Positions 1-64,000 of a stretch of DNA of 64,000 nt are shown here, one piece after another. Every line of letters starts with the position of its first letter. Position 1 is the stretch's first letter. Location of the stretch: the NCBI RefSeq assembly GCF_000422505.1, contig NZ_AULX01000023.1, positions 1-64,000 of the forward strand. Direction: 5' to 3'. A program made the translations under genes and the position numbers. The stretch is from Paenibacillus pinihumi DSM 23905 = JCM 16419. GTDB lineage: Bacteria > Bacillota > Bacilli > Paenibacillales > Paenibacillaceae. Below the pieces are notes generated by a model that had not been told where the DNA came from, made no database searches, and was given only the letters and a program-made list of their open reading frames with translations.

Positions 1-172
1 TTCGTCCAGCAGCCAAAACCGTGCTGCTGTCCGGACTATTTTACTTACGCATCTCTTATCTTTTTATTTAAAGGACTACGTAAGAAAAGCTGCTGAGGGA
101 AGGTGCTTTTCCTTCCCGAAGCTAGGCGGATGTTTTTCCCGCCTAATTGTTTTTCATATTCGCTATTATTTA
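1..172. other. non-coding left edge with two T-loop hairpins
   Basis: No convincing gene is seen. Two strong stem-loops lie side by side: GGGAAGG/CCTTCCC at 97-117 and TAGGCGG/CCGCCTA at 123-145, each with a T-rich loop. The first resembles a hairpin at 39526-39546 (AGTAAGG/CCTTACT, loop CGATTTT). Both hairpins are followed by a GAGCTA/GAAGCTA-like stretch and then tandem repeats. They may be terminators or part of an origin-like module. Confidence 0.4.
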
Positions 173-214
173 GTAAGTATTTATACGTAGGTATTTATAA
201 CGTAAGTATTTATA
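173..214. repeat. three tandem AT-rich repeats (array A, left)
   Basis: Three near-identical 13-mers, GTAAGTATTTATA at 173-185, GTAGGTATTTATA at 187-199 and GTAAGTATTTATA at 202-214, are spaced 14-15 bp apart. They lie directly beyond the 3' end of the winged-helix gene at 291-725 and next to a second array of palindromes. The layout resembles iterons or operators. It is mirrored by a different-sequence array at 39577-39621 next to another winged-helix gene. Confidence 0.75.
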
Positions 215-216
215 CC

Positions 217-278
217 TCACCGATATAGTGATAGCCGGATCACTGTTTTAGTGATACGCTAATCACCGATATAGTGAT
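217..278. repeat. three ATCAC-N7-GTGAT palindromes, 23-bp period (array B, left)
   Basis: Inverted repeats at 217-232 (first base pair degenerate), 239-255 and 262-278 each have the form ATCAC-N7-GTGAT, with two sharing CACCGATATAGTGAT. The 23-bp spacing is regular, close to two helical turns, as expected for cooperative protein binding. The array sits just past the 3' end of the winged-helix gene at 291-725, a plausible binder. Confidence 0.8.
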
Positions 279-290
279 CCGCCCCTTTAA

Positions 291-725
291 TTACCAATTG
301 ATGCCGTCATATATCGATTTTTGTTCGGTTTCCTCCGGTTTGGATTTTCGTGCTGCGAACTGTTCTGAACGCTTCTCGTAATGTTCACGCGCTTCTGGAA
401 ATCGTCCGTAAAATTCCGCCTCTTCCGTTATCGGAGGCTTTACGTAATACATATCGTTTCCGTACGTCGAGTGCCGCTTAGTTACGATTAATCCGTAGTC
501 TTTTAGCACCCGCTTGTACGATACAACCTGGTTTATTCCGCAATTCAGCGCGAGCGCTATGTCTTCCGTTGATGGAAATGCGTACCCGTATTGCGGATTA
601 CTGCGGGCCATTAGGTACACGTACAACATCGCGTGACTCGATTTAAAGTCAGGCAGTCTCGTATATAACGTAAAAATAGCGTTATGCACTCTCGTAAAAT
701 CTCTCGTCGGCTCAAAATTAAACAT
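291..725 (-). CDS. winged-helix initiator-like DNA-binding protein
   Basis: The protein is 144 aa from ATG at 725; an in-frame GTG lies at 749. Residues about 20-90 form a helix-turn-helix of the HTH_36/DnaD-N type: a helix with HAMLYVYLMARS, then PSTEDIALALNCGINQVVSY as recognition unit, then a wing. The C-terminal 50 residues are charged and probably disordered. Such proteins act as phage or plasmid replication initiators or as repressors. The two repeat arrays immediately 3' of the gene (173-278) are natural binding sites. A second protein of similar design at 39683-40027 also abuts two arrays. The fold is clear; the exact role is inferred. Confidence 0.6.
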   Translation of the reverse strand: MFNFEPTRDFTRVHNAIFTLYTRLPDFKSSHAMLYVYLMARSNPQYGYAFPSTEDIALALNCGINQVVSYKRVLKDYGLIVTKRHSTYGNDMYYVKPPITEEAEFYGRFPEAREHYEKRSEQFAARKSKPEETEQKSIYDGINW

Positions 726-759
726 CACTCCACACGCTCCCCACTCCACATATTAAGTT

Positions 760-933
760 TTATTTACGGTCACTATATTCGTCCAATGACCGTCTCACTG
801 CATCAGACTTTTCGAATAACCAAAAACGCCCACCAGTCCGTTCGTTTACACCTACGCAAATGTACCGGTGACCTGCGGATACAAGAAACCGAAACATTGC
901 AGGCGAATAGCAAAATAAGTAAGCATTACTCAT
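760..933 (-). CDS. small DUF5659-like protein
   Basis: A 57-aa ORF with ATG at 933 and SD GGAGTG 8 nt upstream, starting just after the stop of the gene at 940-1275. The order of a hydrophobic strand (FRFLVSAGHRYICVGV), a short turn, a second strand ending in FWLFE and a final helix (DAVRRSLDEYSDRK) fits the DUF5659 pattern of small phage proteins. The molecular function is unknown. It is co-transcribed with two winged-helix genes. Confidence 0.6.
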   Translation of the reverse strand: MSNAYLFCYSPAMFRFLVSAGHRYICVGVNERTGGRFWLFEKSDAVRRSLDEYSDRK

Positions 934-939
934 CAGATA

Positions 940-1275
940 TCACTCCACTTCGGAAGATTGACGTTCATGTAACAGATACAATGAGACTACAAAATCACTT
1001 GGCGCAATCTCGGGATTAACATATTTGTTCGGATTTATTTGTAACTTCACTGTGTGACCTATTTCGACATAGCCGAGGTACCCTGCGACACACAGACTGT
1101 TTAGTAGCTTACGTGTGTATCCGATACTAAACCCTGTTAACTCAGAAATATCTGTCTTAGTTAATTCCGGGCCACCCGCGTAACCTTTTAGTAGGTATGA
1201 CGGGTCTTGAATAAATCGCGTCAAGTAGTCAAATACCGTGAGAGCCGTCTTTGAAACATGCAGGTGTTTATTCAT
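940..1275 (-). CDS. winged-helix DNA-binding protein
   Basis: A 111-aa protein. The ATG at 1275 overlaps the stop of the upstream gene (GATGAATAA) and follows a GGTGG-rich SD; a GTG at 1287 is an alternative. The centre reads as a winged helix: LTKTDISELTGFSIGYTRKL is a recognition unit and CVAGYLGYVEIG the wing. It is similar in type to RepA/DnaD-like or MarR-like phage regulators. It shares an operon with the 51-aa coiled-coil protein upstream and the small DUF5659-like protein downstream. No partner or site can be assigned. Confidence 0.55.
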   Translation of the reverse strand: MNKHLHVSKTALTVFDYLTRFIQDPSYLLKGYAGGPELTKTDISELTGFSIGYTRKLLNSLCVAGYLGYVEIGHTVKLQINPNKYVNPEIAPSDFVVSLYLLHERQSSEVE

Positions 1276-1423
1276 CAGCCCCACCACCCTTTAACGCGTC
1301 AGCCGCTGCTTTCAATTCCGCCAATGCTGCGGTTGCTTTCCGTGCCTCGCGTTGAAGCGCTTTGAGTCCCGCGATAGCCTCGGATACATTTACGTTTACT
1401 TTTACTTCGCCAATATCGGCCAT
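1268..1423 (-). CDS. 51-aa alanine-rich helical phage protein
   Basis: Starts at ATG 1423 with SD AAAAGGGGA about 8 nt upstream. The N-terminus DIGEVKVNVNVSEAIAGLKA is followed by a long Ala/Lys/Glu helix likely to form a coiled coil. It overlaps the next gene by 8 bp (GATGAATAA). I do not recognise a family; it is first in a short leftward operon. Confidence 0.55.
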   Translation of the reverse strand: MADIGEVKVNVNVSEAIAGLKALQREARKATAALAELKAAADALKGGGADE

Positions 1424-1448
1424 GTACAATCGTCCCCTTTTCGATGTG

Positions 1449-1493
1449 TTAGCGCTAACCGGCCGGAGTGTACCCGACACATTCGTTTGTCAA
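1449..1493 (-). promoter_or_regulatory. candidate promoter with perfect 12-bp palindrome
   Basis: A leftward TTGACA lies at 1493-1488. GTTAGCGCTAAC at 1449-1460 is a perfect 12-bp palindrome between it and the ATG at 1423, so it could be an operator. The -10 is poor (TACACT at a 15-bp spacing), so activation may be needed. Confidence 0.35.
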
Positions 1494-1496
1494 CGC

Positions 1497-1519
1497 AAAA
1501 AAAAGCCGACAAATGTCGG
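1497..1519 (-). terminator. intrinsic terminator of the GIY-YIG gene
   Basis: Read leftwards, CCGACA/TGTCGG forms a hairpin followed by eight T residues, 29 nt after the stop of the GIY-YIG gene. Confidence 0.75.
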
Positions 1520-1547
1520 TTGTTGTGTTTATTCAACTAGCGATAGC

Positions 1548-2093
1548 TTACGCGCTGAAACGTCCCAGCAACCCGCCCTTTCTGGCGTATAGACGTGCTA
1601 ACTCACGTTCTAGCTCAATTAACCGCCTTTGGATGCGAAGGACGTCACCTAGCGATTCGCTGTCGCTTGTATCCTCGAAGCTATCATCTTCTTCGAATTC
1701 CTCTCGCTCAAGCTCCGCTATTTCTCGTTTCGCTTCGGTGATCCTTTCATTGACTTCGTGCAGCATATCTTCGTAATCTAACCTTGTGTAGAACGTTTTG
1801 GCCTTGTTATACTCGGGCTTTAACGTTGATATAAGGTAAGTCTCGTAAATATCCTTTTCGTACTCGTTCTCAACAAGGTACAACCGCACGTGAGAAGAAA
1901 AGTGGTAGAAATCAGAAGACATAGAGTGCCGAGAAATTCTCCGTTTGAAGCTTACCGTTTTACCTACATATAACGGGACATTCCGGTCATCGTAGAAGAC
2001 GTAAACTCCAGGCAGATCATACATGCTCTTGTTCCTTATTTCTCTTGGCGCTGCTTCCAAATACACTTCCGGTAATGACACGGTAATTGACAT
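1548..2093 (-). CDS. GIY-YIG domain nuclease
   Basis: A 181-aa protein from ATG 2093 with SD AGGAGG at 2101-2106. Residues about 28-98 are a GIY-YIG domain: GVYVFYD (the GIY equivalent), PLYVGKT (YIG), SFKRRI with the catalytic Arg, a His, then NEYEKDIYETYLISTLKPEY with the metal-binding Glu and the closing NK. The family cuts DNA as homing endonucleases, UvrC-like repair enzymes or restriction enzymes. The C-terminal 80 residues are a highly charged coiled coil with an acidic patch, possibly for oligomerisation. It is a free-standing single-gene unit with its own terminator. The target is unknown. Confidence 0.85.
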   Translation of the reverse strand: MSITVSLPEVYLEAAPREIRNKSMYDLPGVYVFYDDRNVPLYVGKTVSFKRRISRHSMSSDFYHFSSHVRLYLVENEYEKDIYETYLISTLKPEYNKAKTFYTRLDYEDMLHEVNERITEAKREIAELEREEFEEDDSFEDTSDSESLGDVLRIQRRLIELERELARLYARKGGLLGRFSA

Positions 2094-2279
2094 ACGGGTT
2101 TCCTCCTAAATGGTATTAGGAAGGTAGGACGGAGTTTACCCGCCCCTTCGTCACCCACCTTGAAATTTTTCTCAATACCCGTAGCCAAATAATTCGGGAA
2201 AAGTAAGGTAGTTGCGGAGGATTTTCCGTTAATTCGTCGAATATTATACGTAAATATTAACGTGGAGGTTAAGCGGATC

Positions 2280-2522
2280 ATGAACATACCAGATCAGAAA
2301 CGCCCATTCAAGCGGCTGCCCTCGTTGTTGCACCTGCGGACGGCTGCGATGGAAGAACGGACTGTACTCGTATTTCAAGACGGGGAATTAATCGGCAGTG
2401 GCCGGATTGAGGCGATAAAGGAGATTACGGAGGAGGACGGAGGCAACGTAGTCGATACTGTGATTACGATAAAGGGAGAGCGGTTTATGTACGGGGCTTG
2501 CACGTTTGCTTATTTGAGGTAA
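2280..2522 (+). CDS. 80-aa conserved-type phage protein, beta-rich
   Basis: A rightward gene with ATG at 2280 and SD GTGGAGGT 11 nt upstream. The protein has a basic N-terminus, then strands RTVLVFQDGELIGSGRIEAI and NVVDTVITIKGERFMYGACT, which suggest a small beta-barrel. It is divergent from the GIY-YIG gene. No family is recognised. Confidence 0.6.
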   Translation: MNIPDQKRPFKRLPSLLHLRTAAMEERTVLVFQDGELIGSGRIEAIKEITEEDGGNVVDTVITIKGERFMYGACTFAYLR

Positions 2523-2529
2523 CGCAAAA

Positions 2530-2553
2530 AAGAACCGACGGCGGCCGGTTCTT
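2530..2553 (-). terminator. intrinsic terminator of the small leftward operon
   Basis: AAGAACCG/CGGTTCTT forms a stem with a GC-rich loop. Read leftwards it is followed by a T6 run, so it ends the operon 3082-2552. The rightward gene at 2280-2522 ends 8 bp before it and may use the same stem. Confidence 0.75.
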
Positions 2554-2749
2554 ACGTTAATTTTGGTCCGTTGAACACGCAGAGTACCGGACTGTTGTCG
2601 TTGACTTCCGTTCTGTGTAGATGGCGTTGGCGTGAAATTGTCGCCAGCTTAAAATGCTTCCGCGCGTCATTAGTGGCGTTAAACCCCGCCTCGGCCGCGT
2701 TCCTTCCGTAGGACACTCCGCCTGTGTATCCATTACGTGTTCCTCCCAT
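2552..2749 (-). CDS. small protein, frame uncertain (65 aa)
   Basis: Two overlapping leftward frames compete. This one (ATG 2749, stop 2552) reads like a real protein (SYGRNAAEAGFNATNDARKH, then SPVLCVFNGP) and stops 1 nt from the terminator stem, but it lacks a good SD. The other (ATG 2733, stop 2557) has a perfect GGGAGGA SD and a TAATG junction with the gene upstream, but its Thr/Arg/Ser-rich product looks like a shadow. One of the two is expected to be translated. Confidence 0.35.
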   Translation of the reverse strand: MGGTRNGYTGGVSYGRNAAEAGFNATNDARKHFKLATISRQRHLHRTEVNDNSPVLCVFNGPKLT

Positions 2750-2909
2750 TCGAGAAATCTTCGATCTGCCGCCGTGTCCACAACGGCCCTGACGCTAACC
2801 GCTGGATCGGCGCGGGAAATACCCCTCTCTTAACATACGTCGCAACTTTACGCTTATCCCATCCGAGAATGTCCGCGGCTTCGGCAACGCCTGCAAGAGG
2901 GGGAATCAC
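2733..2909 (-). CDS. AlpA/MerR-like helix-turn-helix protein, 58 aa
   Basis: Starts at GTG 2909, overlapping the TGA of the upstream gene (GTGA coupling). The sequence AGVAEAADILGWDKRKVATY, followed by VKRGVFPAPI and LWTRRQIEDF, is the pattern of the AlpA/excisionase-type winged HTH (DNA-binding helix, Gly-Val-Phe-Pro turn, W-x3-I/D-F helix). Members act as phage transcription factors or excisionases. It lies in a three-gene leftward operon. Confidence 0.65.
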   Translation of the reverse strand: MIPPLAGVAEAADILGWDKRKVATYVKRGVFPAPIQRLASGPLWTRRQIEDFSNGRNT

Positions 2910-3082
2910 TCCCCCAGTAGGCCGTGCGCCTCCAGGTACGCGGTTACTTCGTTAATATCCGTCGATTGAGTCAAGCGGAACTCATCGCCGTTCTCTTCTA
3001 CGAAATCCGCGTAAATAACTCCGTCCACCTCGCGGATTACTACGCCCTCTTTTACCTGTACTTGCAGTTCTTGAATGTTCAT
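2906..3082 (-). CDS. 58-aa acidic phage protein
   Basis: ATG at 3082 with SD AAAGGAG 8 nt upstream. The product is small, acidic and probably an alpha/beta fold (QVQVKEGVVIREVDGVIYAD, then FVEENGDEFRLTQSTDINEV). It is the first gene after a near-consensus leftward promoter at 3129-3157. No family is recognised. Confidence 0.65.
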   Translation of the reverse strand: MNIQELQVQVKEGVVIREVDGVIYADFVEENGDEFRLTQSTDINEVTAYLEAHGLLGE

Positions 3083-3128
3083 TTTTACCGCTCCTTTTCT
3101 GTTTCCGTTTTAAGTTCCTTATGGCTTA

Positions 3129-3157
3129 ATTATACAGTCGTTGTATGATAAAGTCAA
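3129..3157 (-). promoter_or_regulatory. strong leftward sigma-A promoter
   Basis: Read leftwards: TTGACT (3157-3152), 17-bp spacer, TATAAT (3134-3129). It drives the operon that starts at 3082. Confidence 0.75.
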
Positions 3158-3171
3158 CAGTTAATTTCCAT

Positions 3172-3201
3172 TTGACTACGGAACACTCGTTCGTACATAC
3201 T
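3172..3201 (+). promoter_or_regulatory. rightward promoter of the gene at 3236
   Basis: TTGACT at 3172-3177, 18-bp spacer, CATACT at 3196-3201, placed 35 bp before the TTG start. It is back to back with the leftward promoter, so a single bound regulator could control both. Confidence 0.5.
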
Positions 3202-3235
3202 ACTGCTAACGAAGCAATAACGGGAGTGATCCGAA

Positions 3236-3739
3236 TTGTCCAATAAGTTGACCGGAAATGGCCGCTGGGAATCGATGCGCATGATATTACCGGAGTTCCG
3301 CGAACAGTACCTCGCTTTACGGGCGCGGGCCGAAGCGGAGGCCGTCATTGAACCGCCTACACGCGGGGAAATGGCGTTGCTGCACGATTGCGCAATACTC
3401 CCGATGGTTCGATATGTCATCGAAACTAACCGGCGGCAAATCGCTAAATCGACGCACACGCTGCGGCCCTTGTACCAGGCCACGACGGACACGATTTTGC
3501 GATGCGTGGTCGACGATTTGACGCGGGCTAAACGGGAGTTACTCCGGGCTAACATCTACTTACGTGAGGGCGACAAAGTGGACGGTGTGGCGCAGTTTAC
3601 GTACGATTGTCGGGGATACAAGGGAGAGTTCGGAGTTACGCGGGAGTATGCGCGGGGCGAAGTGATTAAACGGATCGCAGCGTATTCGAGCGGGCTGTTT
3701 GACGAGGAAAAAACGAAAACAACGCCCTCTCGCGCATGA
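3236..3739 (+). CDS. phage protein, weakly YolD-like
   Basis: A 167-aa soluble protein from TTG 3236 (SD GGGAG). The N-terminal RWESMRMILPEF recalls the YolD-like motif RW/K-x-x-M-LPE, and the middle is alpha-helical. The C-terminus holds a compact segment (YDCRGYKGEFGVTREYAR) that could be an enzyme or nucleic-acid binding loop. YolD-like proteins are associated with UV-damage polymerases in Bacillus, but the match here is weak. It is rightward, opposite to its neighbours, with its own promoter and terminator, as expected of a lysogenically expressed gene. Confidence 0.5.
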   Translation: MSNKLTGNGRWESMRMILPEFREQYLALRARAEAEAVIEPPTRGEMALLHDCAILPMVRYVIETNRRQIAKSTHTLRPLYQATTDTILRCVVDDLTRAKRELLRANIYLREGDKVDGVAQFTYDCRGYKGEFGVTREYARGEVIKRIAAYSSGLFDEEKTKTTPSRA

Positions 3740-3754
3740 GAAGGCGTTTTGTTT
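3719..3754. terminator. bidirectional intrinsic terminator
   Basis: AACGCC-TCTC/GAGA-GGCGTT stem followed rightwards by TTTTGTTT and leftwards by TTGTTTTC. It overlaps the last codons of the rightward gene at 3236-3739 and abuts the stop of the leftward gene at 3753. Confidence 0.75.
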
Positions 3755-4052
3755 ACGGTAAATTACGGAGAAGCATTTTTACTTCATCCTTAATGAAATC
3801 GGCACTTTCGATGATCGTAATTATGTCGCCTCCATTTATATTATTTGAGAACACTTCACCGTCAAAAACCGGGTCAGCCGCCCCGTCTGTTACACGCGTT
3901 GACAGGATGTTTATTCCGTAGCCGAATTGAAGATAGACTTTGACCGTTGTTACGGTGCCAGTTTCATCTTCCAGCTGTGTCAATTGAATCTTTTTTACTG
4001 CGATAACCTTCGAGGGTATAAGTTCCCTCGACCATTTTACGCGATCCTGCAA
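3753..4052 (-). CDS. hypothetical beta-rich phage protein
   Basis: 99 aa if started at TTG 4052. The frame stays open to 4091 and the extra residues (NVELTDCPQVLQDRVKWSRE) look coded, yet they contain no ATG, GTG or TTG. An SD AAAGGA lies exactly 9 nt before an in-frame AAG codon at 4085-4083, so this may be one of the near-cognate starts seen elsewhere in the phage. The product alternates strands (VKVYLQFGYGINIL) with an acidic C-terminal helix. No family is recognised. Confidence 0.5.
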   Translation of the reverse strand: MQDRVKWSRELIPSKVIAVKKIQLTQLEDETGTVTTVKVYLQFGYGINILSTRVTDGAADPVFDGEVFSNNINGGDIITIIESADFIKDEVKMLLRNLP

Positions 4053-4123
4053 AACCTGCGGGCAGTCCGTTAATTCAACGTTCTTTTTACGTCATCCTTT
4101 CCGGAAGGCCAGAAGGGCCTGTG

Positions 4124-4327
4124 TTATTCAATCGGATTTGTGCGATGAAACGATGCTTCATACATTCTCTCGACCGCAGCTGCTTCATCAAAGTTATAAT
4201 CGTAATCGTGCGCAGGATCCGTAACCATCTCGTAAGGCTTGGATTCATCAAAGTTCCAATCCCCTTCGTACACATCTTCAAAACTACCGTTATCAAGTGC
4301 AATTTTCTGATGTTTAACCATTTTCAT
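4124..4327 (-). CDS. 67-aa very acidic phage protein
   Basis: ATG at 4327 after SD AGGGAGGT. The product is rich in Asp/Glu and aromatic residues (DPAHDYDYNFDEAAAVERMY). It overlaps the upstream gene by 14 bp and belongs to the leftward unit controlled by the divergent switch at 4531-4625. Strongly acidic small phage proteins sometimes mimic DNA, but nothing here proves that. Confidence 0.55.
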   Translation of the reverse strand: MKMVKHQKIALDNGSFEDVYEGDWNFDESKPYEMVTDPAHDYDYNFDEAAAVERMYEASFHRTNPIE

Positions 4328-4493
4328 TACCCTGACCTCCCTTTTGAGTTACTTTCCACTCCGTGAATAAATCGTAATAATGGTCCCAGCAATCGTCTTC
4401 CGATAACCCATCCTCCATCCAATTCTCAAATCGGTACGAAGGATTTCCGAATACCTCGTCCTGAAATCTCACTTCGAGTTGCATATCGTCCAT
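4314..4493 (-). CDS. 59-aa acidic early protein, first gene of leftward switch operon
   Basis: ATG at 4493 is chosen because GGGGAGG lies 8 nt upstream; the ATG at 4499 is too close to it. The protein is acidic and aromatic (ENWMEDGLSEDDCWDHYYDL). It is the first gene transcribed from the leftward promoter TTGACA-N17-TAGTAT at 4589-4561 and so is probably controlled by the XRE protein encoded divergently. Function unknown. Confidence 0.6.
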   Translation of the reverse strand: MDDMQLEVRFQDEVFGNPSYRFENWMEDGLSEDDCWDHYYDLFTEWKVTQKGGQGNENG

Positions 4494-4530
4494 CCCCATT
4501 ACCTCCCCGCGTAAGCCCGCCGGCATAATT

Positions 4531-4625
4531 GACTCGTTTAACGTGTCACTCGATGACTTAATACTAGCATGACTCGTTTAAGGTGTCAACATCTATTTGA
4601 CACTTTTTACGTGTCGGCTTAAACT
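4531..4625. promoter_or_regulatory. divergent promoter pair with two 18-bp operators
   Basis: Leftward promoter: TTGACA 4589-4584, 17 bp, TAGTAT 4566-4561. Rightward promoter: TTGACA 4597-4602, 17 bp, TAAACT 4620-4625. Two 18-bp repeats differing at one base, GACTCGTTTAACGTGTCA at 4531-4548 and GACTCGTTTAAGGTGTCA at 4571-4588, lie 40 bp apart. The second fills the spacer of the leftward promoter. This is the layout of a CI/Cro-type switch, with the XRE protein at 4649 as likely repressor. Confidence 0.75.
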
Positions 4626-4648
4626 CGTAATATAAGGAGGGTATCGTT

Positions 4649-4858
4649 ATGCAAATCCGATCAAATTTACGACAGCTTGCGGAATCTCGCGGTGTGAGTG
4701 TACGAGAAATCGCGCGGGCCATCGACTACCGTTTCGAGTCTGTACGTAAAATGTACAACAACGAAATGGAGCGATACCCACGCGATTTGCTCGAAAAGCT
4801 ATGCGGTTATTTTAACGTGACTCCGGCGGAGCTACTCGTATCAGTAGACGACACTTAA
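4649..4858 (+). CDS. XRE-family repressor (Cro/CI type)
   Basis: 69 aa, ATG 4649 with SD AAGGAGGGT. Residues 3-62 are a five-helix XRE domain: LRQLAESRGVSVREIARAID (helices 1-2), YRFESVRKMYN (recognition helix), then DLLEKLCGYFNVTPAELL. It has no C-terminal dimerisation or cleavage domain, so it is Cro-like in size. It reads rightwards against the surrounding operons from its own promoter, and the two 18-bp repeats upstream are the likely operators. Its 3' end overlaps the convergent gene at 4841-5383 by 18 bp. Confidence 0.8.
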   Translation: MQIRSNLRQLAESRGVSVREIARAIDYRFESVRKMYNNEMERYPRDLLEKLCGYFNVTPAELLVSVDDT

Positions 4859-5383
4859 TGATTCCCGCCACCTCGCCGCTTGCTGCCGAGCCTGTACGAA
4901 AGGCTCCGTAGCGTCTGCGGTTACCGGCCCGGGCGACGTGTCTCTCCGATACTGCTCGTTGCGGGCGCGGTTTTTCTGGCGGGATAATTTGTCTACGAAC
5001 CGTTCTTCACGCGCGATCCGGTGACGGCGGGCAGGTTTAGTACGGTTTCGCCCGTCCGTATCGTAGCCGTCCGCGAGGTCGATCGAGTATTCGTAGTCTT
5101 CCCGGCGGGCAAGCTGCCGCTCCGATAGCACCGGATACTCGTCCGTCGTCTTATTCGTGCGGCGGTCGCCTTCGAGGTCCTCGTATAAGAGGTAGTCCGT
5201 TAACCGTTCGAGCTGTGCGGGTTTCGGTCGGCCGCCAACCTCCGCTACATATTCGTCAATCAACGCGCCTACCGCCCGCACCCGCTCGCCTCTGTCTACG
5301 ATGAAATTATTGATAATGTCCGTTACGGCTCGCTCAAATTCGGCCGTGTGATCTTTTCGGCCTCTAAACGTGGGCTTCGTCAA
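4841..5383 (-). CDS. 180-aa highly charged phage protein
   Basis: TTG at 5383 is chosen because AGAGGAGG lies 9 nt upstream; the frame is open to 5407. The N-terminal half (RKDHTAEFERAVTDIINNFI, then helices to about 75) looks like a compact helical domain. The C-terminal half is Arg/Glu/Gln-rich and probably extended, with RRHRIAREERFVDKLSRQKN. It could bind nucleic acid. It overlaps the sigma region 4 gene upstream by 20 bp. I do not recognise a family. Confidence 0.55.
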   Translation of the reverse strand: MTKPTFRGRKDHTAEFERAVTDIINNFIVDRGERVRAVGALIDEYVAEVGGRPKPAQLERLTDYLLYEDLEGDRRTNKTTDEYPVLSERQLARREDYEYSIDLADGYDTDGRNRTKPARRHRIAREERFVDKLSRQKNRARNEQYRRDTSPGPVTADATEPFVQARQQAARWRESLSVVY

Positions 5384-5774
5384 TGGTTTCGTCCTCCTCT
5401 TCCGCAATTACTTCGACTTCTCCATATTCCCAACGTTCGTATACAGCGGCGATCCGACGGGCAGCTCCGTGTATAAAGTCACCTACGGACTGTTTCGTGA
5501 TGCCCATTACGGCGGCCGCGTCCGCCTGCGTCAAATCCCACGGACCGTAAACCAGCGCGACGGCCTCAGTCTGCCGCTCCGTTAAGCCAGCCGAGTTAAT
5601 TGCCGACGCCAAATCGATGAGGATGTCGGATGCGGCCGTATCGCCAGTGAACCGCCGCAGCCCGATTTTGTGCCGGTCACGGAGCAGGCTCTTTACGCCC
5701 GCAGCCGTGTTAAGTGCGTATTTTACCGTGTATTTACGTGATTGTTCGGTTAAATCGATATTTGTTCCGCCCAT
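5364..5774 (-). CDS. sigma-70 region 4-like transcription regulator
   Basis: 136 aa from ATG 5774 (GGAGGT SD), with a 1-bp overlap of the upstream stop. Residues 65-118 read as sigma region 4: LTERQTEAVALVYGPWDLTQ, then ADAAAVMGITKQSVGDFIHG, ending RRIAAVYERW. This is the helix-turn-helix used to contact -35 DNA, found in phage late regulators of the ArpU/RinA type. No region 2 is present, so it cannot be a full sigma factor. The acidic tail EEEDETIDE is unusual. It may steer late transcription. Confidence 0.65.
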   Translation of the reverse strand: MGGTNIDLTEQSRKYTVKYALNTAAGVKSLLRDRHKIGLRRFTGDTAASDILIDLASAINSAGLTERQTEAVALVYGPWDLTQADAAAVMGITKQSVGDFIHGAARRIAAVYERWEYGEVEVIAEEEDETIDEAHV

Positions 5775-6205
5775 TACTCGGACACCTCCGTTAATTTATC
5801 ATTAAAACTACGTATGTTATTCAACGTCTCGTCTAGCGTCTCATAACTCCACCAGCGAAATGTTTCGGAATATTCCGGAAATGTCCACTCACTTCCGTAA
5901 ACGCCACACTCTCCGATACTTTTCCACGTAGCTCCGCGCGCCCACCATTTCTCCTTAACGCGTTCTATTTCGCGCGCCTTCGCTAACCACGCGGCTTCTG
6001 CGGACGCTTCGGCCTGTAATCTTCGGTTATCCCTTTCTATATAGCGTTCGATTTCGATAATCCGATAGGACCGATTATATGCGTCTTCATCCTCACGCAA
6101 CCATTCGAGAATATACACCACTTCTGTACGTGGCAGTGTCTCGGTTTTACTAACGAAATGCGCAAGGTATTTACGCTGCAACTCTTGTTTCTCGGCAGAC
6201 GTCAC
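5774..6205 (-). CDS. 143-aa hypothetical helical protein
   Basis: GTG 6205 overlaps the TGA of the gene upstream (CCGTGA), SD AAGGTGAG. Residues 5-95 are long amphipathic helices rich in Glu/Arg (YIERDNRRLQAEASAEAAWL). The C-terminus carries a Trp-rich patch (WTFPEYSETFRWWSYETLDE). It is in an early operon with the methyltransferase genes. No family is recognised. Confidence 0.55.
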   Translation of the reverse strand: MTSAEKQELQRKYLAHFVSKTETLPRTEVVYILEWLREDEDAYNRSYRIIEIERYIERDNRRLQAEASAEAAWLAKAREIERVKEKWWARGATWKSIGECGVYGSEWTFPEYSETFRWWSYETLDETLNNIRSFNDKLTEVSE

Positions 6206-6567
6206 GGCCTCACCTTACCGTCCCATTTACGGAATGCTTCGGCGGCTTCGGCCTGTTTACGGGCGAGTTCCGCTTTCTTGATGCTTTCCCGCTTCTTGGC
6301 TTCGACATCCTTCTCGTACTCAAGAACAGCGTCCGACGCTAATTCCACTAAATCCGAGTAATCCGAATAATCAGCTCGGTAACGCCCTATACGTCTGAAT
6401 CGAAAAGGCCCCCACGTATTTCGTTTTTCGTAGATGTAGACTCGCCATATCTCATCGCACTTATAGTCGCCTATGATTACGAAATAGTCGTATTTAATCG
6501 TAACCCTATACTCCGCACCGCTCGGACTGGTCACGGGGAATTTCGATAACTTTACGGCTTTGCTCAC
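6202..6567 (-). CDS. 121-aa hypothetical protein, beta sheet plus charged helix
   Basis: GTG 6567 with SD GGAGGCGG, 2 nt after the upstream stop. An N-terminal beta-meander (AEYRVTIKYDYFVIIGDYKC, IWRVYIYEKRNTWG) is followed by a long charged helix rich in Lys/Glu/Ala. Translationally coupled to the next gene by GTGA. No known family is evident. Confidence 0.55.
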   Translation of the reverse strand: MSKAVKLSKFPVTSPSGAEYRVTIKYDYFVIIGDYKCDEIWRVYIYEKRNTWGPFRFRRIGRYRADYSDYSDLVELASDAVLEYEKDVEAKKRESIKKAELARKQAEAAEAFRKWDGKVRP

Positions 6568-6569
6568 GT

Positions 6570-7175
6570 TTACACCGCCTCCTGTAGTAACTTAACTTCG
6601 CCAATGTCCCCGAACTCACGTGCTACCCATTCTCGTGCTTCTGGGTTGTGTTTCTGCTCGCCCTCACTTGGAATCCAACCGAAATGACTACCGCAAATAT
6701 AATTTAACTGCGCCAGCAGTTTCGGATTTTTAAACCACACGTGCACTGTGCCTTTTCCGAACATCTTGAACCGAAGTGTGTCGTTTTCAAACTCCTGACA
6801 CGATAATGAATTGAATTGATTACTTACGGTTGGGTCAATTAGTTGTAGCGCCTTGATAATGTCATCGATCCACCGCCGGACGTCCCAATTAACTCTTTCG
6901 TAATCTACATTGAAGTCCCACCGGTCGAATGGCGAGTATTTTATCGGAATAATGATTTTATTATTGATTTTGTAGGAGCTGTTCGTCTTCCATCCGTTGT
7001 AGTAATGGACATTAGACGAGTAACTTGTCATATGACAGTCCGTTATCTTCTGAAATATGGAGACGACACTCTCTATTAAAATGTCCCGTTGGTTAGCACC
7101 GAGTGCTATTAACAGCATACGGATGTTTGTAAGGTTGATTTCCAGCTCGCTTGCTGACTCTAGTTTTCGGCTCAA
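6570..7175 (-). CDS. DUF4942 domain protein (C-terminal part of split methyltransferase)
   Basis: 201 aa from TTG 7175. It matches the DUF4942 pattern: YYNGWKTNSSYKINNKIIIP, then WIDDIIKALQLID, then FKMFGKGTVHVWFKNPKLLA. In related phage and plasmid proteins this domain follows an adenine methyltransferase on one chain. Here the methyltransferase ends in TAA at 7181-7179 and this ORF continues in the same frame after a single AAG codon, so one stop codon splits what looks like a fusion. GAGG 11 nt upstream could allow separate initiation at TTG. It is more AT-rich than its neighbours. Confidence 0.7.
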   Translation of the reverse strand: MSRKLESASELEINLTNIRMLLIALGANQRDILIESVVSIFQKITDCHMTSYSSNVHYYNGWKTNSSYKINNKIIIPIKYSPFDRWDFNVDYERVNWDVRRWIDDIIKALQLIDPTVSNQFNSLSCQEFENDTLRFKMFGKGTVHVWFKNPKLLAQLNYICGSHFGWIPSEGEQKHNPEAREWVAREFGDIGEVKLLQEAV

Positions 7176-7178
7176 CTT

Positions 7179-8120
7179 TTATATAGCCTCGTGTGTAAGC
7201 ATTTTGCGAAAGTCGTCAGTACCGAGTATCAATTCCCAATACTCGCTACGTAGTTTATCGATTTCGTTTCGCAAATCCTCCGAGTCAACCGCTTTTCGCG
7301 TCTGGACTACGTATCTAAGTGAATTCGACCGTCCTCGATTGACATTAGATACATAGCTCAAAAACGATTGCTTTGCGGTCGACGTGCGGTGGGCTTCTCT
7401 TATCAGGCTTACCGCTGTCTCATATTCGGCTACTAATCGCTCTACGTCCCGTAACCTCTCCGTCAATTCTGTAGGTTTGACGTAAGTAGACATTGCTGTC
7501 TCCAATTCTGCCGCTATGGTAGACGGGCCATTAGCGTTGAAAAACGGAATCTTATCATAGATTGACTTTCCACCACCGTCCTTCGGAAATTTGACGTGAA
7601 TTAACGCTACTTTTACGTCTGTTTTTCGTTCAGCGTCAGAAAATGCTCCGCTTACATATCGTATACTAGCGTTGTGTGATTCCAGTTTACACAGCAACTC
7701 TTGCCGCCTCGTTGAAAATGCGTTGTCAATCGTTTCTTTGTTCACAATCGCGAATATTTCGCAGTATGAAAGTTGGTTTTCTGCGATCTCCAGTGCTTTC
7801 AATACATGGGCAACGCCGTTTGAGAACGGAGGATTCATAACTATAAAGTCGTACTCTTTATACGTCTCGTAAGTTAAAAAATCGTCCCAAACGACAGATA
7901 CACCAGCTCCCGTTAATATATCAACGAGCCGAGGATCATTTTCAATCGCATCAATTCGCGGCGGATCGCCGTGCCCGCGCCTATCCTGAATGTACTGAAC
8001 GAGATCTCCCTTACCGGCTGACGGTTCTAATATACGGCCATGGATGCGCGTGCCTTCTGTTAAGCGGTCAAATAATGTACGCGGCGTTGGGTAAAAATCT
8101 TTGTTATCTGTGTAGATCAA
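7179..8120 (-). CDS. class I SAM-dependent DNA methyltransferase (N6-adenine type)
   Basis: 313 aa from TTG 8120 (GGGAGG SD 8 nt away). Motifs: FYPTP near the N-terminus, SAM-binding motif I EPSAGKGDL (about residue 33), acidic loop IENDPRL and catalytic motif IV NPPF (about residue 96), as in gamma/epsilon-type adenine methyltransferases. A coiled coil occupies residues 220-300. It probably methylates DNA, protecting the phage or altering regulation. No cognate endonuclease is seen. The C-terminus runs into the DUF4942 ORF in the same frame after one TAA. Confidence 0.8.
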   Translation of the reverse strand: MIYTDNKDFYPTPRTLFDRLTEGTRIHGRILEPSAGKGDLVQYIQDRRGHGDPPRIDAIENDPRLVDILTGAGVSVVWDDFLTYETYKEYDFIVMNPPFSNGVAHVLKALEIAENQLSYCEIFAIVNKETIDNAFSTRRQELLCKLESHNASIRYVSGAFSDAERKTDVKVALIHVKFPKDGGGKSIYDKIPFFNANGPSTIAAELETAMSTYVKPTELTERLRDVERLVAEYETAVSLIREAHRTSTAKQSFLSYVSNVNRGRSNSLRYVVQTRKAVDSEDLRNEIDKLRSEYWELILGTDDFRKMLTHEAI

Positions 8121-8138
8121 TATAACGCCTCCCTATTG

Positions 8139-8167
8139 TTGATCTCTCGTAACAAAAATCGTATAAT
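8139..8167 (+). promoter_or_regulatory. rightward sigma-A promoter
   Basis: TTGATC at 8139-8144, 17 bp, TATAAT at 8162-8167, 30 bp before the ATG at 8198. Confidence 0.7.
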
Positions 8168-8197
8168 TACGTTAAAACTTTCGTGAGGTGATTCGTA

Positions 8198-8638
8198 ATG
8201 ACGATAATTGCGCATAGTAACGTAGCTACACGCGGCTCTGATCCGTACATAACCGTAGACAAGTACGGGCGGCTCTGTCTTTCGGTGGGCCTCCGTATGA
8301 AACTTGACATGCCCGGAAAAGGACACATCCCCTTATACGTCGGGTACGATAAGGTGAATAAGCGGATCGGTATCGCGCGGCTCGAGGTAGTCCGTTTGAC
8401 TGACGTACTCCCTTACCGGTTTGACGTCGTACGTGGTTACGCAATGGCTCGTAAGTTTCTACGGGATAACGAAATACAGTACGATGAGACAACGAGGTAC
8501 GTAGATTCCGGAAATGACAACGGATGGCATACGTTCCAACTTTCCGGGTACGAGGCTCCGGACAGCAAGCACCAACCAAAAGCCGCCGAACCTCCCGCCA
8601 AGCCGTCGCGGACTAAGTCGAAGTCAACTCCGTCATAA
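8198..8638 (+). CDS. 146-aa phage protein with AbrB-like N-terminus (weak)
   Basis: ATG 8198 with SD GTGAGGTG and its own promoter. Residues 15-65 resemble a swapped-hairpin beta fold (YITVDKYGRLCLSVGLRMKL, then HIPLYVGYDKVNKRIGIARL). A second alpha/beta region and a Pro/Lys/Ser-rich tail follow. It is one of the few rightward genes in the phage, so it may be expressed in the lysogen. It overlaps the convergent kinase gene by 26 bp. Function is not known. Confidence 0.55.
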   Translation: MTIIAHSNVATRGSDPYITVDKYGRLCLSVGLRMKLDMPGKGHIPLYVGYDKVNKRIGIARLEVVRLTDVLPYRFDVVRGYAMARKFLRDNEIQYDETTRYVDSGNDNGWHTFQLSGYEAPDSKHQPKAAEPPAKPSRTKSKSTPS

Positions 8639-9296
8639 TCTCGTCAACTTTCCGCTGCAAATCCGCCAGCGTTCCATCGTTAATCACTTCGTAATCAACC
8701 TCGAAGCCGTTCGTATACTGCTCCGTCTCGTGCGTCAGGTCCATCAACTTAAACGTATCGGACGACGCGGCGGCCCGATGAATACGGAGGGCTTCCGGGG
8801 AGATTACCCGGATGATTACGTACCCCTCCTCGCGGCAGCGGGCGTACTCGTTCATCTGTCTTAAATCGCAAATCACCGCGCGGAATGTATTGTAACGGTG
8901 ACTTTTTGCGTGTTTGATGTCGCGGAAACATTCGCTCACCCAAATATCCTTGTGAATCAACTCCCGCATAAGTTGCCCGTGATTCTGGTAGCCTACGCGG
9001 GGTTTTGGCGTGCGGGGAATCTCGGGATACCTGCGGTGGAAATCGTCTTTCAGGCCGTCACCAAACGCAAACCGCGTGTATCCGTATCGCTCGCAAAGAT
9101 AGCTGCCTATACTATCCTTGCCTGCGCGAAGCCCGCCAGTTAACGCAATGTTCGGCAGAGATTTATTATGAGTCTTCTTCGGAACAGATCCGATCATGCA
9201 ACGTTTATGTCCGCTATACCACACGCCGTCTTGCTGAAAGCCGTACGGGGATTTGACGTGTTCTCCACAACTATCGCAAGTTTTAAAATCACTCAT
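8613..9296 (-). CDS. deoxynucleoside monophosphate kinase-like P-loop protein with zinc ribbon
   Basis: 227 aa, ATG 9296 in an ATGA overlap with the upstream gene. Residues 6-33 hold CDSCGEH...C, a small zinc-ribbon-like start. The P-loop is IALTGGLRAGKDSIGSYL (about 50-68), followed by FAFGDGLKDDFHRRYP, the substrate region typical of phage dNMP kinases, and VICDLRQMNEY (Walker B-like). It would convert dNMPs to dNDPs. It lies beside ThyX, dUTPase and ribonucleotide reductase, which supports the role. The added zinc motif is unusual. Confidence 0.7.
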   Translation of the reverse strand: MSDFKTCDSCGEHVKSPYGFQQDGVWYSGHKRCMIGSVPKKTHNKSLPNIALTGGLRAGKDSIGSYLCERYGYTRFAFGDGLKDDFHRRYPEIPRTPKPRVGYQNHGQLMRELIHKDIWVSECFRDIKHAKSHRYNTFRAVICDLRQMNEYARCREEGYVIIRVISPEALRIHRAAASSDTFKLMDLTHETEQYTNGFEVDYEVINDGTLADLQRKVDEIMTELTST

Positions 9297-9511
9297 TCCG
9301 CCGCCTCCTCATTACTTTCGTCTATTAAAATCATCGTCATTTTCCGGTAACCTTCCGGAGCCGTCCGGGTAACTACGTACGCTCCCGGCTTATCCTGACT
9401 CTGGTAGTTACGGACGGATCGGCCGTTTGACCATACGGTGCGGATCGTTATTTTAGCGTCCGGCCTCGTCAGATATTTCAGGCGGGTAATAGCGGAGGAA
9501 ATGTCGCTCAA
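9293..9511 (-). CDS. 72-aa hypothetical protein
   Basis: TTG 9511 overlaps the TGA of the upstream gene (TTGA) with SD GGGAGGG. Strands KITIRTVWSNGRSV and GAYVVTRTAPEGYRKMTMIL suggest a small beta fold. No family is recognised; coupled to its neighbours in the nucleotide operon. Confidence 0.55.
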   Translation of the reverse strand: MSDISSAITRLKYLTRPDAKITIRTVWSNGRSVRNYQSQDKPGAYVVTRTAPEGYRKMTMILIDESNEEAAE

Positions 9512-9732
9512 TTCGGAACCCTCCCGTAAGGTACGATTGTGTATCGTGCTTTATCCGCGGTTACTTCCGCAGCTTTTTCCGGCTGCCAATAACCGGAGAC
9601 TTCCCGTTTTGACAAATGCGTAATCTGTGCCCGCGCCGTACTCTCCGTTAAATAAGCAGGCCGCCCACCTGCGGGATCGACCGGTTTGCCATCGCGGTAG
9701 ATTACGTAGACTAAATGTTGAGTATCGCTCAT
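9508..9732 (-). CDS. 74-aa hypothetical protein
   Basis: ATG 9732 directly follows the TAA of the gene upstream, SD GGGAGGTG. It starts with a strand (LVYVIYRDGKPV), followed by a helix with TESTARAQITHLSKREV and a terminal strand (RYTIVPYGRVP). Unknown function. Confidence 0.55.
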   Translation of the reverse strand: MSDTQHLVYVIYRDGKPVDPAGGRPAYLTESTARAQITHLSKREVSGYWQPEKAAEVTADKARYTIVPYGRVPN

Positions 9733-10914
9733 TTACGCGGACACCTCCCGGTCGGAATCGTCGATAATATTTCCTTGATTTGCTACAACACTGCCTAAAG
9801 ACGCAGTGCCTCTCGAATAGTTACATACCTCGGTATTCGGCCTTATAACAACGCGATAACCCGCGAAAGTTACGACGTCACCTACTCGCACACCCTCCGG
9901 CTCCGGCGCGTTAAGATACTCGGAAGGAACCGGAAGTCCCAACGCCCGGCGAAGTGCGATTGCCTTGCCGATTGCCTCATTGAATACGTCGCCTGGCGCG
10001 GCCTTTGCTATGCCTTTTGCCCAAGCACGCGTATCCGAGGTACCTCGAATTAACGCAACCACCGTACGTTTATTTCGATTAACTACGTATTCAACGCGAT
10101 ATATCGGGAGGTAACCCTCATTACCGTCTGTGTGCGGGTAAAACACTTCACGCAAGCCTCCGTTTACTGGAGGCCTAGTACCTGCAAATTTACGCAAATC
10201 CGCTACGTCAGCCTTCGCCTGCTTAACGACGTCCTCCCGAGTCAATATCGACAGCGCTCCGATAGACGCTACGACTTGTTTCGAAGTCGCCGCATCCCGA
10301 AGACTAATAGCCTGCTTCGCAACTTCCGCCTCCAACTCGGACACTCTCCGTTGAAGGTCCGCAATGTTCCGTCGAGCAGCGGCAAGTGCATCGAGGCAGT
10401 CAGGCGAAGAGGCGGATACACCGCTGGTTACGGGTATAGTCGGTTCGAGTACGTAGTGTTTTGGCTTAAGTCCGTTACGTTGCCAACGACTACTGCCTTT
10501 CTCATCCTTAAATTCCCCGCCGTCATGATCGGCACCAACGATTAAGTACGGCTTGCCTGCGATTATGCTCTTCGTACCCCACTCGAATACGAGATATTCA
10601 CCCTTACGGCCGTTTCGGTCGACCAAACGATACTCCGCAGTCTCATCGATTTTACGGACGATATCGGTCGGTTCGAGGACTACGTATTCCCCGCCATACG
10701 TACCACAAACACCGTCTACATATTTAATTCCGAACGGTCCGATTACGGCATTGAGGTGAACACGGATAACCGTTCCAGCCTTAAATATTTTATTACCGAG
10801 TGTCATCTTAATCCGCTCATTGAGTGCCGCTACTCGCCTAACCTCCGCATAAGCCCGTTCCCATCCCGTCAACTTTTCGTCCGCTACCCACGTAAATTGT
10901 TTTCCGTTACTCAT
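9733..10914 (-). CDS. 393-aa protein with SH3-like modules and central coiled coil
   Basis: ATG 10914 is chosen (GGAGGG SD, 9 nt); a GTG at 10923 is an alternative. The first 160 residues carry SH3/KOW-like beta segments (GTVIRVHLNAVIGPFG, GEYLVFEWGTKSIIAGKPYL). Residues about 180-225 are a heptad coiled coil (NIADLQRRVSELEAEVAKQA). Further beta-rich segments follow, including RVGDVVTFAGYRVVIRPN near the end. The style matches the 405-aa repeat protein at 22932-24149. A structural or nucleic-acid binding role is possible; none is proven. Confidence 0.55.
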   Translation of the reverse strand: MSNGKQFTWVADEKLTGWERAYAEVRRVAALNERIKMTLGNKIFKAGTVIRVHLNAVIGPFGIKYVDGVCGTYGGEYVVLEPTDIVRKIDETAEYRLVDRNGRKGEYLVFEWGTKSIIAGKPYLIVGADHDGGEFKDEKGSSRWQRNGLKPKHYVLEPTIPVTSGVSASSPDCLDALAAARRNIADLQRRVSELEAEVAKQAISLRDAATSKQVVASIGALSILTREDVVKQAKADVADLRKFAGTRPPVNGGLREVFYPHTDGNEGYLPIYRVEYVVNRNKRTVVALIRGTSDTRAWAKGIAKAAPGDVFNEAIGKAIALRRALGLPVPSEYLNAPEPEGVRVGDVVTFAGYRVVIRPNTEVCNYSRGTASLGSVVANQGNIIDDSDREVSA

Positions 10915-11401
10915 TCGTATCACCCTCCGATTTGTTTTTGTTGATTATCCGTAACTCAACTTTCTGCCGCCCAAATTCGATAGCTGCCGAGCGGCTTCCG
11001 TGTAATATATCGATACGTGCGCCTTTGATCGCCCCACCTACGTCCTCTGCGGTCCCTTCGATAATCGTTCCGTCATCCAATCGTATCTCAACCGCCGAGC
11101 CTAACGGAATCACACGGGGATCAACGGCTATTACCGTGCGGCCACCGTGTTCCGTGGTTTTTCTTACGTCAACGCCAGATTTTGTGATACCCGAGCAGCC
11201 ACGGCAATTCGCGGTGTAAGCCGTAGCTTCGAACGTGTGCCATTCCGATTCTGGTTTCGGAGCGATTCCGATTGCTTCCGCAGCTACGAGTAGAGCCGTA
11301 AGTAGCACGGAGACTACGATATTAGGGACATTCGAAAAACTTCGCCGTCCACGGATCGACCTTCGCCACCTCTTCGCGAAGCTTCTCGGACAGGTCCGCA
11401 A
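10907..11401 (-). CDS. 3D domain (YuiC/RlpA-like) membrane-anchored protein
   Basis: The C-terminal 95 residues are a 3D domain: FEATAYTANCRGCSG, then GRTVIAVDPRVIPLGSAVEI, then GTAEDVGGAIKGARIDI, with the three conserved Asp residues of the double-psi beta-barrel seen in peptidoglycan lytic transglycosylases and Bacillus YuiC. A hydrophobic segment (VVSVLLTALLVAAEAIGIA) precedes it. It may cut or remodel the cell wall from outside the membrane. The start is uncertain: TTG 11449, TTG 11401 and GTG 11308 all lack a good SD, and the frame runs into thyX. Confidence 0.65.
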   Translation of the reverse strand: MRTCPRSFAKRWRRSIRGRRSFSNVPNIVVSVLLTALLVAAEAIGIAPKPESEWHTFEATAYTANCRGCSGITKSGVDVRKTTEHGGRTVIAVDPRVIPLGSAVEIRLDDGTIIEGTAEDVGGAIKGARIDILHGSRSAAIEFGRQKVELRIINKNKSEGDTNE

Positions 11402-12065
11402 TCTCCCATTGTGCGCCGGAGCCTGCCCGTCTCTTAGCGTAAAATTCAAGCAATGCCCGTAGATTAACGGTCATGACGAGGTTGCAAGCTGCCGCGTTCG
11501 GGAGGACCATACGAGCGTCTTCGGCGGGAACACCCAGCGCTCTCAGTTCGTCATACGCCGCTTGTAAATCGTTCATAACTACGTCAAATACTCGAAACCT
11601 TTCGGAGTCTTCGTTAACTGACGGGGGTGTTACATAATCGAATCCACCGGATTTATCTTCGCTGCTGAACCGTACATACCGCTGCGATTGAACCGAATAG
11701 CTGAATCCGATACGGTGCCGTGTAAGTTGCGCCAGCAAAGCCCGCGATACGCCTTCGACCGCGAATGTATACGTGATATGTTCGAGAGTTGACGTATGTT
11801 TGCTGCGGATAATATGTCGGAACAGGCGGTCGGATTCCGCGCCTCCTTCGCCATCTGACGCGGCCGATCCGAAGTATTTACCGCTCTCGGACGGAAGAAT
11901 CTCGGACGGTTTCATCGGACTATAACACGTGCGAATTGCGATTAGGGCGATGGCGGCCCGGTGATTCACCTTTCCGTCGGGAGTGTGCGGTTTGAGATAC
12001 GTGTCTTCGATTTCGGCGATGAATTCGTCAGACAACTTCGTATGTGCGATTAGTTTTACGTTCAA
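11322..12065 (-). CDS. thyX: flavin-dependent thymidylate synthase ThyX
   Basis: 247 aa, TTG 12065 with AAAGGAGG SD, overlapping the stop of the 45-aa gene upstream (TTGA). ThyX makes dTMP from dU-MP with methylene-THF, NADPH and FAD. The signature region is QLTRHRIGFSYSVQSQRYV: RHR is followed after eight residues by the Ser, one more than the canonical RHR-X7-S. Other matches are HTSTLEHITYTF and NLRALLEFYAKRR, the conserved C-terminal nucleotide-binding stretch. With the dUTPase and the reductase genes next door it completes a phage dTTP supply route. Confidence 0.93.
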   Translation of the reverse strand: MNVKLIAHTKLSDEFIAEIEDTYLKPHTPDGKVNHRAAIALIAIRTCYSPMKPSEILPSESGKYFGSAASDGEGGAESDRLFRHIIRSKHTSTLEHITYTFAVEGVSRALLAQLTRHRIGFSYSVQSQRYVRFSSEDKSGGFDYVTPPSVNEDSERFRVFDVVMNDLQAAYDELRALGVPAEDARMVLPNAAACNLVMTVNLRALLEFYAKRRAGSGAQWEIADLSEKLREEVAKVDPWTAKFFECP

Positions 12066-12199
12066 TTTTCGTCCTCCTTTTTCGTGTGCTTATTAATACG
12101 TACCTGTGCAATATGACCTGATACTTCCGTAACTGCCATTAGAAGTAATAGAAAGGAGAAGAACGTAATGTACGGATGCGCCAGCGCGAATTCTTTCAC
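12062..12199 (-). CDS. 45-aa single-span membrane protein
   Basis: GTG 12199 with a perfect GGAGGTGA SD. One transmembrane helix (PYITFFSFLLLLMAVTEV) is followed by a charged tail. The stop overlaps the thyX start (AATTGA), so translation is coupled. Tiny hydrophobic early phage proteins of this kind are common; the function is unknown. Confidence 0.65.
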   Translation of the reverse strand: MKEFALAHPYITFFSFLLLLMAVTEVSGHIAQVRINKHTKKEDEN

Positions 12200-12239
12200 G
12201 GAACATCACCTCCAATTCATACTTACGGAATATTCCCAC

Positions 12240-13001
12240 TTATACACCGCTGCTCCCGAAGCCTCCGTCGCCCCGCGCAGTCTCCGTCAAATCCGATAAT
12301 TCCGCAACCTCTTCGAAAGTTACCCGCGGGACCGGAAGCACCAACGCTTGGGCGATGCGGTCGCCACGGCGGATAAGGTACGACCCATACATCATCCCTG
12401 TTGCTCTTTTTCCGTCGATTGTAAATCCGTATTTGTGAACGGCCCCATCCGGATATCGGCCGCTATGTGTATTATCGAGGATGACTACGACTTCCCCGCG
12501 GAAATCACTATCGATTGTAGCTGGAGAATTAGCTACGCGGAGCTTCGTATTCCAAGTGACTCCGGACCGTGGCCGGATCTGCATCTCGTACCCGTCCGGA
12601 ATCTCTACTGCGAACCCAAGCGGAACCTTTTTCGTCTCGCCTGGCGCGATAATTACGTCGGCTGCTGCGTAGAGATCGAAGGCCGCTGCGGCTGCGGACC
12701 CGTACGTGGGGATACGGGCGTGTTCGGAAAGACGGTGGATTTTTACGTTCATACCTGGTACTTCTTCTAAAACAACGTAGTCTACATAGGTAGCATCGAG
12801 AAATCCCGTACTTTCTGAATTTTTAAAGCTCAACTCTGTAAACACTGATCCATCGTTAAATCGAGACTTCTCGTTTACAATCGTCTCTAGGCCGATAATC
12901 TCTGGAGAGTGACGCTTGTAGGGACCCCTCAACGCAGTGATTCGGATGCGCTCTCCAGATTCCGCATTTCGGGCGACCTCTCTGTGACTAACGTTACTCA
13001 T
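12240..13001 (-). CDS. dut: dUTP diphosphatase with N-terminal extension
   Basis: 253 aa; ATG 13001 is preferred over 13007 because AAGGAG is 9 nt upstream. It hydrolyses dUTP to dUMP, the substrate of ThyX. All five trimeric dUTPase motifs are visible after residue 100: AAAFDLYAA, RPRSG, ATIDSDFRGEV, RGDRIAQALVLPV and the P-loop-like RGDGGFGSSG at the C-terminus. The first 85 residues are an extra SH3-like domain (ESGERIRITALRGPYKRHSP), uncommon for this enzyme but resembling beta modules in other proteins of this phage. Confidence 0.93.
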   Translation of the reverse strand: MSNVSHREVARNAESGERIRITALRGPYKRHSPEIIGLETIVNEKSRFNDGSVFTELSFKNSESTGFLDATYVDYVVLEEVPGMNVKIHRLSEHARIPTYGSAAAAAFDLYAAADVIIAPGETKKVPLGFAVEIPDGYEMQIRPRSGVTWNTKLRVANSPATIDSDFRGEVVVILDNTHSGRYPDGAVHKYGFTIDGKRATGMMYGSYLIRRGDRIAQALVLPVPRVTFEEVAELSDLTETARGDGGFGSSGV

Positions 13002-13341
13002 CTGCATCCGCTCCTTTTCTCGATTGAATTACGTAAATCTCCCCGCGCTGCTCTACGATTTCCCACCGTGCCGCGTCGATAACGTGGCCGGGGTTAACGG
13101 TGACTTCGTAACGGGTCGGCTGTGGTACTTCGTGTTTTGCTACTCCGGAAAATATCAGAACTCCTACGATTACCAAGAAACATAACCCAAAACTAACCAT
13201 ACCGCCGCTTTCTTCTTCTAGTCCGGAAAGTAGCGAAGCGCCGCCAACGATGCCTAAGAATCCAATTAAGAACATCGCCCATCCATAAAGTTCCATGGTC
13301 ACTCCGCCGCCTAACGTATTCAACACAGAAAACCCGTCCAC
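12994..13341 (-). CDS. two-span membrane protein with cytosolic or external domain
   Basis: 115 aa from GTG 13341 (GGAGG SD, 7 nt); ATG 13296 with GGAG is nearly as good. Two transmembrane helices (YGWAMFLIGFLGIVGGASLL and FGLCFLVIVGVLIFSGV) are followed by a 45-residue soluble tail (RYEVTVNPGHVIDAARWEIV). It is located between nrdF and the dUTPase gene. Unknown role. Confidence 0.6.
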   Translation of the reverse strand: MDGFSVLNTLGGGVTMELYGWAMFLIGFLGIVGGASLLSGLEEESGGMVSFGLCFLVIVGVLIFSGVAKHEVPQPTRYEVTVNPGHVIDAARWEIVEQRGEIYVIQSRKGADADE

Positions 13342-13386
13342 CTCATCGCCTCCTTACCTGTTATAAGGGCGTAAAATCCCCGAATT

Positions 13387-13400
13387 GGGACACGTGTCCC
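13387..13400. promoter_or_regulatory. perfect 14-bp palindrome after nrdF
   Basis: GGGACACGTGTCCC is a perfect palindrome 13 bp past the nrdF stop. It is not followed by a T run, so an operator fits better than a terminator. Confidence 0.4.
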
Positions 13401-13413
13401 CGAATCTACTTAT

Positions 13414-14409
13414 TTAACCGTATAGGCGAGAGTGTTCCGTACGTCCTTCGAAAATAAAGTCCTCATCGCGGATCGGTTCAACATTCAGCGCCATTACATA
13501 ACCATCGCCCTTTTGCGAAAAGAAATCATGATGCTTCGTCCCCGTATCCAATCCGTTGAGTACGATCGCACTGAACGGTTCGGGCGCAAACGCCGGTTCG
13601 AGTCCGAGGTTGTTTAACGCTTTATTCGCGTTGTATTCGATATACCGGACCACATCGTCGGTCAGTCCGACCTCATCGTATAGCAACGCCGTATATTCGA
13701 GTTCGTTACGATATAGCTCGTCGAGTAACGTTTCCGTCCGCTCGGCCGCTTCCTCTCGTTCCATCTCCGTAAGCTCGGCATAAAGTTCCTGCGCCAGCAT
13801 TCCGACGAATACTCCGTGTATCGATTCGTCCAGCAGGATTTTACGGATGATTTCGCCGGACGTGGTCATGCGGCCTTGCCCCGTCAGATACAACGGATAA
13901 TAAAATCCGGAATAAAATAGGAACGATTCGAGGAATACCGACGCCACGCACGCCATGTAAATATCGAGTCTGGACGGGTCCGGCCGGAGTAGCGCACGAT
14001 AATGACGGCTAATCATTTCGGCTTTAAACGTGAGCTGCGGTTGGGACGGGACCCATTCGGAGAGTAGCCGCCGCGTCTCATCCGACGGAACCAGCGTAGT
14101 GAATATCGTCGAATACGATTTGGCGTGGATTTGTTCCATGGCGGCCATGAACGTAAGTACGGCGCGTTTTCGCTCGTCGCCCGTGTGTACCGCAAGTAAC
14201 GGCATGCCCTCGCCGCCCTGCAACGTATCCAATCCGGTTAAACCTGCCAATACGTATTTGTACGAGGTGCGTTCGGCTTCGGCGGCCGCTTCCCAGTCCG
14301 CAACATCGTCTGAAACGGGAAACTCCGTATCAACCCACATCTGAGCGAGATTCTGCTGCCAAAACATTAATACGTAATCTTCCGGTAAATTCCAATTCGC
14401 GGCTTTAAT
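13414..14409 (-). CDS. nrdF: class Ib ribonucleotide reductase small subunit NrdF (ATT start)
   Basis: 331 aa if translation starts at ATT 14409. The ATG at 14367 would remove KAANWNLPEDYVL, which aligns with the conserved NrdF N-terminus, and upstream to the in-frame TAA there is no ATG, GTG or TTG. AAGGAG lies 8 nt before the ATT. Metal ligands are present: Asp in GLDTLQGGEGMP, Glu and His in AAMEQIHAKSYS (with the radical Tyr), Glu in VFLESFLFYSGF, Glu and His in LLDESIHGVFVG. It builds the tyrosyl radical for NrdE, with NrdI as activator. Confidence 0.92.
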   Translation of the reverse strand: MKAANWNLPEDYVLMFWQQNLAQMWVDTEFPVSDDVADWEAAAEAERTSYKYVLAGLTGLDTLQGGEGMPLLAVHTGDERKRAVLTFMAAMEQIHAKSYSTIFTTLVPSDETRRLLSEWVPSQPQLTFKAEMISRHYRALLRPDPSRLDIYMACVASVFLESFLFYSGFYYPLYLTGQGRMTTSGEIIRKILLDESIHGVFVGMLAQELYAELTEMEREEAAERTETLLDELYRNELEYTALLYDEVGLTDDVVRYIEYNANKALNNLGLEPAFAPEPFSAIVLNGLDTGTKHHDFFSQKGDGYVMALNVEPIRDEDFIFEGRTEHSRLYG

Positions 14410-14427
14410 AAAATCCTCTCCTTCTGA

Positions 14428-14754
14428 TTAATTAGATAACGAGAGTGTTTTTCTTAAGTTGATAACGTCGGATACTTTTGCACGGTGCCTTTCGGATATA
14501 ATCAATCCCCTGACTCGATGGATTATGTCGTGCAATAACATATCAATACTCTCTTGCTCCTTGAAATTGTAAAAATTGAAAAGTCTGTCGTGGGGACCGC
14601 ATATTTCTTGAACGACATCAACAATGGTATACTGCTCTCCTGATTCTTGGACGGCAATCAGAAAATTCTCACCCTTTGCTTTAATAACAAAAGGCTCTTT
14701 TACCCTTTTAAAAAATATATTCTCATTTACCTCTAACTCAGATAGTTTTTTCAT
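14428..14754 (-). CDS. AT-rich 108-aa protein inserted between nrdE and nrdF
   Basis: ATG 14754 with SD AGGAGG 9 nt upstream. The product is Lys/Ile/Asn-rich with beta strands first (NIFFKRVKEPFVIKAKGENF) and a helical C-terminus. Its base composition is clearly more AT-rich than both flanking reductase genes, suggesting later insertion. In most phages nrdE and nrdF are adjacent or separated by homing endonucleases, but no endonuclease motif is visible here. Unknown function. Confidence 0.6.
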   Translation of the reverse strand: MKKLSELEVNENIFFKRVKEPFVIKAKGENFLIAVQESGEQYTIVDVVQEICGPHDRLFNFYNFKEQESIDMLLHDIIHRVRGLIISERHRAKVSDVINLRKTLSLSN

Positions 14755-14788
14755 AATTAAGACCCTCCTCATGTCTTGAAGCGTGAAT

Positions 14789-16882
14789 TTACACCTGACA
14801 CGCTGTGCAATCCTCGACAGCCAGTCGGTTCGTCCTCGTATAATAGAGCGATTTCAGCCCACGCTTCCACGCGTAAATATACATCCTCGCCAAGTCCCGC
14901 GTATTTACGTCACTATTAACGTGCAGCACCGTAGATATCCCTTGATCCACATGCGGCTGAATCTCCGCAATCAAATCGATAAGCGCGAGCTGGTCGATGT
15001 TATACGCGGACTTATACAGCCATTGAGTCTGCGGTGAGAGGTACGGCATCGGATAATACGTCGTGGCGTTAGCATATGTGCGTGTTTCGATATGCTCTAC
15101 GATTGGCATTACGGAAGGGGTAGCGTTTTGCACGTACGAGATAGACTGCGTTGGTGCGATTGCGAGCCGGTACGCGTGGTACAGTCCGTATTCGGAAACG
15201 TCGCCTACCAGTCGATTCCAATCGTGAGGCGTAGGTAAGTAGTCCTTGGCGAAAAGCATCTCGATCTTACTCGTTTTCGGATGAAACAACTCCGCAACGT
15301 AATTATCAAAATACTTTCCGGTGGCGTAATCAGAAAGGGCGAACCCTTCAAACGTCTGCCCACGCTCCTTCGCGATCAACATTGACGCCTCAATCGAATA
15401 AAAGTTAACTGCTGCGAAGAATGTCCGGACGAAATCACGCGCCTCTTCCGACTCGTATGCAATTCCGTTCTTCGCAAGGAACCCGTGAAGGTTCATAGCG
15501 CCAAGTCCGACCGAGTGGAGCTCGGAGTTTGCACGCCTTACGCCTGGCGCGTTCGGGATCGCTGACATGTCGGAGACTGCCGTCAACGCTCGCATCGCCG
15601 TATGAACGGATTCGCGGATGTCTCCCGACTCCATTACGTTGACAATGTTCAGGCTGCCGAGATTGCAGGAGATATCGCGGCGGTACTCCGTTCCCGGTTC
15701 GCCGAGGTCAGCGATGGTTGACGTTTCTTGCAGCATCATGATTTCCGAACATAGATTTGACATTTTGATCCGCCCCAACTCGCCAAGCGCGTGCTGCTCA
15801 TTCGCGTTGTCGATATTGCATATATACGGATAACCCGACTCGATCTGCGTAGTTGCAATCCGCGTCAGCATTTCGCGAGCCGTTCCGACTCTCCGTTTCT
15901 GTACGCGGTCGTTAGCGAGCAGAATTTCGTACATGTCCGTTATGTCCATGTCGTCTAAGTGCCTCCCGTACGCCTGAAATACAGAATGCGGTGCGAATAC
16001 GTAAAGGTCCTCGTTAGCCTCCGCCAGTTCGTAGAATTTGTTAGGCGTAATCAGCCCGATAGACAACGTTTTGATACGGGACTTCTCGTCTGCGTTGATC
16101 TTTTTGCAATCGAGGAAGTCCACGACATCCCAGCCGAACACGTTATAATACGCGGCTCCGGACCCCTTCCGCTGGCCCATCTGATCTGCGTAAGAAAACG
16201 CGTCCTCCATTAGTTTCATTACGGGCATGATGCCTTTAGCCGCTCCCGCAACGCCTTTTATCGGTTCGCCACGCCCGCGCAATTTCGACAGATTGACTGC
16301 AACGCCCCCACCGATTTTACTAAGCTGCATACACGTGCCTAATACGTAATTAATCGAATTCAGCGAATCGTCCATCTCCAGTAGGAAACACGATACCAGT
16401 TCGCCCCTCCTCGCACGCCCCGCGTTCATAAACGTTGGCGTCGCGGGCTGAATCCGCTGCTCCATCATTCCTCTAGCGAGCTTTTCCGCTAGGCCATGAT
16501 CGCCCTGCCCGAGATATAACGCCACAATCGCAACATGCTGCTCGTAATCTTCGAGGTACTCCGCCTTGTCATCCGTTTTGAGCGCGTAATCCTTATAAAA
16601 CTTGGACGCGGCCATGTACGAGGCGAAACGGAAATTATACGAATAACACAGGTGAACGATTTCGGTCGCTTCCGCATCGCCGTATTGCTCGATGACATCG
16701 TAGTAATAACCGTTGTCGATAAGCCACTCTAACCGTTCAACCGATCCGTCAAATTTCCGTGTCTTAGCTTCGACCTCCGCCAAGAAAACGTCAAGGGCCG
16801 CCTGGTCACGGTCGAGCCGGTAAAATCCGTCCTCGCCACGCTGTTTAATTTCGTTGTTCAATTCGATATGAGATTTCGTAAT
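14789..16882 (-). CDS. nrdE: class Ib ribonucleotide reductase large subunit NrdE (ATT start)
   Basis: 697 aa from ATT 16882; AAGGAG lies 9 nt upstream and the stop TGA just before. The TTG at 16861 has no SD and would lose KSHIELNNE, which matches the NrdE N-terminus of related phages. Features: no N-terminal ATP cone (class Ib), LVSCFLLE with the first active-site Cys, MSNLCSEI with the Asn-Cys-Glu radical centre, SCNLGSLNI with the partner Cys, and the C-terminal redox pair CTACQV. It reduces NDPs to dNDPs with NrdF. No intein or intron is seen. Confidence 0.93.
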   Translation of the reverse strand: MTKSHIELNNEIKQRGEDGFYRLDRDQAALDVFLAEVEAKTRKFDGSVERLEWLIDNGYYYDVIEQYGDAEATEIVHLCYSYNFRFASYMAASKFYKDYALKTDDKAEYLEDYEQHVAIVALYLGQGDHGLAEKLARGMMEQRIQPATPTFMNAGRARRGELVSCFLLEMDDSLNSINYVLGTCMQLSKIGGGVAVNLSKLRGRGEPIKGVAGAAKGIMPVMKLMEDAFSYADQMGQRKGSGAAYYNVFGWDVVDFLDCKKINADEKSRIKTLSIGLITPNKFYELAEANEDLYVFAPHSVFQAYGRHLDDMDITDMYEILLANDRVQKRRVGTAREMLTRIATTQIESGYPYICNIDNANEQHALGELGRIKMSNLCSEIMMLQETSTIADLGEPGTEYRRDISCNLGSLNIVNVMESGDIRESVHTAMRALTAVSDMSAIPNAPGVRRANSELHSVGLGAMNLHGFLAKNGIAYESEEARDFVRTFFAAVNFYSIEASMLIAKERGQTFEGFALSDYATGKYFDNYVAELFHPKTSKIEMLFAKDYLPTPHDWNRLVGDVSEYGLYHAYRLAIAPTQSISYVQNATPSVMPIVEHIETRTYANATTYYPMPYLSPQTQWLYKSAYNIDQLALIDLIAEIQPHVDQGISTVLHVNSDVNTRDLARMYIYAWKRGLKSLYYTRTNRLAVEDCTACQV

Positions 16883-16919
16883 GATCCGTCACTCCTTCGT
16901 ATTTAAGGCGATAGCCTCG

Positions 16920-17717
16920 TTATGATTGTGGTAGCTCTAGTGAGTCGAGCCGTTTATTTGCTATTTCTACATATCCCCGCTCCGTCTCAAAACCGATAAA
17001 CTTCCGTTTATGCATTAATGCCCCGACTGCTGTTGTTCCGCTGCCCATAAACGGATACAGTACAACGTCATCCTCATTACTAAGGGATAGAATAATCCGG
17101 TTAGCAAAGTCTAATGGAAATTGGCAAGGATGGTTTGTCTTCTCAGGATGATTATGCTTAACGTTTAATATTTCCCATACATCAGACGGATTCTTACCTA
17201 ATGGGTTTCCGGACAACTCTCCCTTTTTGACGCCTTTATAGTGCCTTTTATTTGGGTACTTTTGCGGGATACGTACTGCGTCAAGGTTAAATGTATAATC
17301 GTCTGTTTTGGTTAACCATAATGCAGTTTCATACCTTCCGGAGAATCGTTTAGTGCAATGCAACCCGTGTCCAAACGTCCAAACAATTCGATTCCTTGGA
17401 ATGAGTCCACGTTTAACAAACTCAGGGTACAAAATACAATCTAACGGATACACAGCGCCGTCATTCACATAGTTCCCGACTTGAAATACTATGGATCCGT
17501 TGTCGTTGATGATCCTAACACACTCGTCTATGACCTGAGTCATCCAGTACACGTAGACTTCAAGGAGTTGTTTCTTTTCATATTCCTTACCGATGTTATA
17601 TGGCGGACTTGTTAAAACAACATTGATACTTCCATCCGGAATCATCCGCATACCCTCGATACAATCTCGCTGATAAATCCGGTTAAGCTCAATCTCCCCG
17701 AGTGATTGTTTCGGCAA
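16920..17717 (-). CDS. beta-class DNA methyltransferase (N4-cytosine/N6-adenine)
   Basis: 265 aa; TTG 17717 is chosen since AAGGAG lies 9 nt before it. It overlaps nrdI by 29 bp. Catalytic motif LTSPPYN comes early and the SAM motif FMGSGTTAVGAL late, the beta-class order (DpnA/M.RsrI-like). KYPNKRHYKGVKKGELSGNP and VWEILNVKHNHPEKTNHPCQ are typical of site-specific DNA methyltransferases with TSPPY motifs. No endonuclease partner is nearby, so it is an orphan. It is more AT-rich than the nrd genes. Confidence 0.88.
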   Translation of the reverse strand: MPKQSLGEIELNRIYQRDCIEGMRMIPDGSINVVLTSPPYNIGKEYEKKQLLEVYVYWMTQVIDECVRIINDNGSIVFQVGNYVNDGAVYPLDCILYPEFVKRGLIPRNRIVWTFGHGLHCTKRFSGRYETALWLTKTDDYTFNLDAVRIPQKYPNKRHYKGVKKGELSGNPLGKNPSDVWEILNVKHNHPEKTNHPCQFPLDFANRIILSLSNEDDVVLYPFMGSGTTAVGALMHKRKFIGFETERGYVEIANKRLDSLELPQS

Positions 17718-18093
17718 TCCACGCAACTCCTTCGTTAAAATTTCGTATATCTTGATCCGTCCCCGCCAGCTCAAACCGAAGCAGTAGCGGAATATCGTAT
17801 CGCTCCGTCAACATGTCGCCAGCCTTTCCGTACATCGGCCCGAAGTTTCGATTCCCGCTCGCAGCCACTCCTCGGAGCCATGTACGGTTAATCTCCGCAA
17901 ACTCCGCGACCGGACCCGGAACCTGCCCGAAGCCTGTCGTCGGCGTCACGAGGATAAACGGTTCGGCTATCGGCTCATTTACGCCCGCTTCCGATATGTC
18001 CACCGTCCGGCCCGGAGGTAGTCGTCCCCCGGCTTCGAGTTTACGGACGAACCTCCGGACGTTTCCGGTGATTGAGTAGTAGGCGATTATCAT
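17689..18093 (-). CDS. nrdI: flavodoxin-like NrdI
   Basis: 134 aa, ATG 18093 (GGAGGG SD), overlapping the upstream TGA. IIAYYSITGNVRRFVRKL is the FMN phosphate-binding loop of NrdI. PTTGFGQVPGPVAEF and GVAASGNRNFGPMYGKAGD are conserved NrdI segments around the isoalloxazine ring. NrdI supplies superoxide to assemble the Mn2-tyrosyl cofactor of NrdF. Gene order nrdI-nrdE-nrdF is as in Bacillus, but with a methyltransferase and a small gene inserted. Confidence 0.92.
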   Translation of the reverse strand: MIIAYYSITGNVRRFVRKLEAGGRLPPGRTVDISEAGVNEPIAEPFILVTPTTGFGQVPGPVAEFAEINRTWLRGVAASGNRNFGPMYGKAGDMLTERYDIPLLLRFELAGTDQDIRNFNEGVAWIAETITRGD

Positions 18094-18257
18094 TTGACGG
18101 AACCCTCCGCTTCCTTACGTGAGATTTCCGTAATCAAATTCGAACGTATTTCCGATAATTTCGTAATGTCCTCCGTACGAATCCGAATCGCGTAATCAAT
18201 CTGCTCCAGCTCGCGTCTTAAATTCGCCAGATACCGTTTATCCCAATCCGTACTCAT
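18090..18257 (-). CDS. 55-aa coiled-coil protein
   Basis: ATG 18257 overlaps the 3' end of the resolvase gene; its TGA overlaps the nrdI start. The whole product is a charged amphipathic helix (RYLANLRRELEQIDYAIRIR). Function unknown. Confidence 0.6.
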   Translation of the reverse strand: MSTDWDKRYLANLRRELEQIDYAIRIRTEDITKLSEIRSNLITEISRKEAEGSVK

Positions 18258-18790
18258 ACGTCGATCCGCCCGTTATCAATTAGCCACGCGAGGATAATAG
18301 CAGCCGCATCGGACTCGTCATCGTTGGCGAATACATAGTCCGCAGGCAACCGTAGCAGCCTCCGCACGCCGTCCGCTACTTCGGACTTATCTGCCTTACC
18401 GTGTCCACCTACGATGCGTTTAACGGTCGTGGCGTTAATCTCGGCTGTTACGCGGAGTCCTACCCGTTGAAGTCCGGAGTCGACGGCCGCCCACGCGCCA
18501 TATATCGTCTGCCCCTGCCGCTTGTTCGCGGGCCGTAAGTAGTCCTCGCGGATGATTTCTGTGGAAATTCGATACCTACTCGCACGCATCATCGCCCACG
18601 CCTCGATTAGCGCGAAACGGAAGCCGTCCGGTTGGCTGGAGTCCGTCGTAGTTGATGACGTTTCAAGCAACGTTGGTATACGATTTGATACCGAAATGGC
18701 CGCGAACCCTGGCGACGTGAACGAGATGTCGAAGCCTACGTAAATGTCCGAAGGATCAGGTTTACTTCGGGGCCTTTTCGTCTGTGCCGT
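18254..18790 (-). CDS. RuvC-like Holliday junction resolvase (near-cognate start)
   Basis: A retroviral-integrase-fold nuclease. The first TTG (18670) would remove YVGFDISFTSPGFAAISV, which carries the first catalytic Asp expected in RuvC-like enzymes. The frame is open to a TAA just before AAAGGAGG (18807-18800), with ACG at 18790 exactly 9 nt downstream, so an ACG start (178 aa) is proposed. Later motifs: STEIIREDYLRPANKRQGQT, GLRVTAEINATTVKRIVGGH (RuvC-type basic region) and DDESDAAAIILAWL with the last acidic pair. It resolves branched replication intermediates. The family call is good; the start is inferred. Confidence 0.7.
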   Translation of the reverse strand, partial: TAQTKRPRSKPDPSDIYVGFDISFTSPGFAAISVSNRIPTLLETSSTTTDSSQPDGFRFALIEAWAMMRASRYRISTEIIREDYLRPANKRQGQTIYGAWAAVDSGLQRVGLRVTAEINATTVKRIVGGHGKADKSEVADGVRRLLRLPADYVFANDDESDAAAIILAWLIDNGRIDV

Positions 18791-18998
18791 AGTGAACAGC
18801 CTCCTTTAAAGCGGAATGAATACCGCCGAGTATACACATAACCAAGCCTACACCTAATGCAAGGTAATGCATCAAACCAGCAGTGCCGCCGGAAACATCA
18901 GAAACAATTGCAACAAACAACAGGGAAGCTACGAAAGCAAGTGCGTATAAAACGAAGCCTATTATTATACCAAGGACGATTAGCAGCAACTTTTTCAT
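18762..18998 (-). CDS. 78-aa two-span membrane protein
   Basis: ATG 18998, GGGAGG SD. Two hydrophobic helices (LLLIVLGIIIGFVLYALAFV onwards, and MHYLALGVGLVMCILGGI) and a short charged tail. It overlaps the proposed resolvase start by 29 bp. Unknown role. Confidence 0.6.
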   Translation of the reverse strand: MKKLLLIVLGIIIGFVLYALAFVASLLFVAIVSDVSGGTAGLMHYLALGVGLVMCILGGIHSALKEAVHYGTDEKAPK

Positions 18999-19012
18999 AC
19001 TCGCTCGCCTCC

Positions 19013-19219
19013 CTATTCTACGTCGATCCCCAACACGGAGAGCATTTCGGGGTACTCATTACCCCAATCGGCAGTTACGCTCCAATCAATTCCAACGTAA
19101 TCTTTCGCCTCACGTACGAACCACTCCGGAGGTTGTGCACCAATTGCTAAGGCAATCCTCGTTAACTGAGGACGGCTCAACTCTAACGTAAATCTATCGC
19201 CATTCTGCTTGATTTCCAT
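19013..19219 (-). CDS. 68-aa hypothetical protein
   Basis: ATG 19219 preceded by GGAGGCGGTTTAA, the standard junction of this operon. The product begins with a strand pair (DRFTLELSRPQLTRIALAIG) and has a Trp-containing middle. Unknown function. Confidence 0.6.
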   Translation of the reverse strand: MEIKQNGDRFTLELSRPQLTRIALAIGAQPPEWFVREAKDYVGIDWSVTADWGNEYPEMLSVLGIDVE

Positions 19220-19426
19220 TTAAACCGCCTCCTCTCCGTCTGCCTCTACCAACTCGAACCACGTCTTGTAACTAACTCCGTGGGAATCCGGCTCGACTGT
19301 TAGGTAATGGGTATTATCTTCATCGTCTATGACTACGAAACAATCAACTTTACGCGTTATTACTCCGTACAACTTTCCCTGTGTAAAATACTCATCAGTT
19401 TCCGCCTTACATAATAGTCTCTGCAT
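19220..19426 (-). CDS. 68-aa SH3-like protein
   Basis: ATG 19426 directly after the upstream stop, GGGGAGG SD. Its strands (EYFTQGKLYGVITRKVDCFV, VIDDEDNTHYLTVE) resemble one of the five SH3-like repeats of the protein at 22932-24149. Possibly a single-module relative. Confidence 0.55.
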   Translation of the reverse strand: MQRLLCKAETDEYFTQGKLYGVITRKVDCFVVIDDEDNTHYLTVEPDSHGVSYKTWFELVEADGEEAV

Positions 19427-20479
19427 TTAAAACGCCTCCCCACGTAATCTCCTAATATCCTCAAGCGCCTCCGCATATTGCCGCTTTACGAAGTCTTTTA
19501 GATTTGACCGCTGCACCGCCGCAACCTGCCGCTCAAGCTCCGCCAACTCGGACGCGGACAACCCGGAAGCACACGCGGACTTGAATCCGTTAAACGTCCA
19601 TTTCGTAATGTCCAGCGGAGGGGCCTCGGAATTGGCCGCCGCCTTAACGATCCCCGCGAACCGGTCGAGAACCTTCGTCCGCATTTCGTCCGTAATCTCG
19701 ATGCAATGTACGGCGATATCAGGATTCTTCCGATATTCCTCGGCCGTCATCTCCCACGATTTCTTCGATGCGTTTACGTAAAGCATTACGTAATAATCGA
19801 TCGGCTCCGCTTCGGTCCCGTACATGACCGAATAACAAACGGTCTGCTTTACGTGATCCTCCTTCGGGCCGTTCCGCTGGCTAAATTCGGACGTGGTGGC
19901 GGCCGTCGTCTGCTTCGATTTGACTTCGAGGCCGATCCGGATAACTTCGCCCGACTCCGCAACATATCGCATGATACCGTCGCACGTCCCGAACAGCGCG
20001 AACGTCTGCCCGTTATGAGTCACAGTCCGGTTAACCTTCGCGAAGTCCTCGAACATAGGCTCGGCTAACGCATTCCGTTCGAACCTGAATCGGGAACCCG
20101 GCAAATGTTTCTCCGCGAAAAGGAGTTCCCGCTGGATCACGTCGCCGATCGCCGTACCTATCGAAGTCCATCGGCCTTGATGCGGAGGCGTAACGCGGAC
20201 ATCCCGTTTAGATTTACGGAGCTTTTCGTACAATTCCCGCGGGCAGCTATTAGCGGACGATGGCGAGAAATACGGTGAATTTCTGGGCGGCCATACTTTG
20301 CGCGACTTATCCGTAAGCACATCCGAATACCACTTGTGAATCTGCGCGTCCAATCCGTCGTCATACGTTTCCGGCCGTCCGAACCATTCGTCAAGGTGCG
20401 TGCGGAACGCTTCGGCAATTTCTTCGGTCAGCGAGCGGGTCGAAATGGCTCCGGCTCCAATACGTGTGAATATTGAGAT
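19427..20479 (-). CDS. RecB/Cas4-like PD-(D/E)XK exonuclease (ATC start)
   Basis: 350 aa from ATC 20479. The context GGAGGCGGTATAA-ATC is the same as that of neighbouring genes with ATG in place of ATC, and the 42 codons before the first TTG (20353) are clearly coding (TRSLTEEIAEAFRTHLDEWF). Nuclease motifs: GTAIGDVIQRELL, FALFGTCDGIMRY (Asp), GLEVKSKQ (Glu-x-Lys) and HVKQTVCYSVMYG (motif QxxxY). The family includes phage recombination exonucleases. It is next to the DNA polymerase gene in the replication operon. The C-terminal coiled coil may aid assembly. Confidence 0.85.
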   Translation of the reverse strand: MSIFTRIGAGAISTRSLTEEIAEAFRTHLDEWFGRPETYDDGLDAQIHKWYSDVLTDKSRKVWPPRNSPYFSPSSANSCPRELYEKLRKSKRDVRVTPPHQGRWTSIGTAIGDVIQRELLFAEKHLPGSRFRFERNALAEPMFEDFAKVNRTVTHNGQTFALFGTCDGIMRYVAESGEVIRIGLEVKSKQTTAATTSEFSQRNGPKEDHVKQTVCYSVMYGTEAEPIDYYVMLYVNASKKSWEMTAEEYRKNPDIAVHCIEITDEMRTKVLDRFAGIVKAAANSEAPPLDITKWTFNGFKSACASGLSASELAELERQVAAVQRSNLKDFVKRQYAEALEDIRRLRGEAF

Positions 20480-20704
20480 TTATACCGCCTCCTTTCCGCT
20501 GTTCAAAACCTGTGTACGTAGAATTGAGTAAAAATCCGTAAACTCTCGTGCGGTCATCATTCGCAGTCCTAAACATTGTGATGCGTGTTCTAGCCCCGCG
20601 TTATCACTCAGTATCAGCGCTAGGTACACCGTATTTAGCTCCTGCTCCGTCAACTCAACGTTAAATGTCCGTTCAACTTTCGGCGTCGTTTCCGTGATTT
20701 TCAA
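20480..20704 (-). CDS. 74-aa hypothetical helical protein
   Basis: TTG 20704 with GGGAGGCGG SD. Residues 18-50 form helices (ELTEQELNTVYLALILSDNA). It sits between polA and the exonuclease gene and ends directly at the latter's ATC start. Unknown function. Confidence 0.6.
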   Translation of the reverse strand: MKITETTPKVERTFNVELTEQELNTVYLALILSDNAGLEHASQCLGLRMMTAREFTDFYSILRTQVLNSGKEAV

Positions 20705-20718
20705 TTAGACCGCCTCCC

Positions 20719-22932
20719 TTATACGTTTTCTCTATTCGTGAACCACTCGTCAACCGACATTCCCTCGCCCCATCTGCGCATAACCTCGATATCCGTACCG
20801 TTAGCCACGTCGCCCCACCGATACGATTCCGTCATGAGCCTCCTAATCTGCTCGATGTCCTCCCGCGTAAAATCCTCCGGAATCTCGAAAATCAGCTCAT
20901 CGTGAACGGTTCCCCACATGCGCCAGCCTTCCCGCGTCTTACAATATTTGTCCGCCTTAATCATCGTAACTTTCGTCTGTACGGACGAGGACCCTTGTAC
21001 GCGGGCGTTCGTAGCCTGCCGCATGGCACGGTTCTTCTGTCGGAACGAATCCCGGTCGCCCCATTTCGCCTTTATTGTGGCGTCGGGGAGCCGCCGTTTC
21101 CGCTGTTGCTTATCCATCCATACGAAACCGTGTTTTTCCGCGAACGCCTCGTTTGCCTTGATCCATGCGTGCAATACCGGCATCGACTCGAACAGTTCGG
21201 ACATAAAACGGGCAGCTTCGTCCGGCGTCGTTTTCAACTGTTCCGCCAGTGTATATTTTGACGTTCCATACAACATCGACAGCCATCCGACCTTCATCGC
21301 TTTACGTTCGGCGGTATCGCTCCCGTCCGGATTCTTATTGACTTCGTTGTATGGCCGCTTATAATACTTGCTCGCCATATTTGCGTAAGGATCGATGTTG
21401 TTATCGAACGCGTCCACTAGGGCAGGCTCACCGCTCAGATACGCAACGCACCGTATCTCCTGCGCTTTAAAGTCTGCACTGACCAGGACTTTTCCCGGAG
21501 GAGCCACGAACATACGGCGGGCCTCATACGGCTGGTTTTGAACGTTAAATTGCGATGAGTTTGCGTTTTCTTTGTCCTCGCCGGAACTAAACCGCCCCGT
21601 AACGGTTCCCATCGGATTAAAACGGGAATGCCAGCGGCCCGTTGTCGGATTTTGTTTCTCCGGCAATGCGTCGATGTAAGTACCGCTCAATTTCGTAATC
21701 TTCCGGTACTCCAGAAGCTTCTCTATAACGGCGTGCTGCCCTGCGATCGGCTTCAACGTCTTCTTGGCGTCCATGTTCGGGAGTTCCTTGCCGATAGCTT
21801 TCGATAGCGCCGTTTTCATCTGCGGCCCGGAGTTCAGATTGATTACGTCAGGACCTTCGTGAAAGGGCGTTAATATTTTGATAAGCTCATCACGTAATAG
21901 CTCCGCCCTATCTCCGAGTTCCTTTCCGTACTCCCTCGCGAAATCCAAGTCCAAAACATACCCGTTAGCCTCCAAATCTACTATTACGGGAAGCAACGGA
22001 ACCTCGACGGTTCGGTAATATTCCAGCACGCTCGGTATTTTTTCGAGATGGAACCGCTGGAACTTATACATACGCCATGTTAAATCCGTATCTTTTGCCG
22101 CGTAAACAAGCGCAATGTCAATCGGAACCTCGCGGAACTGCGCGTTTTTACCGAACAAGGAATCGAACGTATCCGACGGTACTCGCAGGTACTTCGGAGC
22201 CAAATCCTTGAGGCGGAATGACGGTTCGTTTTCGTTTAGCACGTGCATAGCCGTCATCGTATCCCATACGACTCCCCGCAGATCGTACCCGTGTCTCCGG
22301 AACATCGCGATATCGAATATGGCGTTGTGCAGTACCTTGCCGATATCCTTGCGGCCAAGGATCGGAGCCAGTTCGCGTAAAACGTACTCCCGCGATATCT
22401 GCTCGATACCTACGTGGTCCACCGGAATATAAACGTGAATATCCGCCTTGGGTAATGTCAACGAAATACCTACGATGTTATCCGTATATACGTCTACGCC
22501 AGTTGTCTCGGTATCTACCGCAATGATCTCTTCCGAAGCCAATTGCGAAAGCAACGTTTGGAACTGTGCAGTCCCCGTAATTAGCTCGTAGTTATCCGGA
22601 GTCTCTTCGACCATCTTCCTCAACGTCTCGGCCCGGTTCTGCTCGGCCAAATCCGTCCACAACCGCAGCGCCTCCGCCTTGCTGAACCGTTTGGCGGCGA
22701 GGGAGGGGACTCTGCCTATTAGTCCATCCGTCATCGCCTTACGGACCGCACGGAGCTTTTCCGTATCACTGTCCGAATTCTTCATCGTTAAAATCCGTTG
22801 CCAAGCGGCGTCCAACGATTCAGGTTCCGCAGATTTCCGCCGCCCGACCGCATCCTTCACGGCCGTGTCCGACTTTTCCGCCTTGTCCTCCGCCCCAGGA
22901 CTCCGTATATTCAACGTCAGCTTAATTTCGAT
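20719..22932 (-). CDS. polA: family A DNA polymerase with 3'-5' exonuclease (ATC start)
   Basis: 737 aa from ATC 22932, which overlaps the upstream TAA (TAATC) and has GGAGG 9 nt before it. The first TTG (22914) has no SD. Proofreading domain: EIIAVDTETTG, LHNAIFDIAMF and VYAAKDTDLTW. Polymerase motif A is VSADFKAQEIRCVAYLSG, motif B RKAMKVGWLSMLYGTS and motif C WGTVHDELIFEIP. In motif B the residue equivalent to E. coli Phe762 is Leu, the form reported for many temperate phages. There is no 5'-3' exonuclease domain. It is the phage replicase. Confidence 0.95.
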   Translation of the reverse strand: MEIKLTLNIRSPGAEDKAEKSDTAVKDAVGRRKSAEPESLDAAWQRILTMKNSDSDTEKLRAVRKAMTDGLIGRVPSLAAKRFSKAEALRLWTDLAEQNRAETLRKMVEETPDNYELITGTAQFQTLLSQLASEEIIAVDTETTGVDVYTDNIVGISLTLPKADIHVYIPVDHVGIEQISREYVLRELAPILGRKDIGKVLHNAIFDIAMFRRHGYDLRGVVWDTMTAMHVLNENEPSFRLKDLAPKYLRVPSDTFDSLFGKNAQFREVPIDIALVYAAKDTDLTWRMYKFQRFHLEKIPSVLEYYRTVEVPLLPVIVDLEANGYVLDLDFAREYGKELGDRAELLRDELIKILTPFHEGPDVINLNSGPQMKTALSKAIGKELPNMDAKKTLKPIAGQHAVIEKLLEYRKITKLSGTYIDALPEKQNPTTGRWHSRFNPMGTVTGRFSSGEDKENANSSQFNVQNQPYEARRMFVAPPGKVLVSADFKAQEIRCVAYLSGEPALVDAFDNNIDPYANMASKYYKRPYNEVNKNPDGSDTAERKAMKVGWLSMLYGTSKYTLAEQLKTTPDEAARFMSELFESMPVLHAWIKANEAFAEKHGFVWMDKQQRKRRLPDATIKAKWGDRDSFRQKNRAMRQATNARVQGSSSVQTKVTMIKADKYCKTREGWRMWGTVHDELIFEIPEDFTREDIEQIRRLMTESYRWGDVANGTDIEVMRRWGEGMSVDEWFTNRENV

Positions 22933-24149
22933 TACGCGGCGCCTCCTTTCGGCTTGGAGCGATCAAAACGGGATTCGACGGGTACGATGAGTTCCAGCGA
23001 CTCCACTCTAGTCCACGTATCTACGCTGCTGGAGATATACGAAGGCTTTACGAGACGTATCGGATTGCCCCAGTCTTTCACACTACTAATCTCCGTTGTA
23101 ATACCGACATGCTCGTTCAGTCCGTGAGGGATTGTTGCTTTTACGTATTTAACGATATCGCCCGCCTTGTACTCGTTAACCTTACGACCAATTGCGGCCC
23201 ATTTCGCGACCTCGGCGGCTTGTTCCGCTTCTGCTTCCGTAAGGACTTCGAGTTGGTCCTTACGGTACCAATCCCAATCGCGTCCGACCAACGGCTCAAC
23301 GCGATACGGGCGGCTGTCTTTGTCATCCACCGTCACTTTACCGATAGTGTCTTTCGGGAGGTCCTTTTCGTCAGTCAGAACCCTCACGTAACTTCCGACA
23401 GGAATCCGATCGAGGGCTTCGATTTCCTCTGCGGTGAGTTTTACGATTTCGGACGGGAGTGCGAAACCTATGCCTACACCGTCAGTACGTGTTATTTTAA
23501 CTCGTGTCCCACTGTGCATCGTTGTGTACGGATCCTTAACCTCGTAAACCTTGCCGTTAGGACACCCGTAGAGCGGGTGATCACCGCCGCCGCTAACCAA
23601 CCGCACCTTATCGCCCTTTGCGAATTGGCTCCGTGGATCGGAGGTCTGCGCAATCTTCCGTTTAGCTTCGGCTACTTCCGCTTCGGTTGCGAGGACAAGC
23701 GCGTCTTCACGGAACCAAACGCGGCCCGTACCGTCAAGTCTTTCAGCACGGAAGGGGCAATCGCTCGAATCGACAAAGACGATTTCACGGATTTCGCCGA
23801 CTGTCACGCCTTCTCTCGTGTGCCCCCACGAAGTTTTATCATCGGTAACCTTCACGTAATCTCCGACGGTCAAGCGGCGGACTGGCTCCGATACCTTTTC
23901 GTAAACTTCGAACTCCCATCCGCACAAATCCATTTCGTCCCCGTAATTATCGATGATCTGCGGGTCATGAGCGCTGTCCATACGCTCAACACGGTAAAAC
24001 GCATCAAACGTAAGGGCACCGCTATCGTGCGCATCCTCCTCCGTGATTTTAACAACGTCGCCCGCCGCAGCCGCCCGGTCAACCTTACGATAAGTCGCGC
24101 CCTCGATTACAACCTCATTAGCCGGAATTGTTACGTTAAGTTTCGCCAT
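22932..24149 (-). CDS. 405-aa protein with about five tandem SH3-like repeats
   Basis: ATG 24149. After a short N-terminus, five similar modules of about 60-80 residues each begin with a GD-x-V-K/R-V strand: GDVVKITEED (about 30), VGDYVKVTDD (95), KGDKVRLVSG (178), VGSYVRVLTD (252) and AGDIVKYVKA (330). They end in conserved V-L/E-x-L strands and are joined by short helical linkers (ATEAEVAEAKRK). KOW/SH3 modules bind nucleic acid or proteins. It is translated just before the DNA polymerase, so a replication-accessory role is possible. Confidence 0.6.
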   Translation of the reverse strand: MAKLNVTIPANEVVIEGATYRKVDRAAAAGDVVKITEEDAHDSGALTFDAFYRVERMDSAHDPQIIDNYGDEMDLCGWEFEVYEKVSEPVRRLTVGDYVKVTDDKTSWGHTREGVTVGEIREIVFVDSSDCPFRAERLDGTGRVWFREDALVLATEAEVAEAKRKIAQTSDPRSQFAKGDKVRLVSGGGDHPLYGCPNGKVYEVKDPYTTMHSGTRVKITRTDGVGIGFALPSEIVKLTAEEIEALDRIPVGSYVRVLTDEKDLPKDTIGKVTVDDKDSRPYRVEPLVGRDWDWYRKDQLEVLTEAEAEQAAEVAKWAAIGRKVNEYKAGDIVKYVKATIPHGLNEHVGITTEISSVKDWGNPIRLVKPSYISSSVDTWTRVESLELIVPVESRFDRSKPKGGAA

Positions 24150-24171
24150 CTACAAATCGCTCCCTTTTCGG

Positions 24172-24324
24172 TTAATTTATCGTTAAGTTCTCGTTAATAA
24201 CTCCGGCGCTGTCGTAAACACGCTCATAAGCGTACTCTCTCGCACACCTGCCGACATGTACGAACTGGTCCCCGTCATCAATACGCCACACCTCGTCACC
24301 TCGGCAGTATTCGCACGAAGACAC
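24172..24324 (-). CDS. 50-aa zinc-finger-like protein
   Basis: GTG 24324 is chosen for its GGAGG SD 8 nt upstream; the frame is open further. SSCEYCRGDEVWRIDDGDQF followed by a His and a Cys (HVGRCAREYAYE) suggests a CxxC...HxxxC zinc site. Unknown role. Confidence 0.55.
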   Translation of the reverse strand: MSSCEYCRGDEVWRIDDGDQFVHVGRCAREYAYERVYDSAGVINENLTIN

Positions 24325-24343
24325 GGTAGGAACCTCCGCAGGG

Positions 24344-24784
24344 TCACGAAGCATCCGCTGCGGTAGTGAAAACTGTTCGATCAAACGTAATGGATAGTTC
24401 TACCCAACGTTTAGCTGCCGTTTGTTCGTTTGCCCAATACTCCGTCTTACACTCGTTCTCTAGCATATACACGCGGGGGATTTCACCGTTGTCCGCCCAC
24501 ACACCAACGATATAGTCAGCCTCGGCGCGGTCGTATGCGGTCCCATCACCTTTCTTCGCATAGATAACGAGTTCGGGGCGGTTCCCTTTTTCACGGTCGG
24601 CCCGGCGGCGGATCGTTTTAATCTGTACCTTCGTGGCACGCCCGTTAACTGGGTCCGTCGCCAACACGTCGTACGCCTCGTCCGTTACCGACTCATGAAT
24701 CGTCCAGCCTGCCGCCATCAAAGCGGCCTTTGCGATAAGTTCGGAATACTTTCCGGTAATTTCCGTTACATGTGCCGTAGTCAT
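24344..24784 (-). CDS. PD-(D/E)XK nuclease-like protein
   Basis: 146 aa, ATG 24784 (AAGGAG). ITGKYSELIAKAALMAAGW, then DEAYDVLATDPVNG, then TKVQIKTIRRR is the Glu...Asp...Gln-x-Lys layout of PDDEXK enzymes of the Holliday-resolvase/group I homing type. ADYIVGVWADNGEIPRVYML is the following core strand pair. It may be a structure-specific or restriction-type nuclease acting with the polymerase and SSB genes around it. Confidence 0.65.
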   Translation of the reverse strand: MTTAHVTEITGKYSELIAKAALMAAGWTIHESVTDEAYDVLATDPVNGRATKVQIKTIRRRADREKGNRPELVIYAKKGDGTAYDRAEADYIVGVWADNGEIPRVYMLENECKTEYWANEQTAAKRWVELSITFDRTVFTTAADAS

Positions 24785-24841
24785 CGTCTCCTTTACGTAG
24801 TAATTCCGTAAGCAAGGCGGAGATGAACCGCCCGCTCGCGG

Positions 24842-25633
24842 TTAGAACAGGGCCGTATCTGGTACGGGAGCAGACTCGTCAATCGGCGGGGCTTCCGGTT
24901 CGGCGGCCGTGTTGGCTCCGATGCTCAATCCGAGACGACCGATATCAAATCCGGCAATGACGAGATTCTTCGTCTGTTCCTCCCTGTTCGCGACAAACAA
25001 ACACGTTTCAAACTCGGACAGCTCGAATGGCTTAACGCTGTCTACGCCAGACAACGCCGCCTGCTCATCGGCGGATAAGTCACGAGTAACCTTGAGAATC
25101 GGCGATAGAGACACGATAGTTCCAGTTCCCGACCCTTTTTTCGTAAGTTTGAACGCTAATTCTCCGAGGTCTTCTGCGTTTTCCGCAATCGTATCCTTGA
25201 CGACCGCCTCTTGTGCGGAAGACAGGTCGACCACAATGTACCTTTTCGTAGTCAAATCGTAAAACGCACGGAGATTTCGTTTACTACCACGATACAGCCG
25301 TGCTTCCTTACGTAGCTCTTCATCCAACGCCGCATTACCCGCATCTTTGGCGGCTCTGGCGTCAGCGTAAATCAAGTCCGCAGCTTGATCCCATACCGAA
25401 GGGTTCCCGGTCACATAACCGTTTCTGTTACGTTCGGCGGGCTTTTCGGGAACGAAAGTGTTTACCTTCCCGAAAATGCCATACCCGTAATACTCGGCTA
25501 CATCGTTAATGGAACGGACAACTACGCGGTACTCAGACCCATTTTTGAAGGGCACTATCGGGCTGTTTTTTCCATTACTGTTATCGTTCGTAGCCTCTGC
25601 TGCTTCTGCGCCCATTTTCGAAAAAATTGACAT
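24842..25633 (-). CDS. single-stranded-DNA-binding-like replication protein
   Basis: 263 aa, ATG 25633 (AAAGGA SD, 11 nt). The fold looks all-beta with inserted helices. The C-terminal tail is acidic and Pro-rich and ends PDTALF, like the acidic, Phe-terminated tails by which SSB and gp32-type proteins contact partners. Segments such as FKNGSEYRVVVRSINDVAEY and RAFYDLTTKRYIVVDLSSAQ recall phage gp32-like OB-fold proteins. Its place upstream of the nuclease and polymerase genes fits. The assignment rests on tail and context. Confidence 0.55.
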   Translation of the reverse strand: MSIFSKMGAEAAEATNDNSNGKNSPIVPFKNGSEYRVVVRSINDVAEYYGYGIFGKVNTFVPEKPAERNRNGYVTGNPSVWDQAADLIYADARAAKDAGNAALDEELRKEARLYRGSKRNLRAFYDLTTKRYIVVDLSSAQEAVVKDTIAENAEDLGELAFKLTKKGSGTGTIVSLSPILKVTRDLSADEQAALSGVDSVKPFELSEFETCLFVANREEQTKNLVIAGFDIGRLGLSIGANTAAEPEAPPIDESAPVPDTALF

Positions 25634-25798
25634 TCAATCACGCATCCTTTACGTATAGTTTTGTCGGGAATCAGACGCACGCTCTACCGGTTCGTGACCG
25701 ATACGTTTTTACATGCGATCCTCCGCCCGCAGCCGGACCCTAACGGAGTGTTCCCGGTAAGATACGGCTGCCGACGGAGGGACTTTCGTCCCATTCGG
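25634..25798 (-). other. 165-bp leader of the SSB-like gene with start-stop element
   Basis: Contains no ordinary gene. Read leftwards, GGAGG (25724-25720) is followed after 5 nt by ATG immediately followed by TAA (25714-25709), a start-stop. A GGGAC/GTCCC hairpin lies at 25783-25796, just after the upstream stop, without a T run. Another GGTTCGTGACC stretch can fold nearby. This may be a translational control leader. Confidence 0.4.
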
Positions 25799-26341
25799 CT
25801 ATAGATACGGAATTAACCCTTTCGCAATCTCCGATTTCTCTTTACGGACGGCCGCGAGTTGCCGATCCAGCTCCGCGATTCTTTCACTCAGTTCCCGCAC
25901 ACGGCTCGTGTTTGCCCGTAGAACCGCTTTACTTGGCGTAACCAACATCCGATAATTACATTTCGCAACCTCGATCGCCAACTTCGCCTTCTCTACGTTG
26001 ACCGCACGCTCGGTAACGGCTTCCTTACGCTCAAACTTCGTAAGTTCTGACATGATTAACTTTCGGACCCGCTGTGATAGGTCTGACGGAGCGTAATGTC
26101 GGGAATAAACAGTAACAACGCGATCAACTTCGATATTTAATAGGTAAGCCACACGCTGGAAAGTGAACAACCGTACGAGACTTCCGTCTTCTCCGAGAAC
26201 TGTTGATACATAGCGGGACTTTTTAACGTTATCGCGGACCCACTGTTCCGCCTTCGTCTTTTCTACGCCAAACCTTTCGATTACACGATCAACTGCGTGC
26301 TGGCTTACGGTTACCTTCCCGGTAAAGTTGTACGGAGTCAT
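25799..26341 (-). CDS. 180-aa hypothetical phage protein
   Basis: ATG 26341, overlapping the upstream stop, SD AAAGGGG. The N-terminal half (VSQHAVDRVIERFGVEKTKA; RLFTFQRVAYLLNIEVDRVV) has an alpha/beta pattern seen in conserved phage proteins with a VSxHAxxRxxERFG start. The C-terminal half is a coiled coil (VRELSERIAELDRQLAAVRK). Role unknown. Confidence 0.6.
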   Translation of the reverse strand: MTPYNFTGKVTVSQHAVDRVIERFGVEKTKAEQWVRDNVKKSRYVSTVLGEDGSLVRLFTFQRVAYLLNIEVDRVVTVYSRHYAPSDLSQRVRKLIMSELTKFERKEAVTERAVNVEKAKLAIEVAKCNYRMLVTPSKAVLRANTSRVRELSERIAELDRQLAAVRKEKSEIAKGLIPYL

Positions 26342-26523
26342 CCGAGCCGCACCCCTTTCAGCGAACCGCGCCGATGGAGCGCCGACATAAGAGTCGAGCC
26401 AACTTGCGGGTTATTACGGAGTGTTTCGCTATCTTCGTAACTGTCTTCGCGAATAATCGTAGTTGATTCGATGATTGAACGCCATTTATCGGATTTTTCC
26501 GTGGATTTCGTAATTTTTTGCAT
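26338..26523 (-). CDS. 61-aa hypothetical, first gene of replication operon
   Basis: ATG 26523, SD GGGAGG. It is basic, with no evident fold (SDKWRSIIESTTIIREDSYE). First gene after the leftward promoter at 26575-26603. Unknown function. Confidence 0.5.
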   Translation of the reverse strand: MQKITKSTEKSDKWRSIIESTTIIREDSYEDSETLRNNPQVGSTLMSALHRRGSLKGVRLG

Positions 26524-26552
26524 AATTAAACAGGCCTCCCGTGGTAAATTCG

Positions 26553-26603
26553 TTGACAAAGCAGGCAAACGCACATTATAATAGGAAACGAGACAAGTTG
26601 TAA
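26553..26603. promoter_or_regulatory. overlapping divergent promoters
   Basis: Leftward: TTACAA 26603-26598, 17 bp, TATAAT 26580-26575. Rightward: TTGACA 26553-26558, 18 bp, TATAAT 26577-26582. The two -10 boxes overlap, so polymerases compete. Leftward output is the replication operon; the rightward product is a possible non-coding RNA. Confidence 0.7.
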
Positions 26604-26802
26604 TACAATGATTACCAATGCGTCAAAACATACATAACGTGTATAATGGTAGTATCGTAAGCATTTGCGAGCTTTCCTAACGTAATGCCTAATCGTTAGG
26701 TCCTCGCAGGTTATACGCCGTATTGCTATTAAATGTAATATTCGCGTATAATGAGAAGTGGAACGGTTGGCGGCCGGGTAACTGACCGCCGGTGTTTCGA
26801 AG
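26583..26802 (+). ncRNA. candidate small RNA region
   Basis: Downstream of the rightward promoter no ORF is convincing, but a stable two-part hairpin is present: TGCGAG/CTCGCA outer (26666-26671, 26703-26708) and CCTAACG/CGTTAGG inner (26676-26682, 26694-26700). Further rightward -10-like boxes occur at about 26642 and 26746, and a GGCGG/CCGCC stem near 26774-26795. The transcript would run antisense into the 3' end of the sigma factor gene. Candidate only. Confidence 0.35.
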
Positions 26803-27384
26803 TTAAACGATAAGATAATCGCGATAGTCACCAAAACGATTCGCGTCGTAATTACGTGCTAATCTGCGGAGCTTACGTTTAACAACCTCGTGGTGAAGTC
26901 CTAGCGCTTTGGCGAGCGCCGTGATGGATGGGTACTGCGGAAACCGTGATACAATTAGTTTTGTGTCAGGGTCGACCTGGGAAGGGTCACTATTTACAAG
27001 GAAGTCGATCAGTTGGCGCTGGTCGGCTTCTTTTTTTCTCAATACAGTATCTTCTATATTGATTTCGTCCGATAATTCTAACGTTGGCGCGTCTTCATTA
27101 TCTCTATCGTAAGGTTTATCTAAAACTAACAAGAACCTTCGATAATGTGTTTTTTCTCCTCTCCTCATCAAATCAGTCGCTTTGTTTCTTAATAACTTTG
27201 AAATCCAACCATCTAAAGAAGGGCTCTTGTCTATATCGTAGTTGTCGACTGCAACCCATAACACTTCTGATAAGTGACTGTAAAATTCCTCCTCTGGAAC
27301 TTTGCTCTTCATGCTATAAACCTTTGACATAGCCTTTATTCTTTTTTTATAGAGGGGGTATATTTCATCCAAACAAGGCCTCAT
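26803..27384 (-). CDS. phage-encoded sigma-70 family factor
   Basis: 193 aa, ATG 27384 with AAAGGAG. Region 2 spans about residues 30-85 (EEEFYSHLSEVLWVAVDNYD, WISKLLRNKATDLMRRGE). Region 4 spans about 150-180 (PSITALAKALGLHHEVVKRK). Regions 1 and 3 are absent, as in ECF-like and phage sigma factors. It could redirect host RNA polymerase to phage promoters. Upstream lies an element shared with a second phage promoter region (40092-40140), which could be its own target. The gene is clearly AT-rich against its neighbours. Confidence 0.8.
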   Translation of the reverse strand: MRPCLDEIYPLYKKRIKAMSKVYSMKSKVPEEEFYSHLSEVLWVAVDNYDIDKSPSLDGWISKLLRNKATDLMRRGEKTHYRRFLLVLDKPYDRDNEDAPTLELSDEINIEDTVLRKKEADQRQLIDFLVNSDPSQVDPDTKLIVSRFPQYPSITALAKALGLHHEVVKRKLRRLARNYDANRFGDYRDYLIV

Positions 27385-27412
27385 ATTTTCAACTCCTTTT
27401 TGTCTTATACAT

Positions 27413-27461
27413 GTTAATACGACATCTGCTTAGTGTTTCGCACACTTTTGCGGAAATTTAT
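27413..27461 (-). promoter_or_regulatory. shared bipartite element, copy 1
   Basis: Read leftwards: ATAAATTTCCGCAAAA, GTGTGCGAA (27445-27437), 15 unconserved bases, CGTATTAA (27421-27414). The same blocks with the same 15-bp gap are found at 40093-40124. It lies 30 bp before the sigma factor start, where a promoter would be. The rightward XRE gene at 27503 begins on the other side, with an extended -10 (TGCTAAAAT) overlapping the element's edge. Confidence 0.6.
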
Positions 27462-27502
27462 GCTAAAATAATTTTGAACCTTTGTTTTCCGGAGGCGCAA
27501 CG

Positions 27503-27717
27503 ATGGGAAAGTAATCGTCCGCAGCCTTATTCCCGACCTTTTAGACGAGCGCGGGTGGTCGCAGCGGGATCTCGCAATTAAAGCGGACGTGAACGAAAAG
27601 ACTCTGTCCAGATTTACGCGAGACTATTCCAAAGACATGCCGCTGCGTATCGCTATCCCTGTTTCGGATGCGCTTGGAGTCCACCCACGTGACCTCGTCT
27701 TATGGGCCGATGAATAA
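27503..27717 (+). pseudogene. XRE-family regulator interrupted by -1 frame change at codon 3
   Basis: GGAGG and a 7-nt spacer lead to ATG 27503, but the frame stops at once (ATG GGA AAG TAA). A long open frame with XRE sequence (SLIPDLLDERGWSQRDLAIK, then NEKTLSRFTRDYSKDMPLRI, ending HPRDLVLW) begins at 27505 in the -1 frame. GGGAAAG at 27505-27511 is a canonical X-XXY-YYZ slippery heptamer placed exactly where the shift is needed. Either translation slips to give a 71-aa repressor, or one A was lost from an A4 run. A terminator follows directly. Confidence 0.6.
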
Positions 27718-27731
27718 GCGCTCGGCCGACG

Positions 27732-27763
27732 GAAGTTCTCACATCTGAGAACTTCGTTTATTT
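27732..27763 (+). terminator. intrinsic terminator after XRE gene
   Basis: Perfect GAAGTTCTCA/TGAGAACTTC stem (27732-27755), CATC loop, then GTTTATTT. Confidence 0.85.
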
Positions 27764-27794
27764 ACTTCCTATTTCCAAACAATTCCTTTACCAC

Positions 27795-27909
27795 TTCCAA
27801 TTTAAGTTGTCAAGGTAAATTCACTGAATTGGAATCGTGCAGACTGCTTATCGTAATAAGTGGTATAATTATCTATTACTATTAAACCACAATTTACCTA
27901 ATCAGTCTT
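27795..27909. promoter_or_regulatory. structured region downstream of the agr cassette
   Basis: TTCCAAT/ATTGGAA inverted repeat (27795-27801, 27828-27834), AGACTG/CAGTCT repeat (27841-27846, 27904-27909) and a rightward extended -10 promoter TGGTATAAT (27861-27869). A leftward TTGACA is also inside the first repeat. The region separates the LytTR gene from the XRE gene and is a candidate target or terminator zone of the quorum-sensing system. Confidence 0.4.
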
Positions 27910-27923
27910 GCATTTTCCGGTAT

Positions 27924-28304
27924 TCAGGATAAACCATTTAATATATTAAATAGAACTTGACTTTCTCGCAAATAGATGCTTTCCGGTACGTTTGACCGGA
28001 ACGGTTTGGATACCGGCACCTTCCGTACGCCCTCCCCGAAATCAATCAAATGATGCTTCGGATCGTACGATACCGCCTTCGCCATGTTCACCAAATAGCC
28101 GCGCTCCACCTTTACGTAGCCGAGTTTCTCTGCGTATCTCTGTTGCTCCTCCAGCGTAGAAATCTGTTTGAACTGGCCTTCCTGCGTCTGAAAATGCAGT
28201 ATCCCGTCGTATACACAAACGTATAATACGTCCTCCACCTCATCAATCTCGACCAATTCGAACTCTGTCCGGCTTATCTTTTTAACAACAGTAATTTTCG
28301 TCAT
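27924..28304 (-). CDS. LytTR DNA-binding regulator without receiver domain
   Basis: 126 aa, ATG 28304 in a TAATG overlap with the AgrD gene, SD AAGGAGG. The chain is a LytTR domain throughout: EDVLYVCVYDGILHFQTQEG, then LGYVKVERGYLVNMAKAVSY, then VRKVPVSKPFRSNV, the last matching the vS-r-f segment. AgrA and ComE carry a receiver domain before LytTR; here it is missing, so phosphorylation control is not possible in the usual way. It is likely controlled by the membrane protein in the same operon, as in LytTR regulatory systems with a membrane inhibitor. Confidence 0.85.
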   Translation of the reverse strand: MTKITVVKKISRTEFELVEIDEVEDVLYVCVYDGILHFQTQEGQFKQISTLEEQQRYAEKLGYVKVERGYLVNMAKAVSYDPKHHLIDFGEGVRKVPVSKPFRSNVPESIYLRESQVLFNILNGLS

Positions 28305-28441
28305 TAGTCCTCCTTTTCCGGACCTCTCAACTCCGCCGGAATCTCTGGTTTATGGATAAATACATACGACCCCATCAGCACAAACAACGATGACACCCCG
28401 ATTAAAGCTGCGGCAACTACTTTATAAAACTTCTTCTTCAT
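28304..28441 (-). CDS. agrD: AgrD-like cyclic lactone autoinducer precursor
   Basis: 45 aa. ATG 28441 overlaps the agrB stop (ATGA), and the stop overlaps the LytTR start. It has the three parts of AgrD: an amphipathic basic N-terminus (KKKFYKVVAAALIGVSSLF), a core and the recognition tail HKPEIPAELR followed by charged residues. Aligned with staphylococcal DEVEVPKELT, the tail places the mature C-terminus at Ile29 and the ring residue at Ser25, so the pheromone would be a Ser-Tyr-Val-Phe-Ile lactone instead of a Cys thiolactone. Confidence 0.85.
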   Translation of the reverse strand: MKKKFYKVVAAALIGVSSLFVLMGSYVFIHKPEIPAELRGPEKED

Positions 28442-28962
28442 ATTTTACGCCTCTCTTTTCCTAGCGGTAATAGCACCGCTTGTATTATATATGTCATCGC
28501 CAGGACATCCGATAAGATTACGAAATTAACCGCCACGAGTCCGGTAGATACAATTTTGAGCAGCGGATAATACCGTTTTGGCATCCTAGCGTATTTGTCA
28601 TAGTTGGAAGGAGCGAAGAGGGCGAAAGAGATTACGGAAAGAATCGTCATAATTTTAATCGCAACGATAGAAAACGCTAGATGCGGAAGTATCGATAGCA
28701 ACACCGTAGATACGACGATACATAGGTATCCCGCTTTTAGATGGTATCCTCCGGAAAGGTATCGGATCACTCCGAACGAGACGATTGCCAGCGCCGCCCG
28801 CCCGAACTCTCCCGTTATCATTCCGACCAACAACGCGCCACCCGCGATAGTCACCGTATTCACAATGATTTGCAGCGCGTAGTAGATCACCGCCGTCGAC
28901 GGGGCCGTTACGCCGTTGTCCTCGATACGCTGCCGGAGTCCGTCCGCATACTTATATAGCAT
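28438..28962 (-). CDS. agrB: AgrB-like pheromone-processing membrane protease
   Basis: 174 aa from ATG 28962 (AAAGGAG, 7 nt; the ATG at 28968 is too close to the SD). Six hydrophobic stretches. The catalytic signature is RYLSGGYHLKAGYLC: His74 and Cys81, seven apart as in AgrB. AgrB removes the AgrD tail and forms the lactone. It is directly upstream of agrD with an ATGA overlap and overlaps the sensor-like gene by 11 bp. All key residues are intact. Confidence 0.92.
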   Translation of the reverse strand: MLYKYADGLRQRIEDNGVTAPSTAVIYYALQIIVNTVTIAGGALLVGMITGEFGRAALAIVSFGVIRYLSGGYHLKAGYLCIVVSTVLLSILPHLAFSIVAIKIMTILSVISFALFAPSNYDKYARMPKRYYPLLKIVSTGLVAVNFVILSDVLAMTYIIQAVLLPLGKERRKI

Positions 28963-29620
28963 CCTCATACTCCTTTCGTAGGGCCACGTATAGGTAGGCC
29001 GGAATGGTCACGGCAAATACCGCACAGGCCGATATTACATAAGCATCGAAGTTATTGCCGAGCAAGTACGCGAGTGTGGCCGCAAGCATAACCGTAGCTA
29101 GAATTATTACGAGTATCAGCACGTTTGACCGGTTGAATCTCGTGTATGTACGGCGGGAGGTCGGCACAAAGTTAAACCCTCCGCCTAGTTGAACGATTGC
29201 GTAAGCGATGGCAATTTCGATAAGTGACGATAATACCTGCACGCCGGACCCGAGCAGCACGGAGCCTTTTACCACGTCGGCCGTTACCCCGCCGAAAAAC
29301 TGGAATGCGAGAAGCGCGAGTCCTTGAACGACGACCACTATCGCGAATCCGGCGAAATTCATTACGATAGAGTAAAAGAACGGTACTTGGAACAATATCC
29401 ATAGTACGATGATATAAAGCGCGAGTTGGATAAACGATGACATCTCACCGATTTGCGGAATGGCCCGCGTAAAGTATGAAACCTGGCTCATCATGAGCGA
29501 TACGGTTAAAACGGTGACCGCGAGCCGCTTCGTAATCCGAAACCGGAAAAGTGCGAACATGAAGGCGAAGACCGCCACGTACTCCAATACAGATGCTCCC
29601 GTAAATAATAAGTAATCCAC
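28952..29620 (-). CDS. AgrC-like membrane sensor lacking the kinase domain
   Basis: 222 aa, GTG 29620 (AGGGG SD). Six or seven transmembrane helices fill the protein (EYVAVFAFMFALFRF, LALYIIVLWILFQVPFFYSI, MNFAGFAIVVVVQGLALLAF, VLILVIILATVMLAATLAYL, AVFAVTIPAYLYVALRKEYE). This resembles the N-terminal receptor half of AgrC-type kinases and then stops, with no dimerisation or ATP-binding part. It starts 5 bp after the primase gene and overlaps agrB. It could bind the pheromone and hold or release the LytTR protein. The receptor role is inferred from context. Confidence 0.65.
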   Translation of the reverse strand: MDYLLFTGASVLEYVAVFAFMFALFRFRITKRLAVTVLTVSLMMSQVSYFTRAIPQIGEMSSFIQLALYIIVLWILFQVPFFYSIVMNFAGFAIVVVVQGLALLAFQFFGGVTADVVKGSVLLGSGVQVLSSLIEIAIAYAIVQLGGGFNFVPTSRRTYTRFNRSNVLILVIILATVMLAATLAYLLGNNFDAYVISACAVFAVTIPAYLYVALRKEYEDAI

Positions 29621-29625
29621 GTCGA

Positions 29626-30579
29626 TTACGCCCCTAACATTATTTTTATCTCTCTTAATGTATGGCGTCGGATTACGTATCGGGCGACCTGATCGACGCT
29701 ACTCTCGGTCGCGGCTTTATTTACGTCTTTATAGCGGCTGTTAACGGTCGCCACCGATACCTTTACGTCGCCGCGCAGCTCTTCGATTATAGCCCGCTGC
29801 CACTTTCGGCCCGCCGCATCGTTATCTCGGATCACAATTAATTCCTCGACTGGACTCCGGCGGATCAAATCGGCTTTGTACCGGTTAAACGCGGAACCCA
29901 TCGTAGCTACCGCAGGGAAGCCCGCCGTCATTACGGTCATGGCGTCAATCTCGGCTTCGACGATCACGGCCCGTTTACATTCTCTCCGGTAGATTACGTC
30001 GAGGCCGAATAATAACTCTCGGATCGGGCGGCCTCCCCGTTCGTACCAGAATAGTTTCGTATCGACCCTCCGGTATTTCACGTTAGCTAATGTCCCATCG
30101 CCGCTAAATATCGGGATAGTAACTGCTTTACGTGATTTATCGTAACCAATCCGGCACAATCGCTGTACGGCTTCGGATATCTTCCGACCGCCAAGATACG
30201 GTGACCGGAATTTGAATGGGTCCAATATCGAAATGTCCAGCGGCTTGAATACGGTGGCTTCGGTCGATAACTTTGGTATCCGCAGCGCCGGTAAATCAGA
30301 TCCCGACTCATCCTCGCCGTACTTTAACCGGAGATATTCGCCAGCCTCATCGTATCCAATCCCGTTGAGCCTGGCGATAAGCTCCGTGAGTGCCCCGGTT
30401 TCGCCCGTACCTCTGTCGCCCCAATATCCAGCCCGCGCGGTCGCCGTGTCCTCGTAATATATGTAAAAGGACGGGTCGTCATCGCGGCGAAACGGGGAGC
30501 ATGCGAGCAGGTACGAGGCAGTCCAGGTTGCACGGTGCCATTCGTAGGCTTCGAGTTCGGCGCGGACGTCTACGTTCAA
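29626..30579 (-). CDS. Toprim-domain DNA primase
   Basis: 317 aa, TTG 30579 with GGAG 9 nt upstream. The N-terminus (CSPFRRDDDPSFYIYY, YWGDRGTGETGAL) is a reduced version of the DnaG/phage primase zinc domain with fewer Cys. The Toprim domain is at about 200-265: AVIVEAEIDAMTVMTAGFPA (Glu) and VIRDNDAAGRKW (Asp-x-Asp). It makes RNA primers with the DnaB-like helicase encoded just upstream. It is in one operon with the XRE gene before it and the agr genes after it. Confidence 0.85.
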   Translation of the reverse strand: MNVDVRAELEAYEWHRATWTASYLLACSPFRRDDDPSFYIYYEDTATARAGYWGDRGTGETGALTELIARLNGIGYDEAGEYLRLKYGEDESGSDLPALRIPKLSTEATVFKPLDISILDPFKFRSPYLGGRKISEAVQRLCRIGYDKSRKAVTIPIFSGDGTLANVKYRRVDTKLFWYERGGRPIRELLFGLDVIYRRECKRAVIVEAEIDAMTVMTAGFPAVATMGSAFNRYKADLIRRSPVEELIVIRDNDAAGRKWQRAIIEELRGDVKVSVATVNSRYKDVNKAATESSVDQVARYVIRRHTLREIKIMLGA

Positions 30580-30585
30580 AGGCGA

Positions 30586-31017
30586 TCACTCCTCTTTGTT
30601 TAGTTTTAAGCGGCGTAACCTAACGTTATAGAAATCCTCAAGTTCTGAAGACAACGTCTCGACTTCGGAGTAAGTTAGTGTTGGCTCGCTAGCAAAAATC
30701 CAATCAGAAGTCACCTTTTTAAAATCATCACGAGTCTCTTTCTCTGCCACATAACTAGCTCTTGCTTCTTTTACTGATTCCGAGTAGAAATTAAGTAAAA
30801 TATAATATTCAAGAACGTGCTTATTAACAATATCATGCACTTCTTCTTCGGGGAGTCTCATCGCTTTTAGAAGTTTCAAAAATGTATCATTAGTAAGCTC
30901 ACTATCTCCCCGCTCAATCTTGCTTATCTGCGAAGGACTGATTCCTGACAAAGAGGACAGTTCATTAAGGGTTAGTCCTCTCTGCTTTCTTTTTTCTCTG
31001 ATTAATTCTCCTGTCAT
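30586..31017 (-). CDS. XRE-family transcriptional regulator
   Basis: 143 aa, ATG 31017 with GGAGG; the frame is open to 31065. The N-terminal XRE domain (GELIREKRKQRGLTLNELSS, GISPSQISKIERGDSELTND) is complete. A helical C-terminal part (ILLNFYSESVKEARASYVAE) may dimerise. It has its own near-consensus promoter and leads the operon XRE-primase-agr. AT-rich compared with the helicase upstream. Confidence 0.85.
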   Translation of the reverse strand: MTGELIREKRKQRGLTLNELSSLSGISPSQISKIERGDSELTNDTFLKLLKAMRLPEEEVHDIVNKHVLEYYILLNFYSESVKEARASYVAEKETRDDFKKVTSDWIFASEPTLTYSEVETLSSELEDFYNVRLRRLKLNKEE

Positions 31018-31056
31018 TTTATCCTCCAAAGAAACTATTTTATTTCTTATGAGGAT

Positions 31057-31085
31057 ATAATACATCTATTTTTATCGTTTGTAAA
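31057..31085 (-). promoter_or_regulatory. promoter of the XRE-primase-agr operon
   Basis: Read leftwards TTTACA (31085-31080), 17 bp, TATTAT (31062-31057), 40 bp before the XRE ATG. Confidence 0.75.
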
Positions 31086-31113
31086 CATTTCCTTTTTTCA
31101 CGAAGTGATAATT

Positions 31114-32469
31114 TTAAAAAATCCCAACAAATTGACCCGTCTCAGCCCCGCCAGTATCCACCAACTCCCGTACAATCCCGTAATTAGGAAGATAAATCAG
31201 CTCGACACGAGTATCCTCACCGCCAGACCTTCCCTTCCCAAGTTCAATGATCCCGCGGCCTTCTTCGTTAATGGTATCAATCCCAAACGTTACGGCTGCG
31301 TCCTCAAGTACAGCTTTCGTCTTCTTGATCTCGGCACGTTTCGGCGGTTTCAGCTCCCGGACTCCATCATCTCCCTTTTCGGCCGCATTTTCGTCAGCCT
31401 GAGTTATCACGTGAATGACTGAACCGGTCTTACCGGCAAGCTTACGGATACGCTTACTCGTTGCAGCCACATCGCCGCCCGCAGTCTTAGACGTATTGGA
31501 CTCAAACTCCATATAGTAAATCGGATCGATTACGACGACATCTGCCTTTGTTTCGAGAATATCCGCCTCAAGCTGTCTTATCGAGTTGTCCGAAAAGTCC
31601 GCTTCGTCGATCGCCCGAAGGATAATCCGCCCAGGTATTACGTCATTCAACGTAGTCACGAACTCCTCCAACCCCCGTTCAAAATCCTCTGGAAGGCGGC
31701 CCATAAGCATCGCCAGGTTATCGAAGCCCGCCGTATAATCAACGCCTGCAACGGTAGCCGTAGCAACGCCGCTCCGTGCGGAGATGGACGAATAAGCCCG
31801 CGCCATCCATTCAAATGTAGACATCTCCAGCGCCCAAATTAGTACGACCGCGCCATGGAAAGCGGATTCAATCGCCTCTTCCATTGTAATCACTGACTTA
31901 CCTCGTCCCGGCCTCGCATACCACGTATACATATTTCCGGAGAGGTATCCGCCAGTCTTAACGTTAATGGTCGGAAATTTTGACGGCCATATTTTAAATG
32001 ATCGGCCTTCTTTACGGGAACGGTACTCGGTCATGAAACGTTCCCCGGATAAGGTTATATCGTTCCCGATAGGAACATTCGTTCTTACTCCGATTTTAAT
32101 ACTTTCAAGCCGATCCTGCAACGACGAAATTAATTCGTCCGCCCGCATCGTCTCATACATACCGCCGACCTCTTTATTAATCAACTCCGCAAACTGCCGC
32201 TTACCATACGAATCCTTTAGCTCGCGGGCCAGAAACGTAAACTCGTCAGTCACGTCCGGGATGTACATTACGTCCGGATTTTCGGCTGCAAATGTGGCGT
32301 AAGATGGCGTGCGGCCCCCGTTTGTATCTGCGTAACCAAAAACGTAATCGACTGCGCTTTTTTCCGCTGCGGTCACGAAATGTTCCCGCGTAATTCCGCA
32401 ACGGGTGAATGCGGAAAGGTCGCCGGAGTCGATAACCTTACTCAAAAACTGTTGCCCGTAACTGGACAT
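31114..32469 (-). CDS. DnaB-like replicative helicase
   Basis: 451 aa; ATG 32469 is chosen for its GGAGG SD (9 nt). The N-terminal 130 residues are helical (DnaB N-domain type). The RecA-like core has Walker A ARPGRGKS, ALEMSTFEWMARAYSSISAR (H1a/H2 region), Walker B VVVIDPIYYME and VIHVITQADENAAE (H3, with Gln), then LEDAAVTFGIDT. It unwinds DNA at the phage fork, loaded by the DnaC-like protein encoded upstream. Confidence 0.9.
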   Translation of the reverse strand: MSSYGQQFLSKVIDSGDLSAFTRCGITREHFVTAAEKSAVDYVFGYADTNGGRTPSYATFAAENPDVMYIPDVTDEFTFLARELKDSYGKRQFAELINKEVGGMYETMRADELISSLQDRLESIKIGVRTNVPIGNDITLSGERFMTEYRSRKEGRSFKIWPSKFPTINVKTGGYLSGNMYTWYARPGRGKSVITMEEAIESAFHGAVVLIWALEMSTFEWMARAYSSISARSGVATATVAGVDYTAGFDNLAMLMGRLPEDFERGLEEFVTTLNDVIPGRIILRAIDEADFSDNSIRQLEADILETKADVVVIDPIYYMEFESNTSKTAGGDVAATSKRIRKLAGKTGSVIHVITQADENAAEKGDDGVRELKPPKRAEIKKTKAVLEDAAVTFGIDTINEEGRGIIELGKGRSGGEDTRVELIYLPNYGIVRELVDTGGAETGQFVGIF

Positions 32470-32724
32470 TGTTTCTTCACCTCCGTAGTTTACTTTAGCT
32501 ATGCCAAATCTTTCAAACCGCAAATTCGGTGATTTTCGTTTATTCTGCTGGTGAAGTTAATATAAATGATTGATTGTCGAAGTATGTCGAATCTTTACAT
32601 TATGTCCATATAGTATTATTATTTCCGCAAAGTCCATATATTTCGCTTGTCAAGTACGTGCGTCGAGTCTGTGGATGAAATTCCGAACTTCGTAAATCTC
32701 CCGAATACTCCCGTTTTCTCACGT
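32470..32724 (-). promoter_or_regulatory. control region of the helicase gene with short direct repeats
   Basis: No gene seen. TGTCGAA is repeated at 32575-32581 and 32585-32591 (10-bp period), and GTCCATATA at 32604-32612 and 32632-32640. A leftward -10-like TATATT follows the first pair. The repeats may be activator or initiator sites. Confidence 0.4.
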
Positions 32725-33498
32725 TTAAACTTTTCGCATCCCGCGGTGACTCTCGCCCTTGAACGTGAACTCCATACAGAGGTCACGTATCCGATCCGCG
32801 AGCCGCCGCTCACCGAAAACCGTATGCAGCTCATCCAACGGAACGTTGCTCGTATACACCGTAGGAAGCCCCGCCGTCACCCTCGCATTGATTACGGAAT
32901 GCAGATCAGCCCGGAATCCCTCCGTCGGCTCCCGGACGCCGATATCGTCCAACACAGCGAATGGAACGGTCATTGCTCGTTGTCTCGCGGCATAGTAACG
33001 GGCGGCAGCAGGCTCCGCGATATGCTCCGGTACCCGCGGCCGGTTGAACTCGTTATAATCCGTCTGCCAACCGTTGATATCAAGAAAGTACGCTGGCCGC
33101 TCGACAGGTTGCTGTCCTCGGCGGAGAGAACCTACGTAATGGACTGTGATCCATTCGGAGAGCAGCGCGGCCGCCGTCGTTGTTTTACCGGTTCCTGGCG
33201 TGCGGCTATACAGGTATAACGACTTGATCGGCTCGGGCTTTGTTTCGTCACCGAATTGCCGCGTGAAAGTCCGCACGTATACTGATAGGCTGCCATATAT
33301 CTCGGACTGCTCCGTGCGTGCCGGGCTATTGTCTAACGTAACCAGCAGATACGCCGCCGGTAAATTCCCGTTCCCGATCCGGCCGCCCTCTCCGTTATGC
33401 CCGTGCATGGCGATATACGAGCCGCAGAGCGTAGAACATTTCGGGCCTTCCCGTAGTGTACAGAGCCGAGCCAGAACGCATTTATCCGCATGACTCAA
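32725..33498 (-). CDS. DnaC/DnaI-like helicase loader ATPase
   Basis: 257 aa, TTG 33498 (GGGAGG SD) overlapping the upstream TGA. The N-terminus has Cys pairs (CVLARLCTLREGPKCSTLCG) suggesting a zinc-binding site. The AAA+ core holds Walker A RTPGTGKTTTA, Walker B FAVLDDIGVREP, sensor I TVYTSNVP and the arginine finger area GERRLADRI. It resembles IstB/DnaC-type ATPases that deliver DnaB-like helicases. Confidence 0.85.
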   Translation of the reverse strand: MSHADKCVLARLCTLREGPKCSTLCGSYIAMHGHNGEGGRIGNGNLPAAYLLVTLDNSPARTEQSEIYGSLSVYVRTFTRQFGDETKPEPIKSLYLYSRTPGTGKTTTAAALLSEWITVHYVGSLRRGQQPVERPAYFLDINGWQTDYNEFNRPRVPEHIAEPAAARYYAARQRAMTVPFAVLDDIGVREPTEGFRADLHSVINARVTAGLPTVYTSNVPLDELHTVFGERRLADRIRDLCMEFTFKGESHRGMRKV

Positions 33499-33887
33499 TG
33501 TACCGCCTCCCTCAACTTAGCGATAACTGCCGCCAAACATACCGCATCAGCCAACGAATTCGACTTGCCTTGATGATATACTTCGAACGGAGTCTCCCCG
33601 CATTCCGGGAAGTCTTCATCGTCTGATTGGCCGAATGAGGCGACATACTCCGAACTGTCCTCGTAACGATAAATAAACAACTCACCAGGCACGGCGTTGA
33701 GTACATCCGAAAAATTCTCGCTTGTGTAATCCGGAATGGACTCCACGCCACAAACCCCGTTCTCCCAGGCGTATATAGCGTCATTCACACGGTCCTTGCT
33801 CCATCCGAATACGACCTCCGCCACCCAAGCGTTACGTTGATGCCGTTTCATCGTATGCCACTTCGCTACAATCTCCTCCGTATACAC
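33495..33887 (-). CDS. phage ABA-sandwich domain protein
   Basis: 130 aa, GTG 33887 (AAAAGGAGG SD). Pattern W-x-x-M...VAEVVFGWSKDR...SIPDYTSENFSDVLNAV and a C-terminal helix with ADAVCLAAV matches the ABA-sandwich/BC1872-like family of phage proteins. It is coupled to the helicase loader gene by a TTGA overlap. No biochemical role is known. Confidence 0.65.
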   Translation of the reverse strand: MYTEEIVAKWHTMKRHQRNAWVAEVVFGWSKDRVNDAIYAWENGVCGVESIPDYTSENFSDVLNAVPGELFIYRYEDSSEYVASFGQSDDEDFPECGETPFEVYHQGKSNSLADAVCLAAVIAKLREAVH

Positions 33888-33944
33888 GTCTCATCCTCCT
33901 TTTATTCTTACTGTATCTATTTAAGCGATTCTGGTAAACTTCGA

Positions 33945-34109
33945 CTAATCGTGAACAACGATATATTGAGTAGCCGCTGTGCATTGTCCGAAGACAGCGA
34001 TCCCTTTCATGTATGCTTCCTGAGCGTCCGAAGCACGAACAAATCCTAAGATGAGTTCTCCCCGTTTAATCGCGTAAATATCTTCCGGTAAATATGCGCC
34101 ACTTTTCAC
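33945..34109 (-). CDS. 54-aa hypothetical protein
   Basis: GTG 34109 overlaps the TGA upstream (GTGTGA), SD CGGAGGG. GELILGFVRASDAQEAYMKG and ATQYIVVHD suggest a small alpha/beta fold. Unknown. Confidence 0.6.
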   Translation of the reverse strand: MKSGAYLPEDIYAIKRGELILGFVRASDAQEAYMKGIAVFGQCTAATQYIVVHD

Positions 34110-34261
34110 ACCGCAACCCTCCGTTTCATTTCGTCACTTCTACGGAAATAATTTCGTAACCAAATCCGTCTCAATCGTTCATTGCCGCGCTCCCTCGCAA
34201 TATCCGCCAAATCTAACAGCAGACTATTCGGACGGCCGACGTAATCAATCGCTAACTTCAC
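34106..34261 (-). CDS. 51-aa basic protein
   Basis: GTG 34261 with SD GGGAGA. Arg-rich (IARERGNERLRRIWLRNYFR), probably helical and possibly nucleic-acid binding. Unknown. Confidence 0.55.
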   Translation of the reverse strand: MKLAIDYVGRPNSLLLDLADIARERGNERLRRIWLRNYFRRSDEMKRRVAV

Positions 34262-34327
34262 ACCGTTCTCTCCCTTACGTTATTTATCGTAACAAATACC
34301 GGCGCAAAAAGGATTTCGTATAAAATC

Positions 34328-34570
34328 TTAATTGCGCACAGATCCGGCGGTTTCTGTGACGATTCCGTGAACATTTGCGGATTTCCATGTCCATTCGCCT
34401 TTAATCTCCGAGTCGGTAACCGCAACGTTCCGGCAGCTCACGGCATATCGGCCAAGCTTCGTAATTGGCGCTAAATCACCGGCTTTTAACCGTCGTCCTT
34501 TGTTGCTTACGATTACCCCTCCGGAAGCAGCCAACGCCTGAATTGCCGCTGTCATCCCGCTTAAAACCAC
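34328..34570 (-). CDS. 80-aa hypothetical beta protein
   Basis: GTG 34570 (GAGGCGG SD); ATG 34555 is an alternative. A segment GGVIVSNKGRRLKAGDLAPI resembles an SH3-like strand set. Unknown. Confidence 0.5.
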   Translation of the reverse strand: MVLSGMTAAIQALAASGGVIVSNKGRRLKAGDLAPITKLGRYAVSCRNVAVTDSEIKGEWTWKSANVHGIVTETAGSVRN

Positions 34571-34980
34571 GTATTTACCGCCTCATAGTCCGGCTTTGAT
34601 TCGGTTACGGCTTCGGCCGTCAAATCCGCCTTAATCTTCGGAACCATCCGGTTAATCAAGTAACTAACCGCGAACCCGGCGGTTAAATACGGATACTCCC
34701 TCGTCGGTTTGTACGTATGGAAACACTCGTCAAATGCTCGTCGTAAAACCTCTGAACCATGCTCCGTCAATGCCCGCTTGATCATGCCGGACTCGGCCGA
34801 CCAATTCCGCATAGGAAGATATTCGGCCGCGGGCAGTCCGTAATGGTCCTCGTTCATGTCCCGGAAATACTCCGTAATCGTAATCGTATTCCAGTGTCCG
34901 ATTGATAGGTTCCGCCAGTCGCGGCGCTGCTCGGCTGTGATACGAGGGCTGACCGATTTCTTCGGCTTTTTCGCTACCAT
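34561..34980 (-). CDS. 139-aa hypothetical DNA-metabolism protein
   Basis: ATG 34980 overlaps the end of the lipoprotein gene, SD GGAAGGTG. Lys-rich start (KKPKKSVSPRITAEQRRDWR), then helices with YFRDMNEDHYGLPAAEY and SGMIKRALTEHGSEVLRRAF, which recalls small replisome-organiser style domains. No firm family match. Confidence 0.5.
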   Translation of the reverse strand: MVAKKPKKSVSPRITAEQRRDWRNLSIGHWNTITITEYFRDMNEDHYGLPAAEYLPMRNWSAESGMIKRALTEHGSEVLRRAFDECFHTYKPTREYPYLTAGFAVSYLINRMVPKIKADLTAEAVTESKPDYEAVNTWF

Positions 34981-35309
34981 TCGCATTCACCTTCCGTTTG
35001 TGGTGTCATACTCTTTATGTGATAACCAGGCGAACCGCCGAAAGTCTTCCCGTAAGTTACGCAATACTTCGTACCTTTTACGGCGAGTTTATCCAGGCTA
35101 GAGCTGATTATCAGTTTAATTTCGCTCCCATCCGTTGTGCCTAATACTGCAATTTCCGAGTTGCTCCAGCCCTCCAGCGGCTCAGTACGAAGATATTCTG
35201 CACTTAATTTTCGAGACTCCGTTCCGCAACCGGCCAAGACTACCGCAACGATTAACGACATTGACAGTATTTGGTTTAATCTACGCAGAGTCTTCGGTGT
35301 TTTCGTCAT
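34974..35309 (-). CDS. phage lipoprotein
   Basis: 111 aa, ATG 35309. Basic start, hydrophobic stretch ILSMSLIVAVV and lipobox LAGC (Cys28) make a clear type II signal. The mature part is beta-rich (EIKLIISSSLDKLAVKGTKY) and small. It overlaps the SprT-like gene by 29 bp. A surface lipoprotein in an early region could act in superinfection exclusion; this is only a guess. Confidence 0.7.
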   Translation of the reverse strand: MTKTPKTLRRLNQILSMSLIVAVVLAGCGTESRKLSAEYLRTEPLEGWSNSEIAVLGTTDGSEIKLIISSSLDKLAVKGTKYCVTYGKTFGGSPGYHIKSMTPQTEGECEW

Positions 35310-35724
35310 AGCTACGTCCCGTCCTCTCTTCGTACCCTTTTATCGCTAAATATCGTTTGTAGGCCGCCTGCGCCGATTTTGTTTGCGAAATTGATGCGCC
35401 GACACGAACACACTCCGCAACAAATTCGAGGTCGGTATCGCGACACGGGACGCCCGTCGTATATAGACGCCAATGTACCAGCTCGTGAAGCAACGTTTTT
35501 AATACCTCTTCTCGCGGACGCGACGCATTCATACTCGTACACATTTGTATCATTGTACGGGCTGGATCGCTCGCCCAACGAAGGAACATACCGTGGGTAC
35601 GTTTCCATCTACGGTTCGTCAAATTGAGAGTACCCGTAAACGGCACGCCCCAGTGACGCAGGGACATTTCGTTAGCAGCCGCGCGGAGTTCGTCTAACGA
35701 GAGATTGCCGTTATCTTGCGTCAT
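35281..35724 (-). CDS. SprT-like zinc metalloprotease domain protein
   Basis: 147 aa, ATG 35724 (AAAGGAGG). LKTLLHELVHWRLYTTGVPC carries the HExxH-type motif HELVH of the SprT/Spartan family, and the third ligand may be the His or Glu in CRDTDLEFVAECVRVG. The N-terminal HWGVPFTGTLNLTNRRWKRT is the usual SprT strand region. Spartan-type proteases act on DNA-protein crosslinks; in phage the substrate is unknown. Confidence 0.75.
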   Translation of the reverse strand: MTQDNGNLSLDELRAAANEMSLRHWGVPFTGTLNLTNRRWKRTHGMFLRWASDPARTMIQMCTSMNASRPREEVLKTLLHELVHWRLYTTGVPCRDTDLEFVAECVRVGASISQTKSAQAAYKRYLAIKGYEERTGRSYDENTEDSA

Positions 35725-36067
35725 TTGCCGATGCCTCCTTTGCAAGTCTCTGTAACTCCGCAATCATTCGTTTGTCTGACGTGAAGTTCTCCGGCTTGAA
35801 TGTTGCTATTCGGTGTACAACTGCCTCCAGCTCCGCAATCCTGTCCAAAGCGGCAGGCCATCCGGTGCGGGCTTCGGCAATGAACGTGGCATTTTCGTCA
35901 CCGCCCTCGACGCCTCCGTACGCTAAAGGTCCGCGCTCACCTACGTAAAAATCATCAGGAATTTCTACGTAACTTCCGTCTGCCGTCCAAGGTCCCTCCG
36001 TCGCCGCTTCGCAAATCGCCCGATCCGCTGCGAAATTACGAACCGAAACTATAGGCTTTTCTGTCAT
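35711..36067 (-). CDS. 118-aa Ead/Ea22-like phage protein
   Basis: ATG 36067 (GGGAGG), coupled to the neighbour upstream. The order DRAICEAATEGPW...GDENATFIAEARTGWPAALD followed by a helix (RIAELEAVVHRIATF) is a familiar layout of early phage accessory proteins. Function unknown. Confidence 0.6.
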   Translation of the reverse strand: MTEKPIVSVRNFAADRAICEAATEGPWTADGSYVEIPDDFYVGERGPLAYGGVEGGDENATFIAEARTGWPAALDRIAELEAVVHRIATFKPENFTSDKRMIAELQRLAKEASANDAR

Positions 36068-36354
36068 GCCAGCGCCTCCCTTTTCGTCCAGTCGTCGTAC
36101 TGCTCGAATCTCCGCTCTTCGATGTCAGCGGCACACTCTTCGCACAACACGTCACCATCGCCAAGCATCGTATACTGAGCGCCTTTATCAATACGATTCT
36201 CGCAATGACCGCAGACTACGACTACGTATTCGCCATCGTTAAGAAGTTTCGGAGCCTCTTCGTAGATTTCGGCACAACCGATATCGTCGGTATACCCTTT
36301 AACCCCGTGGACATATTGTTCAATCCCATCGAGAATACGAGCTATTGCGTACAT
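36064..36354 (-). CDS. 96-aa zinc-ribbon protein
   Basis: ATG 36354 (GGAGG). CGHCENRIDKGAQYTMLGDG followed by VLCEECAADIEE gives two CxxC knuckles. The first half is helical and acidic. Possibly a small DNA- or protein-binding adapter. Confidence 0.6.
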   Translation of the reverse strand: MYAIARILDGIEQYVHGVKGYTDDIGCAEIYEEAPKLLNDGEYVVVVCGHCENRIDKGAQYTMLGDGDVLCEECAADIEERRFEQYDDWTKREALA

Positions 36355-36698
36355 TCGAACACCTCCGGAAACAACGGACTCACCGTCTTCACAATAATCT
36401 CCCGCAGCCGCACCGTCTCGGCCGTATACTCCGAAAGCAGCTCGACCAACGTCGTGGCCTCCGTCGTCCCGTTAACCTCCCGCAGCAGGGCGATTTCCAC
36501 CGCGGAAATAAGGCCGCCGCGCGTCAAGGGGTACCAACCTATATCCCGCCACGTCTCGCGGCTAATTGGCGGGGATTTTGCGGGATCAGGCTTGTATCCG
36601 GGAGCCTTCGTTGGGTCTACGGTATGCTTACGTTGCAGCACGAAGTTGTGGTCGTCGGCGGAAAGAGCGTATGACTTCGTAATAGGGATCGATTTCAA
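36342..36698 (-). CDS. 118-aa hypothetical phage protein
   Basis: TTG 36698 (GGAGGTG SD), overlapping the DHH stop. SADDHNFVLQRKHTVDPTKA and RETWRDIGWYPLTRGGLISA are conserved-looking segments of small phage early proteins. Unknown function. Confidence 0.6.
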   Translation of the reverse strand: MKSIPITKSYALSADDHNFVLQRKHTVDPTKAPGYKPDPAKSPPISRETWRDIGWYPLTRGGLISAVEIALLREVNGTTEATTLVELLSEYTAETVRLREIIVKTVSPLFPEVFECTQ

Positions 36699-37621
36699 TT
36701 CGTAGCACCTCCGAAAATAGTATCGATAATTGCTTGCCGTAATTCATCGGTTACTGGCGACCCTGCCGCGTGCTTATGACCGCCACCGCCGCGGCTCTTA
36801 GCGAAAAGTCCCACGTCGGTCCGGCCGTCTGCGCTCCGATAACTTACGCTGCGTGCCGGATCAATCATCGCGACGAAATCGATATCGGCCCGCTCCATGA
36901 CGATGTAGCTGCCGACTTCCGATTGATACCGGTCCGCGAAAACGATGCCTACCGTATACCCGCCGATTTGCTTTACGGTGACCTGGTGGAGTTTCGACTC
37001 TTTGTAGCGGTCGATCCGCTCACGCTCAATATCGAGCAGCATTCGTTCAGACTCCGTAAGTGTAACGGACAAATCGGCCACGAAACGTTCCAAGAACCGA
37101 TCACGCCCGATAAGCCAGAACAAATCGTTAAGGTCCTTCGCGGCCGTATCGCCAGTCTTCGTCCAGTCCCAGGTATCGTAGGAGCGGACGGCAGCGATAA
37201 ACGGCTCAATCTCCGAGATAAAGTCTCCCTCCGTTCGCCAGTAAAGCATGTGTGCCCCGGATTGCTTAACGGTGCTATCCGAGTGATACTCGTACACCTC
37301 CACAAGTACAGTGGCCCATTCATATCGATTAAGCCATTCGGCAGTCGCGTGATGGTCAAGCAGCCTCCATTTACGTGCCGTAAGCGAGTTATCCGCGTCA
37401 ATATGCTCGGCTACTTCTTCGTTTACGCTAATATCCGTAATGAAAACCTCGTCATAAAGTCCGAGTTGTCCTGGATCGTCCAGGAACGCTGCCACCTTTT
37501 CGTTCACGTTGGGGTAATCGCAATATTCGATATCGACCGCGGTTCCGAATGCGTGCCACGCCACTACTGCGCAGCCTACTCCGTCCAGGTCCGTATGTGT
37601 AAACAGTTTAATTCGGGACAT
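36695..37621 (-). CDS. DHH-family phosphoesterase
   Basis: 308 aa, ATG 37621 (GGAGG). Motif I LFTHTDLDGVGCAVVAW, motif II VFITDISV, DHH motif WRLLDHHATAEWL and C-terminal DHHA1 signature SRGGGGHKHAAGS. Such enzymes (NrnA, RecJ, GdpP relatives) degrade nanoRNA, single-stranded DNA or cyclic dinucleotides. It could recycle oligonucleotides or remove host defence signals such as cyclic dinucleotides. It stands in the DNA replication region. Confidence 0.85.
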   Translation of the reverse strand: MSRIKLFTHTDLDGVGCAVVAWHAFGTAVDIEYCDYPNVNEKVAAFLDDPGQLGLYDEVFITDISVNEEVAEHIDADNSLTARKWRLLDHHATAEWLNRYEWATVLVEVYEYHSDSTVKQSGAHMLYWRTEGDFISEIEPFIAAVRSYDTWDWTKTGDTAAKDLNDLFWLIGRDRFLERFVADLSVTLTESERMLLDIERERIDRYKESKLHQVTVKQIGGYTVGIVFADRYQSEVGSYIVMERADIDFVAMIDPARSVSYRSADGRTDVGLFAKSRGGGGHKHAAGSPVTDELRQAIIDTIFGGATN

Positions 37622-37648
37622 TTAACGTCCTCCTTCGGGGGTTTTAAA

Positions 37649-38167
37649 TTAACGTACCTTTACTCTCAATTTAAGAGATTCGATCAGCTTTTCACCCATA
37701 CCGTCCATTAAAATCCGATTGAGCTTCGTCGGTGACTTGACTTTTCCGTAAGGCATATCTGCGGCTTCATTCGGCCTATAGTTGGTGTCAACGTGCAGGA
37801 AACGGTACGCCCTCCGCCAAGCTTTAACGTAATCTGCTTTATTTGTCATATCGAAACCCCACTCGTCCATTAACGCTTCCAAGTACCCTTTTGCGTCCGC
37901 CCGCTGCCGTTCCCATTTCGCATACATCTGTTCCTGAGTCGGCTTGTTCATGGTATATTGTACTTTTTGCTCCGCCTCCCTCTTGCGAGTGGTTTCCGGC
38001 TTTTCTCCGGACAGTCCTGGGAACGAGTTAGGTACGTTGAAAACTCCCGTAATATTCGCCCTTAACAACATCTGCGTAAAAGTCAATGCCGCCCGCTGTG
38101 TCGTTTCGTTGTTATCCATGATGAGCGCGAGACGCCCACCCGTAGTTACTTTAATACTTACGTTCAT
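37649..38167 (-). CDS. 172-aa hypothetical basic protein
   Basis: ATG 38167 (GGGAGA). It starts with a strand (IKVTTGGRLALIMDNNETTQ), then a helix and a basic helical second half (MYAKWERQRADAKGYLEALM; YVKAWRRAYRFLHVD). It may bind nucleic acid. No family recognised. Confidence 0.55.
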   Translation of the reverse strand: MNVSIKVTTGGRLALIMDNNETTQRAALTFTQMLLRANITGVFNVPNSFPGLSGEKPETTRKREAEQKVQYTMNKPTQEQMYAKWERQRADAKGYLEALMDEWGFDMTNKADYVKAWRRAYRFLHVDTNYRPNEAADMPYGKVKSPTKLNRILMDGMGEKLIESLKLRVKVR

Positions 38168-38179
38168 TCCGTCATCTCC

Positions 38180-38989
38180 CTACATATCGATTATGATTCC
38201 GTCTTTTGCCTGCGAGAACGAAAGTACCCGCTGAATATCGTTTACAAAACTACGTAATCCCTCAAGTGCGCTATGGTATTCCGCCGCCGACTCCTGATTG
38301 ATCGTACGGAACTCTATCTCGTAGTGGCGAAGGAAAGCGTACCTCTTTACGAAATCTCGCACGTCTGTTGAGAATAATGTTGCCGATCCGTCAACCTCCG
38401 TACTTGTGTCGATGCGATAAACGCCGTCATCCGGAGAAGGTCGGGCACGGAGTGCCTCTAATTCGGATTTGACTTCGCGTTCAGATTCCGTTACGGCTTC
38501 GATAGTGTCTCGTAAAACTTCGTAGTCAGATTCGGCCTTTTTACGAGCAGTTTGCTCCGCCTCTAGTTTCGCTAGGAGTTCGCGGTACTCCCGCAACGTC
38601 GTGATGTCGCCGGATAGGACGGCTGATTTCGCTAGCCGTTTAGATTCACTGTCCCCGGATGAGGGTTTCGCAATCTCGTACGTGAGGGATACGGGAAGGT
38701 CTTCGAGTAGTTCCTGTTGCTCGTCACATTTTGTTACAAGCACGTAACGGTGGATGAGTCTACTGGCTTGCATTCGGTTCATTCCTATGCTCAAAAGCCA
38801 TCGCTCAAAATAACCATCATATTGATTGTTTCCAGCTAGGGCCTCCTGCGCCTCTTTCAATTCTCGCCCAAGCTCCGTATACGCCTTGCCGACGATCTCA
38901 CGCATTTTCCGCTCTTTGCTACGGAGGAAGTCTGCGGTCTTTCCGTCGAGCTGTCCATAATCAAACGTTGTTATTTCCGTCGTTGTCAT
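38180..38989 (-). CDS. DUF3102-like protein with coiled coil
   Basis: 269 aa, ATG 38989 (AAAGGAGG, 12 nt). Residues 40-90 (GRELKEAQEALAGNNQYDGY; FERWLLSIGMNRMQASRLIH) match DUF3102, which includes a helix-turn-helix and is found on plasmids and phages near replication or partition genes. A long coiled coil follows (AKLEAEQTARKKAESDYEVL), then a C-terminal helical domain. Possibly a DNA-binding organiser near the right repeat module. Confidence 0.65.
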   Translation of the reverse strand: MTTTEITTFDYGQLDGKTADFLRSKERKMREIVGKAYTELGRELKEAQEALAGNNQYDGYFERWLLSIGMNRMQASRLIHRYVLVTKCDEQQELLEDLPVSLTYEIAKPSSGDSESKRLAKSAVLSGDITTLREYRELLAKLEAEQTARKKAESDYEVLRDTIEAVTESEREVKSELEALRARPSPDDGVYRIDTSTEVDGSATLFSTDVRDFVKRYAFLRHYEIEFRTINQESAAEYHSALEGLRSFVNDIQRVLSFSQAKDGIIIDM

Positions 38990-39092
38990 CCGTCTTCTTC
39001 GCCTCCTTTCTTCGGTTAATTAACGCAAGGGCTGCCTCCAACGCTATCCAACCTGCGATAAATACGAGAAACGAAATATCACCACTAGATAT
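38961..39092 (-). CDS. 43-aa membrane protein with probable ATA start
   Basis: The frame encodes one transmembrane helix (ISFLVFIAGWIALEAALALI) followed by RRKEAKK and an acidic tail. It has no ATG, GTG or TTG, but AAAGGAG is 9 nt before ATA 39092. The 3' part overlaps the DUF3102 gene by 29 bp. The topology supports coding; translation is unproven. Confidence 0.45.
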   Translation of the reverse strand: MSSGDISFLVFIAGWIALEAALALINRRKEAKKTDDNDGNNNV

Positions 39093-39125
39093 ATCAACAC
39101 GCTCCTTTACGATTTAGGTAATTCG

Positions 39126-39236
39126 TGGTAAAATTTAGGCAACTCCTAGTAGGTTGCATAGATTAGCGGGAACTTCCCGGTTTTGTGGACGGGCTTGCCC
39201 ACGGCAAAACCTTGCCCTTCCGAAAGGAGGCGGTAG
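39126..39236 (+). ncRNA. structured 5' leader of a 37-aa peptide gene
   Basis: After a rightward extended -10 (TGGTAAAAT, 39126-39134) three hairpins follow: GCAAC/GTTGC (39139-39157), CGGGAA/TTCCCG (39167-39179) and a long stem GGTTTTG-TGG/CCA-CAAAACC (39179-39211, CGGGC/GCCC inside). CCTT at 39217 can pair with the SD AAGGAGG. The design resembles a regulated toxin or peptide mRNA leader. Confidence 0.45.
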
Positions 39237-39237
39237 C

Positions 39238-39351
39238 ATGACCATAGCGCTGCGTGCCACACGGGATGAAATATCCCTAACGTTGACGCTCAGTCCTGTG
39301 CTAGTGCGATCCCTTATCGTGCTGGCCGTGCGAATCCACTTTAAGTGGTAA
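39238..39351 (+). CDS. 37-aa hydrophobic peptide
   Basis: ATG 39238 with an optimal SD AAAGGAGG 7-8 nt upstream. The product has a polar N-terminus (ALRATRDEISLTLTLS) and a hydrophobic helix (PVLVRSLIVLAVRIHF). Size, hydrophobicity and structured leader fit a type I toxin, holin-like or signalling peptide, but I recognise no family. It reads against the leftward operons. Confidence 0.5.
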   Translation: MTIALRATRDEISLTLTLSPVLVRSLIVLAVRIHFKW

Positions 39352-39576
39352 GCATGTATCGCGAGGGGCGGACAAGGCCGAGGGAACACCACTTCCCTCT
39401 ACGCCAAATCCGTAAATTCTCCGTAACCACCTCCGAGTTTAATTTCGTGTAAATCCGTAAGTAAGGTACTTTACCTACGATTCCTTTAAAGGCTAGTGAT
39501 TCGGTTTTGTTTATAATAGTCGCGAAGTAAGGCGATTTTCCTTACTGAGCTAAGGTTTTCAATCTCGGTATTATTT
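39352..39576. other. non-coding stretch with hairpin matching the left module
   Basis: No gene seen. AGTAAGG/CCTTACT hairpin (39526-39546, T-rich loop) is followed by GAGCTAAGG, and GTAAGGTACTTTACCTAC (39466-39483) is another near-palindrome. The hairpin and GAGCTA stretch parallel 97-129 at the left end. Confidence 0.45.
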
Positions 39577-39621
39577 AATGGTTCTCGTTATAATGGCTCT
39601 TGTTATTATGGTTCTAGTTAG
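39577..39621. repeat. three tandem 15-bp repeats (array A, right)
   Basis: AATGGTTCTCGTTAT, AATGGCTCTTGTTAT and TATGGTTCTAGTTAG follow each other without gaps. They lie beyond the 3' end of the winged-helix gene at 39683-40027, in the same arrangement as array A at 173-214. Confidence 0.8.
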
Positions 39622-39668
39622 TGTGACGTCCGCCGTGTGACGTTTGCCGTGTGATATCCGCGTCACAC
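39621..39668. repeat. three 14-bp GTGTGAC repeats (array B, right)
   Basis: GTGTGACGTCCGCC, GTGTGACGTTTGCC, then GTGTGATATCCGCG closing with TCACAC to form an inverted repeat (649-668 within 39,6xx). Together with array A this mirrors the left-end module. Likely iterons or operators of the adjacent winged-helix protein. Confidence 0.8.
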
Positions 39669-39682
39669 GGTTATTTGCCGTA

Positions 39683-40027
39683 TCAAAATATTGATACCAC
39701 AGCGTCAGTCCTCACCGTATACACCACGTTTGCCCAATGCTGCTTATCCGTCCGTTTCTGTTTCTCCGCGGTCACCAGCGGCTCGCCCCGCCATCTGTAC
39801 GAAAGCAGCGCTTTGACCCGCCTATTTGCCGTTTCCCGCGCTACGGACAGCCCTTCCGCTATCGCCCACTGTGTCGGGTAGCAGCGGCCTGTATGGTCCA
39901 TATACGAGGCGATAACTAGCAACGTTTGTAACCGGTCGGCCCCGAGGTCGGCGATAAGACCGGATCGGATGGCATCGGTGTAGAAACGGAGGAAGATACG
40001 GGATGAATCCGATTGCGGCGCGGTCAT
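39683..40027 (-). CDS. winged-helix initiator-like protein
   Basis: 114 aa from ATG 40027. The GGAGG SD first meets a two-codon ORF (ATG TCA TGA) whose stop overlaps this ATG, so reinitiation may limit its synthesis. Residues 35-95 are a winged helix: LQTLLVIASYMDHTGRCYPT, QWAIAEGLSVARETANRRVK (recognition) and a wing with RGEPLVTAEKQK. It resembles HTH_36-type initiators or repressors. The two repeat arrays just 3' of the gene are probable sites. It is driven from the shared element at 40092-40140. Confidence 0.65.
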   Translation of the reverse strand: MTAPQSDSSRIFLRFYTDAIRSGLIADLGADRLQTLLVIASYMDHTGRCYPTQWAIAEGLSVARETANRRVKALLSYRWRGEPLVTAEKQKRTDKQHWANVVYTVRTDAVVSIF

Positions 40028-40091
40028 GACATTTGATTACGCCTCCTTTCGGGAATAACGGGCTTTTCCTTGTGTTTTTGCGGCTATATCT

Positions 40092-40140
40092 GTTAATACG
40101 ACGCTTGTAGCATGGTTCGCACACTTTTCCGTAAATTTAT
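40092..40140 (-). promoter_or_regulatory. shared bipartite element, copy 2
   Basis: Read leftwards: ATAAATTTACGGAAAA, GTGTGCGAA (40124-40116), 15 unconserved bases, CGTATTAA (40100-40093), GTTAATACGAC on the other strand being identical in both copies. Same orientation and gap as 27413-27461. Probable promoter or operator for the winged-helix gene. Confidence 0.6.
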
Positions 40141-40308
40141 TTGAAATTGGCGGGAAATTAGCGACAGGAGGCTCCTGGAGGGGTTAACGTAGGGGAAACG
40201 GGTTGGATGCGTAAATTGACGGTGCTGGACGGGTTAAAACGTGATTACGTATAGTAGCGATTGGCGAAAAGTGGTAAAATAGAGGAAAACGTAGAAGGGG
40301 TCATGAGT

Positions 40309-40689
40309 ATGAAGACGTGTCCTTATTGCGCGGAGGAGATACAAGACGCGGCAATAAAATGTAAACACTGTGGAAGTATGCTAGAGGGTAGTGACACTCA
40401 GGTTAAACCACATGTAGATACAATTAATACAAGTAAGCCTGAATTAGATATAACGTCAATGGGGTTAGGTTTGTTCCTACTCGCGGCGAGTGTGTTCTTA
40501 CTATTTTTATTTCCGATCGGAGCTATTTTTGGAATCATTTTCAGTTTAATTCTATTTGCAGCAAGTTTCTCCACAGGTAAGAAAGTTCCGTGCCCAAACT
40601 GTTCTCACGATGTTGTCGTAGTAAGAGGTGCTGTAAATGTAAAGTGTCGCCGTTGCCTCAACAGGTACCCTATTACGTATACAAAATAA
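40309..40689 (+). CDS. zinc-ribbon membrane protein, candidate lysogenic gene
   Basis: 126 aa; ATG 40309 is preferred (AAGGGG, 8 nt), ATG 40303 also possible. An N-terminal double CxxC ribbon (CPYCAEEIQDAAIKCKHCG) is followed by a linker, two transmembrane helices (GLFLLAASVFLLFLFPIGAI; FGIIFSLILFAASF) and a C-terminal ribbon (CPNC...CRRC). A rightward extended -10 promoter (TGGTAAAAT, 40272-40280) precedes it and a strong terminator follows. Isolated, opposite in strand and next to the integrase: typical of a gene expressed in the lysogen. Confidence 0.7.
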   Translation: MKTCPYCAEEIQDAAIKCKHCGSMLEGSDTQVKPHVDTINTSKPELDITSMGLGLFLLAASVFLLFLFPIGAIFGIIFSLILFAASFSTGKKVPCPNCSHDVVVVRGAVNVKCRRCLNRYPITYTK

Positions 40690-40691
40690 GA

Positions 40692-40759
40692 AAAGCCCCG
40701 CACAGCTACCGTTGACTGCCCGGTTTAATCCGGATCGTGACGGTAGTGTACGGGGCTTT
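40692..40759. terminator. large bidirectional terminator
   Basis: AAAGCCCCG/CGGGGCTTT outer stem with an inner CTACCGT/ACGGTAG pair. It separates the rightward zinc-ribbon gene from the convergent integrase gene. Confidence 0.85.
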
Positions 40760-40768
40760 GGTTAGATA

Positions 40769-41800
40769 TTAGTGGCGTTTTGCACCACGAACTAAACTAT
40801 TTACAGGCGTAAAATTATCGTGACTTGCCCGCATCTCTTTTGTATCCATTTGAATATACCTACGCAATGTTCGAATATCCTTCCATCCACCGAGCTTTTG
40901 TAATGTAAATGGATCGCAGCCATTCAATATCATGTTCTTTGCCCAAGTATGCCTATACACGTGTGCCGTATTTTTCTTCTCAACAACTCCAGCCCTCTCA
41001 GCATGGTGTTTCAATCGTTTGTTGAAGTGGTTAGCTTTTATTGGCTCTCCGTTTACGGACAAGAATAGTTTGTCTACAGTAAAGTGTTGTTTATTCTCAC
41101 CAATTAACTGTAGTAACAGCTTGACCGAGTGTGAGGATATAGGGACAAGTCTCGGCTTCCGGTTCTTGTTCCGTTCGCCCGGTAATTCGATGAACCGAGA
41201 TTGAAAATCGACGTCGCTCGGACGTAGACTTAATAATTCGGAAATACGTAATCCAGAATCGAGCAGCAGGACGATTGCAACATAATCACGAAAGCCAACG
41301 AAGTCTCTTTGATTGGGCTGTGCTAATATCGATTTAACTTCGTCGTCCGTTAAGCAATTCGTTAAATCCACATCTTGGCGTAAGAGTTTTACGCCAGCAA
41401 TCGGATTCTCTCCAATCAATCCGTCCCGTTCAAGTTGGTTGAAAACCGCCTTGAGAACCCGGAGCCGAATGTTAACTGTTGTGTCAGACAGCCCCACACC
41501 GTGATCCTTTTTATTATTGTACTTGTGATTCTCGTATCTTCGCGCTTCGTATTTCATCCATGCAATGTGATCACGGAATATTGCCGGAGAGAGTTCGTGA
41601 ACCATTGTGATATTTGGATGAAATTTACGTAACCAGTCCGTGAAATAAATAAAGTCCTTGACATAATCATTAATCGTACGTTCACGAAGCCCCTCAGCCT
41701 TTTTCGTGGCAACAACCATATCTAACGCTTCTTGTAGCGTTAATTCCGGAAAATCAATTCGGGTAATTTGAATCTTCCTCTTACGTTTTGCTAAAGCCAA
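40769..41800 (-). CDS. int: tyrosine recombinase (phage integrase)
   Basis: 343 aa, TTG 41800 with GGAGG 8 nt upstream. The SAM-like N-terminal domain covers residues 20-140. The catalytic domain shows Arg in LLDSGLRISELLSLRPSDVD, the Lys beta-hairpin, His-x-x-Arg in HVYRHTWAKNMIL, the GGW motif in LQKLGGWKD and the nucleophile Tyr in TLRRYIQMD. It catalyses integration and, with an excisionase, excision. It is the last phage gene before the erpA-like host gene. Its SD is part of a 46-bp hairpin (41806-41851). Confidence 0.95.
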   Translation of the reverse strand: MALAKRKRKIQITRIDFPELTLQEALDMVVATKKAEGLRERTINDYVKDFIYFTDWLRKFHPNITMVHELSPAIFRDHIAWMKYEARRYENHKYNNKKDHGVGLSDTTVNIRLRVLKAVFNQLERDGLIGENPIAGVKLLRQDVDLTNCLTDDEVKSILAQPNQRDFVGFRDYVAIVLLLDSGLRISELLSLRPSDVDFQSRFIELPGERNKNRKPRLVPISSHSVKLLLQLIGENKQHFTVDKLFLSVNGEPIKANHFNKRLKHHAERAGVVEKKNTAHVYRHTWAKNMILNGCDPFTLQKLGGWKDIRTLRRYIQMDTKEMRASHDNFTPVNSLVRGAKRH

Positions 41801-41805
41801 ATAAA

Positions 41806-41851
41806 ACGCCTCCTAACGGTTATCTGTACGAGACAGATCGTTAAGAGGCGT
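41806..41851 (-). terminator. hairpin that pairs the integrase SD and can terminate transcription
   Basis: ACGCCTC-TTAACG pairs with CGTTA-GGAGGCGT around an inner ATCTGT/ACAGAT stem. Read leftwards it is followed by TTTTATTT and then the integrase TTG. The 3' arm contains the SD. RNA arriving from erpA would fold it, ending transcription or hiding the SD. Confidence 0.7.
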
Positions 41852-41873
41852 AATTAGCAACCCATAAACGGAC

Positions 41874-42031
41874 ATTTAGGGATTGTTATTATACATTTTC
41901 GGGATTGATAACGCTCAAAAATCCGTTGTAATTATCAACCCTACACCGTCAATGCCAACGTTAAGCAATCCGATATAAATCACCGTGAAAACCACCGTTG
42001 AAAATCCCGAAATCCCTTGCGGTGACTGGAA
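41874..42031. other. probable attachment-site region with integrase arm-type repeats
   Basis: Related repeats AGGGATTGTTATTA (41878-41891), CGGGATTGATAACG (41900-41913) and, inverted, AGGGTTGATAAT (41942-41931) look like arm sites. AAATCCCGAAATCCC at 42002-42016 may add more. The crossover core is probably near the 3' end of erpA (about 42,015-42,060), but the other prophage end is not in the window, so it cannot be defined. Confidence 0.45.
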
Positions 42032-42394
42032 TCAGCACTCGCCCGCTTCGCTCGGTTTGCCCGCATCGGTAGCTGTTCTGAAGCTGGAGCCGCAGCCGCA
42101 GGTAGCGGTTGCGTTCGGATTCTCGATTGTGAATCCTCCGCCCATTGCCGATTCCTTGAAATCAATCTGCAAGCCGTTCAGATATTTCAGGCTATCTTCA
42201 TCCACGACCACCTTCAGGCCTTCAATGGACAGTTCTTTATCATTATCGTGCTGCTCGTCATCGAATCCCATTCCATAGGAAAATCCGGAGCAGCCGCCTT
42301 CTTTTACACCAACACGCAGAAACAGACCTGGCGTTTCTTCCTCCAGCAGCATATCTTTAATTCTTGCTGTTGCAGCTGAGCTGATTTCAATCAT
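42032..42394 (-). CDS. erpA: HesB/IscA-type iron-sulfur carrier (ErpA/YutM-like)
   Basis: 120 aa, ATG 42394 (AGGAGGG). EGGCSGFSYGMGFDD holds the first ligand Cys and CGCGSSF the C-terminal Cys pair, the A-type carrier signature. It passes iron-sulfur clusters to apoproteins. The tail after SSFRTATDAGKP may have been reconstituted by phage integration, since the phage ends about 180 bp downstream. It is the first clear host gene, near yutJ, yuzB and yutI homologues as in Bacillus. Confidence 0.9.
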   Translation of the reverse strand: MIEISSAATARIKDMLLEEETPGLFLRVGVKEGGCSGFSYGMGFDDEQHDNDKELSIEGLKVVVDEDSLKYLNGLQIDFKESAMGGGFTIENPNATATCGCGSSFRTATDAGKPSEAGEC

Positions 42395-42492
42395 GGATAT
42401 CCCTCCTGACCTGACTGTCTTACCCCTTTAGTATACTGCACATTTAAATTTCTCTCAACCATTCCAAATGACACCGGTTCAGCACTTTCCTG

Positions 42493-42521
42493 TTGCCGCT
42501 GCTTGACAAGGGGTTTATAAT
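42493..42521 (+). promoter_or_regulatory. promoter upstream of mqnE
   Basis: TTGCCG (42493-42498), 17 bp, TATAAT (42516-42521), giving a leader of about 140 nt before the ATG. Confidence 0.6.
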
Positions 42522-42668
42522 GGGGACAGTTAACACTTTAAAGTATCGCTTGTTACTTTTTTCACAAACCGCATTCCTGCCTGTCATCAGGTGGAAATCG
42601 CGGTCTTGTTGCTTTGGCTCTAAAAGGTTTATTATTGAAATGAGAGGTAATTGAAGGAGGTTTCGGTC

Positions 42669-43772
42669 ATGAACATCGTCTTGACTACACCAGAGAAACG
42701 ATTTCAGGAGATTACCGAGAAAGTTCGTCATGGCGAGCGCCTGTCTTTAGAGGACGGTATATTTTTGTACCAAACCGATGATTTATTGACTGTCGGTCAG
42801 CTGGCCAATGAGGTCAATCTTCGCAAGAATGGCAAAAAGGTTTATTTTATAGAAAACATGAGCCTGTATTTTACCAATGTCTGTGAATCGCACTGTGCGT
42901 TTTGCAATTTCCGCAAAGATCAGGGAGATGAAGGTGCCTATACCTTGAGCGGTCCTGAGATGATTGAATATGTAGAGAAGCACTTCCACCCTGGCGTTCG
43001 TGAGTTCCACATTGTCGGCGGGCACAATCAGCATGTCCCGTTTCAATACTACGTAGACTCGCTCAAAGCGCTCAAGGAGCGTTTTCCTGAGGTAACCCTG
43101 AAGGCCTATACGGCGGCAGAGATTGATTTCTTCTCCAGAATTAGCGGCCTCAGCTACAAGGAAGTGCTGGAAGAACTGATTAAGGCCGGGCTCGGCACGC
43201 TCACAGGCGGTGGCGCGGAGATTCTATCCGATCAGTACCGTAAAAAAATGCGCGTGGACAAGGCCGATGTAAGCGAGTATTTGCAGGTTCACCGCACCGC
43301 TCATGAGCTTGGGCTGCGCACGCATACAACGATGCTGTACGGCTCCATTGAAACGCATCAGCAGCGCATTGAGCATATGATGCACATCCGCGAGCTGCAG
43401 GATGAAACAAATGGCTTTATGGTATTCATCCCGCTTTCCATGCAGCCAATCAATCCGAAAGCAGGCATCAGACGCCGCAACTCGGCTTTTGAAGACTTGA
43501 AGACCATCGCGATCAGCCGCTTGATGCTGGATAACATTCAACATATCAAAGCTTACTTCATCAATATCGGTACGCAGCTTACCCAGGTTTCCCTTGCTAT
43601 GGGAGCCAGCGACGTGCATGGAACGATTGTCAAAGAGCGCATCAGCCATGCGGCAGGCGCCCTTACTCCGGCAGGGATTACCCGTGAGGATCTGATCTGG
43701 CTCGTCAAGGGTGCCGGACGGATACCGATCGAGCGCGATACCTTTTATAATGAAGTGAAAGTGTACGAGTAA
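42669..43772 (+). CDS. mqnE: aminofutalosine synthase MqnE
   Basis: 367 aa, ATG 42669 (GGAGG, 8 nt). A radical-SAM enzyme: the cluster motif is CESHCAFC (about residue 71) after YFIENMSLYFTNV. Conserved stretches VREFHIVGGHNQHVPFQYY, LKAYTAAEIDFFSRISGLSY, LGTLTGGGAEIL and RTHTTMLYGSIETHQQRIEH match MqnE more than MqnC. It joins 3-[(1-carboxyvinyl)oxy]benzoate to SAM in the futalosine route to menaquinone. Confidence 0.88.
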   Translation: MNIVLTTPEKRFQEITEKVRHGERLSLEDGIFLYQTDDLLTVGQLANEVNLRKNGKKVYFIENMSLYFTNVCESHCAFCNFRKDQGDEGAYTLSGPEMIEYVEKHFHPGVREFHIVGGHNQHVPFQYYVDSLKALKERFPEVTLKAYTAAEIDFFSRISGLSYKEVLEELIKAGLGTLTGGGAEILSDQYRKKMRVDKADVSEYLQVHRTAHELGLRTHTTMLYGSIETHQQRIEHMMHIRELQDETNGFMVFIPLSMQPINPKAGIRRRNSAFEDLKTIAISRLMLDNIQHIKAYFINIGTQLTQVSLAMGASDVHGTIVKERISHAAGALTPAGITREDLIWLVKGAGRIPIERDTFYNEVKVYE

Positions 43773-43852
43773 ATCAGCACATACTAATGCAGAACTGGCC
43801 GGAAGTCATGGAAGTAATTCAGTAAAGCCAAACAGATAAGGTTGGGATACAC

Positions 43853-44914
43853 ATGAAACGGTTTGTAATTTTAGGAGGCGGCTACGGCGGGCTGACGCTC
43901 GTCCAAAGCTTGCTTGAAGATACGATTCCAGACGATGTGACAATTACCTTAATTGACAGGATGCCTTTTCAAGGACTGAAGACAGAGTATTATGCATTAG
44001 CAGCGGGAACAGCCTCTGACATGGAGCTTAGAGTGCAGTTCCCGACTGACCCTCGCCTGAAGCTTGCTTTCGGGGAAGTCACCGGCGTTGATTTTAATAC
44101 CCGTACCGTCCAGATGGAAGGCCAAGACCCGATTGAGTATGACGGGCTCGCCATTGCTCTGGGCTGTACGGACCGTTATCACGGTATTGAAGGGGCGGAG
44201 CAATTTTCCACCTCTATTCAGACATTCTCAGCCACGCGTGAGACGTACCGCCAGCTGTGCGATGTGAAGCCTTACGGGCAAGTCACGATCGTCGGCGGCG
44301 GGCTGAGCGGTGTCGAGGTCGCTGCAGAGCTTAGGGAGAGCCGGCCGGATCTGAATATCCGCATTCTGGACCGCGGCAACAATATCTTGTCCGCCTTCCC
44401 GACAAAACTCCAGCAATATGTAGCCTCCTGGTTCTACAATCACCATGTAGAAATGTGCGGCCATGTCTCCTTGACGAAGCTGGAGCAAGGCGTTTTGTAC
44501 AACCAGGACAAAACCATTGAGACCGACGTTACGGTATGGACAGCCGGTATTCAGCCGGTGTCTATTGTTCAGCAAATGGATTTGCCGAAGGATTCGCAAG
44601 GCCGGCTGATTATTAATGAACTGCACCAAATTCCCGAGCACCCGGAGGTATTCGTTGTCGGGGATTGTGCAAGTCTGCCCTACTCCCCAAGCGCCCAAGC
44701 CGCCGAAGCTCAAGGCAAGCAGATCGCCGAAGTTGTACATGCCATCTGGCATAACAAAGAGTGCAAGCTCGGCGATATCAAGCTTAAAGGCGTCCTGGGA
44801 TCTCTGGGCAAAAAATCAGGCTTTGGCATGATGGGCAAGCGGGCCATTATCGGCTACGTGCCGCGTGTATTGAAAAGCGGTGTGCTTTGGATGTCGAAGC
44901 ATCACCTCGGTTAA
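43853..44914 (+). CDS. yutJ: type II NADH dehydrogenase-like FAD oxidoreductase (YutJ-like)
   Basis: 353 aa, ATG 43853. FAD-binding GGGYGGLTLVQSLL at the N-terminus, NAD-binding VTIVGGGLSGVEVAAEL (about residue 145), and VFVVGDCAS near 275, the second FAD motif. A C-terminal segment GFGMMGKRAIIGYVPRVL may attach to the membrane. It probably feeds electrons from NADH to menaquinone, made with MqnE encoded just upstream. Confidence 0.85.
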   Translation: MKRFVILGGGYGGLTLVQSLLEDTIPDDVTITLIDRMPFQGLKTEYYALAAGTASDMELRVQFPTDPRLKLAFGEVTGVDFNTRTVQMEGQDPIEYDGLAIALGCTDRYHGIEGAEQFSTSIQTFSATRETYRQLCDVKPYGQVTIVGGGLSGVEVAAELRESRPDLNIRILDRGNNILSAFPTKLQQYVASWFYNHHVEMCGHVSLTKLEQGVLYNQDKTIETDVTVWTAGIQPVSIVQQMDLPKDSQGRLIINELHQIPEHPEVFVVGDCASLPYSPSAQAAEAQGKQIAEVVHAIWHNKECKLGDIKLKGVLGSLGKKSGFGMMGKRAIIGYVPRVLKSGVLWMSKHHLG

Positions 44915-44916
44915 GA

Positions 44917-45189
44917 TTACATGTCATCAAGCAGCTTGTCCAATGCTTCCTGGTCGTCCTTCTGGCGTTTGAGTGCCGCAAGAATTCGGTCGTACAGCTC
45001 TTCGACTTTCTCGGCAGCTACAATCTCGCCTTCGACCAGAGCATAAGGTGAAAGGTAACATTCGCCGCAGTTGCCCAGACAGCCGTATTCGTCAACTTCA
45101 AACTCCGGGTTCTCTTCAAGCTTCTCCATAACCCGGAAAGTGCCATGGTGCATGTTGCTGGCACAGAATTCAATCATTGGTTTAATCAT
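44917..45189 (-). CDS. yuzB: YuzB family protein (DUF1450)
   Basis: 90 aa; ATG 45189 chosen (AGGTGA SD). EFCASNMHHGTFRVMEKLEE and DEYGCLGNCGECYLSPYALV carry the conserved Cys residues of the family. Conserved in Bacillus next to yutI and yutJ. Biochemical role not established. Confidence 0.85.
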   Translation of the reverse strand: MIKPMIEFCASNMHHGTFRVMEKLEENPEFEVDEYGCLGNCGECYLSPYALVEGEIVAAEKVEELYDRILAALKRQKDDQEALDKLLDDM

Positions 45190-45268
45190 ATTGTCACCTA
45201 ACCTTGTTAGCTCCATTTTCATTTTACTTACTTTATATTATAATATAGAAAGAAAGGAGTGAATGGCA

Positions 45269-45514
45269 ATGAGCGAAAACGCACAAAGCGCAATTTATGA
45301 TGAAGTATTGGACGTTCTCGACAAGCTGCGCCCGTTCCTGCAACGTGACGGCGGCGACGTTGAACTGGTTGATGTAGAGGATGGCATCGTGAAGCTGAAG
45401 CTGGTTGGCGCATGCGGCAGCTGCCCAAGCTCAACGATCACTTTGAAAGCCGGTATTGAACGTGCCCTTGTAGAAGAAGTAGAGGGCATTCAAGAGGTCG
45501 TTCAAGTATTCTAA
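45269..45514 (+). CDS. yutI: NifU-like iron-sulfur scaffold (YutI-like)
   Basis: 81 aa; ATG 45269 fits the SD AAAGGAG (9 nt), ATG 45263 is closer. [20 protein letters not shown] and [18 protein letters not shown], with the CxxC ligands, define the NifU C-terminal domain. Divergent from yuzB across an AT-rich promoter region. It works in iron-sulfur assembly with the ErpA-like protein. Confidence 0.92.
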
Positions 45515-45558
45515 GACATGTATGAATCCGTTATGCGGCTCACATGCTCATCTTAAGC

Positions 45559-45617
45559 AAAGAGTCTGGCCCGCAACAACGCCTTTATCCGGCGATGCTG
45601 CTGACAGACTCTTTTTT
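45559..45617 (+). terminator. terminator of yutI
   Basis: AAGAGTCTG/CAGACTCTT stem (45560-45568, 45605-45613) with a long loop and T6. Confidence 0.8.
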
Positions 45618-45639
45618 GCGCCCTCTATTCAGCTTGATC

Positions 45640-46416
45640 CTACCCTTTGAGCGTGCGCTTGATCGGGTCCAGCCCGCCGGTTACATCCAGAATATTGCCG
45701 GTTATAAAATCGGATCTGGAATCACACAAAAAGCAGATTGCACGGCCGACATCCTCTCCCGTTCCCGGTCTGCCGCGCGGCGATTCCTCATCGATTTCCC
45801 CTTCCACATCATCAATGGATTTCTCCTTGTTAATTCCCCGGATATCTCCCGGGCATATCATGTTTACCGTAATGCCGTGCGCAGCTTCCTCGACAGCCAG
45901 TGTCTTTGTAAACGATACAAGTCCGGTTTTGGCGGCGGCATATACAGCCCTGTGAGGCCATGCTCTTGCTTCTCCGGCATGACCGAACCCAAAGTGTATA
46001 ATCCGTCCCCACCGGCGCGCACGCATCCCTGGGAGCACACGGTGGTCCAGAAGCATGACACCGAGCAGATTGCCGTTAAGCATCTGATAGATTTCCTCCG
46101 TACTGTAATCCAGGAATACTCTCCGTTCCCGGATGAACGGGCCAGCATTATTAATCAGAATATCAATACTCCCGAAGGTTCTCTCCGCTTCATCGGCAAG
46201 ATGTTTGACCTGCTCAGGGTCAGAGATATCGGCCTGCACCGCAGCTGCCCCAACTCCAAGCGATTCGATTTGTCTTTTGAGCTGAAGCGCTTCCGGTTTG
46301 CTGTTTACATAATTCAATATAATATTGCAGCCCTGACTCGCCAAGAGCAGTGCTGTACTTTTGCCGAGTCCTTTGGCACTGCCGGTAATTAAAGCCGTTT
46401 TCCCCTTTAAATCCAC
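45640..46416 (-). CDS. short-chain dehydrogenase/reductase with altered active site
   Basis: 258 aa, GTG 46416 (GGAGGGG SD). Nucleotide motif ALITGSAKGLGKSTALLL, LINNAG and Tyr-x3-Lys in HRAVYAAAKTG. The Ser normally found in the strand IIxxS is replaced here (GRIIHFGFGHAGEARAW) and two extra residues precede the Tyr, so normal SDR catalysis may be weak or different. Substrate unknown. Confidence 0.8.
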   Translation of the reverse strand: MDLKGKTALITGSAKGLGKSTALLLASQGCNIILNYVNSKPEALQLKRQIESLGVGAAAVQADISDPEQVKHLADEAERTFGSIDILINNAGPFIRERRVFLDYSTEEIYQMLNGNLLGVMLLDHRVLPGMRARRWGRIIHFGFGHAGEARAWPHRAVYAAAKTGLVSFTKTLAVEEAAHGITVNMICPGDIRGINKEKSIDDVEGEIDEESPRGRPGTGEDVGRAICFLCDSRSDFITGNILDVTGGLDPIKRTLKG

Positions 46417-46544
46417 GGAATTTCTCCCCTCCACAGCTTGATAGCATAACAGCTTTACGCCTTCAATGGCAGTCAGGCACAAAGCTCCGCCAAGAACATC
46501 TTTTCAATAAGCCTGCCATCTCCCATGCCAAGGCTTATATCAGC

Positions 46545-47246
46545 TCAGCGAAATTTAGCGTAAGCATAGTCAAACGTATGGTATAAGGACTCCATAACCA
46601 TCTCGCAGCCCCTGTCCAGATCATTCAGCTGCCCGCTAATATTTTCAAGTTCGGCTTCCTGGCTGTTCATACTGTCCAGACGGCGAAGATCGTCCTGCAT
46701 CTCCGGGTTCATGTAATGAATTTCGGTATTGCGTCTTTTGCGTAATCGGGATAGAGGTTCCTTGTAGCGTTCCTTCAGCTCATTAAGCGTCTTGGATAAT
46801 GGGGGGTGCAAATTCTTTTCTCTCATGTTACGCAGAACGGTGAAATACGAAAAATGCGGCTTAACCCGCTCTGTCCGGAGCTGGAACATATCGTTCATAA
46901 GTGTCCCCAATTTATCCAGCAGCGAAAAGACGCGAATAAAGGCATTTTTATCGAAATAAACATGGCGGTAATAGCTGAGCAAATCCTCTTCGGTCATCTC
47001 AGCCATAGAAGTTGTCTTGATCTGGCCTGCAAACCGGTGGGAAGCATATTGGCTCTCCTCCAACTCATCCAGTGAGGCCAATAGTCCAAGTGTCCAAATT
47101 TCATACTTCCGCAAGCTGTGCTCCTGCTGCGGGTTTTCCTTGATCCGCTTCTGCATAAGGGAGACGAAACGCCGAATCAGATGAATGGTCTCGCCTAATC
47201 GGCCTTCGAGCTTACGCGGCGGTTCCCCAAACATCATACGAAGCAT
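46545..47246 (-). CDS. Cthe_2314-like HEPN domain protein
   Basis: 233 aa, ATG 47246 (AAAGGTGG). Conserved stretches FGEPPRK, SLRKYEIWTLGLLASLDELE, KNAFIRVFSLLDKLGTLMND, FSYFTVLRNM and LRKRRNTEIHYMNPEMQDDL match a protein common in Paenibacillus. The R-N-x3-H motif (RNTEIH) is the HEPN signature; some HEPN proteins are RNases. Single gene, role unknown. Confidence 0.75.
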   Translation of the reverse strand: MLRMMFGEPPRKLEGRLGETIHLIRRFVSLMQKRIKENPQQEHSLRKYEIWTLGLLASLDELEESQYASHRFAGQIKTTSMAEMTEEDLLSYYRHVYFDKNAFIRVFSLLDKLGTLMNDMFQLRTERVKPHFSYFTVLRNMREKNLHPPLSKTLNELKERYKEPLSRLRKRRNTEIHYMNPEMQDDLRRLDSMNSQEAELENISGQLNDLDRGCEMVMESLYHTFDYAYAKFR

Positions 47247-47441
47247 CGCAGGGCCACCTTTCCTCACGTCTGCTTTAACTGCCAACGGTAAAATACCCGC
47301 TTCGCCTTACTTAAGTAGTATGGTGCAGCAGGGCTGAAATATTCTTTCGCGCCTGGCGCTTCAGGTATCATTCCAGCCTTTTTTTATTTTACCATGTGCT
47401 GCCCCTGCGCATCTACACTGCAGACGTGTGCCCGGTCAAAA

Positions 47442-48377
47442 TTAGTAGCTCGTGCGACCCTTCCTGGATCTCCATGCCTGAATACATATATCAACCAACA
47501 GCGCAAAATAGCCGCAAATAATCAAATTATGAAGCAATCCTGTGAAAATAAACACATTCTCATTGCCAATGGCAAACGTTAAAAGCGCTCCGCTGAATAC
47601 TTGCACAATAACCAAAATAGTGGACAAGCGGCTCATCCGCAGCAGTCCTTCATGGGAAGTATGCTTATGAATATGAATCGTCAGCAGGATGACAAGCACC
47701 ACAAGAATCAGCGCCGCAATACGGTGCATGAAGACAATCCCTGATGCCCCGCTCAATTCGGGAATCACTTGACCGTTACATAGCGGCCAGCCCAGACATC
47801 CTCCTCCGGATTTGGTATGCCGGATAAAGGCTCCGATATAGACTACGATATACGTATAAACAAACAGCGCAAAGGAAAATTTGTAGACGGAAGCCGGCAC
47901 GGTATTCCACTGCGGGGCCGCCTTGCCTTTCCTGTAGCGTGACGCCCAGATGACCAGCAGCAATGTACTGGCAAAAGCCATGAGCGAGAAGCCGAAATGC
48001 AGCGCCATAACAGGCGGCGATTGCGGCCACATAACAGCAGCGGCGCCAAGCAGCGCTTGCAGTACAGTAAAGAACAATGCGCTCCCGGAATAGACAAGCG
48101 CTTCCTTTTGGCTGCGGAATTTGACCAGGGTATAGATAAAGACCAAAACCACAACAAGCCCTACAATTCCCGTTACCAGACGGTGAGAATATTCAATAAA
48201 AGATTCGAGTGTATACGCGGGAATGAACTTGCCATGACACAGCGGCCAATCATCTCCACATCCCCTGCCCGAACCGGTGTTGGTTACAAGCGCCCCGTTC
48301 AATAATACGAGCAGCATCCCTATAGTAGAGACAAGCGCAAGCAGGCGGTAGCTTTTGGGTACCAAAACATTCACCAC
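47442..48377 (-). CDS. ctaA: heme A synthase CtaA
   Basis: 311 aa with eight transmembrane helices. The first extracellular loop has GRGCGDDWPLCHGKFIPAYT with the Cys pair, and the second half repeats it (GGGCLGWPLCNGQVIPELSG). Four heme His are present in EYSHRLV, ALHFGF, FMHRIAA and LLHNLI. It oxidises heme O to heme A for cytochrome oxidase. GTG 48377 (or 48374) has only a weak SD. Confidence 0.93.
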   Translation of the reverse strand: MVNVLVPKSYRLLALVSTIGMLLVLLNGALVTNTGSGRGCGDDWPLCHGKFIPAYTLESFIEYSHRLVTGIVGLVVVLVFIYTLVKFRSQKEALVYSGSALFFTVLQALLGAAAVMWPQSPPVMALHFGFSLMAFASTLLLVIWASRYRKGKAAPQWNTVPASVYKFSFALFVYTYIVVYIGAFIRHTKSGGGCLGWPLCNGQVIPELSGASGIVFMHRIAALILVVLVILLTIHIHKHTSHEGLLRMSRLSTILVIVQVFSGALLTFAIGNENVFIFTGLLHNLIICGYFALLVDICIQAWRSRKGRTSY

Positions 48378-48632
48378 TTTTCGTATAAATAATTACAACC
48401 CATTATAGCGATAAAAAAAGGCAAAAGCCATGTTGAAAATGTGACAATCCCCGTCAGAACAACGGTTTGCTCAACGTGTCAACACCCTGTCACACATCAC
48501 GCCCGGCGGCATTCGGCAGCCGCATCATTGCTTATAGCTTATCCAATCTTACGGATAACCGGGCAGGAATGAATAGCTTGGACAACCAGCCAGTTCTCAT
48601 AAAAGAATTCGCACCAGCTGAAATGCAGGCAT
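48378..48632. other. intergenic region, nothing identified
   Basis: Between ctaA and the thioredoxin-like gene. No gene is seen. A repeated CGTGTC/TGTCA stretch around 48,470-48,495 is not clearly functional. Confidence 0.4.
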
Positions 48633-48685
48633 AAAAATACCCGCAAAAGCAGCTTCCCTAAACAGGCTGCTCTGCGGGTATTTTA
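48633..48685 (-). terminator. terminator of the thioredoxin-like gene
   Basis: AAATACCCGCA/TGCGGGTATTT outer stem and AGCAGC/GCTGCT inner stem, T-rich on the leftward strand. Confidence 0.85.
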
Positions 48686-48715
48686 TCTATTCATTCTAGC
48701 CCTGCTTACCATCAA

Positions 48716-49063
48716 TTAGTTGCCGGCCAAAGCACCTTGCACCTGAATGGCACGGTCAACAAACTGCTCGATTTCCTCGCGGCTTTTGCGGAGCTTGTTA
48801 ACGAAGCGCACCAGTTCCTTGCCTTCATAGAAAGCAATGAAGCTTGGAATACCCAAAATATTCAACTCGCTGCACAGCTCAGGCATATCGTCACGGTCAA
48901 TTTCCACGAAGGTCACTTGCCCTTTAAAGTGTTCCTCAACCGCGGGCATAAACGGATCGATGAAATGGCAATCCGGACACCAGGTCGTTTTGAATACTGC
49001 AATGGTCAGCTGCTGCTTGCCCGCCAAATCACGGAACTGCTGCTCTGTCTGCAGTTTTTGCAT
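48716..49063 (-). CDS. thioredoxin-like protein
   Basis: 115 aa, ATG 49063 (AAAGGGAG). Active site WCPDC in TIAVFKTTWCPDCHFIDPFM, cis-Pro in GIPSFIAFYEG. It has no signal peptide, so it is cytosolic. Encoded 4 bp after the lipoprotein gene. Confidence 0.88.
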   Translation of the reverse strand: MQKLQTEQQFRDLAGKQQLTIAVFKTTWCPDCHFIDPFMPAVEEHFKGQVTFVEIDRDDMPELCSELNILGIPSFIAFYEGKELVRFVNKLRKSREEIEQFVDRAIQVQGALAGN

Positions 49064-49067
49064 AGTT

Positions 49068-50666
49068 TTACAGCTCCCTTTCTGCAATTAGGATGCGGTA
49101 ATCGTCGCCCCAATCCTCCCAATGCAGCTTCCCGCCAAGAGCCTGAATCAAATCACGAGCAGGCACGTAAAGCGTTCCGTCTACCTTGGTAGTAGGTGAG
49201 GACCATTTTACCACATTTCCGTTCACAGTCAAAGAATCCGCATCTTTCACAATGGAAATTCTAGTGTTGGTCGGCTTGTCATAAATTTTGAACGTTGTGT
49301 CATCCTCTGTGTAATCCAGACTTGCACCGAACTGGTCCAATGTGTCGCGCAGCGGAAGCAGTGTCAGCCCCTGAGGCAGCACGATTGGCGGATGATCGTC
49401 ATATTCCCCGAAGTACAAGCTTTGCTTGTTCATGCCAAACTTCTTCAGCAGATTATATACAGTGGAATCTTCATTGAAGAATTGCAACATTTGGAAGCTT
49501 TCGGAATTGAACACTTGATCGAAGCCGTAGTAAACGGAAGTTTCGGATGGCTTGACAGGCGTCACAATGCCGTTTACATTCCAGCTTTCACTCGTAATAT
49601 TAAGACTAAAGCCTTCTAAAGGACTGGCCATAAATTCTTCTGACTGATCCACGCCTGGTTTAAATACCGCTGTTACAGCTGATTTGCGGATATCCAGCTT
49701 GGAATCTACAAACAGATTGTATTTCAGATAGGAGTTGGCATTCAGAATTTCCTTGTAGTCACTGTCATTAATCGCGCTGTCCAGTTCAGTCTTGATTTCC
49801 TTCAGGAACTTGATGAATCCATCCGCTCCTTCAGCAGCAAGCTGCTCCTTGGTTTTCCCTTCCAAATACTCCTCAGAGAACGGATCGGCGACGCCCAGGG
49901 ATTCCCAAAGGTCAGGCTGTTCGGATGTAATGCGGATTAGTTCAGTCAGCACATTCTTAACGCCCTCAGGATCAGAAATCAGTGCAGACAGGAAGCTTTG
50001 TACCCAAGGCAGCAGCTCGGAGCCGTCAATATCAGCCTCTACATGCATACCTGTCAATTTCTCATTATGGACAGTCTCGCTTCCCGGTTTAACGGAAATG
50101 CGTTTCGGGTTAGGAAGCTTCTCAATAATAAATCCGCTAGCTGTTTCCATCACCTTTCTCTGCAGCTCGGCAACCTTAGCTTCAAGCTCCGCATTCGTCT
50201 CTGCATCAGCAGCAGCTTCTTCCAGCTCAGGCAACCCGTACCCGTAATAGGCAATGTCTTTAATGTTAAACACAAACGGACGCTTCGCCCCATCAATATG
50301 TATTACAGCTTGCTTATGGTCGCTATACACGGAGAAGCCAATCTTCTCGCTGCCCAGTGACAGCACGCCATCCGTAGAAAAATGCTGCTCTTTATTCATC
50401 TTGATATCTGTCAGTTCCAGTTTTACATTTGAAAATAATTCCATCATTGCGGCTTCTTCCGGATCAAGTCCTTCAGCCGCATTCTCTTTCAACAACAACT
50501 TGAACTCCATGGTCTGGTTGCCTTCAGAGGAAGTTACCTTCAAGGACTGCTTCAATGCGGAGTTGAAATCCAGCCCTCCTACAGACTGACAGCCCGCAGC
50601 AATGATAAGGACCATCGATAGCAATAATGCAATCAGTCCCTTTCTGCTCTTCATAATTTTATTCAA
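49068..50666 (-). CDS. lipoprotein with C-terminal copper-amine-oxidase-N (stalk) domain
   Basis: 532 aa, TTG 50666. Signal with lipobox IIAAGC (Cys26). A long middle region with helices (AADAETNAELEAKVAELQRK) may form a lipid-binding or structural cradle. The last 130 residues (VLPQGLTLLPLRDTLDQFGA; DGTLYVPARDLIQALGGKLH) are the CuAO-N/stalk domain common in Paenibacillus surface proteins. Exported and anchored; ligand unknown. Confidence 0.8.
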   Translation of the reverse strand: MNKIMKSRKGLIALLLSMVLIIAAGCQSVGGLDFNSALKQSLKVTSSEGNQTMEFKLLLKENAAEGLDPEEAAMMELFSNVKLELTDIKMNKEQHFSTDGVLSLGSEKIGFSVYSDHKQAVIHIDGAKRPFVFNIKDIAYYGYGLPELEEAAADAETNAELEAKVAELQRKVMETASGFIIEKLPNPKRISVKPGSETVHNEKLTGMHVEADIDGSELLPWVQSFLSALISDPEGVKNVLTELIRITSEQPDLWESLGVADPFSEEYLEGKTKEQLAAEGADGFIKFLKEIKTELDSAINDSDYKEILNANSYLKYNLFVDSKLDIRKSAVTAVFKPGVDQSEEFMASPLEGFSLNITSESWNVNGIVTPVKPSETSVYYGFDQVFNSESFQMLQFFNEDSTVYNLLKKFGMNKQSLYFGEYDDHPPIVLPQGLTLLPLRDTLDQFGASLDYTEDDTTFKIYDKPTNTRISIVKDADSLTVNGNVVKWSSPTTKVDGTLYVPARDLIQALGGKLHWEDWGDDYRILIAEREL

Positions 50667-50842
50667 GATACCTTTCCCCTCTCCATTAAATTGTAACAGC
50701 GTTTATTTTAGCACAAGCGCCGTTATTTGGTAACGGGAATTTAGGGCTATTCCCTACTACTATATAACCAGTCGAAAGATGGAAGTAAACACAATTCCGG
50801 ATAAAAATGTTACGCAAAATAGAAAATAACCATAAAATAAAC

Positions 50843-50896
50843 AAAAAAGGGAAATTCAGCTGAAATTCAAAAAATAACAGCTGGCGTTTCCCTTTT
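50843..50896 (-). terminator. terminator of the flippase gene
   Basis: AAAAGGGAAA/TTTCCCTTTT stem with CAGCTG inner pair, ending in TTTTTTGTTT on the leftward strand. Confidence 0.8.
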
Positions 50897-50900
50897 CCTT

Positions 50901-52556
50901 TTATGAGTGAGCTTGAGGCTGCTTGCCGCCCAAACGGCGAAGAAGCACATTAAATACTTTGCGAAGCGGTCCCGGAAAAGAGGACGCATCCTGGGCAGTG
51001 ACAATTTTCAACAAAACCAGCAGTACAAAATAGCTGACAATCATGACGAGGCCGGAGCATGCAGCTGAAAAGAAAAATTGCAGCTTGTCCGGCAGCGGAT
51101 CAAGCAGGATCCGGCCGCCCAGTTCAACTCCAAAGCCCAGCGCTCCGGTAATGGCCACAGTCAATATATAGCGGCTCCAGCGGCCGCCCAGCACATTGAG
51201 ACTGACCTCCTTGCGGATGACCCGCAGGTTCAGTGCAGTAATCATAATAAAGCAAAGCGTAGATGCGATAATAAGGCCATATACTCCCAGGAACGGGCCC
51301 AAAGCAATGCTTCCGGCCACCTTCACTGCAATCCCTGCGAACGTATGCCGCAGCGGACTCGTCTGCTTGCCCATTCCGAACAGCATTGAATTGGTCGTCA
51401 TCATCGTAATCTGAAATATCGTTCCGGCTGTAAGCGCCGCGACGATACCGCTGCCCCCGGTTCCCTCGAACAAAAATCCCGTTACGGAAACAGCTGCTAT
51501 CGTAAGCGAGAGCGCGGCAGGAATGCCCGTGAACAGCACGATGCGCATGACCAGCGAGCCCTGACGCTGCACCTCCGCCATATTGCGGACGGAATAGGCC
51601 GAAGAGATGGCCGGAATGATTGAGGTACTCAAGGCAATAGCCAGAATTGGCGGAAGGCCTGCCACTCCCTGCGCCCTGATTCCGAGCCAATTCAGGGCAG
51701 CAAGTGCCCCTTCTGCAGAATAGTAAGCCCCGGTTACCCGGTTGAACAGCAAAGTATCAAACATGTATAAGAGCTGCACCGTCATGGCTGTGATTACGAT
51801 CGGAACCGATATTCGGAACAGCTCGCCATAAATTGTTTTCAATCTCAGTTTGACGATGCCGGTCTTCTGCTCTCTTTGAATGGTTGCCTGCATGGCCTCA
51901 TCAGCAGTATCCTGACGGCGCAGCTTGCGGGCATACCAGAGCATGACCAGAAATGCGCCGATGCTTCCGAGCACGCTGCCAAATGAAGCTCCGGCTGCCA
52001 GCCACTCATTGTCAAACCCGATTGACAACAGCAAGAGAGCAAGTCCAACCGCCGTAATGACACGGAAAATCTGCTCCACAATTTGCGAGATCGCCCCGGC
52101 GCTCATCATTTGCCTGCCCTGGAAATAGCCGCGCATCATAGCAATCACCGGGAACAGCAGCAAGGATGGCGCAATCGCCTGAACCGCAAGCCTCGCACCC
52201 GGATATCCCGAAATCTCGGTCACGATAAACGGGGAAAATACATAAAGCAATACCGCCATCATAATTCCGGAGACGGCCCCGAACAGCAGCGCTGCCCGGT
52301 AAATTTGCTGACCCTCATGAACCCGTCCCTGTGCGTAGCGCTCGGAGACCATTTTGCTGATTGCGCTAGGGATTCCGCCTGTTGCGATAATAAGCAGGAA
52401 CAGATACACGTTGTTCGCCTGGGCGAAATAAGTCCCTCCGTCCTTCCCCAGAATGCTGTCTAGAGGAATACGCTGAAACAGGCCTAAAAAACGGGCGACC
52501 AGAGCGGCCGCCGCCAATATAAGTGTTCCTTTAAGCAGAGAATCTTTTTTTATCAT
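50901..52556 (-). CDS. MurJ/SpoVB-type lipid flippase (YtgP-like)
   Basis: 551 aa, about 14 transmembrane helices. LKGTLILAAAALVARFLGLF and GGIPSAISKMVSERYAQGRV are typical of the SpoVB/YtgP branch of the MVF family. GYFQGRQMMSAGAISQIVEQ is the conserved central motif. It is expected to flip lipid-linked cell-wall precursors. Confidence 0.88.
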   Translation of the reverse strand: MIKKDSLLKGTLILAAAALVARFLGLFQRIPLDSILGKDGGTYFAQANNVYLFLLIIATGGIPSAISKMVSERYAQGRVHEGQQIYRAALLFGAVSGIMMAVLLYVFSPFIVTEISGYPGARLAVQAIAPSLLLFPVIAMMRGYFQGRQMMSAGAISQIVEQIFRVITAVGLALLLLSIGFDNEWLAAGASFGSVLGSIGAFLVMLWYARKLRRQDTADEAMQATIQREQKTGIVKLRLKTIYGELFRISVPIVITAMTVQLLYMFDTLLFNRVTGAYYSAEGALAALNWLGIRAQGVAGLPPILAIALSTSIIPAISSAYSVRNMAEVQRQGSLVMRIVLFTGIPAALSLTIAAVSVTGFLFEGTGGSGIVAALTAGTIFQITMMTTNSMLFGMGKQTSPLRHTFAGIAVKVAGSIALGPFLGVYGLIIASTLCFIMITALNLRVIRKEVSLNVLGGRWSRYILTVAITGALGFGVELGGRILLDPLPDKLQFFFSAACSGLVMIVSYFVLLVLLKIVTAQDASSFPGPLRKVFNVLLRRLGGKQPQAHS

Positions 52557-52589
52557 TTCCTTTAAATACCCGCCTGTTCCTCCGCTTGA

Positions 52590-53309
52590 TCAGCCTTTGA
52601 TAGGCTCCAGCGGTTGATGATTGCCTCTGACAGGCGCTGCTGCCCCCGAAGGAGCTGCCCAGCGGACTCCATTGCGGATTGCTTGCAGTACCTCAGGATG
52701 GTAGTAGGTCGGGTGGCTCTCATGTCCGGGACGGAAATAAAAGATTTTGCCCTGGCCGCGATAGAAAGTGCAGCCGCTGCGGAATACTTCCCCGCCTTCA
52801 AACCAGCTGATAAATACCAGCTCGTCCGGCGCTGGAATATCAAAATGCTCACCGTACATTTCCTCATGATCAATGGTAATATATTCAGGCAGTCCCGAAG
52901 CGATCGGATGCGCAGGGTTTACAACCCATATCCGTTCTTTCTCGTTGGCCTCGCGCCATTTCAGATCACAGCCTGTCCCCATCAAAGCTTTGAAAATCTT
53001 GGAGAAATGTCCCGAGTGCAGAACAATAAGACCCATTCCGGCCAGCACTCTCGCCTTCACACGCTCAACAATGGCGTCCTCAACCTCATCATGAGCCAGA
53101 TGGCCCCACCAGAGCAGTACATCGGTATTTGCCAGCACTTCCTCGGTCAAGCCATGCTCCGGCTCATCCAGCGTTGCCGTTCTGATTTCAATTCCGCCCT
53201 CGGCAATGCCCTTGGCAAGCGCCTCATGAATGCCGTCCGGATAAATTTTCGCTACAGCTTCATTGTTCTTTTCATGCCTGAATTCATTCCATATCGTCAC
53301 TTTAATCAT
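52590..53309 (-). CDS. ThuA domain protein
   Basis: 239 aa, ATG 53309. [55 protein letters not shown] and [20 protein letters not shown] match ThuA, a glutamine-amidotransferase-like fold linked to trehalose/sugar metabolism. Exact reaction unknown. Confidence 0.88.
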
Positions 53310-53336
53310 TGAATCCGTACACTCCCAATCGTGGAA

Positions 53337-53822
53337 TTAATAAATCAGCAGCCATACAATGAACAAGACGATCATCAGCAGCTGCAAAATAATTTTGACC
53401 ACCGTGCTGGAGAACAGGCCAATAACGGACCCGTACCCTACTTTCAGCGACTGCTTTGCGTCAGTACCAACCATCAGTTCCCCGATAACCGCACCGACAA
53501 ACGGGCCGATCAAAAGCCCAAAGCCCGGTATGAGAAACGGACCGATCAAAATTCCAACCGTACTGCCGATAACGGATGCCCTGGAGCCGCCGTACTTCTT
53601 GACTCCCCAGGCATTGACCGCATAATCGGCAATAAACAGCACCACAACAATCAATGTCTGCACGGTCCAGAAAAACCAGTTAAACGGCGCAAAACTGATC
53701 ATGAACCCATACACAAAAAAAGCGCCATAGATCGCAAGCGCCCCGGGCAGAACCGGGAAGATCGCTCCCGCCATACCTACAGCGAACAGGACGATAACCA
53801 GAATCCAGCCTGCAATTTCCAT
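53337..53822 (-). CDS. DUF456 membrane protein
   Basis: 161 aa, ATG 53822. Small four-to-five-helix protein with Gly-rich repeat GSTVGILIGPFLIPGFGLLI, then GPFVGAVIGELM, the DUF456 signature. Function unknown. Confidence 0.85.
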   Translation of the reverse strand: MEIAGWILVIVLFAVGMAGAIFPVLPGALAIYGAFFVYGFMISFAPFNWFFWTVQTLIVVVLFIADYAVNAWGVKKYGGSRASVIGSTVGILIGPFLIPGFGLLIGPFVGAVIGELMVGTDAKQSLKVGYGSVIGLFSSTVVKIILQLLMIVLFIVWLLIY

Positions 53823-53944
53823 CGTCCAAAGCTCCCTCCCTTCAAGTCAGTCCAACATTGTGCAATGCCCTGGTGCCACTACAGTGTGTAAGTTCGTTAT
53901 TGCGATCAAGCCAGTTTCATAGACGGCCCCTCGATTGAGCCGGA

Positions 53945-54691
53945 TTAAATTTTAACAATATGCTCCAGCACATGGGCAATGGCATCCTCGTTATTGGATA
54001 CGGTAACGGCATTAGCTGCCTGCTTCACCGCATCCTGCGCATTCCCCATCGCAATGCCCAGACCGGCTTCACGGATTGCTGCAATATCATTGAGACTGTC
54101 GCCGACCGCAATAACCTGGGACATATCCAGCTCCAGCAGACCGCATAGCTCTTGCAGGGCGGATGCTTTAGAGATGCCCCCGGGATTAATCTCAAGATTA
54201 GTCGGTGAGGAATTGGATATTTCCAATCCGCCCCAATTGCTGATCTCCTGTATGATTGCCTCACGCGCTGCATCATTTTTCGTATCGTAGCCAAATTTCA
54301 GCCAGTGCAGATCATCCGGCGACTGCCCCGGCTCCAGCCATTTTTCTGTATTATATACTTTGTCGACGGTATAGCCCCAATGCCAGGTTTCGTGTTTTTG
54401 TGCAAGCTCCAGGAGCCGGCTGACGATTCCTTCATTAAGGAACGTCCGGCGGTAGAGCACATGCGGACGGTGCCAGATTTCTCCGCCATTGACCGTAATC
54501 ATCGGTGTGTCCAGCTTGAGCTGCTCGGCATAAGGAAGGGCGCTTTGAAATCCGCGTCCGGTAGAGAGGCAGACGATCATTCCAGCCTCCCGGGCCTTAT
54601 ATATCCACGCTGCATTTTTACTGCTGATCTCGCTTGTATCATTGAGCAATGTTCCATCCATATCCAACGCAATCAATTTATATTTATTCAT
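53945..54691 (-). CDS. HAD-superfamily Cof-type phosphatase
   Basis: 248 aa, ATG 54691. Motif I ALDMDGTLLND, motif II CLSTGRGF, Lys region and motif IV VIAVGDSLNDIAAIREAGLG with ALQELCGLLELDMSQ before it. Cof-type HADs dephosphorylate sugar phosphates or flavin precursors. Confidence 0.9.
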   Translation of the reverse strand: MNKYKLIALDMDGTLLNDTSEISSKNAAWIYKAREAGMIVCLSTGRGFQSALPYAEQLKLDTPMITVNGGEIWHRPHVLYRRTFLNEGIVSRLLELAQKHETWHWGYTVDKVYNTEKWLEPGQSPDDLHWLKFGYDTKNDAAREAIIQEISNWGGLEISNSSPTNLEINPGGISKASALQELCGLLELDMSQVIAVGDSLNDIAAIREAGLGIAMGNAQDAVKQAANAVTVSNNEDAIAHVLEHIVKI

Positions 54692-54838
54692 GATGCTCCT
54701 CCCTCACCTTGCTCTACAGACATTTTAGCATACTTGCCTGGCTTTAAAAACAGCAAGACCTGCCCCGGTATACATTGGGACAGGCCAAATATGCTTATCA
54801 AGTGTCCAGGGCTGTGCCGTCATTAACTGGCATATCCC

Positions 54839-55726
54839 TTATGCTCCAAGCTGCTGCCTGGACAGCCGGCGTCTGCGGGCAGCGCGGGCGACGAGGCCAT
54901 GCTTGGGCGAGAACAGAAAAGCCAATACGAATAACAGCGCAGCCGCGCACACCATACAGCCGGCAATAGAGGCATCCAGCACAACTGCTGCCCCGTAGCC
55001 GATAACGGTGCTCAGCACCCCGATGCCTGCGCTCAACGCGATCATCCGGCCCAGCCGGTCTGTCAGCAGGTACGCAGTGGACGCCGGAATAATCAGCAGG
55101 CCTACTACAAGAATTGCACCCACGCTTTCAAATGAGCTGACAGTAGCCATGGAGACCAGCCCCATAAGCAAGTAATGGAACAGGGCTACCGGAATACCAA
55201 GTGCGGCTGCAAGTGCGGGGTCAAAAGCACACAGCTTGAACTGCTTGTAGAACAGTCCAAGTACCGCAAGAATGACCAGCAGTGTGAAGCCGAGCAGCCA
55301 GACCGCCTTTGGCCCCAAATCAACACCCGACATCGACCAGGTATTCCAGTGCACATAGGCAATCTCTCCGTATAGCACGCAATCCAGATCCAGATCGACC
55401 TGGCGGGCATTCAGGCTGACGAGCACGACTCCAACGGCGAACAGTGCGGTAAATACAACGCCAATAGATGCATCGGCCTGCACACCACTCTGCTTGAACA
55501 TTTGAATTAGAAACACCGTTACCAGTCCCAGCAGCGAAGCTCCCAGCAGCATGGCGAATGAATCGCGTGAACCGCTGATCATAAAGGCGATGACAATGCC
55601 GGGCAGTACGGAGTGGCTGATCGCATCCCCGATCATCGCCATCTTGCGAAGGACGAGGAAGGCTCCTAAAATCCCGCAGCAGGAAGCGACGAGGGCTCCG
55701 GTAAGCAGAATCCAGAAATCGATCAT
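54839..55726 (-). CDS. metal ABC transporter permease (MntD-like)
   Basis: 295 aa, ATG 55726, overlapping the upstream gene by 4 bp. Eight to nine helices; GAFLVLRKMAMIGDAISHSV and GIVFTALFAVGVVLVSLNAR... type loops are typical of ABC-3 family permeases for Mn, Zn or Fe. Second permease of the four-gene importer. Confidence 0.88.
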   Translation of the reverse strand: MIDFWILLTGALVASCCGILGAFLVLRKMAMIGDAISHSVLPGIVIAFMISGSRDSFAMLLGASLLGLVTVFLIQMFKQSGVQADASIGVVFTALFAVGVVLVSLNARQVDLDLDCVLYGEIAYVHWNTWSMSGVDLGPKAVWLLGFTLLVILAVLGLFYKQFKLCAFDPALAAALGIPVALFHYLLMGLVSMATVSSFESVGAILVVGLLIIPASTAYLLTDRLGRMIALSAGIGVLSTVIGYGAAVVLDASIAGCMVCAAALLFVLAFLFSPKHGLVARAARRRRLSRQQLGA

Positions 55727-56664
55727 GATGCGGCTCCCTCCTTGATGCTCTGGCTTTGACCGGAGTTATCGGTCTGTATACGGCGCTTCATCCGGGCGGT
55801 CTGATAGTATTTCGACAGAACCCCTCTGCGCGGCCCACACAATACCGATAAGCAGAATACCGCTGTCGCGGACAATACGCTGAGCGGACCGGTTGGCAGA
55901 TTCTGCACCATAGAGCTCAATAATGTTCCGAGTGCGCCGCTGACGGCCCCGAATATACCTGCCAGCACAACCATGACGCCGAGCCGGTCCGTCCAGTAAC
56001 GGGCGGAGACAGCGGGGGTTATAAGCAGAGCAGCTACAAGGACGACACCGACAGCCTGAATGCCGACCACGACAGCAATGACGATAAAGAACATGAGCAA
56101 TTGGTCAAGAACGGCTGTCGGATAGCCCAGCCCGCGGGCAAAGCCGGGATCAAATGAGAACAGCTTGAGCTCCTTGAACAGCAATGCGCATACGAAGAGC
56201 AAAATCCCACAAACGATCATCATTGTCCATACATCCGACCCGATCATGGAGGCCGCCTGGCCAAACAGAAATTTATCCAGGCCGCTCTGATTGCCGTAAT
56301 TACTGTGCTGGATTTGCGTGAGAAGCACAATTCCGATGCCAAAGAATGAGGAAAGTATAATACCCATTGCCGCGTCAGACTTGATTCTTGAATATCGGGT
56401 AATCCAGCCGATACCGAAGGTCGCGATAACGCCTGAGATGCCTGCGCCGATCAGGAACAGCAGCATCGACTTCGTGCCGGTAAGCATAAAGGCGATACAA
56501 ATCCCCGGCAAGGCCGCATGGGCAAGCGTATCCCCCATCAGGCTTTGCTTGCGTAAATAGGAGAAGCAGCCGACGACACCGCTGCACAAACCCAGCAGCA
56601 TACAGCCAAACAAAATCCATTGGGTGTTCGGATCGGTAAACAGAGAAGCAAGCCGTTCGATCAC
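55723..56664 (-). CDS. metal ABC transporter permease (MntC-like)
   Basis: 313 aa, overlaps the ATPase gene by 4 bp (ATG 56664). GCFSYLRKQSLMGDTLAHAA and SDAAMGIILSSFFGIGIVLL match ABC-3 permeases. Forms a membrane channel with the paralogue encoded downstream. Confidence 0.88.
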   Translation of the reverse strand: MIERLASLFTDPNTQWILFGCMLLGLCSGVVGCFSYLRKQSLMGDTLAHAALPGICIAFMLTGTKSMLLFLIGAGISGVIATFGIGWITRYSRIKSDAAMGIILSSFFGIGIVLLTQIQHSNYGNQSGLDKFLFGQAASMIGSDVWTMMIVCGILLFVCALLFKELKLFSFDPGFARGLGYPTAVLDQLLMFFIVIAVVVGIQAVGVVLVAALLITPAVSARYWTDRLGVMVVLAGIFGAVSGALGTLLSSMVQNLPTGPLSVLSATAVFCLSVLCGPRRGVLSKYYQTARMKRRIQTDNSGQSQSIKEGAAS

Positions 56665-57407
56665 AGGCTCACCTTCTCCCGGTCCAGAAAAGCAAGCTTG
56701 CCGCCGTAGGTCTGGTGAAGGTTCGTCCTTGTAAACACGTCCCTGGTCAGCCCGTAAGCCCGAAGTTCCACATTAAGCAGCAGCACAGAATCAAAATATT
56801 CCTCCACGGTCGCAAGGTCATGATGAACAACAATAACCGTCTTCCCCTGACGCTTCAGCTCCTGCAACAGTTGGATGATTGCCTTCTCTGTAGCCGCATC
56901 AACACCGACAAACGGCTCATCCATGAAATAGAGCTGCGCATCCTGGGCCAGCGCACGGGCCAGGAATACCCGCTGCTGCTGTCCGCCTGAAAGCTGGCTA
57001 ATCTGCCGGTCCGCATAATCCGTCATCCCGACCTTCGCCAGGCATTCCATAGCGATACGCTTCTCCTTGGCGCCTGGTCTGCGGAACCATCCCAGATGCC
57101 CGTAACGCCCCATTACGACGACATCGAGCGCATTGGTCGGGAAATCCCAGTCTACCGACTCCCGCTGCGGCACGTAGCCGACCAGCCGCCGTTGCTGCTT
57201 GTAAGGCCTGCCGTATACTTGCACCTGCCCCGTCAAGCTCGGAATGAGCCCGAGTGCGGCCTTTATCAGCGTCGATTTTCCCGCGCCATTCGGTCCGACC
57301 ACTCCGACCAGCTGACCCTCCTTCACTTCAAATGAGACGTTACAGAGCACGGGCTTTTTTTGATATGCCACGCTAAGCCCTTCTATATGAAGCGCATTCT
57401 TCGTCAT
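56661..57407 (-). CDS. metal ABC transporter ATPase (MntB-like)
   Basis: 248 aa; ATG 57407 (GGAGG SD), the frame is open to 57425. Walker A GPNGAGKSTL, signature LSGGQQQRVFLARAL, Walker B LYFMDEPFVGVD, switch His in VIVVHHDLATV. Energises the importer. Confidence 0.92.
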   Translation of the reverse strand: MTKNALHIEGLSVAYQKKPVLCNVSFEVKEGQLVGVVGPNGAGKSTLIKAALGLIPSLTGQVQVYGRPYKQQRRLVGYVPQRESVDWDFPTNALDVVVMGRYGHLGWFRRPGAKEKRIAMECLAKVGMTDYADRQISQLSGGQQQRVFLARALAQDAQLYFMDEPFVGVDAATEKAIIQLLQELKRQGKTVIVVHHDLATVEEYFDSVLLLNVELRAYGLTRDVFTRTNLHQTYGGKLAFLDREKVSL

Positions 57408-57470
57408 GCGACCTGCCTCCTTCAAAAATGCTGTACATCCCGTTGAATACCGTCATCATCTTCCGGCCGC

Positions 57471-58424
57471 TTATTTCAATGCCCGAACGATGATATTGAT
57501 ATTATGGGTAACCATTCCGATATAGGTCCCTTCAACTGTACCTTCCTGACCCATGGCATCGGAGAACAGCTCACCGCCAATTTCCACAGTGTGGCCACGC
57601 TTCTTCGAGCCTTCAAGCACGGCCTCAATTGAACGCTTCGGCACGCTGGACTCAATAAATACCGCCCTGATCTTGTTGTCGACGAGGAAATTTCTCAGGT
57701 CGCTGACATCCTTGGAACCATATTCAGAGGCCGTACTGATTCCTTGCAGCCCCAAGACCCGAATGCCATACGCCTTGCCAAAGTAACCGAATGCATCATG
57801 CGCCGTGACCAGAATACGCCGTTCTTCCGGAATAGAAGCCAATTGCTCTCTGGCATATTGATCCAGTTGCTTGAGACGGCCGATATATTCAGCTGCCCGC
57901 TCCTTGTAATAATCCGCATTATCCTGATCCAGCCCGGCCAGCGTCTCTTCAATAACCTCTGCCGCAGAAATCCAGCGGCTGACATCAAACCATACATGCG
58001 GGTCATATGTCCCCTGCCCGCTGTCATCAACAAGCATGAGGCTGCTTCGGGGAATGTTCTTCGTAACCGGAACAACTGCCTTTCTCTTTTCCAGCTTCAC
58101 CAGCACCTCGCCCATCTTGCCTTCCAGATGCAGACCGTTGTAAAAAATAATATCGGCCTCATCCAGCTTGCGGATATCTCCATGGGATGCCTTGTACAGA
58201 TGCGGATCGGTACCCGGCCCCATTAATCCTGTTGATGCAACCCGGTCCCCGCCGATATTTTTTACCAAGTCATGAATCATGCCGATAGTCGATGTCACCT
58301 TCAGCCGGCCGTCATCCTCCGAATTGCCGCTTGTGCCGCAAGCTGAAATGATAATAGCTGCTGCCGCCAGATAGAACACAGTGAGCAAGGCCCTCTGAAC
58401 GGATGCAAACTTCAAAATATTCAT
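57471..58424 (-). CDS. metal-binding lipoprotein of ABC importer (MntA/TroA-like)
   Basis: 317 aa, ATG 58424 (GAGGAG). Lipobox ISAC (Cys29). Cluster A-I ligands: His in GTDPHLYKASHGD, His in TYDPHVWFD or VTAHDAFGYFG, and Asp near the C-terminus. HGDIRKLDEADIIFYNGLHL is conserved. No His-rich loop is present, which favours Mn over Zn. First gene of the operon. Confidence 0.9.
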   Translation of the reverse strand: MNILKFASVQRALLTVFYLAAAAIIISACGTSGNSEDDGRLKVTSTIGMIHDLVKNIGGDRVASTGLMGPGTDPHLYKASHGDIRKLDEADIIFYNGLHLEGKMGEVLVKLEKRKAVVPVTKNIPRSSLMLVDDSGQGTYDPHVWFDVSRWISAAEVIEETLAGLDQDNADYYKERAAEYIGRLKQLDQYAREQLASIPEERRILVTAHDAFGYFGKAYGIRVLGLQGISTASEYGSKDVSDLRNFLVDNKIRAVFIESSVPKRSIEAVLEGSKKRGHTVEIGGELFSDAMGQEGTVEGTYIGMVTHNINIIVRALK

Positions 58425-58732
58425 ATATGTCGCTCCTCTCCGTACGATCTGCCGTCAGCATTAATTGGCGCTTGCGAACAAGTATTGGTTTCAGCCTTTT
58501 TTTTTAATTTCCAACAAAAAAGTTTCCATAAAGCAACATTTATCATTGATATTCATGCTTTCATGAGATAATTCCTTGTTTTAATGTCTATGTACATGTG
58601 TATAACAACTGATTACTTGGTATAATTTTGGCGTTTGTAGTATATGCCCAGCTGGCTCATCTGGTGACGACCGCCAATTCTGTGGAAGAGTTGTTGTTTG
58701 TTGAACACCTGGCCGTATAGATAACAGTGCTG
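58425..58732. other. promoter region of the metal importer, no operator recognised
   Basis: No gene seen. AT-rich, with a rightward-looking TATAAT near 58,620 and a T9 run at 58,498-58,506. I looked for an MntR or Zur palindrome and found none that is convincing. Confidence 0.4.
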
Positions 58733-58775
58733 CAAATAAAAGACGCCCCCGAAAAATGCTCAGGGACGCCTTATT
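58733..58775 (-). terminator. terminator of the transglutaminase-like gene
   Basis: Read leftwards, AAGGCGTCCC and GGGGGCGTCTT form a stem followed by TTATTT. Confidence 0.75.
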
Positions 58776-58869
58776 GTCAGCTGTGTTGATTATATGGTTT
58801 GGCTTGCGAATGAAATTCTCTGTCTGTACTCCAGGCCTTTTTCACATTTGTACAGATCACGCAGCCGTT

Positions 58870-60021
58870 CTAGGTATCGGCAATATGTGTCTTGTCGAAA
58901 TCCGGCGTATTAAACCAGTCTCCTGAACTCTGCCACGTCGCATCAAGCGGAATCCACTTGTTCTGGTCTGCCAGCAGTACCTCATTCCACGCATGCGGAC
59001 CCCAGCCGCCCCGTCCATTGGCGCCAAGTCCGGTGACGACGCGTACCTCAAGCCCTGCACTGCGGGCCATCATCGAGTAGAGACGCGATACATCGATACA
59101 TACACCTTTGCGCGATGCAAATGTCTCCTCCGGCGTCTGCTCCTTCCAGATCCCCCGCTGCTCATAGTTGTTGGCTTTATCCCAGTCGTAGGCGATTCTC
59201 GATCCGATCCACTCATACAGCGCTCGTGCCTTTTCCTCTTCCGTGTTCAGCCCTCTGGTAACATGAACAGCTGCCTCTTGAATCTGATCAGGCACATCAT
59301 AATCAATAATCTCGTATTTCCGCTGCAAAATACGCTTGAACTCCGCTTCGACCGCCTGTGTGAACACCGGTCCCTGCTCAGCCAGCACCTGCCCGGCTAC
59401 CCGCTCCAGCACCTCGGATGATGCCTTCTTATAAAGCGGCGAGCTGCTTATATCTGCTGCCAGTGGACCTGCCGGCAGCAGCGAGACGTAAATAAACAGC
59501 ACTGCCATCAGCATCAATCCTCTGCCGAGGCCATGCAGCCCGCCCAGCAGCGCTCCGGCAATCCGGCTGAGAAAGCCGCTTCTCGCTTCCGCATACCGTG
59601 CCCGCTCCCCACCTGAACTGAAAATCAGGGACATAAGCCACGGTATCAGAGGGTTCAATATTAGTCGGATTACCAGATAGCTCAAGATAAACAGGATGCC
59701 AAAACGCAGCATTGAGAAATCCCGCACGCCGGTAATCAGTGTATACCATAGCTGGGTCAGCCCTCCGATCTCTCCTTGCGGCAGTTCAATATTCCGCTGA
59801 ACCAGCCAGTTGTGCACAGGATGAGACAGGAAGGCGGCAGCTCTGCCCGCCAGGAGCAAGGCTGCCACCATCCATACGACATCCATTATAAAATAGACCA
59901 GGTGCCTGGCTGAGCCTGCCGCTCCGCGCCGCAGCCCCTGCACAAGAGAAACCGCCAGAATTAGGAGGACAAGCACCGATACCGGCTCCAATGTTGCAAA
60001 TGTCTGAATCCAGTCGTTCAT
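58870..60021 (-). CDS. membrane-anchored transglutaminase-like protein
   Basis: 383 aa, ATG 60021 (GGAGGGG). Four or five transmembrane helices in residues 10-200 in CvpA-like style, then a transglutaminase-core domain: RKGVCIDVSRLYSMMARSAG (Cys), GPHAWNEV (His), WIPLDATW (Asp). Such proteins act as cysteine proteases or cell-wall enzymes. Confidence 0.85.
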   Translation of the reverse strand: MNDWIQTFATLEPVSVLVLLILAVSLVQGLRRGAAGSARHLVYFIMDVVWMVAALLLAGRAAAFLSHPVHNWLVQRNIELPQGEIGGLTQLWYTLITGVRDFSMLRFGILFILSYLVIRLILNPLIPWLMSLIFSSGGERARYAEARSGFLSRIAGALLGGLHGLGRGLMLMAVLFIYVSLLPAGPLAADISSSPLYKKASSEVLERVAGQVLAEQGPVFTQAVEAEFKRILQRKYEIIDYDVPDQIQEAAVHVTRGLNTEEEKARALYEWIGSRIAYDWDKANNYEQRGIWKEQTPEETFASRKGVCIDVSRLYSMMARSAGLEVRVVTGLGANGRGGWGPHAWNEVLLADQNKWIPLDATWQSSGDWFNTPDFDKTHIADT

Positions 60022-60056
60022 GATGTATCCCCTCCAAGCAATCCGCTATCCTTTTT

Positions 60057-60515
60057 TTACTGTTTTGAGCTTGCAATCAGCTCTTTAATTGTATCGTCAA
60101 TTTTCCACTTGCCAATCGGAATGCCGCGGAGGCTTACAGCTACCTCATTCTCTCCCGGCTTGCCGCTCAGTTCGATATTTTTGGTCTTGACTGAGTAGCT
60201 GCCATCCGGGTTGGACGTATAGACCGCTTCATCGGCTTCCTTTTTCATCAGATTCAAGGCTTCCTGCTTCACACTATCTGTCAGACTGTCTGAAAACTGG
60301 CTGCCCACTTCCTTCAACCCTTCCATGCCAGCCTTCAGGTCTTGAAGATTATAGCCGCTGTACACGATGATGACCAGCACGATAACAGCAACAATTGCCC
60401 ATTTGACAACCGTCTTTACAATTCGGACGACGATAAAAAGAATGACAAGTGCTACCAGCAGCATAATCCAATTCTCTTTTAGAAACAAAGACCATGTATC
60501 CCAATTGTAATCCAA
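60057..60515 (-). CDS. 152-aa membrane-anchored protein
   Basis: TTG 60515 (AGGGGG). Two close helices (ENWIMLLVALVILFIVVRIV; WAIVAVIVLVIIVYSGYN) followed by a soluble domain with helix and beta strands (DGSYSVKTKNIELSG). 35 bp upstream of the transglutaminase-like gene, so probably co-expressed. Unknown role. Confidence 0.75.
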   Translation of the reverse strand: MDYNWDTWSLFLKENWIMLLVALVILFIVVRIVKTVVKWAIVAVIVLVIIVYSGYNLQDLKAGMEGLKEVGSQFSDSLTDSVKQEALNLMKKEADEAVYTSNPDGSYSVKTKNIELSGKPGENEVAVSLRGIPIGKWKIDDTIKELIASSKQ

Positions 60516-60711
60516 GTTTATTTTCCCCCTATTTCCCTAAAGTTGCCTAGTAAACATTATAACCCACCCACTGCTACCCGTAAACGGACCCGGGACGGGG
60601 ACGGGAAAGCAACTTTTTATTGAAAACCAATAGCCGGCAGACAATTGGCATAACCCGTCCCTTTGCAACGTACAAGTTAATATCTGAGGGGAAACATAGG
60701 AGGGAACCGAC

Positions 60712-61860
60712 TTGAAAACCGCCATCTGGCTATATTTGTTTTTGTTCGTCGCTTTTTTTGATCTCCATGCCCAATACCCGATTCTGACGCCGTTCGCCTT
60801 GTCGCTCGGTGCAGCCCCATCCTTTATCGGACTGATGATGGGATTGTATTCAATTACGCATCTGCCCGGCAATCTGATTGCCGGCTACAGTGTCGACTGC
60901 TTCGGCAGCCGTTTGTTTATCGTGTTCAGCCTGCTGCTGGCCGGAGTCATTTTGCTGCTGCAATCTCAAGTGACCAATCCCTGGCAGCTGCTTGTACTGC
61001 GTTCGGTCAGCGGCTTTGTGCTGGCTTTCCTGTCTCCTGCCTGCATGGCCATGCTTGCCAAGATGGCCAAAAACCAGCTTGAGCAAGGCAAGCTGATGGC
61101 CGGCAACGGAGTCGTCCACAATCTCGCTTCTGTCGTCTCCCCGGCAGCAGGAGCCTTCCTTGTCGCCCAAATCGGATTCACCCAAGCCTTCTATCTGCTT
61201 GGCTGGATACTGATCGTCGTCTCCCTGTGTGCCCTGCTGTTTCTGCGCAATGACGCAGATGCTGCAGCCGGATCAGCAGCTGATACAGATAACACAGGAG
61301 AACCGGAACACCAGTCAAGCGTCCCCTGGCTGATCTATACACTGCCTGTTGCCATGGCCTGTGCCCAAGGAATTTTGTCGTTCGAGCTTCCGCTGATGGC
61401 CTTCAAATCAGATGCCCTGATGACAACCGGGCTGCTGTTCTCTCTAGTCAGCCTGGGCTCCCTGATTACGCTCAGCATGTTTTTTCTTAACCGCTATTCG
61501 CCTTACTACCGTTCTATCGGAGGAGCGATTGTGCTGGCTCTGACTTATTTTTTCATGGCCGCTCACGACGAGCTCCCCTTGTCCGTGATGCTCCTGATGC
61601 TTGGCATGGCAAAAGGCATCATTTTTCCGGCGCTTTCCTCATTGCTTATTGAGCTTAGCGGGGGCAAGCGTTATGGTCGGACGTTCTCCATTTTGTCCAT
61701 TGCCTTCTCTATCGGAGCCTTTGCCGGACCGCTGCTCGCCGGACAATTAAGGGAACTGGTATCACCCTACTTTATCGCATTCCTTGTGCTGATGGCCGCC
61801 ATTATGATACTTCCCTTTCACCGGAATCAGGCGGCCTCCGCACGTACCCATTTTACCTAA
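60712..61860 (+). CDS. MFS transporter
   Basis: 382 aa, TTG 60712 (AGGAGGG). Twelve helices; LMMGLYSITHLPGNLIAGYS and DCFGSRLFIVFSLLLAG form the loop 2-3 motif (GxxxDxxGxR variant). The central loop (DADAAAGSAADTDNTGEPEH) is hydrophilic. Substrate unknown. Confidence 0.85.
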   Translation: MKTAIWLYLFLFVAFFDLHAQYPILTPFALSLGAAPSFIGLMMGLYSITHLPGNLIAGYSVDCFGSRLFIVFSLLLAGVILLLQSQVTNPWQLLVLRSVSGFVLAFLSPACMAMLAKMAKNQLEQGKLMAGNGVVHNLASVVSPAAGAFLVAQIGFTQAFYLLGWILIVVSLCALLFLRNDADAAAGSAADTDNTGEPEHQSSVPWLIYTLPVAMACAQGILSFELPLMAFKSDALMTTGLLFSLVSLGSLITLSMFFLNRYSPYYRSIGGAIVLALTYFFMAAHDELPLSVMLLMLGMAKGIIFPALSSLLIELSGGKRYGRTFSILSIAFSIGAFAGPLLAGQLRELVSPYFIAFLVLMAAIMILPFHRNQAASARTHFT

Positions 61861-61967
61861 TTCCCCACACCGTTTCGCCTGTTGCTCATAACATATCGTA
61901 TGTTCGATGGACGCAAAGCCCAGGGCGAAGCGCCAGCGACGACATCTATATTGAGAGGGTGACTTAA

Positions 61968-62090
61968 ATGTCTTACGTTGACAATTGTGGTTCTTGTGGT
62001 CCTGGTGTTGGCGGAGCTTGGACATCCACAGGTACAATCCTTGTATTGTTTATCCTGCTGGTCATTATCTCGCGTACTTTCTTCGTGTAA
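61968..62090 (+). CDS. 40-aa YjcZ-like small membrane protein
   Basis: ATG 61968, SD GAGAGGG. A Gly/Cys-rich start (NCGSCGPGVGGAW) followed by one helix (TILVLFILLVIISRTFFV), as in the small YjcZ/SscA family linked to sporulation in Bacillaceae. Confidence 0.75.
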   Translation: MSYVDNCGSCGPGVGGAWTSTGTILVLFILLVIISRTFFV

Positions 62091-62140
62091 GGTTCCAAAT
62101 CTCCTTCACATCTGAACTAAGATGTTCCAACCCCCTCTAG

Positions 62141-62165
62141 GGTCTGCTTCGGCGGACCTTTTTTT
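62141..62165 (+). terminator. terminator of the small membrane gene
   Basis: GGTCTGC/GCGGACC stem with TTCG loop and T7. Confidence 0.9.
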
Positions 62166-62303
62166 AATGAGAAAATTCAAAAGAATCATTTGCGGGAACG
62201 ATGCCGCAGATTGCGATACCCCGGAGGATGATACACTTTGCCCTGCAGAGTACACTAGCGTTGTGCTTTTAGGGTAAAATAAAAATAAAGGAGGGATTAG
62301 CTT

Positions 62304-62678
62304 ATGGATATTGCCATTATCGTCGAAGGAAAAAATGACCGCAGCCGCATTAGGAGAGTTCTGCAGCAGGATGTTCCGGTCTATTGCACCTACGGGACGC
62401 CAGGCACCAAGCAGATTGCAGCCCTTCAGAAACAAGCGGGAGATAAAGAGGTATATTTGTTCATGGATAATGATGCCTCAGGTAAACGGATTCGGGGGAT
62501 GCTTCGGGATACGTTCCCTGATGCCATACATATTTACACCCGACGTGGCTACCCTGGCGTGGAATCCACACCGGAATCCTATTTGATCGAGCAGCTTGAA
62601 AAGGCGGGGCTGGAGGAATACATCCATTACCCGCCTTCAGACACAAACCAGATTTGGACCAAAGAAGATCAAATATGA
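62304..62678 (+). CDS. Toprim domain protein
   Basis: 124 aa, ATG 62304 (AAAGGAGGG). IIVEGKNDRSRIRRVL (Glu) and VYLFMDNDASGKRIRGMLRD (Asp-x-Asp) form a stand-alone Toprim domain similar to RNase M5-like or small-primase proteins. Overlaps the convergent AEC gene by 10 bp. Confidence 0.85.
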   Translation: MDIAIIVEGKNDRSRIRRVLQQDVPVYCTYGTPGTKQIAALQKQAGDKEVYLFMDNDASGKRIRGMLRDTFPDAIHIYTRRGYPGVESTPESYLIEQLEKAGLEEYIHYPPSDTNQIWTKEDQI

Positions 62679-63610
62679 AGCAGAGAAATGACAAGGGTAA
62701 CTGAGAAAATACTGAGCAGTGTCGAAGCAAATACAACCTGGGATGAAAATTCAGGCTCATTGTCAAATTCGACTGCCAGCAGTACGCTGCTAAGCGAGGT
62801 CGGAACAGCAGAGGATACGATAAGCGCCGAGGCCATTAACGGCGAGATATGCATGCCAAGCCCATTCATGCCCCATACGACCAATGCCGCGAGTGCAGGA
62901 CCGGCACCCAGCCGCAGCAGACAGGACAAACCGATGTCAACGAGCAGCGGTCTGCTGAGCTGCCACTTCATGCTGCCAAGCTGTACGCCAAGCGTAATAA
63001 TTGCGGTTCCCAGAAAGGCATTCGCCAAATAATCGACCGGTGTCTGCAAGAAAGCCGGCAGCTCCACATTCAGGCCGCGCATGGCAAAAGCAACCGGAAT
63101 GACATAGATAACGGGCATGGAAGCAATTGTTTTCCAAATAAAGCTGATATTTTTGCGGTGTGAATTCACACTGTAAATGCCGTATGTATTGGGAATGAGC
63201 GATTGCATCATCATAATCAGCACCTGAATTGCCAAGGTTTGCGGGTTGCCCGCAAAAGCAAGCTGATTCAGCGGAATCCCGTAATTGGCGCTATTATAGA
63301 ATAAGACGCTATTGCGCATCGCTGCACGCTTCCCGCCCTGAAAGCCGCGCAGCCGGATTACAATTTCTGTAACGCCATATTGAAGCAGCATAAATACAAA
63401 GAAGAACAGCAGCACAAATCCGATTACAGCCCAGGACACATCAGTCTTGTACAGCAAATTAAAGATAATTGCCGGGGAAAAAAGATAAAAGTTCAATTTT
63501 GACAGCGTTTTAATATCTAAAGAAAAAGACCGCTGCAGAACGATCCCAATAGCAATCATAACTGACAGCGGCAGCAAATTATTCACTAGTATATGTAAAA
63601 AAATTTCCAT
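62669..63610 (-). CDS. AEC-family transporter (auxin efflux carrier type)
   Basis: 313 aa, ATG 63610 overlapping the upstream stop (TAATG). Ten helices in two halves; FYNSANYGIPLNQLAF is the conserved N-(Y/F)GxP motif. Probably exports or imports organic anions. Confidence 0.88.
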   Translation of the reverse strand: MEIFLHILVNNLLPLSVMIAIGIVLQRSFSLDIKTLSKLNFYLFSPAIIFNLLYKTDVSWAVIGFVLLFFFVFMLLQYGVTEIVIRLRGFQGGKRAAMRNSVLFYNSANYGIPLNQLAFAGNPQTLAIQVLIMMMQSLIPNTYGIYSVNSHRKNISFIWKTIASMPVIYVIPVAFAMRGLNVELPAFLQTPVDYLANAFLGTAIITLGVQLGSMKWQLSRPLLVDIGLSCLLRLGAGPALAALVVWGMNGLGMHISPLMASALIVSSAVPTSLSSVLLAVEFDNEPEFSSQVVFASTLLSIFSVTLVISLLHI

Positions 63611-64000
63611 TACTTCGCATCCTGTTCGTTTAACAGCTTCTTGATATCCTTGATGACATCATCAACCTGAAGCTCGTCAACATCTGCCCGGATATACTTG
63701 CGCACTTCCCCCTGTTTATCCACCAGAATGAAATAGTTCGTATGGGAAAATTCTTGCTCACTCGTCTTGATTACCGTTACTCCATACTGTTTTGCCAGCG
63801 CATGGGTAGCAGCTTCATCACCACGCAGAAACTTCCATCCTGTCAGATCTGCATCAAACTTGCTTGCATACTCCTTGATTCGCTCCGGCGTATCGCGATT
63901 GGGATCTACCGTGATCTGATGGATCTGAAAATCCTTGCCGAAAGCGCCTTCCTTCACCATAGCATCCTGGATCTGCCCCAGTTGGGCAGTGGTTGGCGGA
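63610..64000 (-). CDS. SCO1/SenC family copper chaperone (5' part outside window)
   Basis: Partial: the open frame reaches the window edge. ITVDPNRDTPERIKEYASKF, WKFLRGDE and HTNYFILVDKQGEVRKYI match SCO proteins, with the copper-ligand His in FSHTNYF. The CxxxC motif is expected just beyond the edge before PPTTAQLG. It assists cytochrome oxidase CuA assembly. Confidence 0.88.
   Translation of the reverse strand, partial: PPTTAQLGQIQDAMVKEGAFGKDFQIHQITVDPNRDTPERIKEYASKFDADLTGWKFLRGDEAATHALAKQYGVTVIKTSEQEFSHTNYFILVDKQGEVRKYIRADVDELQVDDVIKDIKKLLNEQDAK

Follow-up and report, generated by a model that had tools for sequence, protein, structure and literature searches.

The agr system, the textbook case of peptide quorum sensing, is taught as a pathway that works through a kinase, and canonical agr peptides have a five-residue ring. 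In phages, the agr3 locus of the Clostridioides difficile phage phiCDHM1 encodes an AgrC with an HATPase domain and no response regulator, according to the passages cited here (PMC3901668). The cited passages of the same paper (Hargreaves et al., 2014; PMC3901668) also report that the phages Davies, Emery, and Abouo have AgrB and AgrD together with membrane proteins that lack a kinase, and include a guess that the latter could be homologous to AgrC. For three phages, a kinase-less agr cassette has thus been on record since 2014; beyond that guess, these passages mention neither a LytTR gene nor AgrC-sensor homology. A separate group, the LytTR regulatory systems (LRS), offers a precedent for control of a LytTR protein without receiver by a membrane protein, which in LRS inhibits the regulator (PMC6193735). 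In the open-licence literature, we found no description of the LytTR partner, of AgrC-sensor homology, of dominance in Paenibacillaceae, or of pseudokinase loci. Here, we analyze a 64,000-nucleotide stretch of the Paenibacillus pinihumi DSM 23905 genome (positions 1 to 64,000 of contig NZ_AULX01000023.1, hereafter the window), which contains a cassette of this kind.

Gene content and prophage setting of the cassette

Positions 27924 to 29620 of the window (minus strand) contain four intact, tightly packed genes that encode a seven-transmembrane (7-TM) protein, AgrB, AgrD, and a receiver-less LytTR regulator (Table 1). The minus-strand gene order is loader, helicase, XRE, primase, TM, AgrB, AgrD, LytTR. 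The primase gene lies 6 nt past the XRE gene, the TM gene starts 5 nt past the primase stop, and the three junctions inside the cassette overlap by 11 to 17, 4, and 1 nt. The matches of AgrB, AgrD, and LytTR all exceed their curated cutoffs (23 bits for PF04647, 19 bits for TIGR04223, and 22.6 bits for PF04397). The Pfam search found no Response_reg domain in the LytTR protein and neither HATPase nor HisKA in the TM protein, for which Pfam has no matching family, and the LytTR family profile matches the LytTR chains of AgrA and ComE in the PDB. For AgrB, a second ATG at position 28962 has a better-spaced Shine-Dalgarno sequence and is the more likely start. The His and Cys of the AgrB GGYH...C motif are invariant across all aligned homologues. 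The initial annotation had reported four overlapping genes that include an AgrB with intact His74 and Cys81, an AgrD-type precursor, and a LytTR regulator; all are present and intact, and the residue numbers are right when counted from 28962. PHROGs families exist for three of the four genes (phrog_15604, phrog_10353, and phrog_15081), none of them named as agr.

Table 1. Positions of the cassette, its operon, and associated features in the window
Feature	Coordinates	Strand	Remarks
Conserved noncoding block	27815..27923	.	Directly after lytTR; inverted GTGGTATAAT/ATTAAACCAC arms
LytTR DNA-binding regulator	27924..28304	-	126 aa, without receiver domain; PF04397, 29.1 bits
AgrD precursor	28304..28441	-	45 aa; TIGR04223, 23 bits
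Predicted peptide ring	within AgrD		Predicted to begin at Ser of ...GSYVFIHKPEIPAEL; putative Ser lactone rather than Cys thiolactone
AgrB	28438..28968	-	Predicted AgrD-processing membrane peptidase; PF04647, 58.3 bits; phrog_10353
7-TM protein	28952..29620	-	GTG start, 222 aa; AgrC-type sensor domain, predicted peptide receptor; phrog_15604
Phage primase (Toprim)	29626..30579	-	phrog_47, E 4.8e-36; same operon as cassette
XRE regulator	30586..31065	-	PF01381; within operon
DnaB-like replicative helicase	31114..32523	-	phrog_19, E 2e-48; same operon
DnaC-like helicase loader	32725..33498	-	phrog_50; same operon
Tyrosine integrase	40769..41800	-	PF00589, phrog_1; marks prophage right end, host genes beyond

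The cassette is surrounded by genes of a phage early region (polymerase, ribonucleotide reductase, methylase, helicase, and primase). Because the window and its contig share their first base, the prophage is incomplete at its left end. A sister prophage (genome G003, matching a P. roseus contig; locus L011) is collinear with the first 40.8 kb of the window, with about 71 to 100% identity within aligned blocks, and extends into terminase, capsid, scaffold, and tape-measure genes. Between these two prophages, dN/dS is 0.073 for TM, 0.13 for AgrB, 0.085 for AgrD, and 0.062 for LytTR, at dS values ranging from 0.35 to 1.75; the comparison genes of the same pair give 0.092 (primase) and 0.106 (loader). 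All four cassette genes are under strong purifying selection (dN/dS of 0.06 to 0.13).

These values bear on whether the cassette is a decaying, nonworking remnant of a captured host cassette, an outcome that the initial annotation had itself raised and that we regard as extremely improbable. Prophages do collect host genes, and the prophage in the window is cut at the contig start, but the four frames are intact, their dN/dS values resemble that of the primase, and an independent metagenomic phage contig (L006) has the loader, helicase, XRE, and primase genes followed by the four cassette genes in identical order, with cassette proteins that are 41 to 70% identical to those of the window. Based on the selection and on the order in L006, we conclude that the cassette is maintained and that, in this phage lineage, its location behind the primase is of long standing. 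The position behind an XRE regulator and the primase, as first reported, stands only in part: the cassette adjoins the primase in the operon, but the XRE gene is not a conserved part, since in P. roseus the corresponding slot of the prophage is filled by an unrelated gene of 115 aa. Together, these results support the view that an integrase-bearing prophage carries, within its replication operon, a complete agr-type signaling cassette that is under selection.

A Cro/XRE-like gene at 27503 to 27716 (plus strand) has a good Shine-Dalgarno sequence and an ATG but reads ATG GGA AAG TAA, and a 68-codon XRE frame resumes in -1 from the G GGA AAG heptamer, which is in slippery phase. A sequencing error is unlikely, because the P. 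roseus prophage has an identical start region though the proteins diverge. The gene is thus a candidate for a programmed -1 frameshift or a three-codon leader. Its homologue in L006 has an ordinary start.

Receptor homology and the predicted peptide

An hhalign comparison of the TM profile (50 members) with residues 1 to 217 of 11 AgrC-type proteins gave a match probability of 97% (E = 1.2e-10) that spans 158 columns and begins at the N terminus, while AgrB, the multipass control family, scored <1% against either profile. Direct profile searches matched ~410-aa sensors that adjoin agrB, over residues ~9 to 213 (E = 2e-13 to 2e-16). The AlphaFold model of the TM protein has seven long helices (pLDDT 93), and based on the positive-inside rule and our own reading of this model, its C terminus is predicted to be cytosolic, where AgrC carries the kinase. 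Judged by sequence homology, the 7-TM protein is an AgrC sensor domain minus the kinase. A structure search with the 7-TM model against the PDB and BFVD gave no significant match, which is to be expected if none of the solved structures is an AgrC sensor domain, and the TM and AgrB sequence profiles found no chain in the PDB.

Five of the ~410-aa sensors, from related Bacilli (L202, L203, L204, L207, and L209), have an N terminus like the 7-TM protein and a C-terminal half that is homologous to AgrC kinases (98.5%, E = 3e-15). In the alignment, these kinase halves are without the RHD histidine (the phosphoacceptor), the N-box, and the G-box. Leaving the direction of change aside, it is plausible from their sequences that such degenerate-kinase loci are intermediates between kinase-bearing and kinase-less agr. 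The response regulators found beside these sensors, where detected, retain both a receiver and a LytTR domain.

The AgrD precursor has the ring nucleophile and the PxxP-type C-terminal tail expected of agr. Among 80 aligned AgrD homologues, the ring position is Ser in 66, Cys in 7, and Lys in 7, with no other residue; since all three are nucleophiles, this supports the assignment of the position as the cyclizing nucleophile. By analogy with canonical peptides, the phage ring would be five residues long, SYVFI. The rings predicted at three host loci are SFLWG, SWLYI, and SPVAG, and the phage ring resembles SWLYI, the ring of locus L002, in residue-by-residue character. Given this likeness to the second host ring, private signaling and cross-talk are both conceivable. 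The phages Harrison, Davies, Emery, and Abouo have Lys at the ring position. Lys-type AgrD proteins, which are possible sources of lactam-ring autoinducers, occur in L007 to L010, L064, L066, and others (7 of the 80).

Distribution and mobility of kinase-less loci

The same host genome contains three further TM-AgrB-AgrD-LytTR loci, and all four of its AgrB loci are kinase-less. In a genus sample of eight genomes, the full four-gene set is present at 23 of 26 AgrB loci. Across the family, AgrB is present in 98 of 150 genomes; of 60 loci sampled, 40 carry the complete kinase-less set and 50 have TM with AgrB, including ten at which at least these two genes are present and one or more other elements were undetected. 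About 8 of the 60 look canonical, a share that is probably overstated because the 60 loci come mostly from the upper score list, where canonical ones sit; one of them (L134) was verified to have a GHKL kinase and a receiver-LytTR regulator. The kinase-less architecture is therefore the commonest agr type in the family Paenibacillaceae, and what the initial annotation had presented as a peculiarity of this cassette, the lack of kinase and receiver, is instead the family norm. Other Bacilli have chiefly kinase loci, and two further families (f22 and f19) also hold kinase-less ones.

This distribution also bears on whether the cassette belongs to a cross-talking two-component system, in which the 7-TM protein enlists a kinase of the host, or a host AgrC reads the peptide, and the phage LytTR is an accessory. 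Some family members have canonical kinase-bearing loci (L134 to L140), and a 2025 review considers that phage agr sets without AgrA may use host AgrA (PMC11945551). However, none of the four AgrB loci of this genome has a kinase, the phage LytTR has no receiver to phosphorylate, and the degenerate-kinase loci suggest that phosphotransfer has been lost. We consider this arrangement improbable.

The gene order that the initial annotation had proposed to seek in Paenibacillus prophages was found in the P. roseus prophage and in further backbones: at least six phage or prophage backbones share it, as do chromosomes of the family, which excludes a chance arrangement. The cassette in the window has the four-gene order of the group as we define it here, kinase-less agr of Paenibacillaceae, other Bacilli, and phages. 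Among the phages with the four-gene cassette are the Brevibacillus phages Davies, Emery, and Abouo and the P. larvae phages Harrison and Paisley. A related AgrB is also encoded in five Paenibacillus records of plasmids or megaplasmids. In Davies, Abouo, and Emery, genes annotated as integrase or repressor lie near the cassette, and other IMG/VR contigs, by open reading frame reading only, have it beside serine or tyrosine recombinases, XRE repressors, and YolD-like genes. Placement in a replication operon is the exception.

In a tree of TM plus AgrB, phage and chromosomal copies are intermixed, and a single clade of the seven best-supported phage cassettes is rejected (AU p = 2e-5). Well-supported branches force nine label changes, a rough count because some "chromosomal" copies may sit in unrecognized prophages. 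This intermixing indicates that the module has moved repeatedly. It would also fit a cassette that is cargo directed at the host, with a LytTR that acts on host genes or a phage peptide that talks to or blocks the host's three cassettes, as would the presence of those three same-kind cassettes and the likeness of SYVFI to the L002 ring. On the other hand, the cassette lies in a replication operon in which we saw no obvious promoter of its own, the phage LytTR is only 18 to 25% identical to the host LytTRs, and in several other phages the cassette adjoins an integrase or repressor, an arrangement that speaks in favor of a role in the phage. We judge host-directed cargo to be somewhat unlikely.

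Several loci depart from the simple form. L020, L030, L047, L008, L010, and L194 have two or three paralogous TM receptor genes in the cassette, and the chromosomal loci L013, L015, and L016 are orphan AgrB genes, with TM, AgrD, and LytTR undetected. We did not adopt L012 to L017 as prophage relics, as no phage genes were found beside them except at L017, where an upstream gene resembles (by eye) the gene in the P. roseus slot. The prophage in the window adjoins an iscA-like gene (40769-42394 region), and its P. roseus sister lies beside spo0A/spoIVB/recN (genes named by eye); the closest chromosomal cassettes (L014 to L016 and L012) are within a few kb of those same genes in other species, by coincidence or shared history. 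Locus L098 was grouped with the window region 40769-42394, L012, and L014 to L016 in this observation on integration sites.

The proposed circuit and its comparison with known systems

Searches for LytTR operators were made at several scales. The window contains 4 AgrA-like repeats, which is at chance level (3.2 expected), and lag analysis of the 260 nt upstream of the TM gene at chromosomal loci detected no excess of direct repeats at lags of 12 to 39; LytTR direct-repeat sequences are known to diverge. The nine cassettes together diverge too far in alignment for pattern scans, and therefore closer subsets were used. Footprints of these close groups have conserved blocks, one of which (L001 group) reads as a sigma-A-type promoter, and contain no common LytTR site. 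For most of its length, the conserved noncoding block directly after lytTR matches L011 at 90 to 100% identity, while lytTR itself is 77% identical. The region of this block has an unusually stable predicted fold (z = -5.2), and a related dyad was found in L006 (5928 to 6000). An Rfam search of the window between 24 and 34 kb gave no match.

We propose that AgrB would cleave and cyclize AgrD to yield a Ser-closed five-residue ring (core about S-Y-V-F-I), which would be exported and bound by the 7-TM protein, an AgrC sensor without a kinase. The receptor would then change its hold on LytTR in the manner of LRS, with no phosphorylation of a response regulator, and LytTR could act on phage promoters and perhaps on host promoters. 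The cassette would be coexpressed with the replication genes, and the peptide would thereby report the abundance of replicating or resident relatives. The proposal of the initial annotation that the prophage reads the density of related lysogens and adjusts replication, lysogeny, or host genes is a hypothesis. A host kinase could take part. That the four genes travel together, and that their order is kept across different phage backbones, supports such a circuit, and we think it probable that this temperate phage carries a complete, kinase-free agr-type peptide circuit whose receptor controls LytTR directly. More tentatively, and as a possibility rather than an expectation, there may be a kinase-less class of agr in which a free-standing AgrC sensor directly controls LytTR, which is the main type in Paenibacillaceae, probably arose via degenerate-kinase intermediates, and is repeatedly exchanged between phages and their hosts, with phages using it as a private channel for replication or lysogeny, a counterpart of arbitrium.

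A common agr type without kinase and receiver would be a different route for an extracellular peptide signal to reach DNA. The cassette would provide phages of several backbones with a peptide language in addition to arbitrium, from which it differs in chemistry, and it suggests a likely function for phage genes labeled only "membrane protein" or "peptidase" (phrog_15604 and phrog_15081). Since the host has systems of the same kind, it is directly testable whether phage and host engage in cross-talk, and at four genes and 1.7 kb the cassette is small enough that it could be rebuilt in a laboratory strain.

Arbitrium (AimR/AimP), which is also phage-encoded peptide signaling, is alike in function only and differs in the type of peptide and its processing as well as in receptor and regulator. 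As a candidate AimR, the XRE protein was rejected, since it scores 21.5 bits, in the HTH part only, versus the 70 required (NF038310). The LRS systems HdrRM and BrsRM likewise have a receiver-less LytTR and a kinase-less membrane protein in one operon. In LRS, however, the regulator gene comes first and the membrane protein is DUF3021 or DUF2154 in most, whereas here the order is reversed, the membrane protein has no Pfam family, the defining direct repeats (upstream of -35, about 12 bp apart) were not found, and an AgrBD module is added. Because the order and membrane-protein family do not match and the searches above found no such repeats, we treat the proposed working of the cassette as LRS-like and the cassette itself as distinct from LRS.

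Canonical agr is matched here in AgrB with its His and Cys, in AgrD, in the sensor domain of AgrC, and in the DNA-binding domain of AgrA, while the AgrC kinase and AgrA receiver have no counterpart, the ring residue is Ser instead of the usual Cys, and the receptor gene comes first and the regulator last. In phiCDHM1, agr genes are likewise found in a temperate phage; here, unlike in that phage, there is no kinase and a regulator is present. The closest cassettes, those of Davies, Emery, Abouo, Harrison, and Paisley, have the same genes in the same order and at near-equal sizes, with a ~222-aa membrane protein and a ~120-aa LytTR protein that is often annotated "peptidase." Protein identity to these phages is about 13 to 33%. 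Their cassettes lie near an integrase or repressor, and the AgrD ring residue of Davies/Harrison-type phages is Lys, whereas the cassette described here lies in a replication operon and has Ser.
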